64,000 nt of DNA from Nesterenkonia muleiensis. GTDB lineage: Bacteria > Actinomycetota > Actinomycetes > Actinomycetales > Micrococcaceae. The notes beneath the pieces were generated by a model. It was given only the letters and a program-made list of their open reading frames with translations, had not been told where the DNA came from and made no database searches. The DNA lies in NCBI RefSeq assembly GCF_003600155.1, contig NZ_QWLD01000040.1, forward strand, positions 372,001 to 436,000, in the 5' to 3' direction. This document shows, one piece after another, positions 1-64,000 of the stretch. How positions within the stretch are numbered: the stretch's first letter is position 1; the number at the start of each line of letters is the position of its first letter. Both the position numbers and the translations under genes were made by a program.

Positions 1-1770
1 GGCCGAATGCGCCTTCTGGGCATCGAGCCTGCGCCGGAGATCGATGGCTCCGAGCACCTCAGCGCCCAGTGCCACCTCACCCTCCACCACTTTTGCCTTG
101 TGCACGGAGAGACCGGTGACCGGGGACTGGACGTCCTTGACCTCGATGACGAATCCGTCTCCGGTGATTCGGCCGGTATCAGCGGCCTGGCCGCCGGCCT
201 CGGCGTAGAAGGGGGTGGCGTCCAGGATGACCTCGATCTCCTCGCCGGCCTGTGCGCTGGTGCGGGCCTGACCGTCGGCGAGGATGCCGCGGATGCGGGA
301 TTCCGTGGTGTGCTCGGTGTATCCGGTGAAGTGGGTGGGCGAATCACCCAGCAGCTGCCGGTAGAGCTCGGTGTCGGCATGGCCGGACTTCTTGGCCCGT
401 GCATCGGCCTGAGCGCGTTCGCGCTGGGCGGCCATCAGCTGGCGGAAGGTCTCCTGGTCCACGCTGACTCCGGCCTCCTCGGCCAGCTCCAAGGTCAGGT
501 CGATGGGGAAGCCGTAGGTATCGTGCAGTGCGAAAGCGTCGTCGCCGGCCAGGGGAGTGCCGGAAGAGCGGGCAGCGGCGACCGCGCCTTCCAGGCGAGA
601 GGTGCCGGCGGTGATGGTGCGCAGGAAGGCCTGTTCCTCCTTCACCGCAGCGGCGTGGATGGTCTCAAAACGCTCTTCGACCTCCGGGTAGACGCCCGTC
701 ATGGCGTCTTTGGACACAGTGATCAGATCGCCGAAGACCGGCTTCTCCACGCTGGCTTGTCCAGAGCGCAGCAGACGCATCCCCAGGATCACTCTGCGGA
801 TCAGCCGGCGCAGGATATAGCCGCCGCCCTCATTGCCGGGCCGCACACCGTCGGTGATCAGCATCAGGGCGCTGCGGGTGTGGTCGGCGATCATCCGCAG
901 GCGCACATCAGTGGTGTGGTGCGGGTCAGCAGGGTCCTCGGTGGAGGTGTAGGTGACTCCGGCCAGTTCCGCCGCGCAGTCCAGCACAGGGCGAACCTGG
1001 TCGGTCTCGTACATGTTCTCCACGCCCTGCAGGATCATCGCCAGGCGTTCCAGGCCGAGGCCGGTGTCGATGTTCTTGTTCTCCAGCGGGCCGGCCACCT
1101 CGAAGTCCGACTTCGAGTGAACAGCGGAGAGGCGGTACTGCATGAAGACCAGGTTCCAGATCTCGACGTAGCGGTGCTCATCGGCAGCCGGACCACCCTC
1201 ATCACCGTAGGCGGGGCCGCGATCGTAGTAGATCTCAGAGCAGGGCCCCCCCGGTCCTGGCTGCCCGGTGGTCCAGTAGTTGTCCTCGGGTCCGAACCGC
1301 TGAATACGCTTCTCGGGCACCCCCACGACGTCTTTCCAGATGTGGTGAGCCTCGTCGTCGTGCTCATACACCGTCACCCAGAGCCGCTCCGGGTCCAGTC
1401 CGTACCCGCGTAGCCCGGTCTTCGGATCTCCCTCTGCGGGAGTGGTCAGCAGCTCCCAGGCCATCGGGATGGCCGTCTCCTTGAAATAGTCACCGAAGCT
1501 GAAGTTGCCGCACATCTGGAAGAAGGTTCCGTGTCGCGCGGTTTTGCCGACCTCCTCGATGTCCTCGGTGCGGATGCACTTCTGGACCGAGACTGCGCGT
1601 GGGTAGGGCGGGGTCTCCACTCCGGTGAAGTAGGGGATGAAGGGAACCATGCCCGCGATAGTGAACAGCAGGGAGGGCTCAGGGGAGACCAGCGAGGCGG
1701 ACGGCACCTTGGTGTGGCCCTTGGCCGTGAAGTAGTCATACCAGGTGCGGGTGATGTCCTGAGACTTCAT
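1..1770 (-). CDS. alaS: Alanyl-tRNA synthetase, N-terminal 590 codons (3' end cut by window edge)
   Basis: Charges tRNA-Ala with alanine in the cytoplasm. The minus-strand frame opens at ATG 1768-1770 ([14 protein letters not shown]) and stays open to base 1. It shows class II synthetase blocks typical of Ala[35 protein letters not shown], and a [12 protein letters not shown] stretch that forms part of the ATP/alanine pocket, then [15 protein letters not shown]. The last part seen enters the editing region ([17 protein letters not shown]). The remaining editing and C-Ala domains lie outside the window, so this is partial because of the boundary and not because the gene is broken. It lies 113 nt downstream of rpsD on the same strand, an order common in actinobacteria. 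The identity is firm. Confidence 0.97.
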
Positions 1771-1830
1771 TGTGGGTGTTCTCTCCTGCAGTTCTGAATA
1801 CCGACCGGTCAATCTTACGGGGAAAGCACA

Positions 1831-1865
1831 ATGCCCGCCGTACCCCAGTGGGATACAGCGGGCAT
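1831..1865 (-). terminator. Hairpin terminator after rpsD
   Basis: A strong inverted repeat lies between rpsD and alaS. ATGCCCGC (1831-1838) pairs with GCGGGCAT (1858-1865), and GTA and CCC pairs continue inward around an AGT loop. On the minus strand it comes just after the rpsD stop (1884) and is followed only by a weak CTTTCCCC tract. It probably ends or attenuates rpsD transcription before alaS. Confidence 0.65.
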
Positions 1866-1883
1866 CAGCGGCTGATCCGAGGA

Positions 1884-2516
1884 TCAGCGCGCGTAGTACT
1901 CGACCACGAGCTGCTCTTCGCAGGTGATCGGCACCTCTGCGCGCTCGGGCTTGCGGACCAGGGTGGCCTGCAGCTTCTCAAGGTCGACGCTCAGGTAACC
2001 GGGAACATCCGGCAAAACCTCCTGGTGGGCACCGGCCGCGGCGATCTGGAAGGGCTCGAAGGACTCGCTGCGCTCGTGCACGTGGATCATCTGGCCGGGC
2101 TTGACCCGGAAGGAGGGGCGATCGACACGTTTGCCGTTGACCAGGATGTGCCGGTGCACCACGAACTGGCGGGCCTGGGCGATGGTGCGGGCAAAGCCGG
2201 CACGCAGCACCAGGGCGTCCAGGCGGGACTCCAGAAGCTCAATGAGGTTCTCACCGGTGAGGCCCTCGCTCATCCGCTTGGCTTCCTCGTAGTAGCGGGT
2301 CAGCTGAGCCTCACGGATGCCGTACTGGGCGCGCAGCTTCTGCTTCTCGCGCAGACGAACGGCGTAGTCGGAATCGGTGCGGCGGCGGGTACGCCCATGC
2401 TGGCCGGGACCGTAGGGACGGCGGTCCAGGTACTTCTGGGCTTTGGGGGTCAGCGCAATGCCCAGGGCACGCGAGGCCTTGACGGTGCGGCGCGCACGCA
2501 AAGGGGTCTTAGGCAT
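1884..2516 (-). CDS. rpsD: 30S ribosomal protein S4
   Basis: A 210-residue primary 16S rRNA-binding protein of the small subunit, and in many bacteria a translational regulator. [19 protein letters not shown] is a typical actinobacterial start; [15 protein letters not shown] and the central S4 RNA-binding domain (about residues 96-160, with [14 protein letters not shown] and [17 protein letters not shown]) are clear. The N-terminal region has no Cys cluster, so this is the zinc-free (C-minus) form. Length is normal for the family. A strong hairpin follows the stop at 1831-1865. About 180 nt of upstream DNA (2517-2699) carries no gene; I see no known S4 leader structure there. Confidence 0.97.
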
Positions 2517-2699
2517 GAATACTTCTTTCTGCTTTCGGCAGGTGTTTATTCGCTGTCACGGCAGTGGCATGACAGGACCTGGCCTCCGGAGGAATCCCAT
2601 GGAGAGTCCGAGCTGCCGGTTGCTCGGTGACTACGGCAAGAAGATACGCTTCTGCCTGCCAGACAGCTTCCTAGCCTACCAGATCAACCGCAAGGCTTT

Positions 2700-3485
2700 T
2701 TAACCACGAAGCGCTTTCCGGTCCGGCCGCGCCCGCCATGGGTCGACGCCCTTGGGGATGGGCGGACGGCTGATCGGCAGAGTGGAGAGCCTGCGTTCGA
2801 CCTCGTGAACCTCATGCTTATTGAGCGATTTGTTCAGCTTCTTGATGTGCTTGGTCAGTTTGGCCAGCGGGACCTGGTCCTTGCCGTTGCCGGTCTGGAC
2901 GACGTGAATGGGCACCTCATCTCGCAGCACCGGGCGCAGGCGCTTCTGGGCCTTGCCGACCAGTTTGTGCGCCCGGCCAGGGGGCCCCTCGGTGACCAGC
3001 ACGACCCCTGGTTTGCCGATGGCGCGGAACACTGCGTCCTGGGTCTTGCCGTCCATCTGAATGGGCTCCTCGGAGACCACCCAGCCGCGGCGCAGTGTGT
3101 TCAGCGCGGCAGCTGCAGCGCCGGGACGCCCCTCGATGCGGGCGAAGGCGGCCTTCTCCGCACGGCGGTTCATCACGATCATGGCTGCCAGCAGTGCGAA
3201 GGGCAGGCCCATCAGCAGGGCGATGATCCAGTGGAAGAGGAACTGGGTGAGGATGAAGACGACCGCGAAGGTCAGCACAGCGGCCAGCAGCATCCACCAC
3301 GGGATGTTCGGGTCGTAGGTGCGGGTCATGCTGAAGACCTGTTTGAGGCGGGAGAAGATCCCTTCGCCCGCGGCCTTCTTCGCCTTCTTATTGGCCTTGG
3401 CCTGCTGCTTCTGAGCCTTCTGCTGCTGGCGCAGCTTCTTCAGCTCGGCCTTGGCCTGCTGCTTCGTCAACGTGGAATCTGCCAT
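2700..3485 (-). CDS. DUF4191 membrane protein
   Basis: A 261-residue actinobacterial integral membrane protein of the DUF4191 family; function unknown. From the start at MADSTLTKQQ it has a strongly basic Lys/Gln-rich N-terminus (about residues 5-45), probably cytosolic and coiled, then two close transmembrane helices (WWMLLAAVLTFAVVFIL and IIALLMGLPFALLAAMIVM), then a soluble domain with GRPGAAAAALNTLRRGW and IGKPGVVLVTEGPPGR. A further upstream start (3557) is possible in frame, but that extension is built from the intergenic repeat at 3506-3667 and looks non-coding, so ATG 3485 is preferred. It sits downstream of lipA on the same strand, separated by the repeat. DUF4191 genes are often found beside lipA in actinobacteria. 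Confidence 0.88.
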   Translation of the reverse strand: MADSTLTKQQAKAELKKLRQQQKAQKQQAKANKKAKKAAGEGIFSRLKQVFSMTRTYDPNIPWWMLLAAVLTFAVVFILTQFLFHWIIALLMGLPFALLAAMIVMNRRAEKAAFARIEGRPGAAAAALNTLRRGWVVSEEPIQMDGKTQDAVFRAIGKPGVVLVTEGPPGRAHKLVGKAQKRLRPVLRDEVPIHVVQTGNGKDQVPLAKLTKHIKKLNKSLNKHEVHEVERRLSTLPISRPPIPKGVDPWRARPDRKALRG

Positions 3486-3505
3486 GATGGGACACATTCT
3501 ACCCG

Positions 3506-3533
3506 GTGAGCCGCAGGCGTAGCGATGCGGGGG
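3506..3533 (+). repeat. 28-bp accessory block of the double-hairpin repeat
   Basis: GTGAGCCGCAGGCGTAGCGA and the following TGCGGGGG form a block next to the 67-bp repeat units. The same block, with four or so changes, occurs in inverted orientation at 28795-28822, again joined to a repeat unit. It contains its own weak inverted repeat (CCGCA / TGCGG). Confidence 0.7.
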
Positions 3534-3600
3534 CTTCAGGTGTGATGGCCGCGGCAACGCGGCCGAGAGCGTGACGGGCTCCGCCCGGCCGCGGAACCAG
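3534..3600 (+). repeat. 67-bp double-hairpin repeat, tandem unit 1
   Basis: Begins CTTCAGGTGTGATGGCC and ends CGCGGAACCAG. Two stems are visible: GGCCGCG-gcaa-CGCGGCC and CGGG-ctccg-CCCG. It is followed immediately by a second 67-bp unit (3601-3667). Where it differs from unit 2 in the first stem, both arms change together. Confidence 0.85.
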
Positions 3601-3667
3601 CTTCAGGTGTGATGGCCAGCGTGAGCTGGCCGAGAGCCGAGCGGGTTCTGCCCGCCGGCGGAACCAG
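3601..3667 (+). repeat. 67-bp double-hairpin repeat, tandem unit 2, abutting the lipA stop
   Basis: Same length and frame of motifs as unit 1. Stems are GGCCAGC-gtga-GCTGGCC and GCGGG-ttctg-CCCGC. The unit ends one base from the lipA stop, so on the lipA strand the sequence reads TTC TGA GCTGGTTCCG. It may act as a lipA 3' hairpin. Confidence 0.87.
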
Positions 3668-3668
3668 C

Positions 3669-4709
3669 TCAGAACCCAGCGGCCACCAGCGTTGCGGCTT
3701 CCTGTTTGGTCTGGCCGGAGGGTTCAATATGGGACAGCTCCTCCGGAATCGGCCACCCTTTGCGCTGCATGGCCTTGGCCCACAGGGAACCTGCCCGGTA
3801 GGAGGAGCGCACCAACGGTCCGGACATCACTCCGAGGAATCCGATCTCCTCGGCCTCCTGTGAGATCTCCATGAACTCCTGGGGCTTCACCCAGCGGTCC
3901 ACCGGGAGGTGGCGGGGGGTGGGGCGCAGGTACTGGGTGATGGTGATCAGGTCGCAGCCGGCGTCGTGCAGGTCCTGCAGTGCCTCGGTGATCTCCTCAC
4001 GGGTCTCGCCCATGCCCAGGATCAGATTCGACTTGGTGATCATTCCGTGGTCGCGGCCCTGAGTGAGCACGTCCAGGGAACGCTCGTAGCGGAATGCCGG
4101 GCGGATCCGGCGGAAGATGCGCGGCACGGTCTCGACGTTGTGGGCGAAGACCTCAGGCTTGGACTCGCAGATCCCGGCGATGTTCTCTTCCTTGCCGGAG
4201 AAGTCCGGGATGAGGATCTCCACACCGGTGCCGGGGTTGAGCTCATGGATCTTGCGGATGGTCTCGGCGTAGAGCCAGACGCCCTCATCGGGCAGATCGT
4301 CACGTGCGACACCGGTGACGGTGGCGTAGCGCAGCTGCATCTCACGGACCGATTCGGCGACCTGCAGCGGCTCTGCCGCGTCCACCGGGGCGGGGCGCCC
4401 GGTGTCGATCTCGCAGAAGTCGCAGCGCCGGGTGCAGGCGGAGCCACCGATCAGAAACGTCGCTTCGCGGTCCTCCCAGCATTCGAAGATATTGGGGCAC
4501 CCCGCCTCCTCGCACACGGTGTGCAGGCCTTTGCCCCCGACCCGCTTCTTCATCTCCGTGAACTCAGGCCCGATTTTGACCTTGGTGCGCATCCACTCGG
4601 GTTTCCGTTCGACAGGGACTGCGGCGTTCTTCGCCTCGACCCTGAGCATCCTGCGGCCTTCCGGGGCGATAGTTCCAGTTCCTGCTGCGGTGGGAGCGCA
4701 TCCGCTCAC
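3669..4709 (-). CDS. lipA: Lipoyl synthase (radical SAM)
   Basis: Inserts two sulfurs into protein-bound octanoyl groups to make lipoyl-E2 and GcvH; cytosolic. 346 residues. The auxiliary cluster cysteines are C66, C71 and C77 ([12 protein letters not shown]) and the radical-SAM CxxxCxxC is C92, C96 and C99 (CTRRCDFC). The GMGETREEI block and the C-terminal SSYRAGSLW with its cluster-ligand serine are present. The start is a GTG at 4707-4709 that overlaps the lipB stop (GTGA), so the two are translationally coupled. The client E2 protein (sucB) lies about 1.6 kb upstream. Two copies of a structured repeat follow the stop. Confidence 0.97.
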
Positions 4710-5389
4710 TGTGAGACCTCTTCTGTCGGCGCTGGCACTGTGCTGTTGAGGTAACGCGGCAGTGCGGCCTGCAATTCCTCGGCAATCCGCCCGCCCACCT
4801 GTTCAGGAGTGATCACCCTGCCAAGCTCGGCGCTGATGGAGGTGGTTCCTACCCCGCTGATACCGCAGGGAATGATATTTCCGAACGGGGCGAGATCATT
4901 GGAACAGTTCAGTGCGAACCCGTGCATGGTCACCGAGCGGTGGATCCGGATCCCGATGGCGGCGATCTTCTTGTCCACTGGACCGCCGGTGAGCCACACC
5001 CCGGAACGCCCCTCCACCCGCTGGCCATGGATGCCGTAGTCGGCGGCCAGCACGGTGATGATGACGTTCTCCAACGTACAGACGTAGTCCTTGACCAGGC
5101 TGCGGTCCCGAAGGTGCAGGATTGGGTAGCCCACCAGCTGGCCCCGTCCGTGCCAGGTGAGTTTACCGCCGCGGTCGACGTCCACCACATCGGTGCCGTC
5201 TTTGGGCCGGTCCTGTGGCTCTGTTCTTCTGCCGGCGGTGTACACGTCAGCATGCTCCAGCATCAGCAGCGTGGACTCGGCTCGCCCGTCCAGAATTTGT
5301 TCGTGCAGCTGGCGCTGATACTCCCATGCCTGTAAATAGTCGACCAATTCCGGATCGAAGCCCAGGTAACGGGTGTGCAGAACGGACAT
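4706..5389 (-). CDS. lipB: Lipoyl(octanoyl) transferase
   Basis: Transfers octanoate from acyl carrier protein to lipoyl-domain lysines, the first step of lipoate assembly. 227 residues, normal length. Family signatures visible: [32 protein letters not shown], the [12 protein letters not shown] stretch with the catalytic-loop lysine, and [22 protein letters not shown] with the active Cys. It starts at ATG 5387-5389 and overlaps lipA by four bases (GTGA). It is divergent from the kinase-like gene at 5465, with a 75-nt shared upstream region. Confidence 0.97.
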
Positions 5390-5464
5390 GGCTCTACCCT
5401 ACGCCCGCCCTACAGGTTGTGGAAAACTTCTGCAGTGTTTTCGAATTCGGGGCATGCTGAGGTT

Positions 5465-6358
5465 ATGGCATCTACTCCCAGAGTCCCCGGATTGGAACCG
5501 CTGCGCCTGTTGGGAGTCGGCGGACGCAGCGCTGTCTGGCTGGTGCGCAGAACTCCTGCGGCAGAGCACACCATCAGCTGGGCCGGCTCCGCTCCGCCCT
5601 CCACACTGGCACTGAAGCTCCCACTGGGTGCCGTGCGCAGCACCCCTGCGCTGCGGGCTGCCCGGGAGGAGCTTGAGGCTATGCTGCCACTGGCTCATGA
5701 ACATGTGGTCCGGCCCTGGGGCGTGCTCCGGACCCCGGAAGGCACCGCGGCCCTGCTTCTGGAGCCCTACACTGCTGGCTCATTGGCTCAGCTGCTGCGT
5801 GCCACCGGCACGCTCAGCGTGGGTGAGACCGTGACCGCACTGACCCCGGTGGCCCAAGCGTTGGCCCATGTCCATGCCTGCGGTGCCGCCCACGGCGATG
5901 TCACCGCCGCCAATGTCCTGCTCACTCCGGAGGGAAGGCCCGCTCTGGCCGATCTGGGAGATGCTGTGCTGCTGGGCATGGACTCTGCCCATGGAAGCTC
6001 GCAGCAGGACGTGGCCGCGCTTGCCGCGGTGACCTGGCGATGCTTGACCGGAAGAGAGCCCGAGGAGGTCTCGTTGAGAGTTCCGCTGCAGTCGTTGAGA
6101 CCCGATATTCCGGACCAACTGGTTGAGCTGCTGGAGTCAGCGCTGAGTCCGCACGCCGGGGAGCGGCCCCTGGCGGGGGAGTTCGCCTCGGAGCTCTACT
6201 GCGCTGCGGAGCCCGAACCGCTGAACCTGCTCCGGCATGTGGACGACGAGGCTCTCGCTGAGGTGCCCACATGTCTGCCGGCGACGCGGAAGCCCGGTCC
6301 ACAGCGTTGGTGGACCGGGCTTCTGGCAAGGCTCCGCGGAGCTTACAGGCCCAGCTGA
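5465..6358 (+). CDS. Protein kinase-like protein (compact, atypical catalytic loop)
   Basis: A 297-residue Hanks-fold protein without a transmembrane segment or extracellular sensor. Visible elements: glycine loop [10 protein letters not shown] (about 16-25), a candidate ATP lysine K51 in ALKLPLG, catalytic-loop [11 protein letters not shown] (D145, N150) and DLG (163-165) in place of DFG. The usual Lys of HRDLKxxN is replaced (HGDVTAAN), a pattern seen in small actinobacterial kinase-like proteins; whether it phosphorylates is open. ATG 5465 is chosen for its TGAGG ribosome site; an upstream in-frame ATG (5375) would run into the lipB promoter. It converges on sucB and the two stop regions overlap by 16 bases (6343-6358). 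The 3' coding end also carries a strong hairpin. Confidence 0.75.
6290..6322 (-). terminator. Hairpin after sucB, lying inside the kinase-like coding region
   Basis: AAGCCCGGTCCAC (6290-6302) pairs perfectly with GTGGACCGGGCTT (6310-6322). It sits about 20 nt beyond the sucB stop on the minus strand and is inside the last codons of the plus-strand gene. No T tract follows on either strand, so terminator activity is inferred from stem strength and position. Confidence 0.6.
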
Positions 6359-8133
6359 GCCTCGAAGTTGCCCTCCTCGAGGCGCTTCTTCAGCGTCTGC
6401 AGGAAACGGCCGGCGTCGGCACCGTCCACAATCCGGTGATCGTAGGTCAGCGAAAGGTACATCATGTGCCGGATGCCGATGCTGTCGTTGCCCTCGGCAT
6501 CGGTGATCACCGCCGGGCGCTTCACGATCGTGCCCGGGCCCAGAATGGCCACCTGCGGCTGGTTGATGATCGGGGTGTCGAACAGTGCGCCGAAGGACCC
6601 CAGGTTGGTGATGGTGAAGGTGCCCCCGGAGAGCTCCTCGGGGCCGATCTTGTTCTCCCGGGTCCGCTTGGCCACATCAGCGATCTTCTTGGCGACTCCC
6701 GCCAGCGAAAGGTCACCAGCGTCTGCGATCACCGGAACCATCAGCCCCTTCTCCGTATCCACCGCGAGGCTCAGGTGCTCGGCGTCGTGGTAGGTGATCT
6801 GCTGGCTCTCCTGGTCGTACTGGGCATTGAGCACCGGATGCTGCTTGAGCGCCTCAGTGACCGCCACGGCGATGAACGCCAAGTAGGTGAGGTTCGCGCC
6901 GTTCTGCTCCTTGAAGGCTTGCTTGGCCTTCTGCCGAAGGTTCACGATGCGTGTCAGGTCCACCTCGTGCACCTGGGTCAGCTGAGCGGAGATGTCCAGA
7001 GACTCGTTCATGCGCTGGGCGATGACCTGGCGGATACGGGGGGCCTTCTCCGAGGTGCCGCGCTTGGTGGTGTCGACCTCAACCTCGGGTGCTGGTGCGG
7101 CTGGAGTCTCAGCCGGCTTCTCCGACTTCTTGGCTTCGGCGGCCTCGATCACGTCCTGTTTGCGGATGCGGCCGCCCACGCCGGTGCCCTTGACACTGGA
7201 GAGGTCGACGCCCTCCTGCTTGGCCAGACGACGCACCAGGGGAGTGACATAGCCCTCGGCTGAGCCCTCGCCATTGTCCTGTTTGTCCTTCTTCGGGGGC
7301 TCCTGGGGAGTCTCATCCCGGGGAGGTTCTTCTTTCTGCTCCGGCTCATCCTTCTGTTCCGGCTCCTCGGCCGGAGCAGGCTGTTCGTCAGAGGCATCCT
7401 CCGCCTCGGGAGTGGGCTCTTCAGACTCCGCCGCAGGCGCTGAGCCGGAACCGATGAGGGCCAGCACCGCGCCGACCTCCACCGTCTCGTCCTCGGAGAC
7501 TTTCAGCTCTTGGACGGTGCCGGCGATGGGGGAGGGGACCTCGGTGTCCACTTTGTCGGTGGAGACCTCCAGCAATGGCTGGTCGACTTCGACCTCGTCG
7601 CCGACCTCCACCAGCCAGCGGGTCACCGTGCCCTCAGTCACCGACTCGCCCAGAGCAGGCAGGGTCACCTCCTCGGAGTCCCCACCGGTCTCTGGGGTGG
7701 GGCTGTCCTCCTCGGGCGTTGCCTCAGCACCGCCGGACTCACCGGCGGCCGGAGTCGGTGCCTCCTCCTCAGCGGCTGCCTGGGTCTCTTCGGGCTGTTC
7801 AGCCTCGGCGGCGGCCTCTTCCTCGGCAGCGGCGCCGTCGTCCTCAGCGGATTCGTCCTCATCCCCCTGCGAGGAATCGTCGGCACCACCGCCGGAGCCG
7901 TCGCCGATCTTCACCAGTGGCGCATCCACCTCGACGGTCTCGTCCTCGGAGACCAGCAGCTCCTCGATAGTCCCGGCGATGGGTGAGGGAACCTCGGTGT
8001 CGACCTTGTCGGTGGAGACTTCCACGATGGGCTGGTCGACCTCGACCTCCTCTCCGACCTCGACGAGCCAGCGGGTGACAGTGCCTTCGGTGACAGACTC
8101 ACCGAGTGCGGGAAGGTTGACGGTCTCAGACAT
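6343..8133 (-). CDS. sucB: 2-oxoacid dehydrogenase E2 (dihydrolipoyllysine succinyltransferase), two lipoyl domains
   Basis: Core acyltransferase of the 2-oxoglutarate and/or pyruvate dehydrogenase complex. In actinobacteria one E2 of this form can serve both. 596 residues: lipoyl domain 1 (about 1-80) and lipoyl domain 2 (about 155-235), each with the lipoyl-lysine motif [17 protein letters not shown]. These are separated by Glu/Ala/Pro-rich linkers, followed by a peripheral subunit-binding domain ([19 protein letters not shown]) and a catalytic domain ending in the [12 protein letters not shown] active-site motif. lpdA lies 38 nt upstream on the same strand, and lipB/lipA downstream make its cofactor. 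The linkers are unusually acidic but within what the family shows. Confidence 0.96.
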
Positions 8134-8171
8134 TGGTCCGGCTCCTAGTCGTGAATTCTTGTGGGTGCTTC

Positions 8172-9536
8172 TCAGCCGTGGAGGGGGTGGCCGAAGAGGG
8201 CCATCGCGGCCTCTCCGAGAGCTTCGTTCTGGGTGGGGTGGGCGTGAACGAGGGTGGCGACGTCCTCCGGGTACGCTTCCCAGTTCACGATGAGCTGGGC
8301 CTCACCGATCTGCTCGCCGATCCGGCTGCCGATTCCGTGAACGCCGACGATGGGACCGCCCTTGACGCCGACCATCTTGATGATGCCGCCGGTACCCAGG
8401 ATGGAGGACTTCCCGTTGCCGGCCAGATTGTACTCGGTGATCTCGATCTGATCCTTGCCGAACTGCTCCTCGGCCTTGGGCTGGGTGTAGCCCACAGACA
8501 TGATCTCCGGTTCAGAGAAGGTGACCTTGGGGATATTGATGTCTTCGACGATCATCGGGCTGTTGCCGGCGATCTCCTCGGCCACGAAGATGCCCTGCTG
8601 GTACCCGCGGTGAGCCAGCTGCAGGCCGGGGACGATGTCGCCCACAGCGTAGATATTGCCCACACCGGTGTGCAAGCGCTCATCGGTGATGACGAAGCCG
8701 CGGTCTAAGGTGATGCCCTGCTCCTCGAAGCCGAACCCTTCGGTGACCGGGCCGCGCCCCACGGCCACCAGGCAGATCTCAGCCTCGAAGGTCTTGCCGT
8801 CCTCCAGGGTGACCTTCACGCCGTCGGCGGTCTCTTCGACCTCCTTGAAGAACGTGCCGAGGTTGGAGGTGATGCCGCGCTTCTTGAAGGAGCGCTCCAG
8901 CACCTTGATGATCGACGGGTCCTCATTGGGCACCAGGTGGGGCAGCCCCTCGATGATGGTGACGTCGACGCCGTATGAGTTCCAGGCGGAGGCGAACTCG
9001 GAACCGATCACACCGCCGCCGAGGACGATGGCGGATTTCGGCGTGTAGTCCAGCTCCAGGGCTTCGGTGGAGGTGATGATCTTCTCCGAGAGCGGCAGGC
9101 CGAAGGTCTTGGAGGTCGAACCGGTGGCCAGCACGATGTTCTTGGCCCTGTAGGTGGTGCCGGCGACCTCGACCTCGTTCTGCGAGACCAGCTTGCCCTC
9201 GCCTTCGATGACCTGGACCTTGCGCATTTTCAGCAGACCGGTGAGTCCCTTGTACTTGCCGGCGACGATGCCGTCCTTGTACTCCTTGACCTTGGCCATG
9301 TCCACACCGTTGAAGTCGACATTGACGCCGTACTTCTCAGACTCCTTGGCCTCATCGGCGAGTTCGGCCGCATGCAGGTACGCCTTGGTGGGGATGCACC
9401 CGGTGTGCAGACAGGTTCCGCCGAGTTTTCCCTTCTCCACCAGCGCGACGGAGAAGCCATGCTGGACGCTGCGCAGAGCTGCGGCATAACCGGCGCTGCC
9501 GCCACCGAGGACCAGTACGTCAAATTCATCGGCCAC
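8172..9536 (-). CDS. lpdA: Dihydrolipoyl dehydrogenase (E3)
   Basis: Re-oxidises dihydrolipoyl groups on E2, passing electrons through FAD to NAD+. 454 residues. The FAD-binding [13 protein letters not shown] is at the N-terminus. The redox disulfide is C42/C47 in [13 protein letters not shown]. The NAD-binding region is [15 protein letters not shown] and the C-terminal His-Glu pair of the active site is in [14 protein letters not shown]. It precedes sucB by 38 nt, and pepA ends 56 nt upstream; the three likely share a transcript. The start at ATG 9534-9536 leaves a GGAG ribosome site in the gap. Confidence 0.97.
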
Positions 9537-9592
9537 GAGTCAGGCTCCTTTGTGGTGAGTCGTTTTCACTTGTGTGCTTGCCTGTCAGACTA

Positions 9593-11140
9593 TCAGCGGG
9601 TCAGACCCTCGAGATAGCTGATCAGAGTGCGAACGGTCACCCCGGTCCCGCCCTTGTGGACGTAGCCGTAGGCGCCCTTCTCGTTGAAGGCCGGGCCAGC
9701 GATGTCGATATGTGCCCAGGGGATACGTTTCTCCTCAGGGTCCAGGGCAGTCTGGTCAGCATCAGCGCGGTCCGGGACGAACTCACGCAGGAAAGCCGCA
9801 GCGTTGAGCATGCCGCCCTCACGGGCGCCAAGGTTGCTGAGGTCAGCCACAGTGGATTCGAACCCTGTGATGGCCTCCTCCGGAATCGGCATGGCCCAGT
9901 GGTTCTCCCCGGCGTTCTCGGAGGCGCCCACAATGTCCTCGCGGAGATTCTCATGACCCATCACTCCCACCGTGCGCAGCCCCAGAGCGATCATCTGGGC
10001 TCCGGTGAGGGTGGCGACGTCGATGATCGCATCCGGGTTCTCCTCGCCGGCGGCGACGATGCCGTCGGCCAGCACCAGGCGTCCCTCGGCGTCGGTGTTG
10101 AGCACCTCGACGGTCTTGCCGCCGTAGATGGTGATGACGTCCTCCGGGCGCTGCGCGGTGGAGGAGGGCATGTTCTCAGCCAGACATAGCCAGCCGGTGA
10201 CCTTGACGGGGAGATCAAGCTCGGCTGCGGCTGCGACCACTGCCGCGACAGTCGCCGCACCTGCCATGTCCAGTTTCATGGTGGTCATCGCATTGGAGGG
10301 CTTCAGGGAGAGACCGCCGGTGTCGAAGGTGATCCCCTTGCCCACCAGGGCAATATGAGCGGCCGGCTTGGCCGGGGAGTGCTCCAGGCGCACCAGACGG
10401 GGCTTGCGGGATGAGCCGTTGCCCACGCCCAGCAGTCCGCCGAAGCCCTCTTTCTCCAGGTCCTTATGGTCCCACACCTTGACTTTCAGCTTGGTGCCCT
10501 TGGCCTGAGTCTTGACCTCTTCGGCGAAGGATTCGGGGTAGAGGTGGCTCGGCGGGGTATTGACCAGGTCACGAACGGCGCGCACTGCGGCACCCACAGC
10601 GGAAGCCCGGGCAACAGCAGGTGCGGTGTTCTTGTCCTTCAGCTCGGTCAGGACGGTGATTTCGGCGACCGGGGTCTTGGACCTCGCCTTCTGGGAGCTC
10701 TTGAAGTGCGGGAAGTTGTAGGCGCCCAGGGCAGCACCCTCGGCGACGGCGGCGACCTGTTCCACAGTGGCGGCGGGCAGCGCCAGCGCCACGGACTTCG
10801 CGGAGGAGAGCTGCCGGACAGCGGAGCCGGCCGCGCGGCGCAGCGACTCGAGGGAGACCCCGCCGTCGGGCTCACCGGTGAGCTTTCCGACGCCGACCAG
10901 CACCAGGGTCTCGGTCTTGAAGCCTTCAACGCCTGGCAGCCGCAGCAGCTGGTCCGCAGCCCCGGTGGCGCCCAAAGCGCTCAGCGAGTCCGACACCCCC
11001 TTGGCAGCTTTCTCGGCCAGCGGATTGGGCAGCAGCACCGGGCCGTCGGGGCCCTTGGCCACACCGAGCACCAGGGCGTCGGCGTCGACCTTCTGAACTG
11101 CGGAGGATACGGCGGTCACTGTGGGGGAAAAATCACTCAT
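9593..11140 (-). CDS. pepA: Leucyl aminopeptidase (M17)
   Basis: Cytosolic metallo-exopeptidase that removes N-terminal residues from peptides. 515 residues from ATG 11138-11140, which has a GGAG ribosome site eight bases upstream; a longer in-frame start at 11263 would overlap the promoter of the divergent PAC2 gene. The C-terminal catalytic domain carries the M17 metal and active-site blocks: LVGKGITFDTGGLSLKPS, MKLDMAGAATV and the signature NTDAEGRLVLADG. Length matches the family. It reads into lpdA with a 56-nt gap; gene order pepA-lpdA-sucB is common in actinobacteria. Confidence 0.96.
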   Translation of the reverse strand: MSDFSPTVTAVSSAVQKVDADALVLGVAKGPDGPVLLPNPLAEKAAKGVSDSLSALGATGAADQLLRLPGVEGFKTETLVLVGVGKLTGEPDGGVSLESLRRAAGSAVRQLSSAKSVALALPAATVEQVAAVAEGAALGAYNFPHFKSSQKARSKTPVAEITVLTELKDKNTAPAVARASAVGAAVRAVRDLVNTPPSHLYPESFAEEVKTQAKGTKLKVKVWDHKDLEKEGFGGLLGVGNGSSRKPRLVRLEHSPAKPAAHIALVGKGITFDTGGLSLKPSNAMTTMKLDMAGAATVAAVVAAAAELDLPVKVTGWLCLAENMPSSTAQRPEDVITIYGGKTVEVLNTDAEGRLVLADGIVAAGEENPDAIIDVATLTGAQMIALGLRTVGVMGHENLREDIVGASENAGENHWAMPIPEEAITGFESTVADLSNLGAREGGMLNAAAFLREFVPDRADADQTALDPEEKRIPWAHIDIAGPAFNEKGAYGYVHKGGTGVTVRTLISYLEGLTR

Positions 11141-11285
11141 CACATCTCCGATCCTATCCACATACCTCCACCAGGTTGTCATTGCGTGCGGGAATGCGAT
11201 CATAGAGAAGACTGTTACGTGGTGAGCATGTCGGTTCACTGATGTGCCCATCACGCGCCGCACAACGAAGGAGGCACCAGAGGCT

Positions 11286-12266
11286 ATGCACGATCCGTCC
11301 AGGTTCGACCTGCTGCATATTCACCCTGAGGACTCCGAGTGGGAATCGGCCGAGGAGGCCTCAGGCACCGAGGTGGTGGTGAGTCCTCTGACTGCCGAAG
11401 GCGGCAGCAGCGGCGGTCCCCGTATGCCCATGCTGGTCTCAGTGGCCGGGCACACCGATGCAGGATCACTCTCCGAGCAGCTGGCAGATTCGCTGCTCGG
11501 CAGCCTTCCCCACAGGCAGGTGGCCAGCTTCGACATCGATGAGCTCTTCGACTACCGGTCACGGCGTCCCCAGGTGACCTTCACCGAGAATCGGTTCTCC
11601 GACTACCGGGGTCCCAAGCTTGACCTCTTCGAGGTTCGTGACGCCATGGACCGCCCCTTCCTGCTGCTGACCGGAGATGAGCCGGACTTCCAGTGGGAGC
11701 GTGTCTCGCGAACCGTGCTGCAGCTCATCGAGGAGCTCGATGTCAAGCTCTTGGTGACGGTGGACTCGCTGGGTCTGCCCACCCCGCATACCCGTCCTGT
11801 GGGTGTCACTGCACACGGCAACCGCAAGGATCTGATCGACGGCATCTCCACCTGGGCACCAAGCGCCCAGATCGAGGCTGGGCTCTCGCAGATGCTGGAG
11901 CTCCGGGCAGACGAAGCCGGCCGCGACGTCGTCGGCTACACCTTGCACGTCCCGCACTACCTGGCAGGGGGCCGGTATCCCCAGGTCGCAGTGGCCGCTC
12001 TGGAGTACGCCGGGGCGGCCTGCGAGATGATGCTGCCCAGCGACGAACTGCGTGAGGCTGCCCGCACTGTGGAGGCAGACGTCTCCCGGCAGGTGGAACA
12101 GGCCCCGGAGATCGCTCAGCTGGTCAAACAGCTCGAGTCCAATTTTGATCAGCACGCATCTCCGGCACAGCGCTCCCTCCTGCTCAGGGAAGGCGAATCA
12201 GTCCCCGACGCTGAGGAGCTCGGCGCTGCGGTTGAGGAGTTTCTGCGCAGCCAGCCAGAGGATTAG
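11286..12266 (+). CDS. PAC2-family protein
   Basis: 326 residues, member of the PAC2 (proteasome assembly chaperone-like) superfamily that is widespread in actinobacteria. The archaeal and eukaryotic members chaperone proteasome assembly; the bacterial role is not settled. Features: central GRMPMLVSVAGHTDAGSLSEQL, LFDYRSRRPQVTF, GVTAHGNR, and VPHYLAGGRYPQVA. A GAAGGAGG ribosome site (11267-11274) precedes ATG 11286, with an 11-nt gap. It is divergent from pepA and followed at about 100 nt by a DUF4192 gene. No proteasome gene is in this window. Confidence 0.85.
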   Translation: MHDPSRFDLLHIHPEDSEWESAEEASGTEVVVSPLTAEGGSSGGPRMPMLVSVAGHTDAGSLSEQLADSLLGSLPHRQVASFDIDELFDYRSRRPQVTFTENRFSDYRGPKLDLFEVRDAMDRPFLLLTGDEPDFQWERVSRTVLQLIEELDVKLLVTVDSLGLPTPHTRPVGVTAHGNRKDLIDGISTWAPSAQIEAGLSQMLELRADEAGRDVVGYTLHVPHYLAGGRYPQVAVAALEYAGAACEMMLPSDELREAARTVEADVSRQVEQAPEIAQLVKQLESNFDQHASPAQRSLLLREGESVPDAEELGAAVEEFLRSQPED

Positions 12267-12368
12267 GGTTTTCCCCAGGCACAATCGGTGTCGTCCCGCC
12301 ACGCCGGGCAATCCACAGAACACTGGTTTCTCTCTTGGATGACACGCTCCACGGCAGAGGCTGGGGAT

Positions 12369-13571
12369 ATGACTTCAACACCCACACCCCAGAATCCGGA
12401 ACCGGCGCTGAACGCCGCTGACCCATTGAGCATCGAAGAACCTGGTGATGTGCTGGCACTGGTCCAACACACCTTCGGCTATGTTCCGGAGGACTCGCTG
12501 GTCCTGATCGGGCTGATGAACGGCACCACAGGCGGACATCTGCGTGTGGACCTGTCTCCGGCACTGGACAAGCCGCACTGGACCGGAGAGCGCTGCGCTT
12601 CGTGGATCGCCGGGCCCGACGCCTCACCGGTTCCGGAAGCTGTGCTTGCCGTGATCTTCGACACCCAAGCGCCCGACCCAGATGCTCCGGACAGACACGA
12701 TGTGCTGCTCTCTGCCCTCGCCGAGGGTCTTCTGACCCAAGCAGAGGCCCGGCTGATTAAGGTGTGGCACTGCGGTGAAGGCAGCATCCGAGACTATGAC
12801 TGCTGCGACGCCGACTGCTGCCCGTACCCGGGACAGGATGTCCAGAGCACTTTGGCCGGGGCGCAGCGGCGGGTTCCGGCGTTGGCTAGAACGCGAGCCT
12901 TCAGCCCCGAGGAGTGTGTGGAGGCCTTCCTCTCCGTCAGCCCGCTGATCACTGAGGAGCAGATCGGCAGAGTCAGGCGCCATTCCGCACCGGCCCCCGA
13001 GCTGCCCGAAGCGGTGCTGACCATCTGGGACGCTGCACTCTGCCGCGGCATTCGGGAGGCCGGAGGTGCGGGTCGGGCCGACTGTGGATGGATCCAATCC
13101 TCACCGGCGCGCATGTCGGCGTTGTTGGGCACCCTTGACAGCCCGGCGCACACTGGACTGCTGATGGCGCTGACAACATCAGGAATCGAGACGACGGCGG
13201 CCCGCAGGCTGCTCAGCGATGGGAATGCTGCGGAGCTGGGTCACACTGTCTGGGGAACCTCTGAGGTGCCACCGCGGTGGGAGCGGGTGGATGCCCTGGA
13301 CAGTCTTCTTCATCAGCTGGTCCCCTTCGCAGAGGGTTGCCAGCTTGAGCAGATACTGGGCCTGAAGGCCTGGACCGAATGGATCCGCGGCCGTGGAAGC
13401 AATGCGACGGCCATTGCTGAGATGGCCCGGGAGCTGGACCCCGAAAGGTGGGACTCCCAGAGTGACCCTCCACTGGCCCGGACAGTGCTCCAGTGCATCA
13501 ACAGGCTCGGGGTCTGTCCCTGGGCCCAGGTCAAGCAGTCCAGCTATTCCTGGTGGTCCGGCAACAGGTAG
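12369..13571 (+). CDS. DUF4192 family protein
   Basis: 400 residues, an actinobacterial family of unknown function usually encoded just upstream of the primary sigma factor, as here. The conserved opening block is IEEPGDVLALVQHTFGYVPEDSLVLIGL (positions about 21-48). A Cys cluster CCDADCC (about residues 145-151) could bind a metal. No transmembrane segment or signal peptide is visible, so it is probably cytosolic. ATG 12369 is chosen because the family begins shortly before this block; an in-frame upstream start (12288) has no ribosome site. A run of seven T follows the stop at 13574-13580, which may be part of a terminator, though the stem before it is weak. Confidence 0.85.
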   Translation: MTSTPTPQNPEPALNAADPLSIEEPGDVLALVQHTFGYVPEDSLVLIGLMNGTTGGHLRVDLSPALDKPHWTGERCASWIAGPDASPVPEAVLAVIFDTQAPDPDAPDRHDVLLSALAEGLLTQAEARLIKVWHCGEGSIRDYDCCDADCCPYPGQDVQSTLAGAQRRVPALARTRAFSPEECVEAFLSVSPLITEEQIGRVRRHSAPAPELPEAVLTIWDAALCRGIREAGGAGRADCGWIQSSPARMSALLGTLDSPAHTGLLMALTTSGIETTAARRLLSDGNAAELGHTVWGTSEVPPRWERVDALDSLLHQLVPFAEGCQLEQILGLKAWTEWIRGRGSNATAIAEMARELDPERWDSQSDPPLARTVLQCINRLGVCPWAQVKQSSYSWWSGNR

Positions 13572-13729
13572 ATTTTTTTCTTGCGGATCCGGGAATGGAC
13601 CAGGAGATCACAGTGTTGGACCAGCCGTAAGACCCTGCAAGCCGGGAGGATTTTGCTCCGAACCGGGACTTGACAGGGTCATAGGCGTGTTGAGCGCCTG
13701 CACCTGAGTAAACGAGACGGAAGGTCATC

Positions 13730-15115
<1,386 letters not shown>

Positions 15116-15210
15116 GGACCCCATGGTCGTGGTGAGCAGGTCGGTTGGCACCCGACAATTCTCACCGGCTGAATAAGCCCGGAAAACTCAATACTGTATG
15201 GACACAAAGA

Positions 15211-15253
15211 CGCCCCCGCTGACGAAACCTTGGCAGGATCGCCGGCGGGGGCG
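15211..15253 (-). terminator. GC-rich hairpin between sigA and the DUF7455 gene
   Basis: CGCCCCCGC (15211-15219) pairs with GCGGGGGCG (15245-15253) around a 25-nt loop. It lies between convergent genes: 95 nt after the sigA stop and 17 nt after the stop of the minus-strand DUF7455 gene. On the minus strand TCTTTGTG follows. It probably ends the DUF7455 message and may serve both directions. Confidence 0.6.
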
Positions 15254-15269
15254 CCGTCGTCGTGGGTGC

Positions 15270-15476
15270 CTAGGAGATCCGGTCCGACTCGTCGACCCAC
15301 TCAGCAGTCATCGGGCGGAGTTTAGGCTCCACATCTCGTCCATGGTGGTTGCAGAACAGAAGTGCTCCACCGGAGGTGAGCACGGCGCGAATGTAGGCCT
15401 GAGCCCCGCAGCGGTCGCAGCGGTCCAGGGCAGTCAGCGTGGTCGGGGCCTCTATGGTGCCGGTAGTTGCTGTCAT
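15270..15476 (-). CDS. DUF7455 small zinc-ribbon-like protein
   Basis: 68 residues. Actinobacterial family of unknown function, usually found between the primary sigma factor and the topoisomerase subunit gene, as here. It has CDRCGAQAYIRAVL followed by LLFCNHHGRD, a Cys/His set (C20, C23, C42, H44/H45) that could hold one zinc. It ends in an acidic tail (MTAEWVDESDRIS). No membrane segment. It is convergent with sigA and divergent from parE. The role is unknown; the short length and ribbon suggest binding to nucleic acid or protein. Confidence 0.85.
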   Translation of the reverse strand: MTATTGTIEAPTTLTALDRCDRCGAQAYIRAVLTSGGALLFCNHHGRDVEPKLRPMTAEWVDESDRIS

Positions 15477-15636
15477 GCTCTCGCCTCCTCAGCGTTGCGT
15501 GTTGATCTCCCAATACAACCACGCCAGCCGCTGATCCATTCGCGATTTCGACTTCACAGGCGCGCCTTTCGCCACCGGCGAATCCTCGCAGTAACCTGTT
15601 GAGCAGTCTTGACCATCAATTGTTCGGAGGCATCTT

Positions 15637-17697
15637 TTGGCCCAGCGTGACGAGTACAGCGCCCGCCACCTTTCGGTCCTCGAGGGACTTGAAGCCGTGC
15701 GGAAGCGCCCTGGCATGTATATCGGCTCCACGGATTCGCGCGGCCTGATGCACTGCCTGTGGGAGATCATCGACAACTCCGTCGATGAGGCGCTGGCCGG
15801 CTATGCCTCCAGTATCACCATCACGCTGCACTCCGACGATTCGGTGGAGGTCTCTGATGACGGCCGCGGCATCCCAGTGGACGTGGAGCCGCGCACCGGG
15901 CTCTCCGGCCTGGAGGTCGTGTTCACCAAGCTGCACGCCGGTGGGAAGTTCGGCGGCGGCTCCTACAACGCGGTCGGCGGATTGCACGGTGTGGGCGCTT
16001 CTGTGGTGAACGCTCTCTCCGCCCGGCTGGATGCCCAGGTCACCCGCGGCGGAAAGGTCCACCAGATGAGCTTCCGGCGCGGAGAGCCGGGGACGTTCTC
16101 CGGGGACAAGCCGACGGACACCTTCACCCCCGCTGAGGAAGGCTCTCCATTGGAGGCGGTGGGCAGGGCCAAGCGTGGGGTCACCGGCACCACAGTGCGC
16201 TACTGGGCGGACCGTGAGATCTTCACCCCGGGCTCATCATTCTTAGAGGATGAGCTGGTCAACCGAGCCAGACAGACCGCTTTCTTGGTCCCGGGACTGC
16301 GCATCAGCATCCACGACCAGCGGGGTGCCGAACCCCAGGAGCAGGTCTTTCAGTACGACGGGGGCATCGGCGAATTCGTCGACCATCTCTCCACGGACTC
16401 CCCGGTGACTGATGTTTGGCGTATACAAGGTCACGGGGGATTCAGCGAACGGATTTCAGTCAACGGTGAGATGACCGATGTGGAGCGTGACTGCGAGGTC
16501 GATATCGCGCTGCGCTGGGGAGTCGGATATGACACCACAGTGAAGTCCTTCGTCAACATCATCGCCACCCCGAAGGGGGGCACCCATCTGACCGGATTCG
16601 AGCAGGCGATGGTGAAGATCTTCCGCAAGGTGGTCGAGGCCAATGCCCGCCGGCTGAAGGCCGGCAAGGACAAGCTCGAGAAGGACGATGTGCTGGCCGG
16701 ACTGACCGCGGTGGTCACAGTCCGGATTGCCGAACCGCAGTTCGAAGGTCAGACCAAAGAGGTGCTCGGCACCCCAGCGGCCAAACAGATCGTCAACAAG
16801 GTGGTTTCCGAGCAGTTGGAGCAACGCCTGAGCTCGACCAAGCGAGGTGAGAAGCAGGAGGCCGCCGCGGTGCTGGAAAAGGTGGTGGCGGAGATGAAAT
16901 CACGGATCTCTGCCCGGCAGCACAAGGAGACCCAGCGCCGGAAGAACGCCCTGGAGAACTCCACGATGCCCGCCAAGCTGGTGGAGTGCCGGAACAAGGA
17001 CGTGGAGTCCTCTGAGCTGTTCATCGTGGAGGGCGACTCCGCTCTCGGCACCGCCAAACTGGCCCGCTCCTCTGATTTCCAGGCGCTGCTTCCGATCAGG
17101 GGAAAGATTCTCAACGTGCAGAAGGCCTCGGTCTCGGACATGCTCTCCAACACCGAATGTGCCGCATTGCTGCAGGTGATCGGTGCCGGCTCCGGGCGCA
17201 GCTTCGACCTGGAGGCTGCACGGTACGGCAAAGTGGTGCTGATGACCGATGCGGACGTGGACGGCGCCCATATCCGCACACTGCTGCTGACCCTGTTCTT
17301 CCGGTATATGCGCCCGATGATCGAGGCCGGCAGGGTCTTTGCCGCGGTTCCGCCTCTGCACCGGGTGGAGGTCGTTCACTCGGGCAAGAAGCCCAATGAC
17401 GTTCGTTACACCTATTCGGAGGCCGAGCTGGTCAAGCTGCTGGCTGACCTGGAGAAGGACGGACTGCGGTATAAGGAGCCGATCCAACGCTATAAAGGTC
17501 TGGGAGAGATGGATGCCGACCAGCTCTCGGAGACCACGATGGATCCAGCACACCGTTCCCTGCGCAGGATCCGGGTGGAGGACGCCGAGGCGGCCGAACG
17601 GGTCTTCGATCTGCTGATGGGTTCGGTGGTGGCTCCGCGCAAGGAGTTCATCATTGAAGGCGCGGCCGCCCTGAACCGGGAAAAGATCGACGCGTAA
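15637..17697 (+). CDS. parE: Type IIA topoisomerase subunit B (topoisomerase IV ParE / GyrB-like)
   Basis: ATPase and TOPRIM subunit that drives strand passage, decatenation and supercoil control. 686 residues from TTG 15637, which has a strong TCGGAGG site (15624-15630) six bases upstream. GHKL ATPase motifs: EIIDNSVDEALAG, VSDDGRGIPVD, GGLHGVGASVVNALS. The TOPRIM domain has EGDSALGTA and DADVDGAHIRTLLL; the C-terminal block YKGLGEMDADQLSETTMDP is present. The position next to sigA/DUF7455, not next to dnaN/recF, favours ParE over GyrB. No A-subunit gene adjoins it, so parC must be elsewhere. Confidence 0.9.
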   Translation: MAQRDEYSARHLSVLEGLEAVRKRPGMYIGSTDSRGLMHCLWEIIDNSVDEALAGYASSITITLHSDDSVEVSDDGRGIPVDVEPRTGLSGLEVVFTKLHAGGKFGGGSYNAVGGLHGVGASVVNALSARLDAQVTRGGKVHQMSFRRGEPGTFSGDKPTDTFTPAEEGSPLEAVGRAKRGVTGTTVRYWADREIFTPGSSFLEDELVNRARQTAFLVPGLRISIHDQRGAEPQEQVFQYDGGIGEFVDHLSTDSPVTDVWRIQGHGGFSERISVNGEMTDVERDCEVDIALRWGVGYDTTVKSFVNIIATPKGGTHLTGFEQAMVKIFRKVVEANARRLKAGKDKLEKDDVLAGLTAVVTVRIAEPQFEGQTKEVLGTPAAKQIVNKVVSEQLEQRLSSTKRGEKQEAAAVLEKVVAEMKSRISARQHKETQRRKNALENSTMPAKLVECRNKDVESSELFIVEGDSALGTAKLARSSDFQALLPIRGKILNVQKASVSDMLSNTECAALLQVIGAGSGRSFDLEAARYGKVVLMTDADVDGAHIRTLLLTLFFRYMRPMIEAGRVFAAVPPLHRVEVVHSGKKPNDVRYTYSEAELVKLLADLEKDGLRYKEPIQRYKGLGEMDADQLSETTMDPAHRSLRRIRVEDAEAAERVFDLLMGSVVAPRKEFIIEGAAALNREKIDA

Positions 17698-17733
17698 CTA
17701 ACTTCTACGAGCCGTAGAACAAGGTAGACTGAC

Positions 17734-18705
17734 ATGGTGACTGATCTGAGCACCCACTCCTCCGTTGACGCTGACGCATCGGTGACGACACAGGAGGGGG
17801 ACCGGCTCGGTGTCAAACGCAAAGCTGCGGCCTATCTGTCATTGACCAAACCGCGAGTCATCGAACTGCTGCTGGTCTCGACGTATCCCACTATGGTCTT
17901 CGCCCAGGGTGGGTTCCCCAATATCTGGGTCAGTCTCGCCACGCTGATCGGTGGTGCCTTCGCCGCCGGCTCCGCCGGGGCCTTCAACTGCATTATCGAC
18001 CGGGACATGGACCGGCTGATGAACCGCACCAAGAAGCGCCCGCTGGTCACCGGGGAGCTGACTCCGCGGGAGGCCTTGGTCTTCGCCTCTGTGCTGGGTG
18101 CGGCCGCATTGGCCATCCTCTGGTTCGGCGCCAATCCGTTGGCGGCCGGGCTCGGTGCGCTGGCCATGTTCTTCTACGTGGTCATCTACACGGTGATTCT
18201 CAAGCGCCGCACTGAGCAGAACATCATCTGGGGAGGGCTTGCCGGCTGCTTCCCGGTGCTGATCGGCTGGGCTGCGGTGCGTGAAACGGTCGAGTGGCCG
18301 GCATTGGTGCTGTTCTTCATCATCTTCTTGTGGACGCCTCCGCACTACTGGCCGTTGTCCATGAAGTACCGCACCGACTACCAGAACGCCGATGTGCCCA
18401 TGCTGGGGGCTGTCGCGACCGCGAAGACAGTCTCGGTGCAGGTGGTGCTCTACGCCTGGGCCACGGTGGCCTGCTCACTGCTGCTGATACCGCTGGGCTG
18501 GGCCGGCATCACCTACACGGGGTTCGCCGCTGTGGCAGGCGCGTGGTTCATCTACGAATCGCACGTGCTGTACCGGAGGGCGCAGAATGAATCCCTGACC
18601 GACCGGCGGGCCATGAAGCTCTTTCACCTGTCGATCCTCTACCTCACCCTGCTGTTCATCGGACTGTGCCTGGACCCCTTCATCGGCAGTCCGCTGATGG
18701 GCTGA
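17734..18705 (+). CDS. ctaB: Protoheme IX farnesyltransferase (heme O synthase)
   Basis: Farnesylates heme B to heme O in the cytoplasmic membrane, for cytochrome oxidase. 323 residues of the UbiA superfamily with about eight to nine transmembrane helices. The first Asp-rich motif is [20 protein letters not shown], and the second prenyl-binding loop carries [14 protein letters not shown]. It starts at ATG 17734, 36 nt after parE. Its stop shares one base with the start of the ABC ATPase gene (TGATG at 18703-18707), so the downstream transporter genes are likely co-translated with it. Confidence 0.96.
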
Positions 18706-19349
18706 TGACCAGCACCGTCGAGTGCCGCAGGCTCGCTGTTTCCCTGAACGGTTCTCTGCTCCTGCCAGAGACCACCTTCACCGCCACAGCCCCTGGGCTG
18801 ATCGCACTCACCGGTTCAAACGGCACCGGTAAGACCACTCTGCTGAAGACCCTTGCTGGGCGTCAGCTGCCCAGCGCAGGCGAATGCCTCATAGACGGTG
18901 AAGCCCCTTACGAGTTCGCCCCGGCATTCCGCGCCTCAGTTGCCTCACTCATCGACACCCCTCCGATGGCCCGCGATATGACTCTTCTGGAGCAGCTGGC
19001 CTTGGTGCAGGTCTCCTGGGGATCCGATGAGGGCACCGCTTTCCGCGCCGCTGAAGATCTGCTCAACCAACTGACCATCCCTGAACTGGGGGAGAGGTTC
19101 CCCTATGAGCTCTCGGCCGGTCAGCTGCAGCTGTTCGCCGTAGCGCTGACGCTCAGCCGCCCGTTCGGCTTTCTGCTGCTCGATGAGCCTGAACGGCATC
19201 TGGACACTGACCGGGTGCAGGTGCTGCTGGGACTCCTGGAGAGCCGGGTACAGTCCGGGGCACTGGTCATCACCGCGACCCATCGGGCAGAGATCGTCGA
19301 ACGCGCGGAACAGACCATTCACTTGGAGCGACCCTCGGAGCCGGAATGA
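18705..19349 (+). CDS. ABC transporter ATP-binding protein
   Basis: 214 residues, a single nucleotide-binding domain. Walker A is GSNGTGKTT, the signature is LSAGQLQ (slightly divergent from LSGGQ), Walker B is FGFLLLDEPERHLD, and the H-loop His is in TATHRAEI. The short length and lone domain fit export-type or heme-export-like ATPases; the substrate is unknown. ATG 18705 overlaps the ctaB stop and the gene overlaps the next one by four bases (ATGA, 19346-19349), so the three genes form a tightly coupled set. Coupling with heme O synthase makes a link to cytochrome oxidase assembly or heme handling plausible but unproven. Confidence 0.88.
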   Translation: MTSTVECRRLAVSLNGSLLLPETTFTATAPGLIALTGSNGTGKTTLLKTLAGRQLPSAGECLIDGEAPYEFAPAFRASVASLIDTPPMARDMTLLEQLALVQVSWGSDEGTAFRAAEDLLNQLTIPELGERFPYELSAGQLQLFAVALTLSRPFGFLLLDEPERHLDTDRVQVLLGLLESRVQSGALVITATHRAEIVERAEQTIHLERPSEPE

Positions 19350-20935
19350 ATGCAGAGTCTCAGCGGCTCAAGGTGGCACGCAGCGTCTACCTGGGCAGGG
19401 AGGGCGCCCCGACGGCCGGTGACCGCTGGTTCTCGCTGTATCTCATCGCTTTTGTCACCGGCTTCTACATTGTCCCGCTGGCCTACGTGATCGGTGATTT
19501 TCTGGATGAGGGCTTCGCCTTCGGCATCACCTCGGGCGGCTCCCTTCCCTTCGCGACCGCCGGGCTCGCACTGCTCGGCCTCGGTGCGCTGTGGGGCGGC
19601 CGACTGCAGGGGCCGGCGTTTCTCACGCCATTTCTGGCACATACCCTGTTGGCCACAGGGATCAGCAGGAGACGCGTCCTGGTCCGCCCGACCATTTCGG
19701 CTGTCACCGGTGCCGCGCTGGTGGTGTGCGCTGTGGCCGCGGTCGGCCTCTTCGCCTTGACCCATGCCGGGGTCTGGGGCTGGGAGAGGTTCTGGCTGCT
19801 GGTGCTGGCGGCCCTTCTGGGAGGACTGCACCTGGGACTGCTGGCGTTCTTGGGTCAGCGGCTGGGGACCGGGTGGTTGGTGGTTGTCAGCGCTGTCATC
19901 CTGTTTTTCGGAGCCCTTGGGCTCCTTGTTCCGGCAGGTTTCGCTGCATCACCGTTCGGATGGGCTGCGGCGCTGTGGACGGGGGAATCTTCCTGGCTGG
20001 CCGCTGCCTTGGCGCTCACGGCAGCGGCGGGACTTGTGCTTCTGGTCGCAGAGCCCTCAGCTCTGGGGCGGCTGCCGGCGGCTCGTGTCCTGAGGCAGAG
20101 CCGCCGCTTCTCCGATGCGAGACTCTTCAGCTCGACGGGAAACATCAACGACGCCGTGGAGCTTTTCAGGGCCCGGCCGAGTCACCGCCTGCACCGGAGG
20201 GCTGTCACAACCGGCCCGGCACTGCTGAGCGGACTCCGTCAGGATCTTGTGGGCGCCGTTCGGTCCCCGGTCTCCACCCTATCGGCAGTGGTGCTGGTCC
20301 CCTCCGGTGCTGCCCTGCTGGCTGCGATCTCACCGGCCATCAGTGCGAGTTTCGCAGACAGTCGTCTCCTGGTCTCTGTCCCTGGGGGCCTACTCGGAGC
20401 GCTTCTGCTGTTCTTCGGCACTGGAAGTCTGACGGAGGGTTGGCGGCAGATGAAGAACGAGTTCGACGCCGCCGCGCTCTTCGGGTGGTCGGCCTCTGCG
20501 GCCTTTGCCCGCCGCCTACTGTGGCCTGTGCTGGGTACGGCCGTTCTGTCCGTCTTAGGTGCTGTGGCCGTCGTCGTGCTCTCTGGTCCTGAAGGAGTCG
20601 GATGGAAGTCTGTGGGATGGTCGTTGTCGCTGGCAGCAGTGGTTCTGGCCGCTCGGTTCTTCCAGTCGATGCGCAACCGGGACGTCCCGGTGGAGTTTCT
20701 GGCACCTACTGTCATCCCTGGCGGAATGGATCTCTCCGCGGTGAAGATTCTGGTGTGGCTTGGTGACGGCATCATTCTCGCCATGACTGGAGTGCTGGCC
20801 GCTGTGGTGCTCCCGTGGGAGCTTGCCCCGCTGATGGCAGTTCTGGGAGCGTTGGTCATGATAGCGCTGGTGTGGGGTTGGGCCAGAACAGGTCAGCGCT
20901 TCTTCGCTCGGTCACCGCGGATCAGACATGGCTGA
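19346..20935 (+). CDS. Large polytopic membrane protein, probable permease partner (DUF6297-like)
   Basis: 529 residues with about twelve hydrophobic stretches (for example FVTGFYIVPLAYVIGDF, AALVVCAVAAVGLFAL, LLVLAALLGGLHLGLLAFL). No catalytic motif is seen. The arrangement, directly overlapping a single-domain ABC ATPase by ATGA, makes it the likely membrane half of that transporter. It resembles actinobacterial proteins described as DUF6297; that family name is from memory of its pattern and should be checked. A linker region around residues 250-285 (LRQSRRFSDARLFSSTGNIN) separates two membrane halves, which could mean an internal duplication. The substrate is unknown. Confidence 0.7.
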   Translation: MNAESQRLKVARSVYLGREGAPTAGDRWFSLYLIAFVTGFYIVPLAYVIGDFLDEGFAFGITSGGSLPFATAGLALLGLGALWGGRLQGPAFLTPFLAHTLLATGISRRRVLVRPTISAVTGAALVVCAVAAVGLFALTHAGVWGWERFWLLVLAALLGGLHLGLLAFLGQRLGTGWLVVVSAVILFFGALGLLVPAGFAASPFGWAAALWTGESSWLAAALALTAAAGLVLLVAEPSALGRLPAARVLRQSRRFSDARLFSSTGNINDAVELFRARPSHRLHRRAVTTGPALLSGLRQDLVGAVRSPVSTLSAVVLVPSGAALLAAISPAISASFADSRLLVSVPGGLLGALLLFFGTGSLTEGWRQMKNEFDAAALFGWSASAAFARRLLWPVLGTAVLSVLGAVAVVVLSGPEGVGWKSVGWSLSLAAVVLAARFFQSMRNRDVPVEFLAPTVIPGGMDLSAVKILVWLGDGIILAMTGVLAAVVLPWELAPLMAVLGALVMIALVWGWARTGQRFFARSPRIRHG

Positions 20936-21007
20936 TGACTCCACAGCCCACAGATTCCATCAGGTGGTGCCGGCGGCACTGCACACACCCCTGACGCGTA
21001 CTGAGAA

Positions 21008-21685
21008 TCATGCATCGACCCAGTCGACGCCGTCCGGGGTGAGAGAGGCGGTTCCCGAACTCATCGTCGCCGCGTAGGTGGTCAGTCGGGCGACGTCGTC
21101 GGTTCGATCCGGCACTGCCAGACTGAGCAGGGCACTGTCCGGTGCAAAGGTGTAATCGATGCCAAGGACCGTGACCTCCGCGGTGCGCAGCTCATTCTCC
21201 CAGCGTCCGGCCACAGCGACCGGGGCGGCGAGGGTGAACCGGCGCATGCGCTGACGGGTGCGGAAGACGCCCTGAGCACGAGCCAGCCCGACAACGCCGA
21301 CCACTGAGTCCGAATAGGCGCTCACCAACCCGCCGGCGCCCAGAAGCGTACCGCCGAACCAGCGGACCACCACCACCACGACGTCGCTGAAGTCTCGGGG
21401 ACCAGTGGGCATCCCCGCTTTGGTGAGTGCTTCCAGCAGCGGGGCGCCGGCAGTTCCTGAGGGCTCGCCGTCGTCGTTGGCCCGCTGGATTCTGCGGTCA
21501 TGGCCGAGGACCCACGCCGAGCAGTGGTGGCGAGCGGTGTGGTGTTCCTTGCGCAGCTCACCGACCAACTGATGGGCATCATCGGCAGTCTCGGCACGGC
21601 GCATCACGGTGAGGAACCGTGACTTCTTCCGCTCAAGCTCGGCGACGACCTCAGCGCCGGCGGTGAGGACGGTGTAGGAGGTCAT
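21008..21685 (-). CDS. YigZ/IMPACT family protein
   Basis: 225 residues. The N-terminal UPF0029 (IMPACT) domain has KKSRFL, HHCSAWVLG and the signature ANDDGEPSGTAGAPLLEAL; the C-terminal DUF1949-like domain is present (about 145-225). Eukaryotic IMPACT modulates translation via Gcn2; the bacterial role is uncertain. The ATG (21683-21685) follows directly on the TGA of a 24-codon reading frame that is the 5' end of a butanediol-dehydrogenase-like gene. The ribosome site for yigZ would then lie inside that frame (TTGAGGAGATC), unusually far from the ATG, so coupling to the short frame is plausible. Confidence 0.9.
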   Translation of the reverse strand: MTSYTVLTAGAEVVAELERKKSRFLTVMRRAETADDAHQLVGELRKEHHTARHHCSAWVLGHDRRIQRANDDGEPSGTAGAPLLEALTKAGMPTGPRDFSDVVVVVVRWFGGTLLGAGGLVSAYSDSVVGVVGLARAQGVFRTRQRMRRFTLAAPVAVAGRWENELRTAEVTVLGIDYTFAPDSALLSLAVPDRTDDVARLTTYAATMSSGTASLTPDGVDWVDA

Positions 21686-21760
21686 TCAGGCACGCGGATC
21701 TATCAGTCCGATCTCCTCAATACGAATGTCCTTGCGGTCGTAGTAGCGGGCTGCGCGCAT
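21686..21760 (-). pseudogene. 24-codon remnant of a (R,R)-butanediol dehydrogenase-like gene, upstream of yigZ
   Basis: From ATG 21758-21760 with a good AAGGAG site the frame reads MRAARYYDRKDIRIEEI, then GLIDPRA and stop. The first 17 residues match the usual N-terminus of zinc-dependent 2,3-butanediol dehydrogenases. The next residues do not continue the family, and the stop (21686-21688) touches the yigZ ATG. I read it as the 5' stub of a deleted dehydrogenase gene that kept its start signals and now leads into yigZ. It may be translated as a leader peptide. It lies 27 nt downstream of the monooxygenase gene. Confidence 0.6.
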
Positions 21761-21787
21761 GTTTGGTCTCCTTCACATCAATTCGCT

Positions 21788-23578
21788 TCAGTACGGATGG
21801 TATGTGGGCTGCAGGCCATACACCGGGGTCTCGGCTCCTTCGTACCTGGCCTTGATCTGAATGGCCAGGTACTTCGAATAGTGCCTGGACTGATGCAGAT
21901 TTCCACCGTGGAACCAGAGATTGGCCACATTGGTGGGCTTCCACATGTTGCGCAGTTCCCCTTCCCATGGGCCGGGGTCCCGCGTGGTGCCTGAACCGTA
22001 GCCCCAGCACTTACCCACTTGCTCAGCTACCTCTGGGGAGATGATCTCGCGCAGCCACTGGTTCATGGACCCGTAGCCGGTGGCGTACACCACGAGGTCG
22101 GCCGACAGCTCAGTGCCGTCCTCCAGCATCACGGAGTTCTCCGTGAGCCGGTCGACCTGCCCCCTGGCCAGGCTGATCTCGCCGTCGATCACCAGCTGTG
22201 AGGCTCCCACGTCGATATAGTATCCCGACCCTCTGCGCAGGTACTTCACGAAGAGCCCTGAGCCGTCCTCACCGAAGTCCAGTTCGAACCCGGCCTTCTT
22301 CAGGTCACTGTAGAAACCGGCGTCGCGCTCACGAATCTCGTTGAACGCCTCGCGCTGGACATCCGGGAGAAGCCGGTAGGGCCAGGAGGCGAAGATGCGG
22401 TCCGCCCGATGAGCATCGATTCCCCGAGCCACTGCCTCCTCCGAGTACAGTGGCCCCAGCACCACATCCATCAAAGAGTCACTGCGCACAATATGCGTGG
22501 AGGAGCGCTGCACCATGGTGACTTCCGCTCCCTGCTCCCAGAGTGAGGCACAGATGTCGTGGGCGGAGTTGTTGGAACCGATCACCACCGCGCGTTTGCC
22601 CTGATATTGCGGTCCGCCGCGATGCTCGGCAGAGTGATGCTGCTCGCCGCAGAAGCTGTCCTGGCCCGGCAATTGTGGAGTTCGCGGGTATCCGGAGACG
22701 CCAAGTGCGAAGATCAGGTGCGTGGGGGTCAGCGTCACCGTTTCGCCGTCGCGGTCCACCTGGACCCGCCAGTGTCCCTCTGTCTGGTCCCACTGGGCAT
22801 CGGTGCAGGTGGTGCGCGACCAGTAGTTGAGCTCCATCAGCTCCACGTAGTGCTTCAGCCAGTCGGCGATCTTGTCCTTGGCGGGAAACACCGGCCAGTT
22901 GTCGGGGAAGTTCAGATAGGGGAGGTGGTCGTACCAGACCGGGTCGTGCAGATGCAGGGACTTGTAGCGGTTCCGCCAGGCATCGCCGGGGGCTTCATGC
23001 CGGTCCACCACCAGGGTTGGAACCCCCACATTGTGCAGCCGGGCAGCGAGGCCGATCCCGCCCTGACCGCCGCCGACGATCAGCGCGTAGGGCTGCTGGC
23101 TACGACCCATCGCCGCATGCTGCTCAGCCCGTTGCTCCAACCAGGTCTTCCGCCCCCGGTAGATGTGGTGCTGTACCCCCTGCGGTCGGCGCGGCCCCAC
23201 CGCGTCCTCGAAACCCTGGAGTTCTTCGGCAGCAGTCAGCAGAGTCCATGCCTTGCCGTCCCTGATGCGTACCAAGCCGATGCCCCGGACTGTGGCAGTC
23301 TCGAAGCCCAGCCATGCGGTGACAGTGCCGTCCTCGTCCTGCTCCGCCGGTTCAGTGAGGTGCCAGTGGCGTGGCTGGATGTGCGGAGCGGTGAGTGCAA
23401 CCAGCTCCCGGATGGCCTCAGCTCCTTCTGCAGTGTGCAGGTTCCAGGTGAAAGCCACGAAGTCCCGCCAGAATCCAGCGGGTTCGAACAGGCCGGCGAC
23501 CTCTGCGGCGTCGTTGTTCTCCAGCGCTGCGCTGAAGCTGGCGAGCCATTCCTGGGCGGTGGTATCTGCGGTGGACAT
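21788..23578 (-). CDS. Flavin-containing monooxygenase with N-terminal NTF2-like domain
   Basis: 596 residues. Residues 1-130 or so (EWLASFSAALENNDAAEVAGLF, FTWNLHTAEGAEAIRELV) look like an NTF2/SnoaL-type fold. From about residue 165 a class B flavin monooxygenase follows: FAD site YALIVGGGQGGIGLAARL, the FxGxxxHSAEH fingerprint in FCGEQHHSAEHRGG, NADPH site AVVIGSNNSAHDICASLW, and a C-terminal VVYATGYGSMNQWL. It would oxygenate a small nucleophilic or ketone substrate with NADPH and O2; the substrate is unknown. ATG 23576-23578 is chosen over an upstream in-frame start. It is divergent from a GAF-domain regulator; a CRP-like palindrome lies between them. Confidence 0.88.
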   Translation of the reverse strand: MSTADTTAQEWLASFSAALENNDAAEVAGLFEPAGFWRDFVAFTWNLHTAEGAEAIRELVALTAPHIQPRHWHLTEPAEQDEDGTVTAWLGFETATVRGIGLVRIRDGKAWTLLTAAEELQGFEDAVGPRRPQGVQHHIYRGRKTWLEQRAEQHAAMGRSQQPYALIVGGGQGGIGLAARLHNVGVPTLVVDRHEAPGDAWRNRYKSLHLHDPVWYDHLPYLNFPDNWPVFPAKDKIADWLKHYVELMELNYWSRTTCTDAQWDQTEGHWRVQVDRDGETVTLTPTHLIFALGVSGYPRTPQLPGQDSFCGEQHHSAEHRGGPQYQGKRAVVIGSNNSAHDICASLWEQGAEVTMVQRSSTHIVRSDSLMDVVLGPLYSEEAVARGIDAHRADRIFASWPYRLLPDVQREAFNEIRERDAGFYSDLKKAGFELDFGEDGSGLFVKYLRRGSGYYIDVGASQLVIDGEISLARGQVDRLTENSVMLEDGTELSADLVVYATGYGSMNQWLREIISPEVAEQVGKCWGYGSGTTRDPGPWEGELRNMWKPTNVANLWFHGGNLHQSRHYSKYLAIQIKARYEGAETPVYGLQPTYHPY

Positions 23579-23658
23579 GGTGTTCTTCCTTCCGGTGGTG
23601 AGTGCTGAGGATCCGGCGGGCACCGTGACTGTTCAGACCACGGTGCAGCGCGTATGGT

Positions 23659-23672
23659 GTGATCAAGATCAC
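23659..23672. promoter_or_regulatory. CRP/GlxR-like palindrome, site 1
   Basis: GTGATCAAGATCAC is a perfect inverted repeat that fits GTGA-N6-TCAC; the flank gives TGTGATCAAGATCACG. It lies between the monooxygenase gene (start 81 nt away) and the divergent GAF regulator gene (start 33 nt away). Two similar sites occur at 25853 and 27187. Confidence 0.65.
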
Positions 23673-23704
23673 GTGCAGCTCCACGCTATGGGCAGGAGGG
23701 TCGC

Positions 23705-24778
23705 ATGACCGTTGCAGCGCAGGCCACGGAGAATCCGGCCGCCTGGGACCGGTGCCGCAGGGCGGGGCTGAGCCGGGAGATCACCGGACCTCGTCACGTC
23801 AGTCCGGCATCAGAGATTGAGGAACGACGACGCCGCAGTCCACTGAGCGCGGTCGCCGCACCCGTCCGGGATGCACTGGTGCGCGCCACCAGCCACGACC
23901 ATGTGCTGATCCTCACCGATGCCCGGGGCAGCGTCATCACCCGTCACGGCACCGCCGCAGCATTGGGGGCCGCAGAGCGCATCGGTTTCGACGAGGGCGC
24001 GGACTGGTCTGAGACCAGCGTGGGGACCAATGCCATCTCTGAGGCACTGCGGCTCAGTGGGGCTGCCTACGTCTCGGGAGAGGGGCACTTCGCGTATTCG
24101 CACGCCGACTGGACCTGTATGGCGGCTCCGGTCTACCACCCCAACGGCGGAGATCTGCTGGGAGTTCTGGACGTCTCCGGCCCAAGAGCCCAACTGGGCC
24201 AGGATGTCATCGGCATGGTGCGGATGACCGCGTTGCTGGCTGAAGAAATGCTGAGAATCGTCGTCCCGGATGTCCAGGACCCAGCGGAGATGGTGCGGCT
24301 GCGCCTGCTGGGTGCTCAGCCAGCAGTGCGAATAGGCGGTGGGCCGTGGCGGAAGCTGCCGCCGCGTACAGCAGAGATTCTGGCTGTACTGAGCTCCCGC
24401 GCCCGGGGGTTCACCTCCACCGAGCTGGCCTCCGAGCTCTATGGTGACGACGGGCGCCCAGGAACAGTTCGCTCAGAGATGCACCGGCTTCGCAAGCGGC
24501 TGGGACCGATCATCAGCTCTGAGCCGTATCGCTTTGCTGAGGGTTTGCGCACCGTCTCGGATGTCCATGATGTTGAAGAGGCGTTAGTCCGGGAGGAGGT
24601 TGACACTCTGTTGCGCCATTACACTCAGCCGCTGCTGCCTGCCTCGGCCGGCGAGCATCTGGTCCGATGGCGGGCCTCGCTGGACAACCGCGCCAACCAG
24701 TTGCTCGCCGACTTCGGCAGCACCTCCCAACGCGCTCAGTGGGCGCAGACGGAGATGGCCTGGCAGCAGCAGGTATGA
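23705..24778 (+). CDS. GAF-domain transcriptional regulator (AcoR N-terminal type, no AAA+ domain)
   Basis: 357 residues. The N-terminus resembles AcoR-type activators: SWxR-like opening (WDRCRRAGLSREI), VLILTDARGSVITRHG, GFDEGADWSETSVGTNAI, then HFAYSHADWTCMAAPVYHPNGG and LLGVLDVSG. The central sigma-54 AAA+ domain of classical AcoR is missing. Instead residues about 215-275 look like a winged helix (RTAEILAVLSSRARGFTSTEL, VRSEMHRLRKRLG). It probably senses a small ligand and controls the divergent monooxygenase gene and/or the alcohol genes. The paralogue at 25879 has the same layout. It converges on adhP, and an inverted repeat covers both stops. Confidence 0.8.
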   Translation: MTVAAQATENPAAWDRCRRAGLSREITGPRHVSPASEIEERRRRSPLSAVAAPVRDALVRATSHDHVLILTDARGSVITRHGTAAALGAAERIGFDEGADWSETSVGTNAISEALRLSGAAYVSGEGHFAYSHADWTCMAAPVYHPNGGDLLGVLDVSGPRAQLGQDVIGMVRMTALLAEEMLRIVVPDVQDPAEMVRLRLLGAQPAVRIGGGPWRKLPPRTAEILAVLSSRARGFTSTELASELYGDDGRPGTVRSEMHRLRKRLGPIISSEPYRFAEGLRTVSDVHDVEEALVREEVDTLLRHYTQPLLPASAGEHLVRWRASLDNRANQLLADFGSTSQRAQWAQTEMAWQQQV

Positions 24779-24792
24779 CCTCCTGAGGTCAT
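24775..24792. terminator. Inverted repeat spanning both stops of convergent genes
   Basis: ATGACCTC (24775-24782) and GAGGTCAT (24785-24792) are perfect complements with two bases between them. The stop of the GAF regulator (24776-24778) and the stop of adhP (24789-24791) both lie inside it. No T tract follows, so a terminator role is only suggested. Confidence 0.4.
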
Positions 24793-25814
24793 GCCCCGTA
24801 GTCGATGACGACCCGACCATCGATTTTGCCGTGGTGCATCTCGTCGAACACGGCGTTGATGTCACCCAGCGGGCGCTTGGAGTATGTGGGGTGGATCAGC
24901 CCACGGGCGTAGAAGTCCAAGGCTTCGACCATATCCTGGCGGGTTCCGACGATGGACCCGCGAATCGTGAGCCCCTTGAGCACGATGTCGAAGATCGGAG
25001 CGGGAAAGTCTCCGGGGGGCAATCCGTTGAAGACGATCGTGCCGCCGCGGCGGGTCATACTGATCGCCTGACCGAAGGCACTGGGGTGCACTGCAGTGAC
25101 CAGCACCCCGTGGGCCCCACCGACCCGCTCTAGGATCTCATGGGCAGGATCCACGCCGTTGGCGTTCAACGCGATCTCGGCACCGTGCTTTTTGGCCAGC
25201 GCCAGCTTGTCGTCAGCGATGTCGACGGCAATGACCCGCATGCCCATGGCCACCGCGTACTGAACGGCAATATGGCCCAGCCCGCCGATCCCGGAGATGA
25301 CCACCCACTGGCCGGGCCGCACCCCGGTCATCTTCAGTCCCTTGTAGACGGTGACTCCGGCGCACAGAACCGGGGCAATCTCGTGCGGATCAGAACCCTC
25401 AGGAATGGCGGCGGCGTAGCGTGCCTCTACCAGCATGTACTCCCCGAAGGACCCGTCTGTGGAGTATCCGCCGTTGGTCTGCTCCTCGCACAGGGTCTCC
25501 CATCCGGTGCGGCAGTGCTCACAGACTCCGCAGGCGTTCCACAGCCAGGCGTTGCCCACCAGTTGACCAACCTCTAGGGTGGTGACGCCCTTGCCGACCT
25601 TCTCCACGGTGCCGACTCCCTCGTGACCGGGAACGAAAGGGGGTGAGGGCTTGATCGGCCAGTCACCCTCTGCTGCGTGCAGATCGGTGTGGCACACCCC
25701 CGAGGCGATCAGCTTCACCAGGGCCTGGCCGGGCCCCGGCTCGGGCAGCGGATACTCGGTGACGGCAAGTTCCTTGCCGAAGTCTTGAACTACTGCTGCT
25801 GTCATGGTGGACAT
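24789..25814 (-). CDS. adhP: Zinc-dependent alcohol dehydrogenase, AdhP type
   Basis: 341 residues. Oxidises ethanol and similar primary alcohols to aldehydes with NAD+. Catalytic zinc ligands are in GVCHTDLHAAEGDW, GHEGVG and the later Cys in VLCAGVTVYKG. The structural zinc set is CGVCEHCRTGWETLC and the NAD fold is VISGIGGLGHIAVQYA. The start at 25812-25814 (MSTMTAAVV) has an AAAGGAG site five bases upstream, better than the farther in-frame start at 25850. It lies 64 nt downstream of the second GAF regulator on the same strand; that gap carries a CRP-like site and a long inverted repeat. Together with the aldehyde dehydrogenase it would convert ethanol to acetate. Confidence 0.94.
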   Translation of the reverse strand: MSTMTAAVVQDFGKELAVTEYPLPEPGPGQALVKLIASGVCHTDLHAAEGDWPIKPSPPFVPGHEGVGTVEKVGKGVTTLEVGQLVGNAWLWNACGVCEHCRTGWETLCEEQTNGGYSTDGSFGEYMLVEARYAAAIPEGSDPHEIAPVLCAGVTVYKGLKMTGVRPGQWVVISGIGGLGHIAVQYAVAMGMRVIAVDIADDKLALAKKHGAEIALNANGVDPAHEILERVGGAHGVLVTAVHPSAFGQAISMTRRGGTIVFNGLPPGDFPAPIFDIVLKGLTIRGSIVGTRQDMVEALDFYARGLIHPTYSKRPLGDINAVFDEMHHGKIDGRVVIDYGA

Positions 25815-25827
25815 GGCAACTCCTTTG

Positions 25828-25856
25828 TCACAAGTGCTCAATATGGTCACTTGTGA
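25828..25856. promoter_or_regulatory. Inverted repeat over the probable adhP promoter
   Basis: TCACAAGTG (25828-25836) and CACTTGTGA (25848-25856) are perfect 9-bp arms around an 11-base spacer. On the adhP strand the spacer contains CATATT, a possible -10 box. The distal arm overlaps the CRP-like site at 25853-25866. This looks like an operator for a dimeric regulator, perhaps one of the two GAF proteins. Confidence 0.55.
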
Positions 25857-25866
25857 TGTTAGTCAC
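25853..25866. promoter_or_regulatory. CRP/GlxR-like palindrome, site 2
   Basis: GTGATGTTAGTCAC, with flanks TGTGATGTTAGTCACG, fits GTGA-N6-TCAC. It is 39 nt upstream of the adhP start and just past the stop side of the GAF regulator gene. Confidence 0.6.
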
Positions 25867-25878
25867 GCTCAGGTTGCG

Positions 25879-27069
25879 TCAACGTTGCATGCGTGCCACG
25901 AGCGCGGCTCTTTGCGGTGATTCTGCCGGCAGCAGCTGCAGTGCGGTGTAGACGGCCTGTTCATCGGCCGCCGCTTCAGGAAGCTGGAGGTAGCGGCAGA
26001 GCTGCTCAGCGGTGCCATCGGCCAGGATCGATTCGCGCACCAGCGCTGAGAGCTGACTGCGCAGCTCCAGAATTCCCGGTGATTCTGAGGCCGGCAGCAG
26101 AACACCGCCGTACACATCCAGTGCGGTGTCCCGGTCCCCGGCGGTGACCGCTGTGAGCACCGTCAGGGCATCCAGGTCTATAGCTGATGAGAGTCTGTAG
26201 GGTCTGGACTGCAGGTCCAATCCGGCGGCAGCAGGCGAGTTGCGCAGCACGCGCCTGAGCCGGACGATCTCTGCCCGGAGCGCCACCTCGTGCCCAGGTT
26301 CTCCGAACAGGAACTCGGCCAGGGCTCCGGCACTGAGTCCGTTCTGTCCGTTGTGGGCATGCCAGGCCAGCAGGACCAGAATCTCGGCGTGCCGCAGGCT
26401 CAGCGCCTCGCGGGCTGATGCCACCCCCAGCTGTGGCCGCACGGTGCCAAGGGTGGTCAGCTGCGGCAATCCGGTGTCCGCCGGAAGCACCTTCAGCTCC
26501 GCCTCAGCCGCCGATACCGCAGCATAGATCAGCGGAAGCGAATGGGTTGCCACCGCCTTCTCATCACCCGTGAGGTCGACCACACCGAGCAGGCGGCCGG
26601 TGTGGGGGTTGCGGATAGGTGCTGCCGAGCAGGAGAACTGATGTGCTGAATAGGCGAAATGCTCCTCCTGGCGTACCTGGGATCCGCGGCCGGTGGCCAG
26701 TGCGAGGCCGGGGGCTGAGGTGCCGATGGCTTCTTCGGACCATGTGGCGCCGGCCTGGAAGGCCGATGATTCTGCCCGGTGCATGGAGTGGCGGTCACCG
26801 TCCACCCAGAGCAGGCGGCCCTCGGCGTCACCGATGGCCACAATGAGCCCGGCCTCGGCGGCCGGTTGTATCAGCAGGCGCTGGAAGATGGGAAGGACCA
26901 GGGACAGCGGGTGGGTGCTTCGGTAGGACTGCAGGTCGTTTCCGGCCATCTCCACAGGTGCCAGCGCGGCACCGGGATCAGGGAGGAACTGAGCTGAGCG
27001 CTGCCAGGAATCACGCAGCTCAGGCTTCAGCGCGGCCCAGGTCTGCGGTTCATCGGGGGTTGCCTTCAT
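25879..27069 (-). CDS. GAF-domain transcriptional regulator, second copy
   Basis: 396 residues with the same layout as the regulator at 23705: an opening RDSWQRSAQFLPDP, a GAF core (LIVAIGDAEGRLLWVDGDR, AGATWSEEAIGTSAPGLAL, HFAYSAHQFSCSAAPIRNPHTG, LLGVVDLTG) and a C-terminal winged-helix-like part (LSLRHAEILVLLAWHA, ALRAEIVRLRRVLRN). No AAA+ or Fis domain. It is 64 nt upstream of adhP on the same strand and divergent from the aldehyde dehydrogenase gene, so it is the best candidate activator of ethanol use. Ligand unknown; an aldehyde, alcohol or acetoin would fit the family. Confidence 0.82.
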   Translation of the reverse strand: MKATPDEPQTWAALKPELRDSWQRSAQFLPDPGAALAPVEMAGNDLQSYRSTHPLSLVLPIFQRLLIQPAAEAGLIVAIGDAEGRLLWVDGDRHSMHRAESSAFQAGATWSEEAIGTSAPGLALATGRGSQVRQEEHFAYSAHQFSCSAAPIRNPHTGRLLGVVDLTGDEKAVATHSLPLIYAAVSAAEAELKVLPADTGLPQLTTLGTVRPQLGVASAREALSLRHAEILVLLAWHAHNGQNGLSAGALAEFLFGEPGHEVALRAEIVRLRRVLRNSPAAAGLDLQSRPYRLSSAIDLDALTVLTAVTAGDRDTALDVYGGVLLPASESPGILELRSQLSALVRESILADGTAEQLCRYLQLPEAAADEQAVYTALQLLPAESPQRAALVARMQR

Positions 27070-27186
27070 TTATGCCCAACTCCTTTCCGCTCTCAGAGTG
27101 TGTGCCTTATCACAGTCTAGACGAGATCGGGGCGCGGGGGTGTGCAACCTTGTTGCAACCCGCGCGGACATAGGATGATGGATACC

Positions 27187-27200
27187 GTGATGCAGGTCAC
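27187..27200. promoter_or_regulatory. CRP/GlxR-like palindrome, site 3
   Basis: GTGATGCAGGTCAC, followed by A, fits GTGA-N6-TCACA. It is 31 nt upstream of the aldehyde dehydrogenase ATG and on the far side of the divergent GAF regulator start (27069). Confidence 0.6.
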
Positions 27201-27230
27201 AGTCTTTGGTTCACAGATGAAGGAGTCATC

Positions 27231-28754
27231 ATGACCGTCTACGCACAGCCCGGCACTGAAGGCAGCGTTGTCAGCTTCAAGCCCCGGTACGAGAACTACA
27301 TCGGCGGCGAATGGGTCGCCCCGGTGAAGGGACAGTATTTCGAGAATCCCTCACCGGTGAACGGCAAGACGTTCACCGAGGTGGCGCGCTCCACTGCAGA
27401 GGACATCGAGCTCGCCCTTGATGCCGCTCACAAGGCGGCACCTGCCTGGGGGAAGACCACGGTGGCCGAACGGGCAGTGCTGCTGAACACAATCGCCGAC
27501 CGGATCGAAGAGAACCTCGAGCTGCTGGCCGTGGCTGAGACCTGGGAGAACGGCAAACCGGTGCGGGAGACCCTGGCTGCCGACCTTCCGCTGGCGGTGG
27601 ACCACTTCCGGTACTTCGCCGGCGTGATCCGGGCCCAGGAGGGTGGTATCAGTGAGATCGACCCCACTACCGTGGCCTACCACTACCATGAGCCGCTGGG
27701 CGTGGTCGGCCAGATCATCCCGTGGAACTTCCCAATCCTGATGGCGGTGTGGAAACTCGCCCCGGCCCTGGCCGCGGGAAATGCCGTGGTGCTCAAGCCC
27801 GCTGAGCAGACTCCCAGCTCCATCCTGGTGCTGATGGAACTGCTCAGCGATCTGATTCCCGACGGCGTGGTCAACGTGGTCAACGGTTTCGGTGCTGAGG
27901 CCGGCGCGCCCCTTGCCTCGAACCCGAGGATCAGGAAGGTCGCCTTCACCGGTGAGACCACCACGGGACGGCTGATCATGCAGTACGCCAGCCAGAACCT
28001 GATTCCGGTGACTTTGGAACTGGGCGGGAAGTCGCCGAACATCTTCTTCGAAGACGTCGCCCAGGCCGATGATGCCTTCTACGACAAAGCGTTGGAAGGC
28101 TTCACCATGTTCGCGCTGAACCAGGGCGAAGTCTGCACCTGCCCTTCCCGCGCACTGATCCAGTCCAGCATCATCGACGGCTTCCTTGAGGCGGCGGTGG
28201 AACGCACCAAGGCCGTCACACAGGGCAATCCGCTGGACACCGACACCCAAGTCGGCGCCCAGGCCTCCAACGATCAGCTGGAGAAGATCCTCAGCTACCT
28301 CGACATCGGGCAGAAGGAGGGGGCCGAGGTGCTCACCGGTGGATCCCGCGTGGACCTCGGGGGGGACCTGGCAGAGGGCTACTACGTGGAGCCGACCATC
28401 TTCCGCGGCAACAACGCCATGCGGATCTTCCAGGAGGAGATCTTCGGCCCGGTGGTCTCGGTGACCGAGTTCTCCGATTACGACGACGCCATCTCCATCG
28501 CCAATGACACCCTCTATGGGCTCGGTGCCGGCGTCTGGTCCCGGAACGGGAATGTGGCCTACCAGGCCGGGAGGGACATCCAGGCAGGCCGGGTGTGGAC
28601 CAACTGCTACCACCAGTACCCAGCACACGCCGCATTCGGCGGGTACAAGAACTCCGGCATCGGCCGGGAGAACCACCTGATGATGCTGTCCCACTATCAG
28701 CAGACCAAGAATCTGCTGGTCAGCTACTCGGAGGATAAGCTCGGATTCTTCTGA
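27231..28754 (+). CDS. aldB: NAD-dependent aldehyde (acetaldehyde) dehydrogenase
   Basis: 507 residues. Oxidises acetaldehyde and related aldehydes to acids. The general-base Glu is E263 in [12 protein letters not shown] and the nucleophile is C302 in [10 protein letters not shown]. The NAD-site block is [19 protein letters not shown] and the C-terminal ALDH end is [14 protein letters not shown]. The start ATG has a strong GAAGGAG site. The sub-family is the AldB/ExaC-like acetaldehyde dehydrogenases that travel with a DUF779 gene, which follows here at 96 nt. A CRP-like site lies 31 nt upstream. A copy of the double-hairpin repeat starts right at the stop codon. Confidence 0.95.
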
Positions 28755-28822
28755 GTTAGTCTCGGCGGCGTTGCCGCGGCCATCGGGCCTGAAGTCGCCG
28801 CATCGCTTCGCTTGCGGCTCAC
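28755..28822 (-). repeat. Double-hairpin repeat, shortened copy plus accessory block, after the aldehyde dehydrogenase stop
   Basis: On the minus strand the unit reads CTTCAGGCCCGATGGCC, then GCGGCAACGCCGCCGAGAC (28755-28794); the second stem of the 67-bp unit is missing. It is joined to the 28-base block GTGAGCCGCAAGCGAAGCGA plus TGCGGCGA (28795-28822), which also flanks the copy at 3506. The repeat begins at the TTC-TGA end of the gene. Confidence 0.75.
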
Positions 28823-28849
28823 GTGATGTGAAGAGAAGGGAGACAAACA

Positions 28850-29248
28850 ATGGGTGCTGAGCGCATCGCAGTGACAGATGAAGCTGCCGCCCTGCTGCGT
28901 CAACTCCGCGACGAGCACGGCCAGCCGCTGATGTTCCACCAATCTGGGGGATGCTGCGACGGCTCAGCACCCATGTGCTACACCCAGGGCACCTTTATGA
29001 CCGGACCCCAGGACGTGCTGCTGGGGGAGCTGGAGCCGGGGACTCCGGAACCGGTGCCGGTGTGGATCTCCAAGGCGCAGTTCGAATACTGGTCCCATAC
29101 CCACATCACCATCGATGTGACCGCAGGCCGGGGCTCGGGCTTCAGCATCGAAGGCCCCACCGGCAACAGGTTCATTGTCCGCTCCCGGCTGTTCACCGAG
29201 GAGGAGCAGGAGAGCCTTACGCCGGTGACCTACGGTTCGCCCGGCTGA
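28850..29248 (+). CDS. DUF779 family protein
   Basis: 132 residues, a small family almost always encoded beside acetaldehyde dehydrogenase genes. Its biochemical role is not settled; an accessory role in aldehyde oxidation is inferred from this pairing. The conserved Cys block FHQSGGCCDGSAPMCY (about residues 25-40) suggests metal or redox chemistry, and the C-terminus has RGSGFSIEGPTGNRF. GAAGGGAG precedes ATG 28850. It is 96 nt after aldB, with the repeat between, so co-transcription is likely. It converges on gdhA with only 15 nt between the stops. Confidence 0.9.
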   Translation: MGAERIAVTDEAAALLRQLRDEHGQPLMFHQSGGCCDGSAPMCYTQGTFMTGPQDVLLGELEPGTPEPVPVWISKAQFEYWSHTHITIDVTAGRGSGFSIEGPTGNRFIVRSRLFTEEEQESLTPVTYGSPG

Positions 29249-29263
29249 GCGCAGCGCACCTGC

Positions 29264-30661
<1,398 letters not shown>

Positions 30662-30685
30662 TCATGCTAGCCGCTCAGGTGTCGC

Positions 30686-32611
30686 CTATCTGGTAGGCAC
30701 CGCAACTCCGGGCAGACGCCAGAGGCAGAAGCTGGGACCGGATGCCGTGATCTTCACTGTTGAGCCATCATGGGTCAGCACTGCCTCACCCCAGAGCTTC
30801 TGAGCCTCATTGAGGCCGGCACACACCGTTGCTGAGAGCTCCACTGAGTAGTGCCGAGTCTGAGCCGGACCTGCGGCAAAAACCAGCAGAGCCTCCGCTT
30901 CGGACTCACGGACGAAGACCAAGCCATGGTCGTCGGCGTGGAGCCAGCGCATACCGCCATCGGTCAGCACCGGGTGGCGCCTGCGCAGTCCGATCAGCTC
31001 TTGATAGAGGCGGATCCTGCTGGCGAATTCCTGATCCTGGGCTTTGTCCCAGGGAATCGGAGTCCGGCTGAGCTCGCCGTCAGCGCCGGTCAGGCCGAAC
31101 TCGTCACCTGCGAAGACGCTGGGCAGCCCCGGCAGGCTCATCTGGAGTCCGATTGCCACAGCAATGGTCTGCGGACCGGCATGAGTGGCGAACCGGCCAG
31201 TGTCGTGGGTGTCCAAGGGGTGCATATTGCCCAGTCGGATGCGCCAGGGGACGGGAGCGTTGAACCGGTCCACCGCGCAGGCGAAATCCCGTGCCGTGCC
31301 CTGCGGTATGCCGCCGACCGGTTGGCCGAAGAACCAGGGAACTCTCTGCTGCCCTCCCTCCGCTGTCGGATAGGGGGCGCCGTCGGGCTCTGCCAGCCAG
31401 CTCCACAACGGCCGGGTGAACGAGGGGTAGGTCATCGCCCCGTGCCAGGAATCACCGGTGAGGTCCCCGGTGGCGTCGTTGGTGGATTCGGCCAGCAGGA
31501 TCGAGTCAGGTTTGACCTGTTCCATCGTGCGGCGGAGGATCTGCCTCACCTCCGCGTTGAGGTCCACCTCGCGCAGCCTTCCGGTCATATTCGCCACGTC
31601 AATCCGCCAACCGTCGAGGTTGTAGGGCGGCTTCAACCATTTCGCGACCACCGAATCAGGGCCCTCGATGAAGGCTCTGCGCAGTTCCGGGGAGGTCCAG
31701 TCGAACTTGGGCAGGGTCTCGGTCCCCAACCAGGACTCATAGTCGGAGCCGCTGTGACCATCGGCGAAGTAGTAGAAGCGGCGCTCCGGCGAAGTGGGAT
31801 CCTTCAGCGCCCGCTGGAACCAGATGTGCTGATCACCGGAGTGGTTGGTGGTGAGATCACCGATGACTCTCATACCTCGGGCATGTGCAGCATCCACCAG
31901 GCGAATCAGCGCTTCGTCTCCACCGAGCAGGGGGTCCACCGCCTCGAAGCTGGAGGCGTCGTAACGATGGTTCGAGGCGGCGGGGAAGAAGGGCGTCAGA
32001 TAGATGATCCCCACACCCAGTGACTCGAGATGGTCGAGGCGCTCAGCGATTCCGTCCAGATCACCCCCGTAGAACTGACAGACCCGCGCCGGCATCACCG
32101 GGTCAACCGGGTCACTCCAGTCTGCGGGCTGAGCCCACTGGGGGATCTTCCGTGCTTCAGCGCCTGCTGAACGTGAGAACCGGTCCGGGAAGATCTGGTA
32201 CATCACCGAATGGTTGAGCCAGTCCGGTGGACCGGGGTAGGCCAGCAGAGCGAAGTCATCGGCGTCGAGCACCTCTCCTCGGTGCGCTCCGGACTGGTTG
32301 AGCCACTTCACGCTCGGTGCCGAGCGTGATGCGGCCGCGTCGTCGTGAATGAGCAGCCAGCGGTAGCCGTGCCGGGGATTGGCCACGGTGACTTCGGCCT
32401 CCCACCAGTGCCAGCCGCCGGCGGTTCCGCAGTGCTGTGCGGTGTCCCAATGCGGTTCATGGTCCGGATTGGAACGGACGGTCACCTGCTTGAGCCTGGG
32501 GTAGCTTTCCGGTACTCGCAGACGCAGCGTGACCGCCTCACCGAGCCCAGGGGCCTGAGTCGACACATGCAGCGGTGAGCCGTCGTGGTGGGGGAGTGGA
32601 CGGGGAATCAT
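30686..32611 (-). CDS. GH13 alpha-glucan hydrolase (neopullulanase / cyclomaltodextrinase-like)
   Basis: 641 residues. Cytoplasmic hydrolysis of imported maltodextrins is inferred: no signal peptide is visible. The N-terminal 120 residues form a beta-rich domain with HRYxWLLIHDD-type text like CBM34, followed by the catalytic barrel beginning HSVMYQIFPDRFSRS. Family motifs: DLTTNHSGDQH, GWRIDVANM (nucleophile Asp), LLAESTND (acid Glu) and DTHDTGRF (third Asp). Its ATG overlaps the malG stop by four bases (32608-32611), so it is the last gene of a malEFG-GH13 operon. The CBM34-like start and YQIFPDRF favour the neopullulanase group over plain alpha-glucosidase. Confidence 0.88.
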   Translation of the reverse strand: MIPRPLPHHDGSPLHVSTQAPGLGEAVTLRLRVPESYPRLKQVTVRSNPDHEPHWDTAQHCGTAGGWHWWEAEVTVANPRHGYRWLLIHDDAAASRSAPSVKWLNQSGAHRGEVLDADDFALLAYPGPPDWLNHSVMYQIFPDRFSRSAGAEARKIPQWAQPADWSDPVDPVMPARVCQFYGGDLDGIAERLDHLESLGVGIIYLTPFFPAASNHRYDASSFEAVDPLLGGDEALIRLVDAAHARGMRVIGDLTTNHSGDQHIWFQRALKDPTSPERRFYYFADGHSGSDYESWLGTETLPKFDWTSPELRRAFIEGPDSVVAKWLKPPYNLDGWRIDVANMTGRLREVDLNAEVRQILRRTMEQVKPDSILLAESTNDATGDLTGDSWHGAMTYPSFTRPLWSWLAEPDGAPYPTAEGGQQRVPWFFGQPVGGIPQGTARDFACAVDRFNAPVPWRIRLGNMHPLDTHDTGRFATHAGPQTIAVAIGLQMSLPGLPSVFAGDEFGLTGADGELSRTPIPWDKAQDQEFASRIRLYQELIGLRRRHPVLTDGGMRWLHADDHGLVFVRESEAEALLVFAAGPAQTRHYSVELSATVCAGLNEAQKLWGEAVLTHDGSTVKITASGPSFCLWRLPGVAVPTR

Positions 32612-33498
32612 TTGACGCTCCCTGCGACGAGACCGGAGACGATGTAGCGCTGCAGCAGCAGGAACAGTGCCACGGGGATGATGGCCGCCAGCACCGCACC
32701 CGCTGCGAAGACCGACCAGTTCTGTGAGGTCTCCTGGGAGATGAACTGGTAGAGCCCCACCGCGAGGGTCTGCCGCTCGGGGTCGCGGAGCAGCACCGAG
32801 GCGATGACGAACTCGCTGAGCGTGCCCACCAGGGAGAGCAGGGCAACGACTGCCAGGATCGGTGAGACCAGCGGGAGGATGATGGTGAAGAAGATCCGGG
32901 CATGTCCGGCGCCGTCGATGCGGGCTGCCTCATCGATCGAGGTGGGGACGGTGTTGAAGAACCCGTACATCAGATAGGTGTTCACGCCCAGGGCCCCGCC
33001 GAGGTAGACCATGATGAGTCCGATCTGGCTGTTCAGCCCGATGGCAGGGAAGATCTCACCGATCCCGAGCATCAGCAAAAAGATGGCGACCATGGCCAGC
33101 AGCTGGGGGAACATCTGGACCAGAACCAGCGTGATCAGACCGAATCGGCGGCCGGTGAACCGCATCCTGGAGAACGCATACGCAGCCAGTGCCCCGAGCA
33201 GGACCGAACCTGCCGACGCCGTGAGACCGATGAACAGGGTGTTGGCGAACCACGCAGCATACGGCTGCTGGGGGCGGTTGAAGAGCTCGATGTAGCTGCC
33301 CAGGCTGACGTTGCTGAACAGGTTGTTGGCGGTGATCAGCGTGCCGCCGGGACTGAGGGAGGCGGAGAATACGTAGACCAGCGGGAACATGGCGAAGACG
33401 ACGACGCCCAGACCCACCAGATGCCGCCAGCCGGTCTCCCGCCACCACCGTGTGAACGGACGGCGGTTGAGCTTCGCCTCCTGTGCTGCCAGGGCCAT
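32608..33498 (-). CDS. malG: Maltose-type ABC transporter permease, MalG-like
   Basis: 296 residues with six transmembrane helices. The ATPase-contacting EAA loop reads SIDEAARIDGAGHARIFFTIILP. A short basic N-terminal tail (KLNRRPFTRWWRE) precedes the first helix. It starts one base after the malF stop (gap at 33499) and overlaps the GH13 gene by ATGA. With MalE and MalF it makes a carbohydrate (CUT1) importer; maltose or maltodextrin is inferred from the flanking glucosidases. No ATPase gene is in this locus. Confidence 0.92.
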   Translation of the reverse strand: MALAAQEAKLNRRPFTRWWRETGWRHLVGLGVVVFAMFPLVYVFSASLSPGGTLITANNLFSNVSLGSYIELFNRPQQPYAAWFANTLFIGLTASAGSVLLGALAAYAFSRMRFTGRRFGLITLVLVQMFPQLLAMVAIFLLMLGIGEIFPAIGLNSQIGLIMVYLGGALGVNTYLMYGFFNTVPTSIDEAARIDGAGHARIFFTIILPLVSPILAVVALLSLVGTLSEFVIASVLLRDPERQTLAVGLYQFISQETSQNWSVFAAGAVLAAIIPVALFLLLQRYIVSGLVAGSVK

Positions 33499-33499
33499 A

Positions 33500-35143
33500 T
33501 CAGTTCAGCTCCTCGAGTGCTTTGGTCTTGCGGAAGGCCAGCACGGAGATGGTTCCTACGATGATGAAGATCAGGATCGAGAAGGCGCTGGCAAGGCCGT
33601 AGTCTGCCTGTGATCCAACGAAGGCCACTTTGTAGACCATCGAGATCAGAATGTCGGTGGAACCGACGTTGACCCCGGCGGAGACGTCACGGGGCCCGCC
33701 GCCCGTGAGCATGTACACCAGGTTGAAGTTGTTGAAGTTGAAGGCGAAGGCACTGATCAGCAGAGGTGCCAGAGCGGTGAGCAGCAGTGGCAGTTTGATG
33801 CTGCGGAATGCTTGGAAGGGTCTGGCACCGTCGACCTGGGCGGCTTCTGTCAGTTCCTCGGGGATGGACTGCAGGGCGCCGGTGCACACCAGGAACATGT
33901 ACGGGAAGCCGAGCCACAGGTTCACGATTAGGATGCTGATCTTCGCCAGCCAGGGATCAGTGAGCCAGGGGATGGCCGCACCACCGAAGAGAACATTGTT
34001 GATGAAGCCGAACTCTTGGTTCATCATCCCGGCCCAGACCAGTGCCGAGAGGAACCCCGGGAAGGCGTAGGGCAGGATCATCACCAGCCGGTAGTACTTC
34101 CTGGACTTCATGCGCTTGTCGTTGAAGACCACTGCCAGGAAGAGCCCCAGAACGAACGTGGTGACCACTGAAAGCAGAGCGAACGCGAAGGTCCAGATCG
34201 TGACATAGATCAGCGGACCGCGGATGGAATCCTCGGTGACAGCTCGGATGAAGTTGTCCATCCCCACTTGGATCCGCCAGCCAGGCAGGAGCTTTTCGCC
34301 CTCCTCACTGATGAAGGCACCCTCACCGGTGTCGGCGTACACCGTTCCGGTCTCCGAGTTGGTCATCGTGCCCTGAGCCTCGTTGTACTCGTACCTCGAG
34401 GTGTAGACGTATGCCCGCTGGCCGTCCTGGGTCCGCAGGTATCCGGCATTCGGGTCCTCACTCATCGGGACCACCAGGTTCGTGATCTCCTGCTGCCGGT
34501 TCAGCAGTTCCGCGAAGGGCAGAATCTCGTAGCCCTCGACGGCCACGACCCTGCCGTCCTCGACTGTGGCCTCATCGGTGAGCTCCAGCGGAGCTTCCTC
34601 TGCACCGATGTACACCTCACCCTCAGCGCTGGTCACAGCGAAGTAGAGCTCATCGGTGCTCAGCAGATCCCCTGACTCTTCGAGGATCGACACCTGATAG
34701 GTGGCAGAGTCCGGCACCCTGTCCTGGGTCTGGAGCATGATGGCGTGCACCGCATGTTCCTTGGTGGAGTTGTGACCGGTGCCGTAGTTGGTGAAGGCCA
34801 CATATCCGGAGTAGAGGACCACGAAGATCTGAAAAATCAGCAGAAAGACCAGGCCTGGGGCCAGGTATTTGGCCGGAAGCGCACCTCGCTGCAGATAGAT
34901 CCAGGTCAGTGCGGCGGCACCGACCACCACCAGTGAGCCGACAAGCCATCGTTCGTTCATGAACAGCACCAGGGATGCGTAGACCGCTGTTGCGCACAGA
35001 AGACCCAGCACGACGATCTTGAACAGGATCAGCTTCCATCCCATCGAGGTGGCATCGATGATCCTGCCCGCCTGCTTCTGCCGGCGGGTGAGCTTCTTGG
35101 ACTGCTCCGGCTTTGGTCCGGTGGTGGTGGTCGTCTCCGTCAT
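33500..35143 (-). CDS. malF: Maltose-type ABC transporter permease, MalF-like with large external loop
   Basis: 547 residues. Three N-terminal helices are followed by an external loop of about 190 residues (GTGHNSTKEHAVHAIMLQ through GWRIQVGMDNF). Such a loop is characteristic of MalF and not of ordinary CUT1 permeases. The remaining helices carry the EAA loop ELTEAAQVDGARPFQAFRSIKLP. It starts three bases after the malE stop and ends one base before malG, so the operon is tightly packed. The acidic loop probably contacts the binding protein. Confidence 0.93.
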   Translation of the reverse strand: MTETTTTTGPKPEQSKKLTRRQKQAGRIIDATSMGWKLILFKIVVLGLLCATAVYASLVLFMNERWLVGSLVVVGAAALTWIYLQRGALPAKYLAPGLVFLLIFQIFVVLYSGYVAFTNYGTGHNSTKEHAVHAIMLQTQDRVPDSATYQVSILEESGDLLSTDELYFAVTSAEGEVYIGAEEAPLELTDEATVEDGRVVAVEGYEILPFAELLNRQQEITNLVVPMSEDPNAGYLRTQDGQRAYVYTSRYEYNEAQGTMTNSETGTVYADTGEGAFISEEGEKLLPGWRIQVGMDNFIRAVTEDSIRGPLIYVTIWTFAFALLSVVTTFVLGLFLAVVFNDKRMKSRKYYRLVMILPYAFPGFLSALVWAGMMNQEFGFINNVLFGGAAIPWLTDPWLAKISILIVNLWLGFPYMFLVCTGALQSIPEELTEAAQVDGARPFQAFRSIKLPLLLTALAPLLISAFAFNFNNFNLVYMLTGGGPRDVSAGVNVGSTDILISMVYKVAFVGSQADYGLASAFSILIFIIVGTISVLAFRKTKALEELN

Positions 35144-35146
35144 GTC

Positions 35147-36430
35147 TTACTCGATGGCTCCGTCGATGTCGTCTGCCATCTGCTCCCAGAGCGTCACCGG
35201 ATCACCCTCACCATTGATGATCGCAGTTTGGCTCGCACCCCAGAAGTCCCAGACAGCCCCCATCTCAGGGACCGATGGCATGGGCACGGCCTCAGCGCCC
35301 ACCTCGCCGAAGCCCGCCACGATATCGTCGTCGGAGAGCGCGGATTCGAAGGACTCCGATAATGCCGGAGCGCGTCCGCCCACCTCGTAGAGAGCAGTCT
35401 GGACCTCGGCGGAGCCGATGTAGTCGACCAAGAAAGTCGTCGCGGCCAGGGTGTTCTCGCTCTGCGCGGAGAGGAAGAAGCCCTGCACCCCGGCGAAGGG
35501 CTGTGCGTCCTGGTCACCGGCGCTGGGGATGGCATCGACTTCAACACTGATGCCGGCCTCCAGTGCGCTGGGCACATTCCACGGACCGGTCAGCTGGAAG
35601 GCCGCGTCGCCATCGTCGAAGGTCTCCGAGGCGAGATCGCCGTCGATATTGGTGTTCAGCACCCCCGCATCGCCCTGATCGGACAACCACTGGGCGAAGT
35701 CGGCTCCTCCCTCATTGCCGATGAGCAGTTCCTCGGGGTTGTAGCTTCCGTCCTCATTCTGGCCGAAGACCGGTGCGCCGAAAGACATCTGGAAGGGGTA
35801 GAGGTGGTAAGGGTCTGCCTGTTGCGGGTCCAAGCCCACCACGAACGGGTAGCTGGCGCCGGATTCCTCACCGAGCTGGATCATCTCGTCGAAGGACTCC
35901 GGAGCCTCGTCGACTAGGTCGGCGTTGCGCAGCAGGGCAATGTTCTCGATCGAGTAGGGCACGCCGTAGACCTGTCCGTCGTAGGACCACGCCTCGACCG
36001 CCACATCTTCGAAATCCCCCAGGGCGTCGCCGAGCTCGACCGGTGCGGCCACTCCATTGGTCACCAACACACCCAGCCAGTCGTGGGCGCCGACGGCGAT
36101 GTCCGGCCCTTCTCCGGTGGGCACCTGGGAGACGAATTGATCACGAATCTCACCGAAGTCCTGCTGCACCAGGTTGACGGCGATCCCGGTGTCTGACTCG
36201 AAGTCAGCTGCTGCATCAGCGAGCACATCGGCGCGGTCAGCATCTACCCAGACCGTCAGCTCACCGGAGGCTTCAAGCTCAGCACTGTCCTCTCCGTTGC
36301 CGGCGCTCTCGGCGGTGTCATCGGTCTCAGCGGCTTCTTCGCCCCCAGTGCCTCCGCAGGCGGTCAGCGCCAGTGCGGAGATGCCGAGCACAGCGGTGAT
36401 GCGGTTCAGTCCTGTGGCATTGGTGCTCAT
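35147..36430 (-). CDS. malE: Maltose/maltodextrin-binding lipoprotein
   Basis: 427 residues, the extracellular receptor of the importer. The signal peptide ends in the lipobox LTAC with lipidated C25, then a Gly/Glu/Asp-rich linker (about 26-55). The mature part is a family 1 solute-binding fold: GELTVWVDADRADVLADAA, VGAHDWLGVLVTNGVAAPV, PYSIENIALLRNADL, FQLTGPWNVP. It is the first gene of the operon. A LacI-type operator lies at 36481-36494, about 50 nt upstream, consistent with repression by the LacI protein encoded at 38335. Confidence 0.93.
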   Translation of the reverse strand: MSTNATGLNRITAVLGISALALTACGGTGGEEAAETDDTAESAGNGEDSAELEASGELTVWVDADRADVLADAAADFESDTGIAVNLVQQDFGEIRDQFVSQVPTGEGPDIAVGAHDWLGVLVTNGVAAPVELGDALGDFEDVAVEAWSYDGQVYGVPYSIENIALLRNADLVDEAPESFDEMIQLGEESGASYPFVVGLDPQQADPYHLYPFQMSFGAPVFGQNEDGSYNPEELLIGNEGGADFAQWLSDQGDAGVLNTNIDGDLASETFDDGDAAFQLTGPWNVPSALEAGISVEVDAIPSAGDQDAQPFAGVQGFFLSAQSENTLAATTFLVDYIGSAEVQTALYEVGGRAPALSESFESALSDDDIVAGFGEVGAEAVPMPSVPEMGAVWDFWGASQTAIINGEGDPVTLWEQMADDIDGAIE

Positions 36431-36480
36431 GGTGTGCCTCTCTGTGTGGAGTCGGAATGCTTGCGGCCCGAGTGATGATG

Positions 36481-36494
36481 TGCAAGCGCTTCCA
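36481..36494. promoter_or_regulatory. LacI-family operator 1 (malE side)
   Basis: TGCAAGCGCTTCCA, centred on the LacI/MalR core AAGCGCTT, lies 51 nt upstream of the malE start. An identical 14-mer occurs at 36604-36617 on the alpha-glucosidase side of the same divergent region. Confidence 0.8.
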
Positions 36495-36603
36495 GTATGA
36501 CCAGATAATGTGATCTACGCAACTGTAGCTCGCGGTGCAAGCAAGGCACATTACCTCCAGTCAAACTGCGATTTATCCGCACCATCGGCTGTGATATGGC
36601 TTA

Positions 36604-36617
36604 TGCAAGCGCTTCCA
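36604..36617. promoter_or_regulatory. LacI-family operator 2 (alpha-glucosidase side)
   Basis: Second copy of TGCAAGCGCTTCCA, ending 14 nt before the alpha-glucosidase ATG at 36632, close enough to overlap the transcription start or ribosome site. The centre-to-centre distance to operator 1 is 123 bp, compatible with looping. Confidence 0.8.
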
Positions 36618-36631
36618 TGTAGGGTGCTACT

Positions 36632-38320
36632 ATGACTCCACATCATGATCCGCATCACCCCCCCGCAGCGGACGCCGGCCGGGAATGGTGGCGCAGTGCG
36701 GTGATCTATCAGATCTACCCACGCTCATTCGCCGATGCCAATGGTGATGGAATCGGCGACCTTCCCGGGATCACGGCCCGGATGGGCGACCTGCAAGACC
36801 TCGGCATTGATGCACTCTGGCTCAGTCCCTTCATGACCTCGCCGCAGAAGGATGCCGGATACGATGTCGCGGACTACTGTGACGTCGATCCGCTCTTCGG
36901 AACCCTGGCCGACTTCGACGACCTACTTGCCGCAGCGCATGCTCGGGGGATCCGGATCATCGTCGACCTGGTGCCGAACCACTCATCTGATCAGCACATC
37001 TGGTTTCAGCAGGCACTCACCGCGCGCCCGGAGAGCCCAGAGCGGAAGCGATACATCTTCCGTAATGGCCGGGGAGAGGACGGAGAGCTGCCGCCGAACA
37101 ACTGGCAGTCGATCTTCGGGGGGCCGGCCTGGACCCGAGTCACTGAGGCAGACGGAAGTCTCGGTCAGTGGTATCTGCATCTGTTCGACTCCAGCCAGCC
37201 GGACTTCGACTGGTCCAATGAGGAGGTCAAGGAGGAGTTTCGGCGCATTCTGCGGTTCTGGCTGGACCGAGGAGTAGACGGATTCCGTGTGGATGTGGCC
37301 CATGGGCTGGTCAAGGACCAGGACTTCGCCGACTACACCCCGGACCCAGAGGCGGCGTCCATGGGGGGAGAGGAAACCCCTGCTCCCTACTTCGAACAGC
37401 CCGGTGTGCACGAGATCTACCGGGACTGGCGGAAGCTGCTCAATCAGTACAGCGGAGACCGCGCACTCTGCGGTGAGGCGTGGACGTCCTCGGTGGAGTC
37501 GATGGCCCTGTGGGTGCGGCCGGATGAGATGCACCAGACGTTCAACTTCGAGTACCTGCTTGCCCCGTGGGAGGCAGCGGAGCTGCGTTCGATCATCGAG
37601 CGATCGGTGAGTGCCTTCGGCGGTGTCGGCGCGCCTGGCACCTGGGTGCTGTCCAACCATGATGTGATCCGTCACACCACCAGGCTCTCCCTGACCTCCG
37701 AACCTGCTCAGGGCACCGGAATCGGCCCGGACTTCCCCGGGATTCCCGAGTACGATGACGCGGTGCTCCGAGGCCAGGCCGCCACAGCCCTGATGCTGGC
37801 CCTGCCCGGGTCGGCCTATATCTATCAGGGCGAGGAGCTGGGTCTCGATGAGGTCCACGACCTGCCTGCGGAGTCACGGCAGGATCCCACCTGGTTCAGG
37901 ACCAACGGCGAGAAGGTCGGCCGCGACGGGTGCCGGGTTCCGCTGCCCTGGGATGCTGATCAACCTGCCTATGGGTTCAACCGCACCGGAGAGTCTTGGC
38001 TGCCTCAGCCCGCCCGCTGGGCATCACTGGCCCGTGACCGGCAGCAGGCCGATCCAGGATCCACCTTGTCTCTGTACCGAGCGCTGCTGCGGCTGCGCCG
38101 CGACCTGGGGTTGGGTACAGGTGAGATCGAATGGATCGAGGGCTACGGCGAAGGTGTGCTGGCGTTCCAGAATCGGGAGGTTATCGTGATTGCCAATATC
38201 AGCGGTGAGCCGGTGGATCTGCCGTCTGGGGCGGAGGTCCTGGTGACCAGCCGCCCGCTAGACGGCAGGGAGATTCACGCTGACACCACAGTATGGTTGA
38301 GGCAGAATCACTCTCACTGA
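36632..38320 (+). CDS. GH13 alpha-glucosidase
   Basis: 562 residues, cytoplasmic exo-acting enzyme releasing glucose from maltose and maltodextrins. It starts REWWRSAVIYQIYPRSFADANGDGIGD-like (about 19-44), typical of oligo-1,6/alpha-glucosidases. Motifs: DLVPNHSSDQH, GFRVDVAHGL (nucleophile Asp), LCGEAWTSS (acid Glu) and LSNHDVIRH (third Asp). GADSAYIYQGEELG-like text (AYIYQGEELGLDEV) follows. It is divergent from malE, with two shared LacI-type operators. Fourteen bases separate its stop from the GTG of the lacI gene, which is co-transcribed. Confidence 0.93.
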   Translation: MTPHHDPHHPPAADAGREWWRSAVIYQIYPRSFADANGDGIGDLPGITARMGDLQDLGIDALWLSPFMTSPQKDAGYDVADYCDVDPLFGTLADFDDLLAAAHARGIRIIVDLVPNHSSDQHIWFQQALTARPESPERKRYIFRNGRGEDGELPPNNWQSIFGGPAWTRVTEADGSLGQWYLHLFDSSQPDFDWSNEEVKEEFRRILRFWLDRGVDGFRVDVAHGLVKDQDFADYTPDPEAASMGGEETPAPYFEQPGVHEIYRDWRKLLNQYSGDRALCGEAWTSSVESMALWVRPDEMHQTFNFEYLLAPWEAAELRSIIERSVSAFGGVGAPGTWVLSNHDVIRHTTRLSLTSEPAQGTGIGPDFPGIPEYDDAVLRGQAATALMLALPGSAYIYQGEELGLDEVHDLPAESRQDPTWFRTNGEKVGRDGCRVPLPWDADQPAYGFNRTGESWLPQPARWASLARDRQQADPGSTLSLYRALLRLRRDLGLGTGEIEWIEGYGEGVLAFQNREVIVIANISGEPVDLPSGAEVLVTSRPLDGREIHADTTVWLRQNHSH

Positions 38321-38334
38321 GAGGAGGGAGCTCT

Positions 38335-39357
38335 GTGGTCAGCCTGGACGAGGTCGCACGCACGGCAGGAGTGTCCTCTGCCACCGTCTCGCGCGCGCTC
38401 AGCGGCCGAGGTCATGTCTCGCCTGCCACCCGGGATCGGGTGCTGGAGGCCGCTGAGCAACTGGGCTACGTGGTCTCTTCTGCGGCATCGAGCCTGGCTT
38501 CAGGACGCAGCCGCAGCATCGGGGTGATGACCCCCGATTTGCATCGGTGGTTCTTCAACTCGGTGCTGACCGGAATATCGGACACACTGACCAGGGCCGG
38601 CTTCGACCTCACTCTCTACAACGTCACCAGCGACCCTCAGCTGCGGCATGAGATCTTCCGAGCCTTTCTGCAGCGCCGCCGTGTGGACGGGGTCATTGTG
38701 CTGGCTCTGGAGCTCGATGACTGGGAGGCCGAGCAGCTGAAGCAGCTGGATCTTCCGGTGATTGTGCTCGGTGGAGCGCTGCAGGACCTGCCCAGCATGT
38801 CTGTCAACGATCAGGGGCTGATCCGCCTGGCTGCTGAGCATCTGCTCTCACTGGGGCACCGGAACATCGGATACATCGGCGGCGATCAGGCCTTCGATGC
38901 GGACTACCACGTGCCTACTCAGCGCCGAGAAGGCTTCAGCGAGGCTCTGCGGGACTTCGGCGTTGAACCCCATGTTCAGCTGTCTCGGGCCGCCGACTTC
39001 ACCATCGCCGGAGGCTACCAAGTGGCCAAACAGCTGTTCGGCTCGCCAGCCGCAGCGATGACCGGCCTGGTCGCTGCCTCCGATGAGATGGCGATCGGTG
39101 CCCTGCTGGCGGCGAAAGATCTGGGCGTCCAGGTACCGCATCAGGTCTCGGTGGTGGGGGTGGACGGTCATGAGCTGGGTGAGCTGTTCGGTCTCACCAC
39201 AGTGGACCAGCATCCTGTGGGACAAGGGCGGACTGCCGCTGAGCATATTCTGGGCCGGGTCGAGGGACGAGGCAACGGCGATGTCGAGCTTCCCTTCGAG
39301 CTGGTAGTGCGGTCCACCAGTGCAGCGCCTTCACAGGCTGTGGACGGCTCGCCCTAA
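38335..39357 (+). CDS. LacI-family repressor of the mal locus
   Basis: 340 residues. The N-terminal helix-turn-helix is SLDEVARTAGVSSATVSRAL, followed by the hinge (SGRGHVSPATRDRVLEAA) and a periplasmic-binding-like sugar-sensing core (SIGVMTPDLHRWFFNSVL, GYIGGDQAF, VVGVDGHELGELFGLTTV). GTG 38335 is preferred because a GAGGAGGGAG site (38321-38330) directly precedes it; an ATG at 38293 would lie inside the alpha-glucosidase gene. The likely targets are the twin operators at 36481 and 36604, with maltose or a related sugar as inducer. It converges on the MFS gene, with a four-base overlap of stops. Confidence 0.92.
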   Translation: MVSLDEVARTAGVSSATVSRALSGRGHVSPATRDRVLEAAEQLGYVVSSAASSLASGRSRSIGVMTPDLHRWFFNSVLTGISDTLTRAGFDLTLYNVTSDPQLRHEIFRAFLQRRRVDGVIVLALELDDWEAEQLKQLDLPVIVLGGALQDLPSMSVNDQGLIRLAAEHLLSLGHRNIGYIGGDQAFDADYHVPTQRREGFSEALRDFGVEPHVQLSRAADFTIAGGYQVAKQLFGSPAAAMTGLVAASDEMAIGALLAAKDLGVQVPHQVSVVGVDGHELGELFGLTTVDQHPVGQGRTAAEHILGRVEGRGNGDVELPFELVVRSTSAAPSQAVDGSP

Positions 39358-40601
39358 TCGATGAGGCCGGCGCGGCGGCGGGTGCTCCGGTTGGCGTGGT
39401 CGGAGTATCGGGGCAGCCAGCGCTGCATACCGGCGGCGGCCAGCGGGCCGATGAACGATGCCGCCCACACCCCAGCGGCCAGTGAGCCCAGCGCGGCACC
39501 AGCGGAAAGGATCAGCGGGCCTGAACCCAGGCCGATATCGGTCAGCAGCCGCCATGCGCCCAGGAACTGCGGACGGGCCTGCGGGGGAGAGATGTCTGAG
39601 GCGATGGTCATCATGATGCCTGAGCCGCAGCCGTTGGCGAAGCCCAGCAGCATGGCCACCACGGCCAGCCCGGTGGCTGTGGAGGTCACGGGGAACAACG
39701 CCATCGCCAGCCCCAGCATGGTCATCGCCGGGACACCGACCCAGAGCCTGCCCAGCTTGTCCATCACCTTGCCCGCCGGGTAGAAGAGCAGCATGTCGAT
39801 CCCGCCCGCCAGGCCGAACAGCAGCGAGATGGTGGTGGGGTCGAGTTCGATGTATTCGCCCCACAGCGGGATGACCTGCTGGCGGGCACCCCGGATCGCG
39901 CCGACCAGCATCCCTACCGTGCCCAGGGTGAGCAGCATTCGGCGCTGCTCGTTGAGGACGGTCCAGAAGCGCGGCTTGGTGAGTGCTTCAGTGACCGAAG
40001 TTGCGGCGGCGTCGTCCTTCTTCTTCCTGGTGGGGCGTGCCAGCCACACAGTGACGGTGGCCGCCAGGGCGGTCACCACCGCGATGAAGAACACCGTGCT
40101 CATGTCGAAGAAGTAGATCACCGCTGCACCCAGGAAGGGGCCGACGAACTGCCCGATCCGATGCACCCCGCCGAGGGTGGAGAGCACCGTGGCGCGATGA
40201 AAAGCCGGTGTCACCTCAGTGAGATAGGAATGCCGGGCCAGATGGAAGACCGCGTTGGATGCGCCGACCAGCAGAACAGCCGCACCCAGGGTGATCACGG
40301 AGGGGGCCAGGGCAGCAGCGAGGAAGCCGAGGGCCGCCACAGAACCTGCCACCAGCATGGCGGGACGGTCACCGATCTTGGCGGCCAGCTGACCGGCCGG
40401 AAGGTCCGCCAGAATCTGGCCCACCGGCAGCATGGCGGCGATCACACCGGCCATTGCCAGGCTCGCCCCGCGCTCCACGCTGTAGGGGGCGATGATCGGC
40501 AGCATCGCTCCGATTCCGGTGCTGAAGATGAACGCCGGGATGAGCGCCCCCAGCACGACGTCCCTGAAGGGGAAGGTGGGCTGAGCTGCGGCTTTGGTCA
40601 C
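39354..40601 (-). CDS. MFS transporter
   Basis: 415 residues with about twelve transmembrane helices and a basic central loop (LARPTRKKKDDAAATSV) between the two halves. The loop after helix 2 has GQLAAKIGDRPAM, the usual MFS motif A. The substrate is unknown; the fold suggests a drug or metabolite exporter. The GTG at 40599-40601 has a TGGAG site close upstream, better than an in-frame start at 40670 that would run into the helY upstream region. The gene is divergent from helY by about 90 nt. Confidence 0.85.
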   Translation of the reverse strand: MTKAAAQPTFPFRDVVLGALIPAFIFSTGIGAMLPIIAPYSVERGASLAMAGVIAAMLPVGQILADLPAGQLAAKIGDRPAMLVAGSVAALGFLAAALAPSVITLGAAVLLVGASNAVFHLARHSYLTEVTPAFHRATVLSTLGGVHRIGQFVGPFLGAAVIYFFDMSTVFFIAVVTALAATVTVWLARPTRKKKDDAAATSVTEALTKPRFWTVLNEQRRMLLTLGTVGMLVGAIRGARQQVIPLWGEYIELDPTTISLLFGLAGGIDMLLFYPAGKVMDKLGRLWVGVPAMTMLGLAMALFPVTSTATGLAVVAMLLGFANGCGSGIMMTIASDISPPQARPQFLGAWRLLTDIGLGSGPLILSAGAALGSLAAGVWAASFIGPLAAAGMQRWLPRYSDHANRSTRRRAGLID

Positions 40602-40691
40602 GTCTCCACACTCTACTCGCACGGTAGGGTTAGCAGTGAGCGAGCCGGGTGTCCGGCTCGTGCGAAGCACCAGGAGGGAAGCGAGCCAACG

Positions 40692-43616
40692 ATGTCCTCA
40701 CCGGCCCAGCGCTACGCTGAATCTCGGCGCCGCGCAGCTGAGGCAAAGACCCAGCTCGGCGTCTTCACCGCCCATCAGTCGTTTGACCTCGATGACTTCC
40801 AGCGCGAATCCTGCCGCCACCTCGAAGACGGTAGGGCGGTTCTGGTGGCAGCACCGACCGGAGCGGGCAAGACGATTGTGGGGGAGTTCGCCGTCCACCT
40901 GGCACTGGTCCAGGGCAAGAAGACCTTCTACACCACTCCGATCAAAGCGCTGAGCAACCAGAAGTTCCAGGAGCTTCGCCAGCAATACGGCTCAGATCGG
41001 GTGGGCCTGCTCACCGGTGACACCTCCATCAACTCCGAGGCTCCCGTGGTGGTGATGACCACAGAGGTGTTGCGCAACATGCTCTATCAGGACTCCGGCA
41101 CGCTGGCGGAGCTGGGGTTCGTGGTGATGGACGAGGTTCACTATTTGGCTGATCGCTTCCGCGGTGCGGTGTGGGAGGAAGTCATCATCCATCTGCCGGA
41201 GTCGGTGCAGGTGGCTGCGCTCTCAGCCACAGTCTCCAATGCCGAGGAGTTCGGCGCCTGGCTGGACACCGTTCGTGGTGAAACTGCTGTGGTGGTCTCC
41301 GAGCACCGCCCGGTGCCGCTGTGGCAGCACATGCTGGTCGACTACCAGCTTCTCGACCTGTTCGTCTCCGAGAGGAACGAGGGCGTAGCCCAACTGGTCA
41401 ACCCCGAGCTGCAGAGGCTCTCCCACTATTCCCAGGCGCCTGCCTCACGCCGCTCCGGGGGCCACCGCGGCCGGGGCAGAGGCAGACGTGACCACCGCCG
41501 GGACTTCAGCCGCTCAGCACAACGAGGCGGGGGAGAGGTCTCCCGGCTCTCCGGTACTCCCAAGGGTGCTCCACGGCTGAGCCGCCCCCGGACGATCAGA
41601 GCGCTGGACCGGGAAGGCCTGCTGCCCTGCATCGACTTCATCTTCTCCCGAGCAGGCTGCGAAGCCGCTGTGGAGCAGTGTCTGCACCACGGCATCCAGC
41701 TGACCACGAAGCAGGAGGCTCAGGAGATCGCCTCTCGCGTGGAGGCCATGGGCTGGGAACTACCGGCCGAGGACCTTGCCGTTCTGGGCTTCGACAGTTT
41801 CCGTGAGGCTCTGATCAGCGGCATAGCCGCTCATCATGCAGGCATGTTGCCCCCGTTCAAGGAACTGGTGGAGAACCTCTACGCCGAAGGCCTGCTGAAG
41901 GTGGTGTTCGCCACTGAGACCCTGGCCCTGGGGATCAACATGCCGGCACGAACCGTGGTGCTGGAGAAGCTGGACAAGTTCAACGGAGAGAGCCACCAGG
42001 ACATCACCCCCGGTGAGTACACGCAGCTCACCGGGCGGGCGGGGCGCCGCGGGATCGACGTGGAGGGTCACGCCGTAGTGGTCTGGCAGCCTGGGATGGA
42101 CCCGCGTCAGGTAGCGGGTCTTGCCTCCAAACGGACCTATCCGCTGAACTCGAGTTTTCGACCCAGCTACAACATGGCGGTCAACCTCACCGCACAGTTC
42201 GGACGCCGCCGGGCTCGCACGATCCTGGAGTCCTCCTTCGCCCAGTTCCAGGCTGACCGGGCAGTGGTCGGGCTGGCCCGCGATGTGGCCAAACGCGAGT
42301 CCTCACTGGAGGGGTACCAGGACGCCATGGCCTGCCATCTGGGAGACTTCGGCGAGTACGCCGAACTGCGCCGTCGGCTCAATGAGCAGCAGAAGGACCA
42401 GGCCAAAGCCCGCAACAGACAGCGCAGGACAGAGATCGTCCGGCTGCTCAGTGCTTTGGAGCCGGGGGACGTGATCGAGGTCGGTGGGCGCCGTCGTCTG
42501 GGTGATTGCCTGGTTGTTCACTCGGCGCCCGAACATGACCCGCGCCCCGGGGTGATCACTGAGGACGGCAAGCTGCGCAATGTGACCGTGGAAGATTTCG
42601 CACAGCCGCCGGAGGTCATCGCCAGTATCCGCCTGCCGAGGAAACCGCAGGTCAAAGTGCCCAAGATCAGGCGGGACCTGGCCTCGGCCATGCGCAATGC
42701 TCTGCGAGAACGCACCCCGCCCCGGAAGAACGCATCCCAGCCGGGATTCGGATTCACCGACGACGACGCCGGCTCGCATCCCAGTGTGGAGCAACTTGAG
42801 TCCCAGCTGCGCAAACACCCCTGCCACTCCTGTTCCGACAGGGAGGAGCACGCCCGGTGGGCTGAGCGTTGGTGGAAGCTGCGCCGGGAGACAGACCAGC
42901 TCAAGGCGAAGATCGACCGGCGGACCGGGTCCATCGCCAAGACCTTCGACCGGGTCTGTGGGGTCCTCTTCGAACTCGGGCATCTGCAGCCTGCCCAGGA
43001 GGAGAAGATCCCCACTGGCGCACCCCTGCACGAAGAGTTCAACGCCGAGGAGTTCCTGGTCACCGCCCGCGGCCAGCGGCTGCGCAGGATCTACGGTGAG
43101 CGGGACCTGTTCACCGAGCTGCTCATGGACCGTGGAGTGCTGGATCAGCTCGGTGCCGAAGAGCTTGCCGCCTTCTCCACGCTACTGGTCTACCAGGCCA
43201 AGCGTGAGGACGAGGGAGCGATGCCGCAGATGCCCACCAAGAAGCTCTCCGCCGCGGTGCGTTCGGCCCTTGAGGTGCACGCTGAGCTTGAGGCTCTGGA
43301 GAAGCGTCACCACCTGGAGCCCACTGACGCTCCGGAGCTGGGCCTGAGCCTCCCGATGTACTCCTGGGCCACCGGGACGAGCCTGAAGTCTGCGCTCGAG
43401 GAGTCCCCGCTGGCAGCAGGTGATTTTGTGCGCTGGGCCAAGCAGTGCATCGACACCCTCGACCAGATCTCCGCGGTGCCTACTGCCAGCGCCCGGTTCA
43501 CCAGCCGGTGCCAGGAGGCTGTGGACCTCATCGCCAGGGGAGTGGTCTCCTACTCATCAGTCGTCTACCAGTCCGCAGAGGAAGATTACGATTCAGATGC
43601 CTCCAGTGACCTCTGA
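40692..43616 (+). CDS. helY: Ski2/Mtr4-like DEAD/DEAH-box RNA helicase (HelY type)
   Basis: 974 residues. ATP-dependent helicase related to eukaryotic Ski2 and Mtr4; a role in RNA turnover is inferred. Motifs: Walker A AAPTGAGKT, DEVHYLADRFRG (DEVH box), SATVSNAEEF, HHAGMLPPFKELVENLYAEG, FATETLALGINMPART, and QLTGRAGRRGID. A basic Arg/Gly insertion (about residues 250-275, RRSGGHRGRGRGRRDHRRD) lies between the two RecA domains and may bind RNA. A C-terminal DSHCT-like region is present. ATG 40692 is chosen; AGGAGGG at 40672-40678 is 13 nt upstream. The 3' end overlaps the next gene by 20 bases. Confidence 0.93.
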   Translation: MSSPAQRYAESRRRAAEAKTQLGVFTAHQSFDLDDFQRESCRHLEDGRAVLVAAPTGAGKTIVGEFAVHLALVQGKKTFYTTPIKALSNQKFQELRQQYGSDRVGLLTGDTSINSEAPVVVMTTEVLRNMLYQDSGTLAELGFVVMDEVHYLADRFRGAVWEEVIIHLPESVQVAALSATVSNAEEFGAWLDTVRGETAVVVSEHRPVPLWQHMLVDYQLLDLFVSERNEGVAQLVNPELQRLSHYSQAPASRRSGGHRGRGRGRRDHRRDFSRSAQRGGGEVSRLSGTPKGAPRLSRPRTIRALDREGLLPCIDFIFSRAGCEAAVEQCLHHGIQLTTKQEAQEIASRVEAMGWELPAEDLAVLGFDSFREALISGIAAHHAGMLPPFKELVENLYAEGLLKVVFATETLALGINMPARTVVLEKLDKFNGESHQDITPGEYTQLTGRAGRRGIDVEGHAVVVWQPGMDPRQVAGLASKRTYPLNSSFRPSYNMAVNLTAQFGRRRARTILESSFAQFQADRAVVGLARDVAKRESSLEGYQDAMACHLGDFGEYAELRRRLNEQQKDQAKARNRQRRTEIVRLLSALEPGDVIEVGGRRRLGDCLVVHSAPEHDPRPGVITEDGKLRNVTVEDFAQPPEVIASIRLPRKPQVKVPKIRRDLASAMRNALRERTPPRKNASQPGFGFTDDDAGSHPSVEQLESQLRKHPCHSCSDREEHARWAERWWKLRRETDQLKAKIDRRTGSIAKTFDRVCGVLFELGHLQPAQEEKIPTGAPLHEEFNAEEFLVTARGQRLRRIYGERDLFTELLMDRGVLDQLGAEELAAFSTLLVYQAKREDEGAMPQMPTKKLSAAVRSALEVHAELEALEKRHHLEPTDAPELGLSLPMYSWATGTSLKSALEESPLAAGDFVRWAKQCIDTLDQISAVPTASARFTSRCQEAVDLIARGVVSYSSVVYQSAEEDYDSDASSDL

Positions 43617-44772
43617 GCAGCCCACCCACCCGCCGGCCCTGCTGTACAACGGCACCATTCACTCCACCGCTGAGCCCTACGCCGAGGCAATGGTCGTCGA
43701 GGACGGTCAGGTGGCTTGGTTGGGGAGTGATGAGACGGCTGAACGGCTGCGCGAGGAGCGGTTCTTCGTCCATGACCTGGACCGGGCCCTGGTGGCACCG
43801 GCCTTTGTGGGGATGGTGAGTCTCACCGCGCCCGAGCTTGATGGCGGTGCTGTGGCTCAGATCCTCGATACAGCGGCACATCAGCTGGGCTACTCGGCGC
43901 TTCGGCTGGTCACCGAGCTGGAGGTCACCGACATCGCAGATGAGGCCAGGGCCTCCACTGTGCAGCATCTCTACGAGGTGCTGCAGGTTGCCGCCGATCA
44001 TCCGGTGGATGTCTGGCCGGCAGTCCTGCTGCGGGGTGTGACCGCAGACGGGGGAGCGCCATCGATCGCTCCGGTCAATGATCTGCTGGACCTGTTGGAT
44101 GAGCTGGATGCTCAGGGGCGGGAGGTGGCGGTAGCGCTGGACCTTACTGAGATCCAGCCGAATCTGCTGGGCGTGCGGTCTTGGTCTGCCGAAGCGGGCA
44201 GGCAGCTGCTGCTGGACTGCCGCGGCTGTGAACCCGGCGTCGTCGTCGATTCTGTGGTGACATCGCAGAAGCACCTGCGGGAGCTGAGGCAGACACCCTC
44301 ACCGTCTACGCCGACGGTCCTGGTGGGCTTCGACTCCGCGGAAAGAAGCTTGTGGGAGCAGCTGCTCAACACTGGGGTTCACGTGCTGCTGACCGGGCCG
44401 GGCCATGTGGCCACAGCTCTGGCGGTCGGTGTGCCGACCTCCGCGGCACCGGGGGAGGGGGAGAATCCCTGGGAGTTGGTCTCACACCATGTTCATCACC
44501 ACACTGACCCGGTCTCGGCGCGGGCTGCCTTCAATGCCCAGACCCGGGGCGCCTACCGTTCGCTGCCGGATGCTCCAGTCTCCGCAGGTCAGCTGAATCC
44601 GGGCAGTGCGGCGACCTACGCGGTATGGGAGGTGGAGGCGGTGGCGGTGCAGACGCCGAATTCGACAGTATCGGCCTGGAGCACCGATACCCGCGCACGT
44701 ACTCCAATGCTGCCCTATCTGGATGGAGAAACACTTCCGCGGCTGGTCAGCACCATCATCCGCGGGCGGTAG
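43597..44772 (+). CDS. Amidohydrolase-superfamily homologue lacking the metal-binding HxH
   Basis: 391 residues. The start resembles YtcJ/imidazolonepropionase-type amidohydrolases (LLYNGTIHSTAEPYAEAMVVEDGQVAWLG, positions about 13-41). The C-terminus has a matching end (PVSARAAFNAQTRGAYRSL). Where active members read PGFVDxHxH, this one reads VAPAFVGMVSL, so the first two metal ligands are gone. A His cluster VSHHVHHHT sits near residue 295. It probably lacks the usual hydrolase activity. It overlaps helY by 20 bases and precedes the mannosyltransferase by ten, so it belongs to a helY-centred operon. ATG 43597 is the first plausible start. Confidence 0.7.
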   Translation: MPPVTSEQPTHPPALLYNGTIHSTAEPYAEAMVVEDGQVAWLGSDETAERLREERFFVHDLDRALVAPAFVGMVSLTAPELDGGAVAQILDTAAHQLGYSALRLVTELEVTDIADEARASTVQHLYEVLQVAADHPVDVWPAVLLRGVTADGGAPSIAPVNDLLDLLDELDAQGREVAVALDLTEIQPNLLGVRSWSAEAGRQLLLDCRGCEPGVVVDSVVTSQKHLRELRQTPSPSTPTVLVGFDSAERSLWEQLLNTGVHVLLTGPGHVATALAVGVPTSAAPGEGENPWELVSHHVHHHTDPVSARAAFNAQTRGAYRSLPDAPVSAGQLNPGSAATYAVWEVEAVAVQTPNSTVSAWSTDTRARTPMLPYLDGETLPRLVSTIIRGR

Positions 44773-44782
44773 ATTGGAGTCT

Positions 44783-45523
44783 ATGAAGACCCTGACCATC
44801 ATCCCCACCTATAACGAGATCGAGGCACTGCCCACCACAGTGGATCGGCTCCGTGCCGCAGTCCCCGAGACTGATGTGCTGATAGTGGATGACAACAGCC
44901 CCGACGGCACCGGTGAGCTGGCCGAACAGATGAGCGCGGCTGATGATCACATCCATGTGCTCCACCGGACGAAGAAAGACGGTCTGGGCGGGGCTTATAT
45001 CGCCGGTTTCACCTGGGGTCTTGAACGCGACTACGACGCCTTTGTGGAACTCGACGCCGATGGCTCCCATCAGCCTGAACAGCTCCCGGACCTGTTGGCG
45101 GCCATTGAGACAGCTGACCTGGTGATCGGCTCGCGCTGGGTCTCTGGGGGCTCTGTGGTGAACTGGCCGCTGCACCGGGAGCTGATCTCCCGGGCCGGCA
45201 GCCTCTACTCACGGACTCTGCTGGGACTGAAGGTCCGCGATATCACTGCGGGGTTCAGGGTGTTCCGCCGCAGCACCTTGGAGGATATCGATCTCAGTTC
45301 GATCGAATCTGTCGGATACGGCTTCCAGGTGGATATGACCTTCCGAGTCGCCGGGCAGGGCAAGACCATCACAGAAGTGCCGATCACCTTTGTGGAGCGC
45401 ACCCTGGGAGAGTCGAAGATGAGTGGCGGGATCGTGGTGGAAGCGGTGGCTAACGTCACCAAATGGGGCCTCACCGCACGCGCAAAGGCCCTGGCAAGAA
45501 GAGCCAGGGCCTTCAGCGGGTAG
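44783..45523 (+). CDS. ppm1: Polyprenol monophosphomannose synthase (GT2, Ppm1/DPM1-like)
   Basis: 246 residues. Transfers mannose from GDP-mannose to polyprenol phosphate at the membrane, supplying mannosyl donors for lipoglycans and glycoproteins. GT2 motifs: TIIPTYNEIEALP, VLIVDDNSPDGTGELAEQM, VELDADGSHQPEQLPDL, GSRWVSGGSVVNWP, GLKVRDITAGFRVFRRS and VPITFVERTLGESKMSG. No transmembrane domain is attached, unlike fused actinobacterial Lnt-Ppm1. ATG 44783 has a TTGGAG site. Its last codons contain a hairpin that faces the convergent rbpA gene. Confidence 0.92.
   Translation: MKTLTIIPTYNEIEALPTTVDRLRAAVPETDVLIVDDNSPDGTGELAEQMSAADDHIHVLHRTKKDGLGGAYIAGFTWGLERDYDAFVELDADGSHQPEQLPDLLAAIETADLVIGSRWVSGGSVVNWPLHRELISRAGSLYSRTLLGLKVRDITAGFRVFRRSTLEDIDLSSIESVGYGFQVDMTFRVAGQGKTITEVPITFVERTLGESKMSGGIVVEAVANVTKWGLTARAKALARRARAFSG
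45485..45513 (-). terminator. Hairpin inside the ppm1 3' end, facing rbpA
   Basis: AAGGCCCTGGC (45485-45495) pairs perfectly with GCCAGGGCCTT (45503-45513) around AAGAAGA. It encodes KALARRARAF of ppm1 on the plus strand and lies 28 nt past the rbpA stop on the minus strand, where a short TTTG follows. It probably serves as a rbpA terminator and may serve both directions. Confidence 0.6.
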
Positions 45524-45540
45524 CACAGAGAGAGTCTGGT

Positions 45541-45882
45541 CTAGACCTTCTCGCCGCGCTTTTCACGCAGAATCTTCAGCCGGTCTTTGAGGATGTCCTC
45601 AAGCTCATCCTCACCACGCCGTTCCAGAAGCATATCCCAGTGGGTACGCACCGGTTTCTCCGGCTCTTCGTCGGGTGCTCCGCCCTCTGCGAGCACCCCG
45701 ACCTTGCCGGAGACGGCTGTCCACGTCGCGGGGATCTCGGCCTCTGCTGCGAAGGTGACAGTGATCTTCTCGCCGTCTTCGCAGACGTACTCAACGTTCT
45801 GCCGGGGGGCTGGCTCCACACCGGATTCAGTCTCCATGGACTGTGCGCCCAGGCGCATACCGCGCAGGCTGCGATCACTCAT
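45541..45882 (-). CDS. rbpA: RNA polymerase-binding protein RbpA
   Basis: 113 residues. Actinobacterium-specific transcription factor that binds RNA polymerase core and group 1/2 sigma factors and helps open-complex formation. Known layout is seen: N-terminal tail with GMRLGAQSME, a core domain (VEYVCEDGEKITVTFAAEAEIPATW), a basic linker (EKPVRTHWDMLLERR) and a C-terminal sigma-interaction helix region (ELEDILKDRLKILREKRG). Only one Cys remains in the core (C34), so a zinc-binding form is unlikely. AAGGAG precedes the ATG. The partner SigA is at 13730. Confidence 0.96.
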   Translation of the reverse strand: MSDRSLRGMRLGAQSMETESGVEPAPRQNVEYVCEDGEKITVTFAAEAEIPATWTAVSGKVGVLAEGGAPDEEPEKPVRTHWDMLLERRGEDELEDILKDRLKILREKRGEKV

Positions 45883-45949
45883 CGCTGCTCCTTAACTAAA
45901 AGTCTCTCTTTAACGTAGTCTTCTCCGGTAGCGCAACGATGCCGCCAGC

Positions 45950-47320
45950 TCAGTTATTCCGCGGCCCCTCAGAATCCTGCTCCTCAGGTTCGACATAGTG
46001 GGGATCCTCGTCGCCACTGTCGTTCCAAGCCGGTGGTGAGCTGATGGCCTCCTGCGCCGCGTTGGAGGGCGCATCCCAGCCGGTGGGCGCGGACTCACCC
46101 TCAAGAGGGGAGTCGGCCTCCGGGGGAGCGGTTTCGGCCACTCGCTTGAGCGTTTCGGCACTGCCCTCGTGGAGCCCGGGCGCCGACCTGGCAGCGGAGG
46201 CGTTTCCGTGCTCCGCCTTACGGGCCTCCTCCTCCAGTTCTTTGGAGCTCAGGTAGTGCGAGTTCTCATCGGTGACCGATGTGGAGCGGGCTGATTCGGC
46301 CAGATCAGCGATCGCACTGGAGATTCCGGGTTTGCCCTTGATGTCCTGGGTGCGTGCCTCTTCCTCCCGGCGTCTCTTGAGCCGGTCGGCACGGGCTTCC
46401 AGCGCCTTCTCACGCTCTTCGAAGGACAGGCCGCCGTCCCGGGCATCGTCGCCGCCGAAAGCACCAGAGAGTGATTTGAGGGCTTCGCCGAATTCGCCGG
46501 GGATGACGAACATGGTGTTGGATTCGGACTTGGCCATCTCCGGCAGGGTCTGCAGGTATTGGTAAGAGAGCAGTTCGGGGCTCGGCTCAGAGGCATGCAC
46601 GGCGTTGAACACCGTTTCGATGGCCTGGGCCTCGGCGTTTGCGGAGAGAATCCTGGATTGGGCCTCACCTTCAGCCTGCAGGATCGCGGCTTGCCGCTCG
46701 CCCTCGGCGTTGAGGATCGCCGACTGCTTATTGCCTTCGGCCGTGAGGATCGCGGCACGGCGACTGCGCTCAGCGCGCATCTGCTGCTCCATGGAGTCCT
46801 GGATGCTGTGCGGCGGGTCGATAGCCTTCAGCTCCACCCGGGCCACCCGGATGCCCCAACGTCCGGTGACCTTGTCCAGCTCTCCGCGCAGCATGGAGTT
46901 GATCTGGTCCCGGGAGGTCAGAGCCTCTTCAAGGTTCATTCCGCCGACCACATTACGCAGAGTGGTGGTGGTCAGCTGCTCGACAGCGACGATGTAGTTC
47001 TGGATCTCATAGGTGGCGGCTTTGGGATCGGTGATCTGGAAGTAGACGACGGTGTCGATGGAGACCACCAGGTTGTCCTCGGTGATGACCGGCTGGGGCG
47101 GAAAGGAGACGACCTGTTCGCGCATATCCAGCTTGGGCAGCAACCGGTCGATGAAAGGCACCAGCAGGGTCAGGCCGGGCCCTTGGGTGCGCTGGTACTT
47201 GCCGAGGCGCTCAATGATGCCGGCGCGGGCCTGCGGGATGATGCGCACGCTCTGGGCGAGCATCACCACCACGAAGGCCACCAACGCCAGGAGTACCACG
47301 ATCACGACTATTTCAGGCAT
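45950..47320 (-). CDS. SPFH/stomatin-like membrane protein
   Basis: 456 residues. One N-terminal transmembrane helix (IVVIVVLLALVAFVVVMLAQ) is followed by an SPFH/PHB domain (QARAGIIERLGKYQRTQGPGL, VSIDTVVYFQITDPKAATYEI, LRNVVGGMNLEEALTSRDQIN, VARVELKAIDPPHSIQ). A coiled coil follows with repeated AxxQAAIL-type text (KQSAILNAEGERQAAILQAEGEAQ), and a long acidic disordered tail ends it. Such proteins form oligomeric membrane scaffolds and pair with NfeD proteins, as here: the nfeD-like gene ends 36 nt upstream on the same strand. A truncated paralogue lies at 49432. Confidence 0.92.
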   Translation of the reverse strand: MPEIVVIVVLLALVAFVVVMLAQSVRIIPQARAGIIERLGKYQRTQGPGLTLLVPFIDRLLPKLDMREQVVSFPPQPVITEDNLVVSIDTVVYFQITDPKAATYEIQNYIVAVEQLTTTTLRNVVGGMNLEEALTSRDQINSMLRGELDKVTGRWGIRVARVELKAIDPPHSIQDSMEQQMRAERSRRAAILTAEGNKQSAILNAEGERQAAILQAEGEAQSRILSANAEAQAIETVFNAVHASEPSPELLSYQYLQTLPEMAKSESNTMFVIPGEFGEALKSLSGAFGGDDARDGGLSFEEREKALEARADRLKRRREEEARTQDIKGKPGISSAIADLAESARSTSVTDENSHYLSSKELEEEARKAEHGNASAARSAPGLHEGSAETLKRVAETAPPEADSPLEGESAPTGWDAPSNAAQEAISSPPAWNDSGDEDPHYVEPEEQDSEGPRNN

Positions 47321-47356
47321 GTCGGCTATCCGTCCTGTTCGATTGCGATGTACATG

Positions 47357-47842
47357 TCAGGCTTCACGCGCCTGTGGATCGTTCCAGTCGATGCGTGGAG
47401 AAGGCTTGAGGTACACCGTGGCCCCGTCCACCGACTCCACCAGCGCCGCTGCGCCGGGTTCGATCTGGTAATCACCGGCTGCGCGTGCGGTCCAGGTGTC
47501 GCCGTCTACCTCTGCCAACCCTGAAGAGTCGGTGACGGTCTCGATGGTGTGGGCCTCCATGCCCTGCATCCGGTCAATATTGGTCAACTGATCCTCAGGA
47601 CCCTTCTTGAGGTGCTTCAGCGCGATGGGCCGTACAGCGCCCAGCATCAGCAGGGCGGTGACTGAGCCGATCACTACCTGCATCCATGCCGCCCCGCCGG
47701 CCAGAGACACTGTCATGGCGGCAAGAGCTCCGACGGCGAGCATCAGGAACATCAGGTCCAGCACAAAGGACTCGACCACGGCCAGCACAAAGGTCAGAGC
47801 GAGCCAGGCGGCCCAGAGGTTCTCACCGAACCACTCAATCAT
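47357..47842 (-). CDS. NfeD-like membrane protein
   Basis: 161 residues of the short NfeD type. Three or four close helices (WAAWLALTFVLAVVESFVLDLMF-like, AVGALAAMTVSLAGGAAW, VVIGSVTALLMLGAV) precede a C-terminal OB fold (about 95-150: GLAEVDGDTWTARAAGD, PGAAALVESVDGATVYLKP). No ClpP-like protease domain, so it is not the long NfeD form. ATG 47840-47842 (MIEWFGENLW) is preferred for its GAAGGAGG site. It pairs with the SPFH gene 36 nt downstream; together they are thought to organise membrane microdomains or membrane quality control. Confidence 0.9.
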   Translation of the reverse strand: MIEWFGENLWAAWLALTFVLAVVESFVLDLMFLMLAVGALAAMTVSLAGGAAWMQVVIGSVTALLMLGAVRPIALKHLKKGPEDQLTNIDRMQGMEAHTIETVTDSSGLAEVDGDTWTARAAGDYQIEPGAAALVESVDGATVYLKPSPRIDWNDPQAREA

Positions 47843-47925
47843 GCTGACCTCCTTCTCAGCGGTGACCTGCACCAACTGTCCTTCTCAACCCTATCCGGCC
47901 CTGGTAACTGCGTCGAGGCGACCAG

Positions 47926-48651
47926 CTAGGTGGCTGTTCGTGCGGAGAGGATGCAGAATTCGTTCCCCGAAGGATCGGCGTAGGTCCGCCATGGCATATC
48001 GCCCCAATCAGGATGCAGCTCCTGACCCCCGCGCTCAGCTATTCCTGCCGCGACCTCATCGGGATCCTCACCGGGCTCCAGGCGAACATCCAGGTGAAGA
48101 CGGTTCTTCCCTGGCCCCTTACTCTGGACTTCAGGACACATTTCAAGCAGCGGACCCCGTCCGGAGAGATGGCGAAGTGTCCGAGGCGCAATGCCCGGTG
48201 CCTCTGCCCATCCGGTGAGCCAGGCCCAGAAATCAGCCGAGACGTTCGGATCGGCGCAGTCAAGGGGGAGTGCCGCGATAGGTCCGGTCTCCGTGTACAC
48301 GGCACGCTCTTCCATCACGCAGCACGGATTGCCCTCCGGGTCGGCCAGGACAACCCAGGGGACATCGCCCTGGCCGATGTCCAGCTGAGAGGCGCCTAAG
48401 CTGATCAGGCGCTCAACCTCTTCGGCCTGGCGTGCCCCTCCATGGAGATCGAGGTGGAAACGCAGCGGCTCCGAGGCCGGCTCGGGCACACGCTGGAAGC
48501 ACAGGTCCAGCACAGGGCCGTCATCCACAGTCATCCGTGTCTCGTAGATGCCGTCGTCATCAGTGAGCCGTTCGCCGCCGACAACAGCCTCCCAGAATTT
48601 ACCCAATCGCTGAGGATCCACAGCATCGAAAACCAGATTCTCCAAGAACAT
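47926..48651 (-). CDS. VOC (glyoxalase-like) two-domain protein
   Basis: 241 residues with two vicinal-oxygen-chelate half-domains, about 1-115 and 120-238. Both halves carry a similar end: WVVLADPEGNPCCVMEE and WRTYADPSGNEFCILSA. This glyoxalase-like family is common in actinobacteria and includes enzymes and drug-binding proteins; no specific substrate can be named. It starts at ATG 48649-48651 and is divergent from the antitoxin gene at 48734. The nfeD gene follows 84 nt downstream on the same strand. Confidence 0.85.
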   Translation of the reverse strand: MFLENLVFDAVDPQRLGKFWEAVVGGERLTDDDGIYETRMTVDDGPVLDLCFQRVPEPASEPLRFHLDLHGGARQAEEVERLISLGASQLDIGQGDVPWVVLADPEGNPCCVMEERAVYTETGPIAALPLDCADPNVSADFWAWLTGWAEAPGIAPRTLRHLSGRGPLLEMCPEVQSKGPGKNRLHLDVRLEPGEDPDEVAAGIAERGGQELHPDWGDMPWRTYADPSGNEFCILSARTAT

Positions 48652-48733
48652 GGACTCACACTACAGTTCGGAGGCGTTTCGCGGTGAAGCCAATGCGCTA
48701 TCATTGATATCGTTGGGGAATAGGAGTGATCTT

Positions 48734-48988
48734 ATGGCGGACATGCTGATCAGGGGAATTGACGACGACGCCAAGGAGCGGATTCGTGTCCGCGCGGCAC
48801 AGAAGGGGCACTCGATGGAGGCAGAGGCCCGGGAGATCCTTGAGCGTTCAGTGACAGGGGAGAGGCCAAAATACGGGTTGGGCACCACGATTCATCAGCG
48901 TTTTCTCGCAGCGGGTTCTCCGGAGTTTGAAGTCCCACCCAGAGAAGGCAGCCCAGCACGCGCTGTCGACTTTGGTGAGATGACATGA
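48734..48988 (+). CDS. FitA-type ribbon-helix-helix antitoxin
   Basis: 84 residues. The N-terminal ribbon-helix-helix reads MLIRGIDDDAKERIRVRAAQKGHSMEAEAREIL, which fits the FitA/Arc family that binds its own operator and blocks the PIN toxin. The C-terminal 40 residues (GTTIHQRFLAAGSPEFEVPP) would wrap the toxin. ATG 48734 has an AGGAG site at 48722-48726. Its stop overlaps the toxin ATG by four bases (ATGA, 48985-48988), the standard pairing. A longer in-frame start at 48650 lacks support. Confidence 0.9.
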   Translation: MADMLIRGIDDDAKERIRVRAAQKGHSMEAEAREILERSVTGERPKYGLGTTIHQRFLAAGSPEFEVPPREGSPARAVDFGEMT

Positions 48989-49404
48989 TCATCCTGGATA
49001 CGAACATCGTCTCGGAGACATTTCGGCCAGATCCGTCCGCAGCAGTCATCGTCTGGCTCGATGCGCAAATGTGGCAAAAGCTCGCGATCACCTCAATCAC
49101 GGCCGCTGAGCTGCGCGCCGGGGTTGCCCAAATGCCCGACGGCAGGCGTCGCCAGGCGACTTCGATGATGGTCGAGTCCATCATCGAGCATGACTTTGGA
49201 GGTGCCGTTCTCTCCTTCGACCATCGCGCCAGCCGATATTACGGTGAGATCCGTGCCGCCCGAAGGTCGGGAGGCCGGCCAATAGAGACCGCCGATGCGC
49301 AGATCGCCGCTATTGCCATGTCTTATGATGCCGAGCTCGCTACGCGCAACACCAAGGACTTCGCGGACTTGGGCTTGCGTCTGATTAACCCCTGGGAAGT
49401 TTAA
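48985..49404 (+). CDS. FitB/VapC-type PIN-domain toxin
   Basis: 139 residues, a predicted Mg-dependent endoribonuclease held by the antitoxin upstream. PIN acidic residues are in place: D5 (MIILDTNIVSETFRPDP), E42 (TAAELRAG), D104 (ETADAQIAAIA), and D125 near NTKDF. The C-terminal DLGLRLINPWEV is typical. Gene length is normal and the frame is intact, so the module looks functional. The sequence downstream is the truncated end of an SPFH gene on the other strand, only 27 nt away, suggesting that the module arrived by recombination at this point. Confidence 0.92.
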   Translation: MIILDTNIVSETFRPDPSAAVIVWLDAQMWQKLAITSITAAELRAGVAQMPDGRRRQATSMMVESIIEHDFGGAVLSFDHRASRYYGEIRAARRSGGRPIETADAQIAAIAMSYDAELATRNTKDFADLGLRLINPWEV

Positions 49405-49431
49405 AGCATGAGAGCCGCATACTGCATGCAC

Positions 49432-49956
49432 TCATAAGGTGGGGGAGATATCCTCAATGCGGACCTCGAGGACACGCAGGCCCCACCTGGTCGCATGCTT
49501 GTTGAGCTCTGTACCAACGGCTCTGGACAGTGATCCACGAGCGGAGAATGAATCCTGGCGGGTCATTCCGCCGATGATGTTATGCGTGGTCGTCAGCGTC
49601 ACCTGCTGGACCGCGGTCTGGTAGTCGAGAATCTCGTAGACGGCGGCACGAGGGTCCGCCACCTGTAGCCGGACCGTTCCGGAGACGACCACCTCATGCT
49701 TGTCTTTAGTCGGCACAGGTGCTGGCGGATACTCGATCTGCTGCTCGGTCATATCCACCCAGTGCGCAACGCGGTCAAAAAGGGGCAGCAACAGGATTGT
49801 GCCCGGCCGGTCGGCGACTCGGTGGAACCTTCCCAGGCGCTCCACGACGGCAGCTCGTCCATGGGGAACACGTTTGATGCTCCTCACCACAGCCACCACA
49901 ACAATGAGGACAAGCAGCAACAGCACGGCGGTCATCAGAAACGCAGAGGCATTCAC
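49432..49956 (-). pseudogene. SPFH/stomatin-like paralogue, C-terminally truncated
   Basis: About 174 residues from GTG 49956 (or 167 from ATG 49935). One transmembrane helix (AVLLLLVLIVVVAVV) and an SPFH domain (HGRAAVVERLGRFHRV, VSGTVRLQVADPRAAVYEI, TTTHNIIGGMTRQDSF, RWGLRVLEVRIEDISP) align with the first 170 residues of the intact SPFH protein at 45950. The coiled coil and tail are missing: it stops right after the point where the intact protein reads VELKAIDPPHSIQ. The break lies 27 nt from the toxin gene. It may still make a membrane-anchored SPFH stub. Confidence 0.7.
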
Positions 49957-49975
49957 GCATTCCAGGCTACCGTTT

Positions 49976-50698
49976 TCAGCGCAACGCACTGGCAGTGGCA
50001 TATCCTCGCCAGGTCGTGACAGCGAGGCGGGTTGCGGGGTCGATATCGGTCCGGCCGAACCACTCATCCAGATCGAGGTTCTGGTAGGCGGCTCGGAAGG
50101 CCGTCTCTGCGGTATGGCCGAAACGAGCGAGAACCTCTCGCCGCTCCTCAGCCTCGAAGGAGCGTTGGTGAAGCGTGGCCATGGCCTCCGCGTTCGAGAA
50201 AGACGCAAGGTAGTCGGCCACCGCAGCGTCTTCTGTCACATCCAGCGCGCGGAGCAGGACAGCGGCCACGAGGCCCGTTCGATCCCAGCCTGCGCCACAA
50301 TGGAAGAGGACGGCGCCCTCGTCGGCGGCTGCGATTGCTCGCAAGACCTCCGTGAGGCGGTGTGGCAGTTCATCAAGGTGAGGCAGGTAATAGAGCGGCG
50401 TACCCCACCGGCCGTCAGCCTCCAGGGGAGCCCAGAACGCTTGGTCGTCGCCGTCGAGGTCTACGTTGACGTGCTGGACGTCATCTGGAATCTCACCGGT
50501 TCGTTCGTGCGGCCGTCGCAGGTCGATCACGGTGCGGACCCCGTAGGCCGAGAGGCGCTCCCATCCTGATGGAGTCACTCGGTCGAGCGTCTCGGCGCGG
50601 ATGAACACGCCAGGCGGCGTTCTCGAACCGTCTGCTCGGTTTAGTCCACCGAGATCGCGGGCGTTGGCAAGTCCATCAATAGTGAAGCGGCTCTGCAT
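49976..50698 (-). CDS. Protein-tyrosine-phosphatase-like protein
   Basis: 240 residues with the Cx5R loop HCGAGWDRTG (C134, R140), and the N-terminal block NARDLGGLNRADGSRTPPGVFIRAE typical of the Tyr_phosphatase3 group related to MptpB. It is predicted to dephosphorylate phosphotyrosine or phosphoinositide-type substrates. No signal peptide or membrane segment. It ends 20 nt before the start of the truncated SPFH gene, with which it could share a transcript. Its ATG is at 50696-50698. Confidence 0.88.
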   Translation of the reverse strand: MQSRFTIDGLANARDLGGLNRADGSRTPPGVFIRAETLDRVTPSGWERLSAYGVRTVIDLRRPHERTGEIPDDVQHVNVDLDGDDQAFWAPLEADGRWGTPLYYLPHLDELPHRLTEVLRAIAAADEGAVLFHCGAGWDRTGLVAAVLLRALDVTEDAAVADYLASFSNAEAMATLHQRSFEAEERREVLARFGHTAETAFRAAYQNLDLDEWFGRTDIDPATRLAVTTWRGYATASALR

Positions 50699-50755
50699 TC
50701 GATCAGTCTCGCATGCGCCCGTTCATAGGAGCTCGGTCACACTAAAGCCGATAAT

Positions 50756-51262
50756 CTACATTATGTCAGGTTTGTTCTTTTGTGTTCTCCCCGATGGATG
50801 GTGAGTATTCACGATATAGAGGTCGCACTCTGCCTCACTGGCAACGGTTCGCGCGATGCTCCCCAGAAACCTGGCAGGTCCTTGCACCCTTTTGTTGCCC
50901 ACCACGATGATGTCTGCTCCGATTTGTCCGGCTTCGCCGAGGATCGCAGCAGCCGGCGTCCCCTCACGGACCTTAGAAGTAATCTCCAGATCCGGAAAAT
51001 TGATGCGCAGAGCGTCAACCACCGTTGACGCTGTCCGCTCAGCGTTCTGACTGTATTGGGCGACGATGCCTCGGTAGGCGTCGCTCTTGCCCGAGGGCTC
51101 ACTTGCGCTCTGAACGGTTCTCACCGTTTCACCCATGCTGATATTGAAAGCTGACAAAACATGCAGCTCGGCTCCAAAGGCCGAGGCCAGGGCTGCTGCC
51201 TGCTCTGCTGCCCTCAGGGCAGTCTCGCTGTTGTCCACGCCGGTCAAGATAGTTTTAGCCAT
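50756..51262 (-). CDS. Universal stress protein family (UspA)
   Basis: 168 residues, one Usp domain. It opens AKTILTGVDNSETALRAAEQAAALA and ends in the ATP-binding-type motif IVVGNKRVQGPARFLGSIARTVASEAECDLYIV (the G-2x-G-9x-G(S/T) pattern is only partly kept: GNKRVQG then GSIA). It would respond to starvation or stress. ATG 51260-51262 with AAAGG upstream is preferred; an in-frame start at 51325 is unlikely. Codon and base use look somewhat less GC-rich than the core genes, as does the adjoining non-coding DNA. Confidence 0.88.
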   Translation of the reverse strand: MAKTILTGVDNSETALRAAEQAAALASAFGAELHVLSAFNISMGETVRTVQSASEPSGKSDAYRGIVAQYSQNAERTASTVVDALRINFPDLEITSKVREGTPAAAILGEAGQIGADIIVVGNKRVQGPARFLGSIARTVASEAECDLYIVNTHHPSGRTQKNKPDIM

Positions 51263-51397
51263 AGTTACCTTTCCAAACAGACATCCAGATCGATCCTTTG
51301 TGAAGAAGATCACCTGTTGCAACAATACTGTACGCGCATTTCATAGAGACGCTGGCCGAAGACGGCTTGCTCCTGCCCCTACACAAAGGTAAAACCG

Positions 51398-52234
51398 CTA
51401 TCTCCGGCGGGCCGCAACCAGTGTCTGTTCAAGCAGCACTGCAATCGTCATCGGGCCGACGCCGCCCGGCACCGGGGTGATCAGACTGGCCCGCTCGGCA
51501 GCTCCGATGTAGTCGACGTCTCCGACGTTGCCAGGGTTATAGCCTGCATCGAGGACAACTGCGCCTTCTTTGATCCACTCCCCGCGAACCAGCTCAGGAG
51601 ATCCGGCGGCGGCCACGACCACGTCTGCTCTGCGCACATGATCGGCCAGATCACTTGTGCGGGAGTGACAGTAAGTGACGGTGGCGTCCCGGCTGAGCAG
51701 CAGCATACCCACTGGTTTACCCAGGATAGGGCTGCGGCCGACAATGACAGCGTGCTTGCCGGCCAGTTCTACCTCGTATGCGTCCAGCAGCCGCAGAATT
51801 CCGCCAGGGGTGCATGAGTGGAAGCCAGGCTCGCCGAAAGCCATCGCAGCGAAACTGCGCATCGTGACGCCGTCGACATCTTTACTCGGCGTGATCGCCT
51901 CGAACGCTGCGCGCTCGTCAATGTGTTGTGGCACCGGGTGCTGCAGCAGAATTCCGTCGATCCCCGGATCCGCCGAGAGTTTTTCGATGGTCGCCAGGAG
52001 CTCAGTGGTCGTGGTATCCGCTGGAAGCTCAATGTGTCGTGACTCCATGCCCACCTTGGCGGTACGGCGACGTTTCATCCGTACATAGGTATGGGAAGCA
52101 GGATCTTCGCCCACAAGTACCGTTGCCAGACAGGGACGACGCCCACGCTCATCGAAGAACTGGGCCGTCTCCTCTGAGACTCGTTCCTGCAGCTTTGCTG
52201 CGACAGCTGCTCCATCGATAGCCTGTGCGCCCAT
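51398..52234 (-). CDS. folD: Bifunctional methylenetetrahydrofolate dehydrogenase / methenyl-THF cyclohydrolase
   Basis: 278 residues. Interconverts 5,10-methylene- and 10-formyl-tetrahydrofolate with NADP+, supplying formyl groups for purine synthesis. Catalytic-site text: SHTYVRMKRRRTAKVG (Tyr and Lys of the YxxxK motif), ILLQHPVPQHI, SKDVDGV, NADP-site VIVGRSPILGKPVGMLL, and the C-terminal PVPGGVGPMTIAVLLEQT. Length is normal. Upstream lies a ZTP-type riboswitch (52239-52341) whose last hairpin covers the ribosome site, so translation is likely switched on when ZTP builds up at low folate. It stands alone, with no purine genes beside it in this window. Confidence 0.96.
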   Translation of the reverse strand: MGAQAIDGAAVAAKLQERVSEETAQFFDERGRRPCLATVLVGEDPASHTYVRMKRRRTAKVGMESRHIELPADTTTTELLATIEKLSADPGIDGILLQHPVPQHIDERAAFEAITPSKDVDGVTMRSFAAMAFGEPGFHSCTPGGILRLLDAYEVELAGKHAVIVGRSPILGKPVGMLLLSRDATVTYCHSRTSDLADHVRRADVVVAAAGSPELVRGEWIKEGAVVLDAGYNPGNVGDVDYIGAAERASLITPVPGGVGPMTIAVLLEQTLVAARRR

Positions 52235-52238
52235 AAAC

Positions 52239-52341
52239 GTCCTCTCGAATTATTCGAGGGACACCCAGGCGGTCGATGTCAGCTCTGCCTTGCACTCCCC
52301 GGTGGTGGTCCACCCTGCGCCAGTCGTGCGGCTCAAGTCTA
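52239..52341 (-). promoter_or_regulatory. ZTP (pfl) riboswitch with ribosome-site-masking hairpin, upstream of folD
   Basis: On the minus strand the aptamer blocks of the ZTP class appear in order: CCGCACGACTGGCG (about 52331-52318), GGTGGACCACCACCGGGGAG (about 52314-52295), and CCGCCTGGG (about 52272-52264), which closes the pseudoknot. Directly after it GTCC-CTCGAAT and ATTCGAG-A-GGAC (52262 to 52239) form a stem that buries AGAGGAC, the folD ribosome site, four bases before the ATG. This is a ready expression platform: ligand binding would free the site. Known targets of this class are purine and folate genes, which folD fits. Confidence 0.88.
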
Positions 52342-52421
52342 CGCGAGGTGGATTGCCGCCCACCTCCCCTGACCGCCGCCAAGCATTCTGAAGGCTCAAA
52401 GGGTGCCTGCAGCGGTAGTGA

Positions 52422-52700
52422 CTATGAGAGTGGGCTGATCACCTCAAGCCCTGGATAATGCTCAAAATGGCGAACATTATAGTGTGCAGAGTTTTGCGCC
52501 GGTCGTGGTGGAAGCCGCGGCGATATATGCATCGTTGACCGGGATGCTCCGGCCCGAAGTGCGCATTTCTGCCACGCTGCTGGCGTAGTTCTGGACGATC
52601 TCAACACCGAGGTACAGCTCTCCCAGCACAACGGTGGTGATGAGAGTGCGTTAGATCAGTGCGTCGTCGCGCTCAAAGTTGCTGCGTTCTCCAGCGTGGC
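52422..52700 (-). pseudogene. Decayed VapC-type PIN toxin gene
   Basis: Read on the minus strand, one frame gives SNFERDDALI, a stop, then RTLITTVVLGELYLGVE and GRSIPVNDAYIAAASTTTGAKLCT. After a one-frame shift the typical PIN end VRHFEHYPGLEVISP follows, closing at 52422. These pieces match the middle and C-terminal parts of VapC toxins (the E of GELY and the D of NDAYIAAA). The N-terminal DTN part and any antitoxin are absent, and there is an in-frame stop and a frameshift. It is therefore an inactivated relic lying between folD and the DUF3054 gene. Confidence 0.75.
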
Positions 52701-52726
52701 GCTCGCTGATCTGGTGGAATGGGGCT

Positions 52727-53125
52727 ATGAGTCACGAGATCTCTCACCGCACCAAGGCTCCGAAACGATCGGCAGCCTGTTTGGCTGCCGACATTGTGCT
52801 CGTGGTGCTGTTCGCCGTGCTGGGCAACATCTCGCATGACTCCGGGCTCGGGCCATCAGATATCTGGACCACTGCCTGGCCCTTTGTCCTGGGTGTGGTG
52901 CTGGGCTGGTGGATCACCTTCTCCTGGCGGTCCCCGGACCAGCTCTGGCCCTCTGGTGTTTTTCTGGTGCTGTTCACCGTTGCCTGGGGCATGATGATGC
53001 GGCACTTCTTCACCGATGGAGGTGTCGAAGTCCCCTTCGTCCTGGTCGCCACAGCATCCCTGACTGTTCTTCTGCTGGGCCGGCGCCTGCTCGCCAAGCT
53101 CCTGCTCCCAGCTGACTCGCACTGA
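52727..53125 (+). CDS. DUF3054 membrane protein
   Basis: 132 residues with four transmembrane helices (AADIVLVVLFAVLGNISHD, AWPFVLGVVLGWWITFSW, SGVFLVLFTVAWGMMMRHFF, VLVATASLTVLLLGRRLLAKL). The sequence layout, including RSPDQLWPSG between helices 2 and 3 and FTDGG before helix 4, fits the actinobacterial and haloarchaeal DUF3054 family; function unknown. ATG 52727 is chosen over 52679, which would reach into the toxin relic. No clear ribosome site is seen. Confidence 0.8.
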   Translation: MSHEISHRTKAPKRSAACLAADIVLVVLFAVLGNISHDSGLGPSDIWTTAWPFVLGVVLGWWITFSWRSPDQLWPSGVFLVLFTVAWGMMMRHFFTDGGVEVPFVLVATASLTVLLLGRRLLAKLLLPADSH

Positions 53126-53290
53126 CCTCGCGCTGCGAGATATCCTCCTGACCTGCGGAAACATAACGCAAAACTCGGATACAACCTCCGGGTCATGTCC
53201 AGCTGAAACTCAGCTGCACATCGGTACCGTAGGTAAAAGAGGTACAAGAAAACTCATGCGTCAACCTATACACCGTTCAGGAGGACGCTC

Positions 53291-54487
53291 ATGAAAGCAG
53301 TGACATGGCAGGGACCGCGCAAGGTATCCGTGGAAACCGTCCCAGACCCCACCATCCAACAACCCAATGACGCCATCATCGAGATTACCTCCACCGCCAT
53401 CTGCGGCTCCGATCTGCATCTCTACGAAGTGATGGGGCCGTTCATGACCCCGGGCGACATTGTGGGGCACGAGTCAATGGGCCAAGTGGTCGAAGCCGGA
53501 CCCCAGACACATCTGAGCCAAGGTGACCGTGTGGTGGTGCCGTTCCAGATCGCCTGCGGCGACTGCTTCTTCTGCCATCAGGGATTGCAGACCCAATGCG
53601 AAACCACCCAGGTCACCGATCAGGGATCCGGAGCCGCACTGTTCGGGTACTCAACGCTCTACGGCGCAGTGCCTGGCGGACAAGCTGAGTACCTTCGGGT
53701 TCCGCACGCCGACTACGGGCCGATCACAGTGGCTGATGAGCTTCCCGACCACCGGTACCTGTTTCTCTCAGACGTACTGCCAACCGCATGGCAGGCGGTG
53801 GCCTACACCAACCGGTCACCCGGTGATTCCGTGGCGGTTCTCGGGCTGGGACCGATCGGGCAGTTCTCCGCACGGATCGCCAAGCACCTGGGGATGACGG
53901 TCTATGCGATTGACCCAGTGCCGGAACGGCGTGCCATGGCTGCTCGGCACGGCGTGCTGGTCTTCGACCATGGCGATGATTCGGTAGCCGCCATCAAAGA
54001 CGCTACACAGGGACGCGGACCCGATGCGGTGATCGACGCAGTGGGCATGGAGGCCCACGGTGACAATCAGTCAGCCCTGGCCAGGTTCGCCCAGCGCTCA
54101 GTGCAGCTTCTGCCCGATAAGCTCGGTCAGCCAGTCATGGACAAGCTCGGAATGGACCGTCTCGCGGCGCTCTACACCGGCATCGACCTGGTCCGCCGCG
54201 GCGGCACTCTCAGCCTCTCCGGCGTTTACGGAGGCCAGGCCTCTCCCCTGCCGATGCTGACCCTGTTCGACAAGCAGATCCAAGTCACCATGGGCCAGGC
54301 CAACGTGAAGCGCTGGGTCGAGGACATTTTACCGTTGGTCGAGGATGCCTCCGACCCGCTCGGCGTTGACGACTTCGTCACCCACCGACTGCCGCTCGAC
54401 GAGGCACCCGGTGCCTATGAGATGTTCCAGAAGAAGGAAGACGGCTGCATCAAGGTCGTCCTTGACCCCGCAGGAGTAAAAGCATGA
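53291..54487 (+). CDS. Zinc-dependent dehydrogenase, glutathione-independent formaldehyde dehydrogenase-like
   Basis: 398 residues of the medium-chain dehydrogenase family. Catalytic zinc: ICGSDLHLYE and GHESMG. Structural zinc: CGDCFFCHQGLQTQC, with the spacing C-x2-C-x2-C-x7-C. NAD site: VAVLGLGPIGQFSARIA. The domain layout and the insertion DLVRRGGTLSLSGVYGG resemble FDH-like proteins, which act on formaldehyde or longer aldehydes; the true substrate is not shown by the sequence. A TTCAGGAGGACG site precedes ATG 53291. It overlaps the following SDR by four bases (ATGA, 54484-54487), so the two are a unit. Confidence 0.88.
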   Translation: MKAVTWQGPRKVSVETVPDPTIQQPNDAIIEITSTAICGSDLHLYEVMGPFMTPGDIVGHESMGQVVEAGPQTHLSQGDRVVVPFQIACGDCFFCHQGLQTQCETTQVTDQGSGAALFGYSTLYGAVPGGQAEYLRVPHADYGPITVADELPDHRYLFLSDVLPTAWQAVAYTNRSPGDSVAVLGLGPIGQFSARIAKHLGMTVYAIDPVPERRAMAARHGVLVFDHGDDSVAAIKDATQGRGPDAVIDAVGMEAHGDNQSALARFAQRSVQLLPDKLGQPVMDKLGMDRLAALYTGIDLVRRGGTLSLSGVYGGQASPLPMLTLFDKQIQVTMGQANVKRWVEDILPLVEDASDPLGVDDFVTHRLPLDEAPGAYEMFQKKEDGCIKVVLDPAGVKA

Positions 54488-55374
54488 CACAAGAGACTCA
54501 GACAGATCCACGCACCAAGTACAAGCACGATCAATACCCAGGGGATCAGGTCCAGGATCAGCCTGGTCTGACCGGGGAGACCACTCCTGAGCCTGACCAC
54601 GGGGAGGAGACCTACGTCGGTCACGGAAGGCTGGAGGGCAAGAAGGCTCTGATCACCGGAGGGGACTCCGGCATTGGCAGAGCCGTGGCCATCGCATACG
54701 CCCGTGAAGGCGCGGATATCGCCTTCGTCCATCTCCCGGAGGAGGCCGAGGATGCGGCGACCACTACAGACTATGTTCGCGAGGCTGGACGGAATGTGGC
54801 TGTCTATGCCGGTGATATCCGTGACGAACCCTTCGCCAAGGACGTCGTGGCACGCACCGTCGAGGACCTCGGCGGCATTGACGTACTGATCCTCAACGCC
54901 GCCTACCAGCGCAAACGTGACGGGATCGCCAGCATCCCCACTGAGGAGGTCAGGCGGGTTTTCGACACCAATCTGCTGGCGCATGTGATCATCACCAGGG
55001 AAGCCGTGCCGCATTTGAAACAGGGTGCCTCGATCATCACTACCACCTCCATTCAGGCCACAGCCCCCGCCCCTCCCCTGGTGGACTATGCGATGACCAA
55101 AGCCGCCCAGAAGGCGTTCACCGAGGCTCTGGCTCAAGAGCTCGGGCCGAAGGGCATCAGGGTCAATGCCGTGGCACCAGGGCCGATCTGGACACCGCTG
55201 ATCCCTGCGACGAACTTCCCGGAGGAGAAGGTCGAACAGTTCGGCGCCGACACCGCCCTGGACCGCCCAGGCCAGCCTGCCGAACTGGCAGGCGCCTATG
55301 TGTATCTCGCCTCTGAGGAGGCCTCCTACACCTCCGGTGCCATCCTCCCGGTCACCGGCGGCAAACCGTTCTGA
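54484..55374 (+). CDS. Short-chain dehydrogenase, stress-associated (YhdF/YghA-like)
   Basis: 296 residues. A 45-residue Gln/Asp/Pro-rich N-terminal extension (KYKHDQYPGDQVQDQPG) precedes a classical SDR: ITGGDSGIGRAVAIAYAREG (cofactor loop), LILNAAYQ (NAxx), TTTSIQA (Ser) and the catalytic YAMTK. It ends in LPVTGGKPF. The N-terminal tail and general sequence match the SDRs found in general-stress operons. It overlaps the upstream dehydrogenase by ATGA. A 67-bp double-hairpin repeat begins at its stop codon. Confidence 0.9.
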   Translation: MTQETQTDPRTKYKHDQYPGDQVQDQPGLTGETTPEPDHGEETYVGHGRLEGKKALITGGDSGIGRAVAIAYAREGADIAFVHLPEEAEDAATTTDYVREAGRNVAVYAGDIRDEPFAKDVVARTVEDLGGIDVLILNAAYQRKRDGIASIPTEEVRRVFDTNLLAHVIITREAVPHLKQGASIITTTSIQATAPAPPLVDYAMTKAAQKAFTEALAQELGPKGIRVNAVAPGPIWTPLIPATNFPEEKVEQFGADTALDRPGQPAELAGAYVYLASEEASYTSGAILPVTGGKPF

Positions 55375-55375
55375 G

Positions 55376-55442
55376 CTGGTCCCGGCGGCGGGGAGACCCC
55401 GCTCGCCTCTCGGCCGCGAGAGCACGGCCATCACGCCTGAAG
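55376..55442 (-). repeat. 67-bp double-hairpin repeat after the SDR stop
   Basis: Exactly 67 bp. On the minus strand it reads CTTCAGGCGTGATGGCC and ends CGCCGGGACCAG. Stems: GGCCGxG/CxCGGCC and GCGGGG-tct-CCCCGC. It starts one base after the SDR stop, the same phase as at lipA. A further 18-base piece of a second unit (CTAGTCCCGGCGGCGG on the plus strand, 55445-55460) follows. Confidence 0.85.
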
Positions 55443-55508
55443 CGCTAGTCCCGGCGGCGGAAAATATGCTTGCTACGCAGTCACAACGGCCTCAAAAGGA
55501 GCACAGCA

Positions 55509-55769
55509 ATGGCACGGTCACGTGTGAAAGATGAAGAACTCTACGAGAAGCTCCGTGAGGAGCAGGACTACTCCAAGGAGAAAGCGGCACGGATCGCCAA
55601 TGCTGCGGCCAAGGAAGGGAGGTCGGCTCAGGGGAAGAAGGGCGGAGGATCTCCGCAGTACGAGGACTGGACTGTCGATCAGCTCAAAACCCGTGCCAAG
55701 GAACTGGAGCTCACCGGATACTCAGCCCTCAACAAAAGTGAACTCATCGACCTGTTGCGCAATCACTGA
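55509..55769 (+). CDS. Small basic protein with a Rho N-terminal (SAP-like) domain
   Basis: 86 residues. The first half is charged (MARSRVKDEELYEKLREEQ, YSKEKAARIANAAAKEG), followed by a Gly/Lys linker. The second half, YEDWTVDQLKTRAKELELTG-YSALNKSELIDLLR, is a Rho-N/SAP helix-extended-helix fold that binds nucleic acid. Proteins of this form are common in actinobacterial stress regions; no precise role is known. ATG 55509 is chosen for the AAAAGGAG site; an in-frame ATG at 55470 lacks one. It converges on the ACR3-like gene, and the stop regions overlap by seven bases (55763-55769). Confidence 0.8.
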   Translation: MARSRVKDEELYEKLREEQDYSKEKAARIANAAAKEGRSAQGKKGGGSPQYEDWTVDQLKTRAKELELTGYSALNKSELIDLLRNH

Positions 55770-56731
55770 GCGGCTCTGGGCTCAGGAAACAGCACTCGCG
55801 GGACGAACCAGAGATAGCAGATCATCCCGAGCAGTTCCACCATGGACTGCATCACGATCACGATGGCCGCGATCTCCCACCCTGCCGGAAGGGACAGCGC
55901 GAAGGGCAGCACGATGAAGGAGTTCCGTGTGCCGAGCGTAAAGGCTAGAGTTCGTCCCTGCTCCATGGGGAGCCTGGCCACTGCCGCCAATGCACGGGCG
56001 ATGATTAAGCTGAGGACCAGAAAACTGGCAGCAACCGCTATGACAACAGGCAACAGGTGAAGCGTCTCATAGGCCTGCCCTGCGTGACTGACAGCCACGA
56101 GGAAGACAACAAGCGCCAGCAGAGGGACCGGCCACCAGCTCACGGCAGATGTGAATTGCCGGTACCCAGGGCCTCGAGAGAGCAGAAGCTCACTGAGCGC
56201 CGCCAGCCCCAGAGGCAGCAGCACGACCACAAGAGCTGGCCAGATATCGGCGGGGGTGAAGACAGAGGTCAATTCTTCCCCTGCCATGAGCCAGAGATAC
56301 AAGGGCAGCAGAAGGAATTGGACAATCAACAGCGTCGGAGCCAGAACCGTTGCTCCGGTGGCATCACCCTTGCCTAGCTGGGTGAAGGTGATGAACCAGT
56401 CGGTGCACGGGACCAGGAGAACCAGCAGCAGGCCCAGCCGCAGCGCTTGGTCCTCAGGGGCGAACTGGACCAGACCCCATACCACCACAGGCATGACGGC
56501 GAAGTTCCCGATCAGGGCTGTGAGCAAAAGCCTGGCATCCTTGAATGCCTGTGGAACAGCTCTTATGCGCACTTGAGTAAAAGTGGCATAGAGCAACAGC
56601 GCCAGCGCGGGCCAGACCAGCGCGTCAAGGCTCTCCCCGGCTCCAGGCCAGAGGCTGCCGGCCGCCAGACCCAGAAGCAGCGCCAGCAGATAGATCCATA
56701 CTTGGCGCCGTTCCAGGGTTTCCCTGGTCAT
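55763..56731 (-). CDS. ACR3 / bile acid:sodium symporter-family transporter
   Basis: 322 residues with about ten transmembrane helices. The family block LLLVLLVPCTDWFITFTQLGKGD (helix 4 with a Cys before the TD pair) resembles the ACR3 arsenite-efflux group, and the later TRNSFIVLPFALSLP matches the bile acid:sodium symporter fold. Export of arsenite is possible, but there is no ArsR or ArsC nearby and the gene ends a sugar-lactone operon, so another anion may be the substrate. Its ATG (56729-56731) overlaps the stop of the ASRT-like gene by two bases. Confidence 0.75.
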   Translation of the reverse strand: MTRETLERRQVWIYLLALLLGLAAGSLWPGAGESLDALVWPALALLLYATFTQVRIRAVPQAFKDARLLLTALIGNFAVMPVVVWGLVQFAPEDQALRLGLLLVLLVPCTDWFITFTQLGKGDATGATVLAPTLLIVQFLLLPLYLWLMAGEELTSVFTPADIWPALVVVLLPLGLAALSELLLSRGPGYRQFTSAVSWWPVPLLALVVFLVAVSHAGQAYETLHLLPVVIAVAASFLVLSLIIARALAAVARLPMEQGRTLAFTLGTRNSFIVLPFALSLPAGWEIAAIVIVMQSMVELLGMICYLWFVPRVLFPEPRAAQ

Positions 56732-57126
56732 TCGCCAGCAGGATTCAGGTGCGAGACCGCGAGCTGGCCGTTGCGGGAGTCGAGGTAGTACAGCTGGGCG
56801 ACTACGGGCACGTCGGATTCGACGACCAGTCCGTAGGGCTTATCCAGTGCAGGGGCCTGAGGGTCGATCAGGTCATTGATCCTCTGGTGCTTGACCCGCT
56901 GTGGCTCTACCAGCACCTCATAGGGGCCCACGGGGTCAGTGTCTTCGTAGTAGAACGTCAGTCTGGCGCATGCCCCTTGCCCTGAGGTATTGAGCAGGCA
57001 CAGCGTATTGCGGCTGGTGAAATCCGGCTCCTGTCCGGTGCTCGCGGATGGAACGAATCCGGCGGAGAAGACCCAGGTCCTGCGGCCCAGGCCGGAGCCG
57101 TCGTGGTTCCTGCCAAAAATGCTCAT
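56728..57126 (-). CDS. Sensory rhodopsin transducer (ASRT)-like protein
   Basis: 132 residues of the family named for the Anabaena sensory rhodopsin transducer. Diagnostic blocks: TWVFSAGFVPSAS, NTLCLLNTSGQGACARLTF, YYEDTDPVGPYEVLVEPQR, HQRINDLIDPQAP, and PVVAQLYYLDSRNGQLA. Family members form beta-rich tetramers and most occur without any rhodopsin; a carbohydrate-linked role has been proposed for them. No rhodopsin gene is in this window. The start is coupled (TGATG at 57124-57128) to the sugar-lactone oxidase gene and the end is coupled to the transporter gene, which supports a role in sugar metabolism here. Confidence 0.82.
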   Translation of the reverse strand: MSIFGRNHDGSGLGRRTWVFSAGFVPSASTGQEPDFTSRNTLCLLNTSGQGACARLTFYYEDTDPVGPYEVLVEPQRVKHQRINDLIDPQAPALDKPYGLVVESDVPVVAQLYYLDSRNGQLAVSHLNPAGE

Positions 57127-58337
57127 CAGCTCTCCTCCCCCAGCAGCTCATGCAGGTAGTCGTTCATGAAGATGCTATCGGGGTCCAGCTGACGGCGGAT
57201 GCGCCGGAAGCCGTCCCAGTCGGGATAGAGCCTAGCAAGCTCGTATGCTGTCAGCCGGTGCTTCTTGCCCCAGTGGGGCCGTCCGCCGAACTCCCAGTAG
57301 ATCGGCTCGATGTCCTCGAAATACTCCTGATACGGCAGCGTAGTGTTCTGCAGCAGTGCGATGGTCATGGTCGGCCGCCCCTGGGCGTTGGAGAGCATGG
57401 CCTGATCCGGCGCGATAGTGCGCACCAGAACCCGCCAGCCCACCTGCGCGCGGTGCTTGGCCTTGATCCGCTCACGGACCTGTCGGAAGGCCGTGAGCTC
57501 CTGGTCGAAGGGGAGCATGTACTCCATCTCTTCGAACGGCAGATGCCGGTCATTGGGAATGATTTGGTAGTTCGGCCCAACGGTCTCTGTCTTCAGACGG
57601 CTGTGTGGCTGGCCTTCTGGGGTGAGAACGGGTTCCTCCCCGGGCTTGTTCAACATACGGATCTGAGCCAGGTCACTGCGTGGATACCAGTAGAAGTCCA
57701 TACTGCGGTTGGACTCCACCAGCTCTGCATAGTTCTCCAGCACCCAGTCGATATGGGTGATCCAGTTCTGCCTGTGGAGGTGGTGGGCCTCCTCCACCCG
57801 AAGGGTCAGCGAGGTAAAGATGCCCAGCGCGCCGAGCGAGACCTGGGCGGCACGAAGAAGATCATGCTGCTCTCCCTGACTGGCATCGACGCCGAAGGCC
57901 ACTTCCTCCCCCAGTCCGTTCACCAGGGTTCCGCCGATCACTGTGGAGGAAAGGTTGCCCAGAGTCATGCCCGATCCGTGGGTGCCGGTGGAGACCGCAC
58001 CGGCGATGGACTGATAGTCCACGTCGCCGAGATTCTCCATGGCGAGCCCATACTGGGCCAACTGCTCCCCCAGGTCGCGCAGCCCCGTGCCGGGCCGCAC
58101 TCTGGCCCACCCGGCATCGGCATCGGCGGCCATCAGCCCGGACATCCTCTCCAGGGAGACCACGGTACCGTCAGTGACAAAAATCGGCATGGAGGAATGC
58201 CCGGAGCCTACCGGGCGGAGAGTACTGTCGCGGGCGCGAGCCTTTTTCACCAGCCTGGCCACCTGGCTGGTGTTCCTCGGCCTCGCTATCTCACCAGGGG
58301 TGAAACTTACCGAACCGGACCAGTTGGTGTATGACAC
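57126..58337 (-). CDS. D-arabinono-1,4-lactone oxidase family (FAD, VAO fold)
   Basis: About 403 residues. Flavin oxidoreductase of the aldonolactone oxidase group, acting on sugar lactones or alditols. FAD-domain text: ARPRNTSQVARLVKKAR, VGSGHSSMPI (His in the position often used for the flavin), AGAVSTGTHGSG. The C-terminal ALO domain has GGRPHWGKKHRLTAYELARLYPDW and LDPDSIFMNDYL. No signal peptide, so it is probably cytosolic. The GTG at 58335-58337 has AGAGGA about six bases upstream; a GTG at 58343 is the alternative. It begins 10 nt after the epimerase-like gene and is coupled to the ASRT-like gene by TGATG. Confidence 0.87.
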   Translation of the reverse strand: MSYTNWSGSVSFTPGEIARPRNTSQVARLVKKARARDSTLRPVGSGHSSMPIFVTDGTVVSLERMSGLMAADADAGWARVRPGTGLRDLGEQLAQYGLAMENLGDVDYQSIAGAVSTGTHGSGMTLGNLSSTVIGGTLVNGLGEEVAFGVDASQGEQHDLLRAAQVSLGALGIFTSLTLRVEEAHHLHRQNWITHIDWVLENYAELVESNRSMDFYWYPRSDLAQIRMLNKPGEEPVLTPEGQPHSRLKTETVGPNYQIIPNDRHLPFEEMEYMLPFDQELTAFRQVRERIKAKHRAQVGWRVLVRTIAPDQAMLSNAQGRPTMTIALLQNTTLPYQEYFEDIEPIYWEFGGRPHWGKKHRLTAYELARLYPDWDGFRRIRRQLDPDSIFMNDYLHELLGEES

Positions 58338-58347
58338 GTTCACTCCT

Positions 58348-59946
58348 CTACAGCTGCGGTGTGAGGGTCTCTTGGCCTGTGCGGAATGCTCGCTGCCGGG
58401 CATAGGTGTGGACCTCGTGGAGGATCTCACGCTGCTCATCGGCAGCGTCGATGAGCTCATCAAAGACTCCGCGGGGTACTCCCAGCTGTTCTGCGTAGTC
58501 AGAGAGCACCTCCCACCCCTGGCGTTTGGCGGTGATCGCAGCGATCATGAGCTCTGCCTCCAGCACCAGCGCTGAGGGGGAACGTTTCAAGGGCCGGCGT
58601 GCGTAGGGCTTCAGCCGGGCGACCTTCTCCCCCACCCAGAACAGCGGAGCGGCCACAGCCGGGCGCGGGAACCCCTGGCGCTGCATGAGTGCGGAGAGCC
58701 ACTGGTGCTCTGAGCCGATGGTCTCAGCCACCTGGGCCAACTGCGGGTAGACCGGAGTGTCCACGAACGCCTCAGCCATCGCGGAGATGCGCTCGACGCC
58801 TGCGGTGGCGCCAGCCAGGTGGTCAGCCATATATCCGCGCAACAGCGTGGAGTCGACATCATCGGCAAGCATGTGGTCCTCATCCGGCAGCCGGTGGGAC
58901 CAGTGTCCGGGTTCACCGCGTGGCCGCATAGGTGCTGAGCTGCGCCCAGCGCCAGAGCTCAGGCCATTGATCAGCTCCTCCAGCGCCTCGGCAGCGGTGA
59001 CACGGGGTTCCCATCCCAGTTCTGTCTTCGCCCGGGTGGTGTCCATGACCGGCGCATGCTGGGCCATCTCCAACCACCCTTCGTCCATAGGCAGCAGATG
59101 CGCTCGGTGTGCAGCCTTGACCAGTGGCTTCAACGGGGAGAACGGAACCGGCACATACGTTTTGCCTGAGTCACGCCCAGTGACGACCTGGGCGATTGCC
59201 TCTGCGGTAAGCAGGTCATCGGCGGCGATGTTGAAAGCTCCGCGGGCACCACGAATAACGGCCTCGGCGAAAGCAGCGGCGGCGTCCAGGGAGTGGACCG
59301 CCTGAAGACGGAGTCCGTGGGGCACCGGAATCACCGGTGGGCGGATCTTTTCCAGCAACTGCACCGGTGCCAGTGAACCGACGAAGTAGCGCTGGATCTC
59401 AGCGCCGGCATCGGACTGGAACATCAGTCCCGGGCGCAGACGGGCCAGGCTGATCTCCGGATGGAGCGCCTCGAATTCGTCCATCACCCGCTCCTGGGCG
59501 GACTTGTCCTGGCTGTAGTGGGAGCCGGCAATGCCGTCGATCCCCCAGGTCTCGTCCCGGGCGGCGTCGTCGTCCACCGGTGAATAGGCGCCTACGGAGG
59601 AGGCCACCGCGATTCGCGGCACAGAGGCCTCAGCGGCGGCCTGGAGCACATGCTTGGTGCCATCGACATTGACTCTGCGCAGCAGCTCACGTTTGTCATT
59701 GGGCTGGATGAGCCAGGCCAAGTGGATGACAGCGTCTGCACCGGCGAAATGCTCAGCCAGAGTCTGGACCGACTCCGGGAACTGCACATCAGCAGTGGCC
59801 CAGTCAGCGTGGCGATAAGGCTCGGCGTCCGCCTCGGGCACCCGACGGGCGATCCCGAGCACGGAGCTGACCTCATCACGGGAGGCCAGCTCTCTCAGCA
59901 GAGCGGTTCCGATATTTCCAGTGGCTCCAACAACGGCAACACGCAT
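58348..59946 (-). CDS. NAD-dependent epimerase/dehydratase-like protein with C-terminal helical domain
   Basis: 532 residues. The first 320 form an extended SDR fold: AVVGATGNIGTALLREL (NAD loop), DAVIHLAWLIQP, AVASSVGAYSP, and a YSQDK active-site motif (Tyr and Lys). The last 200 residues are all helical (HMLADDVDSTLLRGYMADHLAG, AETIGSEHQWLSALMQ, LEAELMIAAITAKRQGW, EQREILHEVHTYARQR). Their E/H spacing resembles ferritin-like four-helix bundles, which is a weak inference. ATG 59944-59946 is preferred, with GGAGG 11 nt upstream. It is the first gene of a four-gene operon and shares its upstream region, including a LexA box, with the divergent dnaE2 operon. Confidence 0.8.
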   Translation of the reverse strand: MRVAVVGATGNIGTALLRELASRDEVSSVLGIARRVPEADAEPYRHADWATADVQFPESVQTLAEHFAGADAVIHLAWLIQPNDKRELLRRVNVDGTKHVLQAAAEASVPRIAVASSVGAYSPVDDDAARDETWGIDGIAGSHYSQDKSAQERVMDEFEALHPEISLARLRPGLMFQSDAGAEIQRYFVGSLAPVQLLEKIRPPVIPVPHGLRLQAVHSLDAAAAFAEAVIRGARGAFNIAADDLLTAEAIAQVVTGRDSGKTYVPVPFSPLKPLVKAAHRAHLLPMDEGWLEMAQHAPVMDTTRAKTELGWEPRVTAAEALEELINGLSSGAGRSSAPMRPRGEPGHWSHRLPDEDHMLADDVDSTLLRGYMADHLAGATAGVERISAMAEAFVDTPVYPQLAQVAETIGSEHQWLSALMQRQGFPRPAVAAPLFWVGEKVARLKPYARRPLKRSPSALVLEAELMIAAITAKRQGWEVLSDYAEQLGVPRGVFDELIDAADEQREILHEVHTYARQRAFRTGQETLTPQL

Positions 59947-60111
59947 ATCGACCAATTCCTCCAAAAGACCTCATTCAACCTTGCGTGCTTCTCAGCAGAT
60001 CATATTGGGCTGGAACTTTCCAGGACACTCGCTGAACATCAGAGCACACTGCCCCAACGGATCCCAGCCGGCTGGAAGCGTCTCCGGAGCCAGAGTTAGG
60101 CTGTATTGATA

Positions 60112-60127
60112 TCGAAACTGTGTTCGA
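60112..60127. promoter_or_regulatory. LexA (SOS) box
   Basis: TCGAAACTGTGTTCGA differs by one base from the actinobacterial SOS palindrome TCGAAC-N4-GTTCGA. It lies 54 nt upstream of the DUF6504-dnaE2 operon start and 165 nt from the divergent epimerase gene, so DNA damage control of dnaE2 is likely. Confidence 0.85.
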
Positions 60128-60181
60128 ATACGATGGGTGAGCTTCCCATCAGGTTCGCGCCATGTATTCAAGGAGCCTGAG

Positions 60182-60508
60182 ATGACTTTGACCGCAGGAC
60201 TGACCGAAGCGGTGGAGGTGGTCACCGATGATCACGGCTGCCCGGTCCACTTATGGTGGCAGAACCGGGGGTACGACGTCGTGGCCGAACCGGTCCGCTG
60301 GTTCGCCCGCCGCCGCTGGTGGATAGAGGAGGCCCGCGCTGAACGTGGGCGAGCCGGACTGGTGGCCCAGGAGATCTGGCGGATTCAGATTCAGGATCCA
60401 CAGACCGCCTCCCGCAGCACTGTGGATGTGGGCCGAAGCCTTCCCGCTGACCGTTGGCGGCTGCTGCGCATTCATGAGGTCCCGGCGGAGCCTGAGGAGG
60501 TGGAGTGA
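60182..60508 (+). CDS. DUF6504 family protein
   Basis: 108 residues. Actinobacterial family usually encoded between the Y-family polymerase-like ImuB and DnaE2; function unknown. It has the tryptophan-rich block HLWWQNRGYDVVAEPVRWFARRRWWIEEARAER and ends in the EIWRIQIQ...WRLLRIHEV stretch. An AAGGAG site precedes ATG 60182 by six bases. It overlaps dnaE2 by four bases (GTGA). The expected imuB gene is missing upstream: the neighbour there is a divergent epimerase gene. A LexA box lies 54 nt before the start. Confidence 0.85.
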   Translation: MTLTAGLTEAVEVVTDDHGCPVHLWWQNRGYDVVAEPVRWFARRRWWIEEARAERGRAGLVAQEIWRIQIQDPQTASRSTVDVGRSLPADRWRLLRIHEVPAEPEEVE

Positions 60509-63500
60509 CCTTCACCCACCTGCATGTGGCCAGCAGCTTCTCCAGCCACTACGGAACTGCCACTCCGGCCGAGCTTGCAGCGGCTGCCGCCGCCTCTGGT
60601 GCAGAAGCACTGGCGTTGACCGACCGGGATGGGCTCTATGGAGCCATCCAGCACGTCGCCGCCTGCGCTGAGCACGGTGTGACTCCCCTCCTGGGCGCTG
60701 ATCTCGCCGTAGCCGGGTATGGCCGGGTCACGGTGCTGGCCCACGGCAGCGCCGATGGTTACACGGCGCTCTGCCGAGCAGTGTCGGCAGCCCATAGGGG
60801 CACTTCGGCAACCGGGTCCAGTCCCGATCCTCAGCTGAGCCGGGAGACACTCGCCCAGTATGTGCGTGGCGCACAGGCATCATCCTGCCGGCTGTTTGTC
60901 CTGCTGGGCCCTGAGTCCGACGTCGGTCTGGCCGCTGCGGCACGCCGCTACCGCGCTGCCCGCACTGCACTGAGACAGTGGCGGCAGGCACTGGGAGAAG
61001 CGGTGTATGTTGAGCTGGTCACCCATCTGGCCCCGCCCGGGGAGAGGCTGTCCACCGCTCACGCCGCACGGATGCTCTCGGTGGCCGAGACCTGCCGGAC
61101 ACCTTCAGTGCTGACCAACGCCGTACGGCTGTGCGCGGCGGAGCAGGCGGCCACCGCGGATGTGCTCGACGCCGTACGAGTGCTCAGCGACCTGAACTCG
61201 GCTCCGCTGCAGCCCAATGACCAGGGGTGGCTGAAACCTCCTGATCAGATGAGGCGTATCGCCGAGGAGATCAGTGCGGTCAGCACCTCCTCAGCGAATG
61301 CTGCCCAGATCCTGACCGCCACCGCGGAACTGGCCGCAGCATGCCGGCTGAACCCGGCACAGCATATGAGCTATGGATCACCGAAGATCCCCGAGGCCAG
61401 CGTGATCGGAGTCCAGGGCTCGGCCGAGGCGGAGCTGCGCCTGCGCTGTGAACAGGGGTTGGGCGAAAGGCTGGAGGAGCCTGAGGTGCACAGGCGGCTG
61501 GAACATGAGCTGGCCATCATCGCTGACCTGGGCTTCGCCGGGTATTTCCTCACTGTCGCTGAAGTCGCTGATCTGATCACAGGGCTTGGCGTACGCTGCG
61601 CGGCCCGTGGTTCAGGGGTGTCCTCGCTGGTGGTGCACGCACTGGGGATCAGCCCCATCGACCCGCTGGCCCATGGGCTGATCTTCGAGCGGTTTCTCTC
61701 CCGGCAGCGGACCACTCTGCCGGATATCGACCTTGACGTCGAGTCAGCCCGCCGCCACGAGATCTACCGGAAGATCTTTGAACGCTTCGGTGCCCAGCGG
61801 GTGACTCTGATGAGTATGCAGAATGCCTACCGCATCCGCGGAGCGCTCCGCGACGCCGGGATGGCGCTGGGGATGCCTGCCGAGGAAATCGACCAGCTTG
61901 CTGACATCATGTGGCGTTTCCCGGCCTGCGAATTTCGCCAGGCTCTGGAGAGCAAGCCTGAGCTCAAGCAGCTGGCGGAGCGTCTCAACGCTGAGCGCCT
62001 CTCCGGCCGCGCCCAGCTTGATCTGCTGGTGGATCTCACTGAACGGCTCGACCGGCTCCCCCGGCACATCGCCACCCACCCCTGCGGAGTGATCCTGGGT
62101 GATAAGAACCTGCTCAACCTGACCCCGGTCCAGCCCAGCGGGGTCACCGGACTGCCGATGAGCCAATTCGGCAAAGATGACATGGACCCTGCAGGATTCA
62201 TCAAGCTGGACATCCTCGGAGTCCGGATGCAGTCGGCCATCGCGCACTGCCTCGAAGAGGTCGAGCGCACCACCGGGCAGCGTATTGACTTAGATGCGAT
62301 TGACGATGAGGACAAGCCCACTTTCGACCTCATCCGATCCACCAACACCCTGGGGTGCTTCCAGATCGAGTCGCCCGGCCAACGCGAGCTGGTCGGCAAG
62401 CTGGTGCCCCAGACCTTTGAAGACCTGATCGTAGACATCTCGCTCTTCCGCCCCGGCCCGATGGGTGCGGGCATGGTGCGCCCCTATTTGGAGCGTCGGC
62501 ATGAGTTCGAACCGGTCCGGTACCTGCATCCCAGCCTCACACCCATCCTTGAGGAGACCCTGGGTGTGGTGATCTATCACGAACAGGTGCTGCGGATCTT
62601 CTGCACCATGACCGGCTGCGGGCTCGATGAGGCCGATGGGCTTCGCCGGGGTCTGTCGGAAGGGGACCGCATAGCCGGCATCGAGAGGTTTTTCCGTGCC
62701 GAAGCCGCCGAGCACGGCTATTCCCAGGAGGTGATCGATGAGATCTGGCGGCAGCTGGTCAGCTTCGGCTCCTTCGGCTTCTGCAAAGCGCATGCGGTGG
62801 CATTTGCGGTGCCGACCTATCAGTCTGCGTGGCTGAAGGCCCACCACCCTGCAGCTTTCATGGCCGGTCTGTTCGAGCATGATCCGGGAATGTACCCGCT
62901 GCGTCTTCTGGTGGCCGAGGCACGCCGGCTGGGTATCCCGGTGCTGCCGATGGACGTCAACCGCTCCACCGGTCACTACCGGCTGGAAGAGTTGACGACG
63001 ACGCCTCAGGCGGGACAACCGGCTTGGGGGATCCGTATGGCCCTGACCACTCTGAAAAAAATATCTGCTGCAGAGATCCGGCGGATCGAACGTGAGCAGC
63101 CTTTTGACTCCCTGGCCGATGTGCGGGACCGGGCCACACCGCGCAGCTCTACGCTGAAGGCACTGGCCCAGGTTGGTGCGCTGGACTCCTTCTTGCCCGA
63201 GGGCACAGGCCGTCACCGCCGTCATGATCTGTACGCCTGGATCGAACGCAGCGGGCGACTGCGCGCCAAACAACCACCGCCCCCTCAGGTGCACGGGCAG
63301 CTCGCGCTGCCGCTGGCTGACACTGAGATCAGTCAGCTTCCTGCCGTACTGCCCGGGCCCACTGATACCGAGGTGATCTCCACCGAGATGGCACTGACCA
63401 CAGTTGACTCCTCCGGTCATGTGATGAGCCTCTACCGCGAGCAGCTGGATGCTGCGGGGTTGACTTATGCTGAAAAACTGCTGCAGCAGCGCAGTGGGGC

Positions 63501-63759
63501 GCTGGTCAGGGTGGCTGGCATCCGGGTGGCCACTCAGACTCCACCGATGGTCTCCGGCAAAAGGGTGGTGTTCATTTCGCTGGACGATGGTACCGGCCTG
63601 GTGGACCTCTCCTTCTTCGAGGAGGGCCAGGCCAATACCGGTGAAATCCTCTTCACTGCCAGGATGATCATGGCAGAGGGAACCATCCGCCGCACCGGCC
63701 CCCGTGCAGTGACTGTCCAGGCCACCCGCGCCTGGGATATGGACGACGTCTCTCGTTAA
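60505..63759 (+). CDS. dnaE2: Error-prone DNA polymerase DnaE2
   Basis: 1084 residues, a C-family polymerase of damage-induced mutagenesis, normally working with ImuB. PHP domain at the start (FTHLHVASSFSSHYGTATP, LALTDRDGLYG). Palm catalytic acids are in PDIDLDVESARRHEIY (about residues 406-411) and the KLDILGVRMQSA Asp. HPCGVILG and FGFCKAHAVAFA are typical DnaE blocks, and a C-terminal OB fold is present (GKRVVFISLDDGTGLVDLSFFEE). GTG start overlaps the DUF6504 stop by four bases, so the pair is coupled and shares the LexA box. Length is usual for DnaE2 and shorter than replicative DnaE. A strong terminator follows. Confidence 0.95.
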   Translation: MTFTHLHVASSFSSHYGTATPAELAAAAAASGAEALALTDRDGLYGAIQHVAACAEHGVTPLLGADLAVAGYGRVTVLAHGSADGYTALCRAVSAAHRGTSATGSSPDPQLSRETLAQYVRGAQASSCRLFVLLGPESDVGLAAAARRYRAARTALRQWRQALGEAVYVELVTHLAPPGERLSTAHAARMLSVAETCRTPSVLTNAVRLCAAEQAATADVLDAVRVLSDLNSAPLQPNDQGWLKPPDQMRRIAEEISAVSTSSANAAQILTATAELAAACRLNPAQHMSYGSPKIPEASVIGVQGSAEAELRLRCEQGLGERLEEPEVHRRLEHELAIIADLGFAGYFLTVAEVADLITGLGVRCAARGSGVSSLVVHALGISPIDPLAHGLIFERFLSRQRTTLPDIDLDVESARRHEIYRKIFERFGAQRVTLMSMQNAYRIRGALRDAGMALGMPAEEIDQLADIMWRFPACEFRQALESKPELKQLAERLNAERLSGRAQLDLLVDLTERLDRLPRHIATHPCGVILGDKNLLNLTPVQPSGVTGLPMSQFGKDDMDPAGFIKLDILGVRMQSAIAHCLEEVERTTGQRIDLDAIDDEDKPTFDLIRSTNTLGCFQIESPGQRELVGKLVPQTFEDLIVDISLFRPGPMGAGMVRPYLERRHEFEPVRYLHPSLTPILEETLGVVIYHEQVLRIFCTMTGCGLDEADGLRRGLSEGDRIAGIERFFRAEAAEHGYSQEVIDEIWRQLVSFGSFGFCKAHAVAFAVPTYQSAWLKAHHPAAFMAGLFEHDPGMYPLRLLVAEARRLGIPVLPMDVNRSTGHYRLEELTTTPQAGQPAWGIRMALTTLKKISAAEIRRIEREQPFDSLADVRDRATPRSSTLKALAQVGALDSFLPEGTGRHRRHDLYAWIERSGRLRAKQPPPPQVHGQLALPLADTEISQLPAVLPGPTDTEVISTEMALTTVDSSGHVMSLYREQLDAAGLTYAEKLLQQRSGALVRVAGIRVATQTPPMVSGKRVVFISLDDGTGLVDLSFFEEGQANTGEILFTARMIMAEGTIRRTGPRAVTVQATRAWDMDDVSR

Positions 63760-63763
63760 ACGC

Positions 63764-63799
63764 AGAAGTGGGCCGGTCTCTTTGACTCGGCCCACTTCT
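63764..63799. terminator. Bidirectional hairpin between dnaE2 and acnA
   Basis: AGAAGTGGGCCG (63764-63775) pairs perfectly with CGGCCCACTTCT (63788-63799) around a 12-base loop. It lies five bases after the dnaE2 stop and 33 nt beyond the stop of the convergent acnA gene. Its A/T-rich arm ends give short T runs on both strands. Confidence 0.8.
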
Positions 63800-63831
63800 C
63801 TTGAGCAGCTGTGCTGACTACTTCATCCTGG

Positions 63832-64000
63832 TTACTTCACCAGGGAGCGGAGGACGTATTGCAGGATGCCTCCGTTGCGGTAGTAGTTGGCCTCGCCGGG
63901 GGTGTCGATGCGGACCACGGCGTCGAACCCGGTGGTGGAGCCGTCTTCGGCGGTGGCGGTGACCTTCACCGTTTCAGGGATCTGGCCATCGTTGAGAGCG
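63832..64000 (-). CDS. acnA: Aconitate hydratase A, C-terminal end (rest outside window)
   Basis: Only the last 56 codons are seen. They end [32 protein letters not shown], the conserved C-terminus of AcnA-type aconitases, in which the RIDTP...YYxNGGILxYVLR stretch closes domain 4. The enzyme isomerises citrate and isocitrate in the TCA cycle with a 4Fe-4S cluster; the cluster cysteines lie outside the window. It is convergent with dnaE2 and shares the hairpin at 63764-63799. Confidence 0.93.

What the first reader, a model, noticed from the sequence alone, without database searches (positions are those of the whole stretch)
3506..3668. 67-bp double-hairpin repeat with paired stem changes, tandem after lipA
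Two adjacent units are both exactly 67 bp. Their first stems read GGCCGCG/CGCGGCC and GGCCAGC/GCTGGCC, and their second stems CGGG/CCCG and GCGGG/CCCGC. Sequence differs but pairing is kept, so the structure seems selected. A third 67-bp unit lies at 55376-55442 and a shortened one at 28755-28794. On the strand of the upstream gene, the lipA and SDR copies begin TTC TGA GCTGGT, so the element starts at the last Phe codon and stop. This could be a REP-like mobile repeat that targets gene ends, or a structured 3' UTR element.
Basis: seen in the sequence. Interest (0 to 1): 0.78.

Follow-up and report, generated by a model that had tools for sequence, protein, structure and literature searches.

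The report
Stop-codon-flush palindromic repeat family in Nesterenkonia
This is one of more than a hundred copies of a short DNA element with two hairpins that has spread through one group of Nesterenkonia bacteria, often sitting exactly behind the stop codon of a gene; what moves it is unknown.

Summary
Paired stem changes recur: 17 of 17 pairs in 113 copies here, 16 of 17 in 77 copies from relatives. Hits occur in 12 of 30 genus genomes and in none of the 31 other genera sampled in the family or 108 in the order. Filled and empty orthologous gene ends indicate insertion. Where the upstream gene is co-oriented, the 5' end lies at -8..+4 nt of its stop codon in 34 of 38 (here) and 38 of 49 (relatives) filtered sites, about 3 expected each; in 42 of 76 anchored copies exactly 9 nt separate stop codon and first stem. 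The RAYT prediction fails: no Y1 transposase in 26 good genus genomes. Antisense copies are common, and stem mismatches do not follow transcription. Eight sites in relatives carry 22-61-bp flank duplications abutting the 5' end. Best reading: an orphan REP/BIME-like mobile palindrome inserting at CTGA/stop codons by an unknown route. IS110 transposases are commoner in carriers, an untested lead.

The parts
3602..3668 (-). unit A (67 bp), directly behind the lipA TGA (3671-3669): head GCTGGTTCCG, stem P1, CTCTCGG, stem P2, ATCACACCTGAA
   Evidence: CM 91.8 bits
3535..3601 (-). unit B (67 bp), head-to-tail with A; different stem sequences, pairing kept
   Evidence: CM 71.7 bits
3506..3534 (-). 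tail hairpin (GCATCGCTACGCCTGCGGCTCAC type) closing the insert
   Evidence: present in filled G000 and G006, absent from empty G003 and G020
3669..4709 (-). lipA (lipoyl synthase), upstream gene; its C-terminus is unshifted in the filled and empty species compared
   Evidence: Pfam PF16881/PF04055
55375..55441 (+). unit C (67 bp) directly behind the SDR gene TGA (55372-55374)
   Evidence: 89.8 bits; orthologous site empty in G006, G007, G020, G027 and degenerate in G016
55444..55460 (+). truncated second head (GCTAGTCCCGGCGGCGG) behind unit C
28755..28794 (+). internally deleted unit behind the aldehyde dehydrogenase TGA (28752-28754)
   Evidence: 29.1 bits; site empty in G006, G007, G016, G027
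28795..28822 (+). tail hairpin TCGCCGCATCGCTTCGCTTGCGGCTCAC

Best explanation
An orphan REP/BIME-like, non-autonomous mobile palindrome family. SHOWN: about 67-bp units of two covarying hairpins (P1 10 bp, P2 7 bp) with a conserved single-stranded head (CNGW-GCTGGTYCCG) and 3' tag (WTCACRCCTGAAG), in some copies followed by a tail hairpin or a truncated next unit; found at gene ends, in sense orientation mostly flush with the stop codon; present or absent at orthologous sites; head-to-tail arrays; confined to one part of Nesterenkonia in the genomes sampled. INFERRED: an enzyme recognises the hairpins and their single-stranded tags (hence conservation of pairing and tags rather than of stem sequence) and joins the 5' end at CTGA-like sites. 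A TGA stop codon preceded by C is such a site, and so is the unit's own CCTGAAG end, which would explain the 67-bp arrays. Insertions elsewhere are mostly lost because they break genes, except where a 22-61-bp flank duplication leaves the gene whole. When transcribed in sense, P1 starts 4-15 nt behind the stop codon and may secondarily affect translation termination or mRNA ends; I do not think that is its primary role.
For: Family size. Covariation with 0 of 500 shuffles reaching the observed score, in two copy sets. Empty and filled sites for lipA, SDR, ALDH and the window gene 13730-15115, and filled, remnant or short-gap states at gnd. Stop anchoring 34 of 38 and 38 of 49 against 2.8 and 2.9 expected for uniform placement; every copy of the main (-2) class has CTGA (17 of 17 and 25 of 25) although C precedes only 64% of TGA codons. 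C-terminus unshifted in 96 of 109 ortholog comparisons, which are not independent and include filled-filled pairs. Flank duplications. Carriers cluster on a lipA tree (2 label changes against 9.2 shuffled). By eye, terminator-like hairpins persist behind the inserts at the 15115 orthologs of G006 and G016.
Against: No mobilising enzyme was identified: Y1 is absent; reverse transcriptases do not track carriers; IS110 is commoner in carriers but neither universal nor exclusive. Stop codons at anchored sites are used at about the genome's own frequencies (53 TGA, 20 TAG, 3 TAA of 76, background), so CTGA specificity alone does not explain the TAG and TAA cases. At one shared site the offset from the stop codon differs by small indels between species yet stays flush (L089, L261, L291), which hints at selection on position. 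None of the stop-anchored sense sites in relatives shows a flank duplication, so the two classes may not share one mechanism.
Confidence: 0.7

Rival explanations
1. Host-maintained structured 3' UTR element: a hairpin 4-15 nt behind the stop codon tunes translation termination or mRNA stability, and selection keeps it flush with the stop.
For: Stop-to-stem spacing is 4-15 nt in all 76 anchored copies (the anchoring window of -8..+4 allows 3-15) and exactly 9 in 42; pairing is conserved; the register is kept through indels at a shared site. E. [quoted passage not shown]
Against: Antisense copies are common; G.U:A.C counts are 16:25 in sense and 7:19 in antisense tandem contexts, no difference (Fisher p 0.43); relatives lacking the element keep the same genes; by eye, terminator-like hairpins persist downstream.
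Confidence: 0.17
2. Classical REP mobilised by a RAYT (Y1) transposase.
For: Hairpins with conserved flanking tags, copy number and gene-end placement resemble REPs.
Against: No Y1_Tnp in 26 of 26 good genomes, including the 11 such carriers; no GTAG head; head-to-tail arrays, which are rare among GTAG REPs (PMC3733652).
Confidence: 0.04
3. Non-autonomous element moved in trans by an IS110/IS1111-type (DEDD) transposase.
For: IS110 hits in 11 of 12 carriers against 8 of 18 genus genomes without element hits (Fisher p 0.018; genomes are related, so not independent).
Against: Carrier G002 has none; this genome, with the most copies, has only a partial hit (positions 1-70 of 155); no element was looked for beside these genes, as their loci were not fetched.
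Confidence: 0.08
4. SINE-like retroelement copied by a reverse transcriptase: one fixed end, one variable end, long variable target duplications.
For: Flank duplications of 22-61 bp with a precise 5' junction and ragged 3' side; A.C exceeds G.U in stem P2 of copies in this genome (37:15) and in the first relatives set (10:0).
Against: The A.C excess is absent from the second relatives set (12:14); G006 (101 copies) and six other good carriers have no reverse transcriptase hit, and two genomes without elements have one; those at the four loci examined are group II introns without elements within the 1.5-kb flanks.
Confidence: 0.04
5. No transposition: local tandem duplication plus ectopic gene conversion and palindrome correction.
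For: 67-bp tandem arrays (12 units in G027); neighbouring copies in one site are often alike.
Against: Dispersed copies at unrelated genes with precise stop-codon junctions and orthologous empty sites.
Confidence: 0.05

Closest known systems
GTAG-type REPs / BIMEs with RAYT transposases
   Same: Dispersed high-copy palindromes, paired stem changes, clusters, location downstream of genes; REP ends that provide the stop codon of flanking ORFs are reported (PMC3733652, passages)
   Different: No GTAG tag, two-hairpin 67-bp unit, head-to-tail arrays, no Y1 transposase, tight stop-codon register, genus-restricted actinobacterial family
CGTC-type REPs (including Rickettsia RPE-4 and RPE-6)
   Same: Palindromic repeats that 'apparently lack a dedicated transposase' (PMC3733652)
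   Different: No CGTC tag; those are single stems of 8-9 bp, mostly head-head dimers, reported from five phyla that do not include Actinobacteria
Bacterial MITEs
   Same: Short, no coding capacity seen, non-autonomous by inference; flank duplications at some sites
   Different: No long terminal inverted repeats or fixed-length target duplication; no parent IS found

Membership tests
GTAG REP | unpaired GTAG (or degenerate) tetranucleotide at one end | tested here: not met
   head is CNGW-GCTGGTYCCG, 3' side WTCACRCCTGAAG
GTAG REP | RAYT (Y1) transposase in the genome | tested here: not met
   0 of 26 good genus genomes
GTAG REP | high-copy interspersed palindrome | tested here: met
CGTC REP | CGTC tag and 8-9-bp stem with A/T pairs in first and second position | tested here: not met
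   against PMC3733652
BIME (mosaic palindromic element) | several palindromic modules combined in clusters | tested here: met
   P1/P2 units, tail hairpin, truncated units
BIME (mosaic palindromic element) | REPs in alternating orientation | tested here: not met
   units of the arrays looked at are head-to-tail; orientation was not tabulated for every neighbouring pair
MITE | terminal inverted repeats shared with an IS | tested here: inconclusive
   only a short TGAG...CTCA similarity between head and tail, by eye; no systematic IS search
MITE | fixed short target-site duplication | tested here: not met
   no duplication of 12 bp or more detected at most sites; 22-61 bp and variable at 8; duplications of a few bases could not be seen
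IS110-mobilised element | IS110 transposase present in all carriers | tested here: not met
   11 of 12 carriers, 8 of 18 others
Group II intron or other reverse-transcriptase element | reverse transcriptase tracks carriers | tested here: not met
   hits in 4 of 12 carriers and 2 of 18 others
Known RNA family | Rfam match | tested here: not met
   (only a sub-threshold microRNA match, 22.9 bits against a cut-off of 100)

The most novel reading that the evidence does not exclude
A mobile palindrome moved by a so far undescribed, non-HUH route that joins its 5' end at stop codons (CTGA-like sites), regenerates its own target to build 67-bp arrays, and at other sites leaves unusually long, variable (22-61 bp) target duplications that rebuild the gene end it entered.
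Probability: 0.23. Interest if true: 0.75.

Novelty: new variant of a known kind. Interest (0 to 1): 0.52.

Why it matters
REP-type repeats are widespread in bacteria, yet how families without a dedicated transposase spread is open; PMC3733652 says so for CGTC repeats. Here is a genus-restricted family with copy number from 0 to about 140 across close species, empty sites, a near-exact stop-codon register and some insertions that carry flank duplications. That makes target choice and the moving enzyme directly testable. It also warns that contigs of such genomes often break at the element.

Tried and rejected
RAYT/Y1 transposase: rejected. Y2 (IS91-type) transposase: no hit in 30 genus genomes, but no control genome rang, so not informative. 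IS110: 19 of 30 genus genomes, namely 11 of 12 carriers and 8 of 18 others; not rejected, kept as a weak rival. Reverse transcriptase: 4 of 12 carriers and 2 of 18 others (Fisher p 0.18); no element at the four RT loci examined. Strand-specific RNA signature from G.U versus A.C mismatches: an A.C excess in stem P2 of A2 and A3 was not repeated in A4 and does not depend on context; dropped. General target-site duplication in this genome: not seen in 107 clusters, with one possible exception (L125) whose left copy lies 69 nt before a degenerate unit. Plasmids and phages by distant blastn, viral contigs by exact pattern: no match. Rfam: no family. Transposase beside elements: gene calls at 12 loci showed none evident to the eye; those proteins were not searched against families. 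The pattern was badly placed and found nothing. Literature: searches listed no paper on a Nesterenkonia repeat family; PMC3733652 was read in two of eight parts plus passages, PMC12306157 in passages only, all others as listings.

Full report
OBSERVATION. On the minus strand behind lipA lie two head-to-tail 67-bp units (3668-3602 and 3601-3535) and a tail hairpin (3534-3506). A third unit stands at 55375-55441 behind an SDR gene, with a truncated second head at 55444-55460, and an internally deleted unit at 28755-28794 behind an aldehyde dehydrogenase gene, again with a tail hairpin. The three upstream genes all end TTC TGA immediately before the element. The core motif occurs 100 times in the genome at up to 2 mismatches, against 2 for the reversed control.

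STRUCTURE. An alignment of 20 units folds into P1 (10 bp with one bulge) and P2 (7 bp). RNAalifold gave the same pairs as my hand structure. A covariance model found 140 hits at E<=0.1 in this genome; only 150 candidates were scored, so the true number may differ. In 113 copies of this genome 92.3% of pair cells are standard and 17 of 17 pairs show two-sided changes. In 77 further copies from relatives (75 distinct rows) the figures are 94.1% and 16 of 17. No shuffle of 500 reached the observed covariation score in either set, and slid controls stay at about 51% paired or less. These alignments were fitted to the model, which leans them towards the structure; the 20-sequence MAFFT alignment was not. 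Unpaired tags are conserved too: TCTC between the stems, WTCACRCCTGAAG after P2, GTYCC before P1. Single-sequence folding energy beats dinucleotide shuffles clearly for only one of the three window units.

DISTRIBUTION. Twelve of 30 genus genomes have hits at E<=0.01, from 1 (G010, weak) to 136. None of the other 31 genera in a family sample (245 genomes) and none of the other 108 genera in an order sample (396 genomes) does; those two searches used stricter filters. Carriers cluster on a lipA tree of 27 genomes: 2 label changes against 9.2 in shuffles. A named carrier is Nesterenkonia massiliensis NP1; G016 has a contig of the same length, 515,382 bases, so it is probably that genome. No match in plasmid, phage or viral collections.

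INSERTION. At the lipA end the element is present in G000, G006 and G016; in G003 and G020 only GC separates the TGA from the next gene's TAGACT box, and the other intergenic regions printed show no full unit to the eye. The SDR site is empty in G006, G007, G020 and G027, with a degenerate copy in G016; the aldehyde dehydrogenase site is empty in four relatives. Behind the gene at window 13730-15115, G016 has a sense copy and G006 and G003 an antisense copy (G003's contig ends inside it), while G000, G007 and G020 have none; by eye, a terminator-like hairpin follows in G006 and G016 as in the empty species.

STOP-CODON REGISTER. Among the top 80 hits, where the nearest upstream gene is co-oriented and the hit does not overlap a gene, 31 of 37 start at -7..+3 nt of its stop codon; 15 of the 80 hits overlap a called gene by 20 nt or more. 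Counting only first units of arrays among the top 113 hits, 36 of 41 are at -8..+4; in 92 distinct relative sites the unfiltered count is 40 of 66. After also dropping sites without a called downstream gene and distances typical of second units or duplications (55-85 in G000; <=-10 and 55-110 in relatives), 34 of 38 and 38 of 49 are anchored, against 2.8 and 2.9 expected for uniform placement in the gap. Of 76 anchored copies the spacing from stop codon to P1, by CM alignment, is 4-15 nt and exactly 9 in 42. The main class is always CTGA|GCTGG-like (17 of 17 and 25 of 25), while C precedes TGA in only 64% of genes. Yet overall stop usage at anchored sites (53 TGA, 20 TAG, 3 TAA) is close to that of the genome (67/24/9%), and C-termini are unshifted in 96 of 109 ortholog comparisons, which are not independent and include filled-filled pairs. 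At other first units the 5' flank is often CNGT (CAGT, CGGT, CTGT). Divergent gene pairs are rarer than background: 6 of 63 first units here and 4 of 86 relative sites with two called neighbours, against 15 of 80 background pairs. Gene calls come from my own codon-usage caller, not a standard tool.

ORIENTATION. Between co-oriented genes, sense and antisense counts are 21 and 20 first units in G000 and 41 and 20 sites in relatives. G.U versus A.C mismatches do not differ between sense (16:25) and antisense (7:19) copies. An A.C excess in P2 seen in two sets failed to repeat in the third. I therefore find no RNA-level signature; conservation of pairing may reflect recognition of single-stranded DNA hairpins, which is inference.

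FLANK DUPLICATIONS. In relatives, 8 distinct sites of 92 carry a direct duplication of host flank scoring above the null maximum of 20: 58, 61, 39, 35, 39, 34, 22 and 24 bp. In all eight the left copy ends 0-3 nt before the element and the right copy starts 0-30 nt behind the last unit. L249 also scored above 20 but is a repeat module and was not counted; L261 (16.0) is a possible ninth. At gnd in G003 and G002 the duplicated piece is the last about 60 bp of gnd including its stop codon, so the gene stays whole; by eye, G006 and G000 keep element remnants there. The far end of the duplication falls at or next to a stop codon in L230, L077, L213 and L031. None of the stop-anchored sense sites has such a duplication, and G000 shows no clear one in 107 clusters.

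MOBILISING ENZYME. No Y1 transposase in the 26 good genus genomes. Reverse transcriptase hits occur in 4 of 12 carriers and 2 of 18 others; G006 with 101 copies has none, and those at the four loci examined are group II introns without elements nearby. IS110 hits occur in 11 of 12 carriers and 8 of 18 others (Fisher p 0.018 ignoring kinship), but carrier G002 has none and this genome only a partial one; I could not follow this up. The Y2 search was uninformative. The moving enzyme is unknown or lost.

COMPARISON. REPs with GTAG or CGTC tags share copy number, paired stem changes and placement behind genes, and GTAG ends are reported to provide stop codons (PMC3733652). This family lacks both tags and the Y1 transposase and forms head-to-tail arrays. 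I file it as REP/BIME-like in how it behaves, not as a member of either tagged superfamily. My searches listed no paper describing it; only open-licence papers are held.

VERDICT. Real, genus-restricted in the samples searched, REP-like and mobile by inference; RAYT reading rejected; 3' UTR function possible but unproven.

Noticed in passing
G000, e.g. L309-L311; C9:257712, C29:26630, C8:2650: A second repeat family whose body holds ACCCTCAATCGCCTCGGAAGA, 23 matches at up to 3 mismatches against 0 for the reversed control; two copies (L131, L154) show a head like that of the main family (CTGA/CTGT-GYTGGTGTCGCGCC).
   Followed up: partly
G027:C5:66827-67637 (L069, L078): A run of twelve head-to-tail units, mostly with a 67-bp period and identical scores: a possible VNTR marker.
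   Followed up: no
G000 contigs C3, C8, C13, C15, C16, C18, C25, C38, C39, C42, C47, C50, C53, C57: Seventeen contig ends lie within about 70 nt of an element hit or its core motif: the assembly tends to break at this repeat.
   Followed up: no
L169, L161, L179 and others: Copies inside the 3' end of a called ORF that reads through the unit and stops at the TGA/TAA of CCTGAAG/CCTAAAG, adding about 22 element-encoded residues; other hits lie deeper within called genes (L104, L101, L180).
   Followed up: no
L120 (C18:77766), L109 (C13:224888): Units in which a longer hairpin module (CCCCGACGTGGCCCAC...GTCCCCGACGTCG type) sits between P1 and P2.
   Followed up: no
G002, G003, G000, G006 at the 3' end of gnd (L302, L301, L297, L300): The same gene end carries elements or remnants in four species although its convergent neighbour differs (cysE or an RNase H-like gene, names by eye): a possible insertion hot spot.
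   Followed up: partly
window 52256-52337 (-): ZMP/ZTP riboswitch, 53.7 bits.
   Followed up: no
window 55509-55769 (+): Small protein with DUF7218 and a Rho_N domain behind the SDR element.
   Followed up: no
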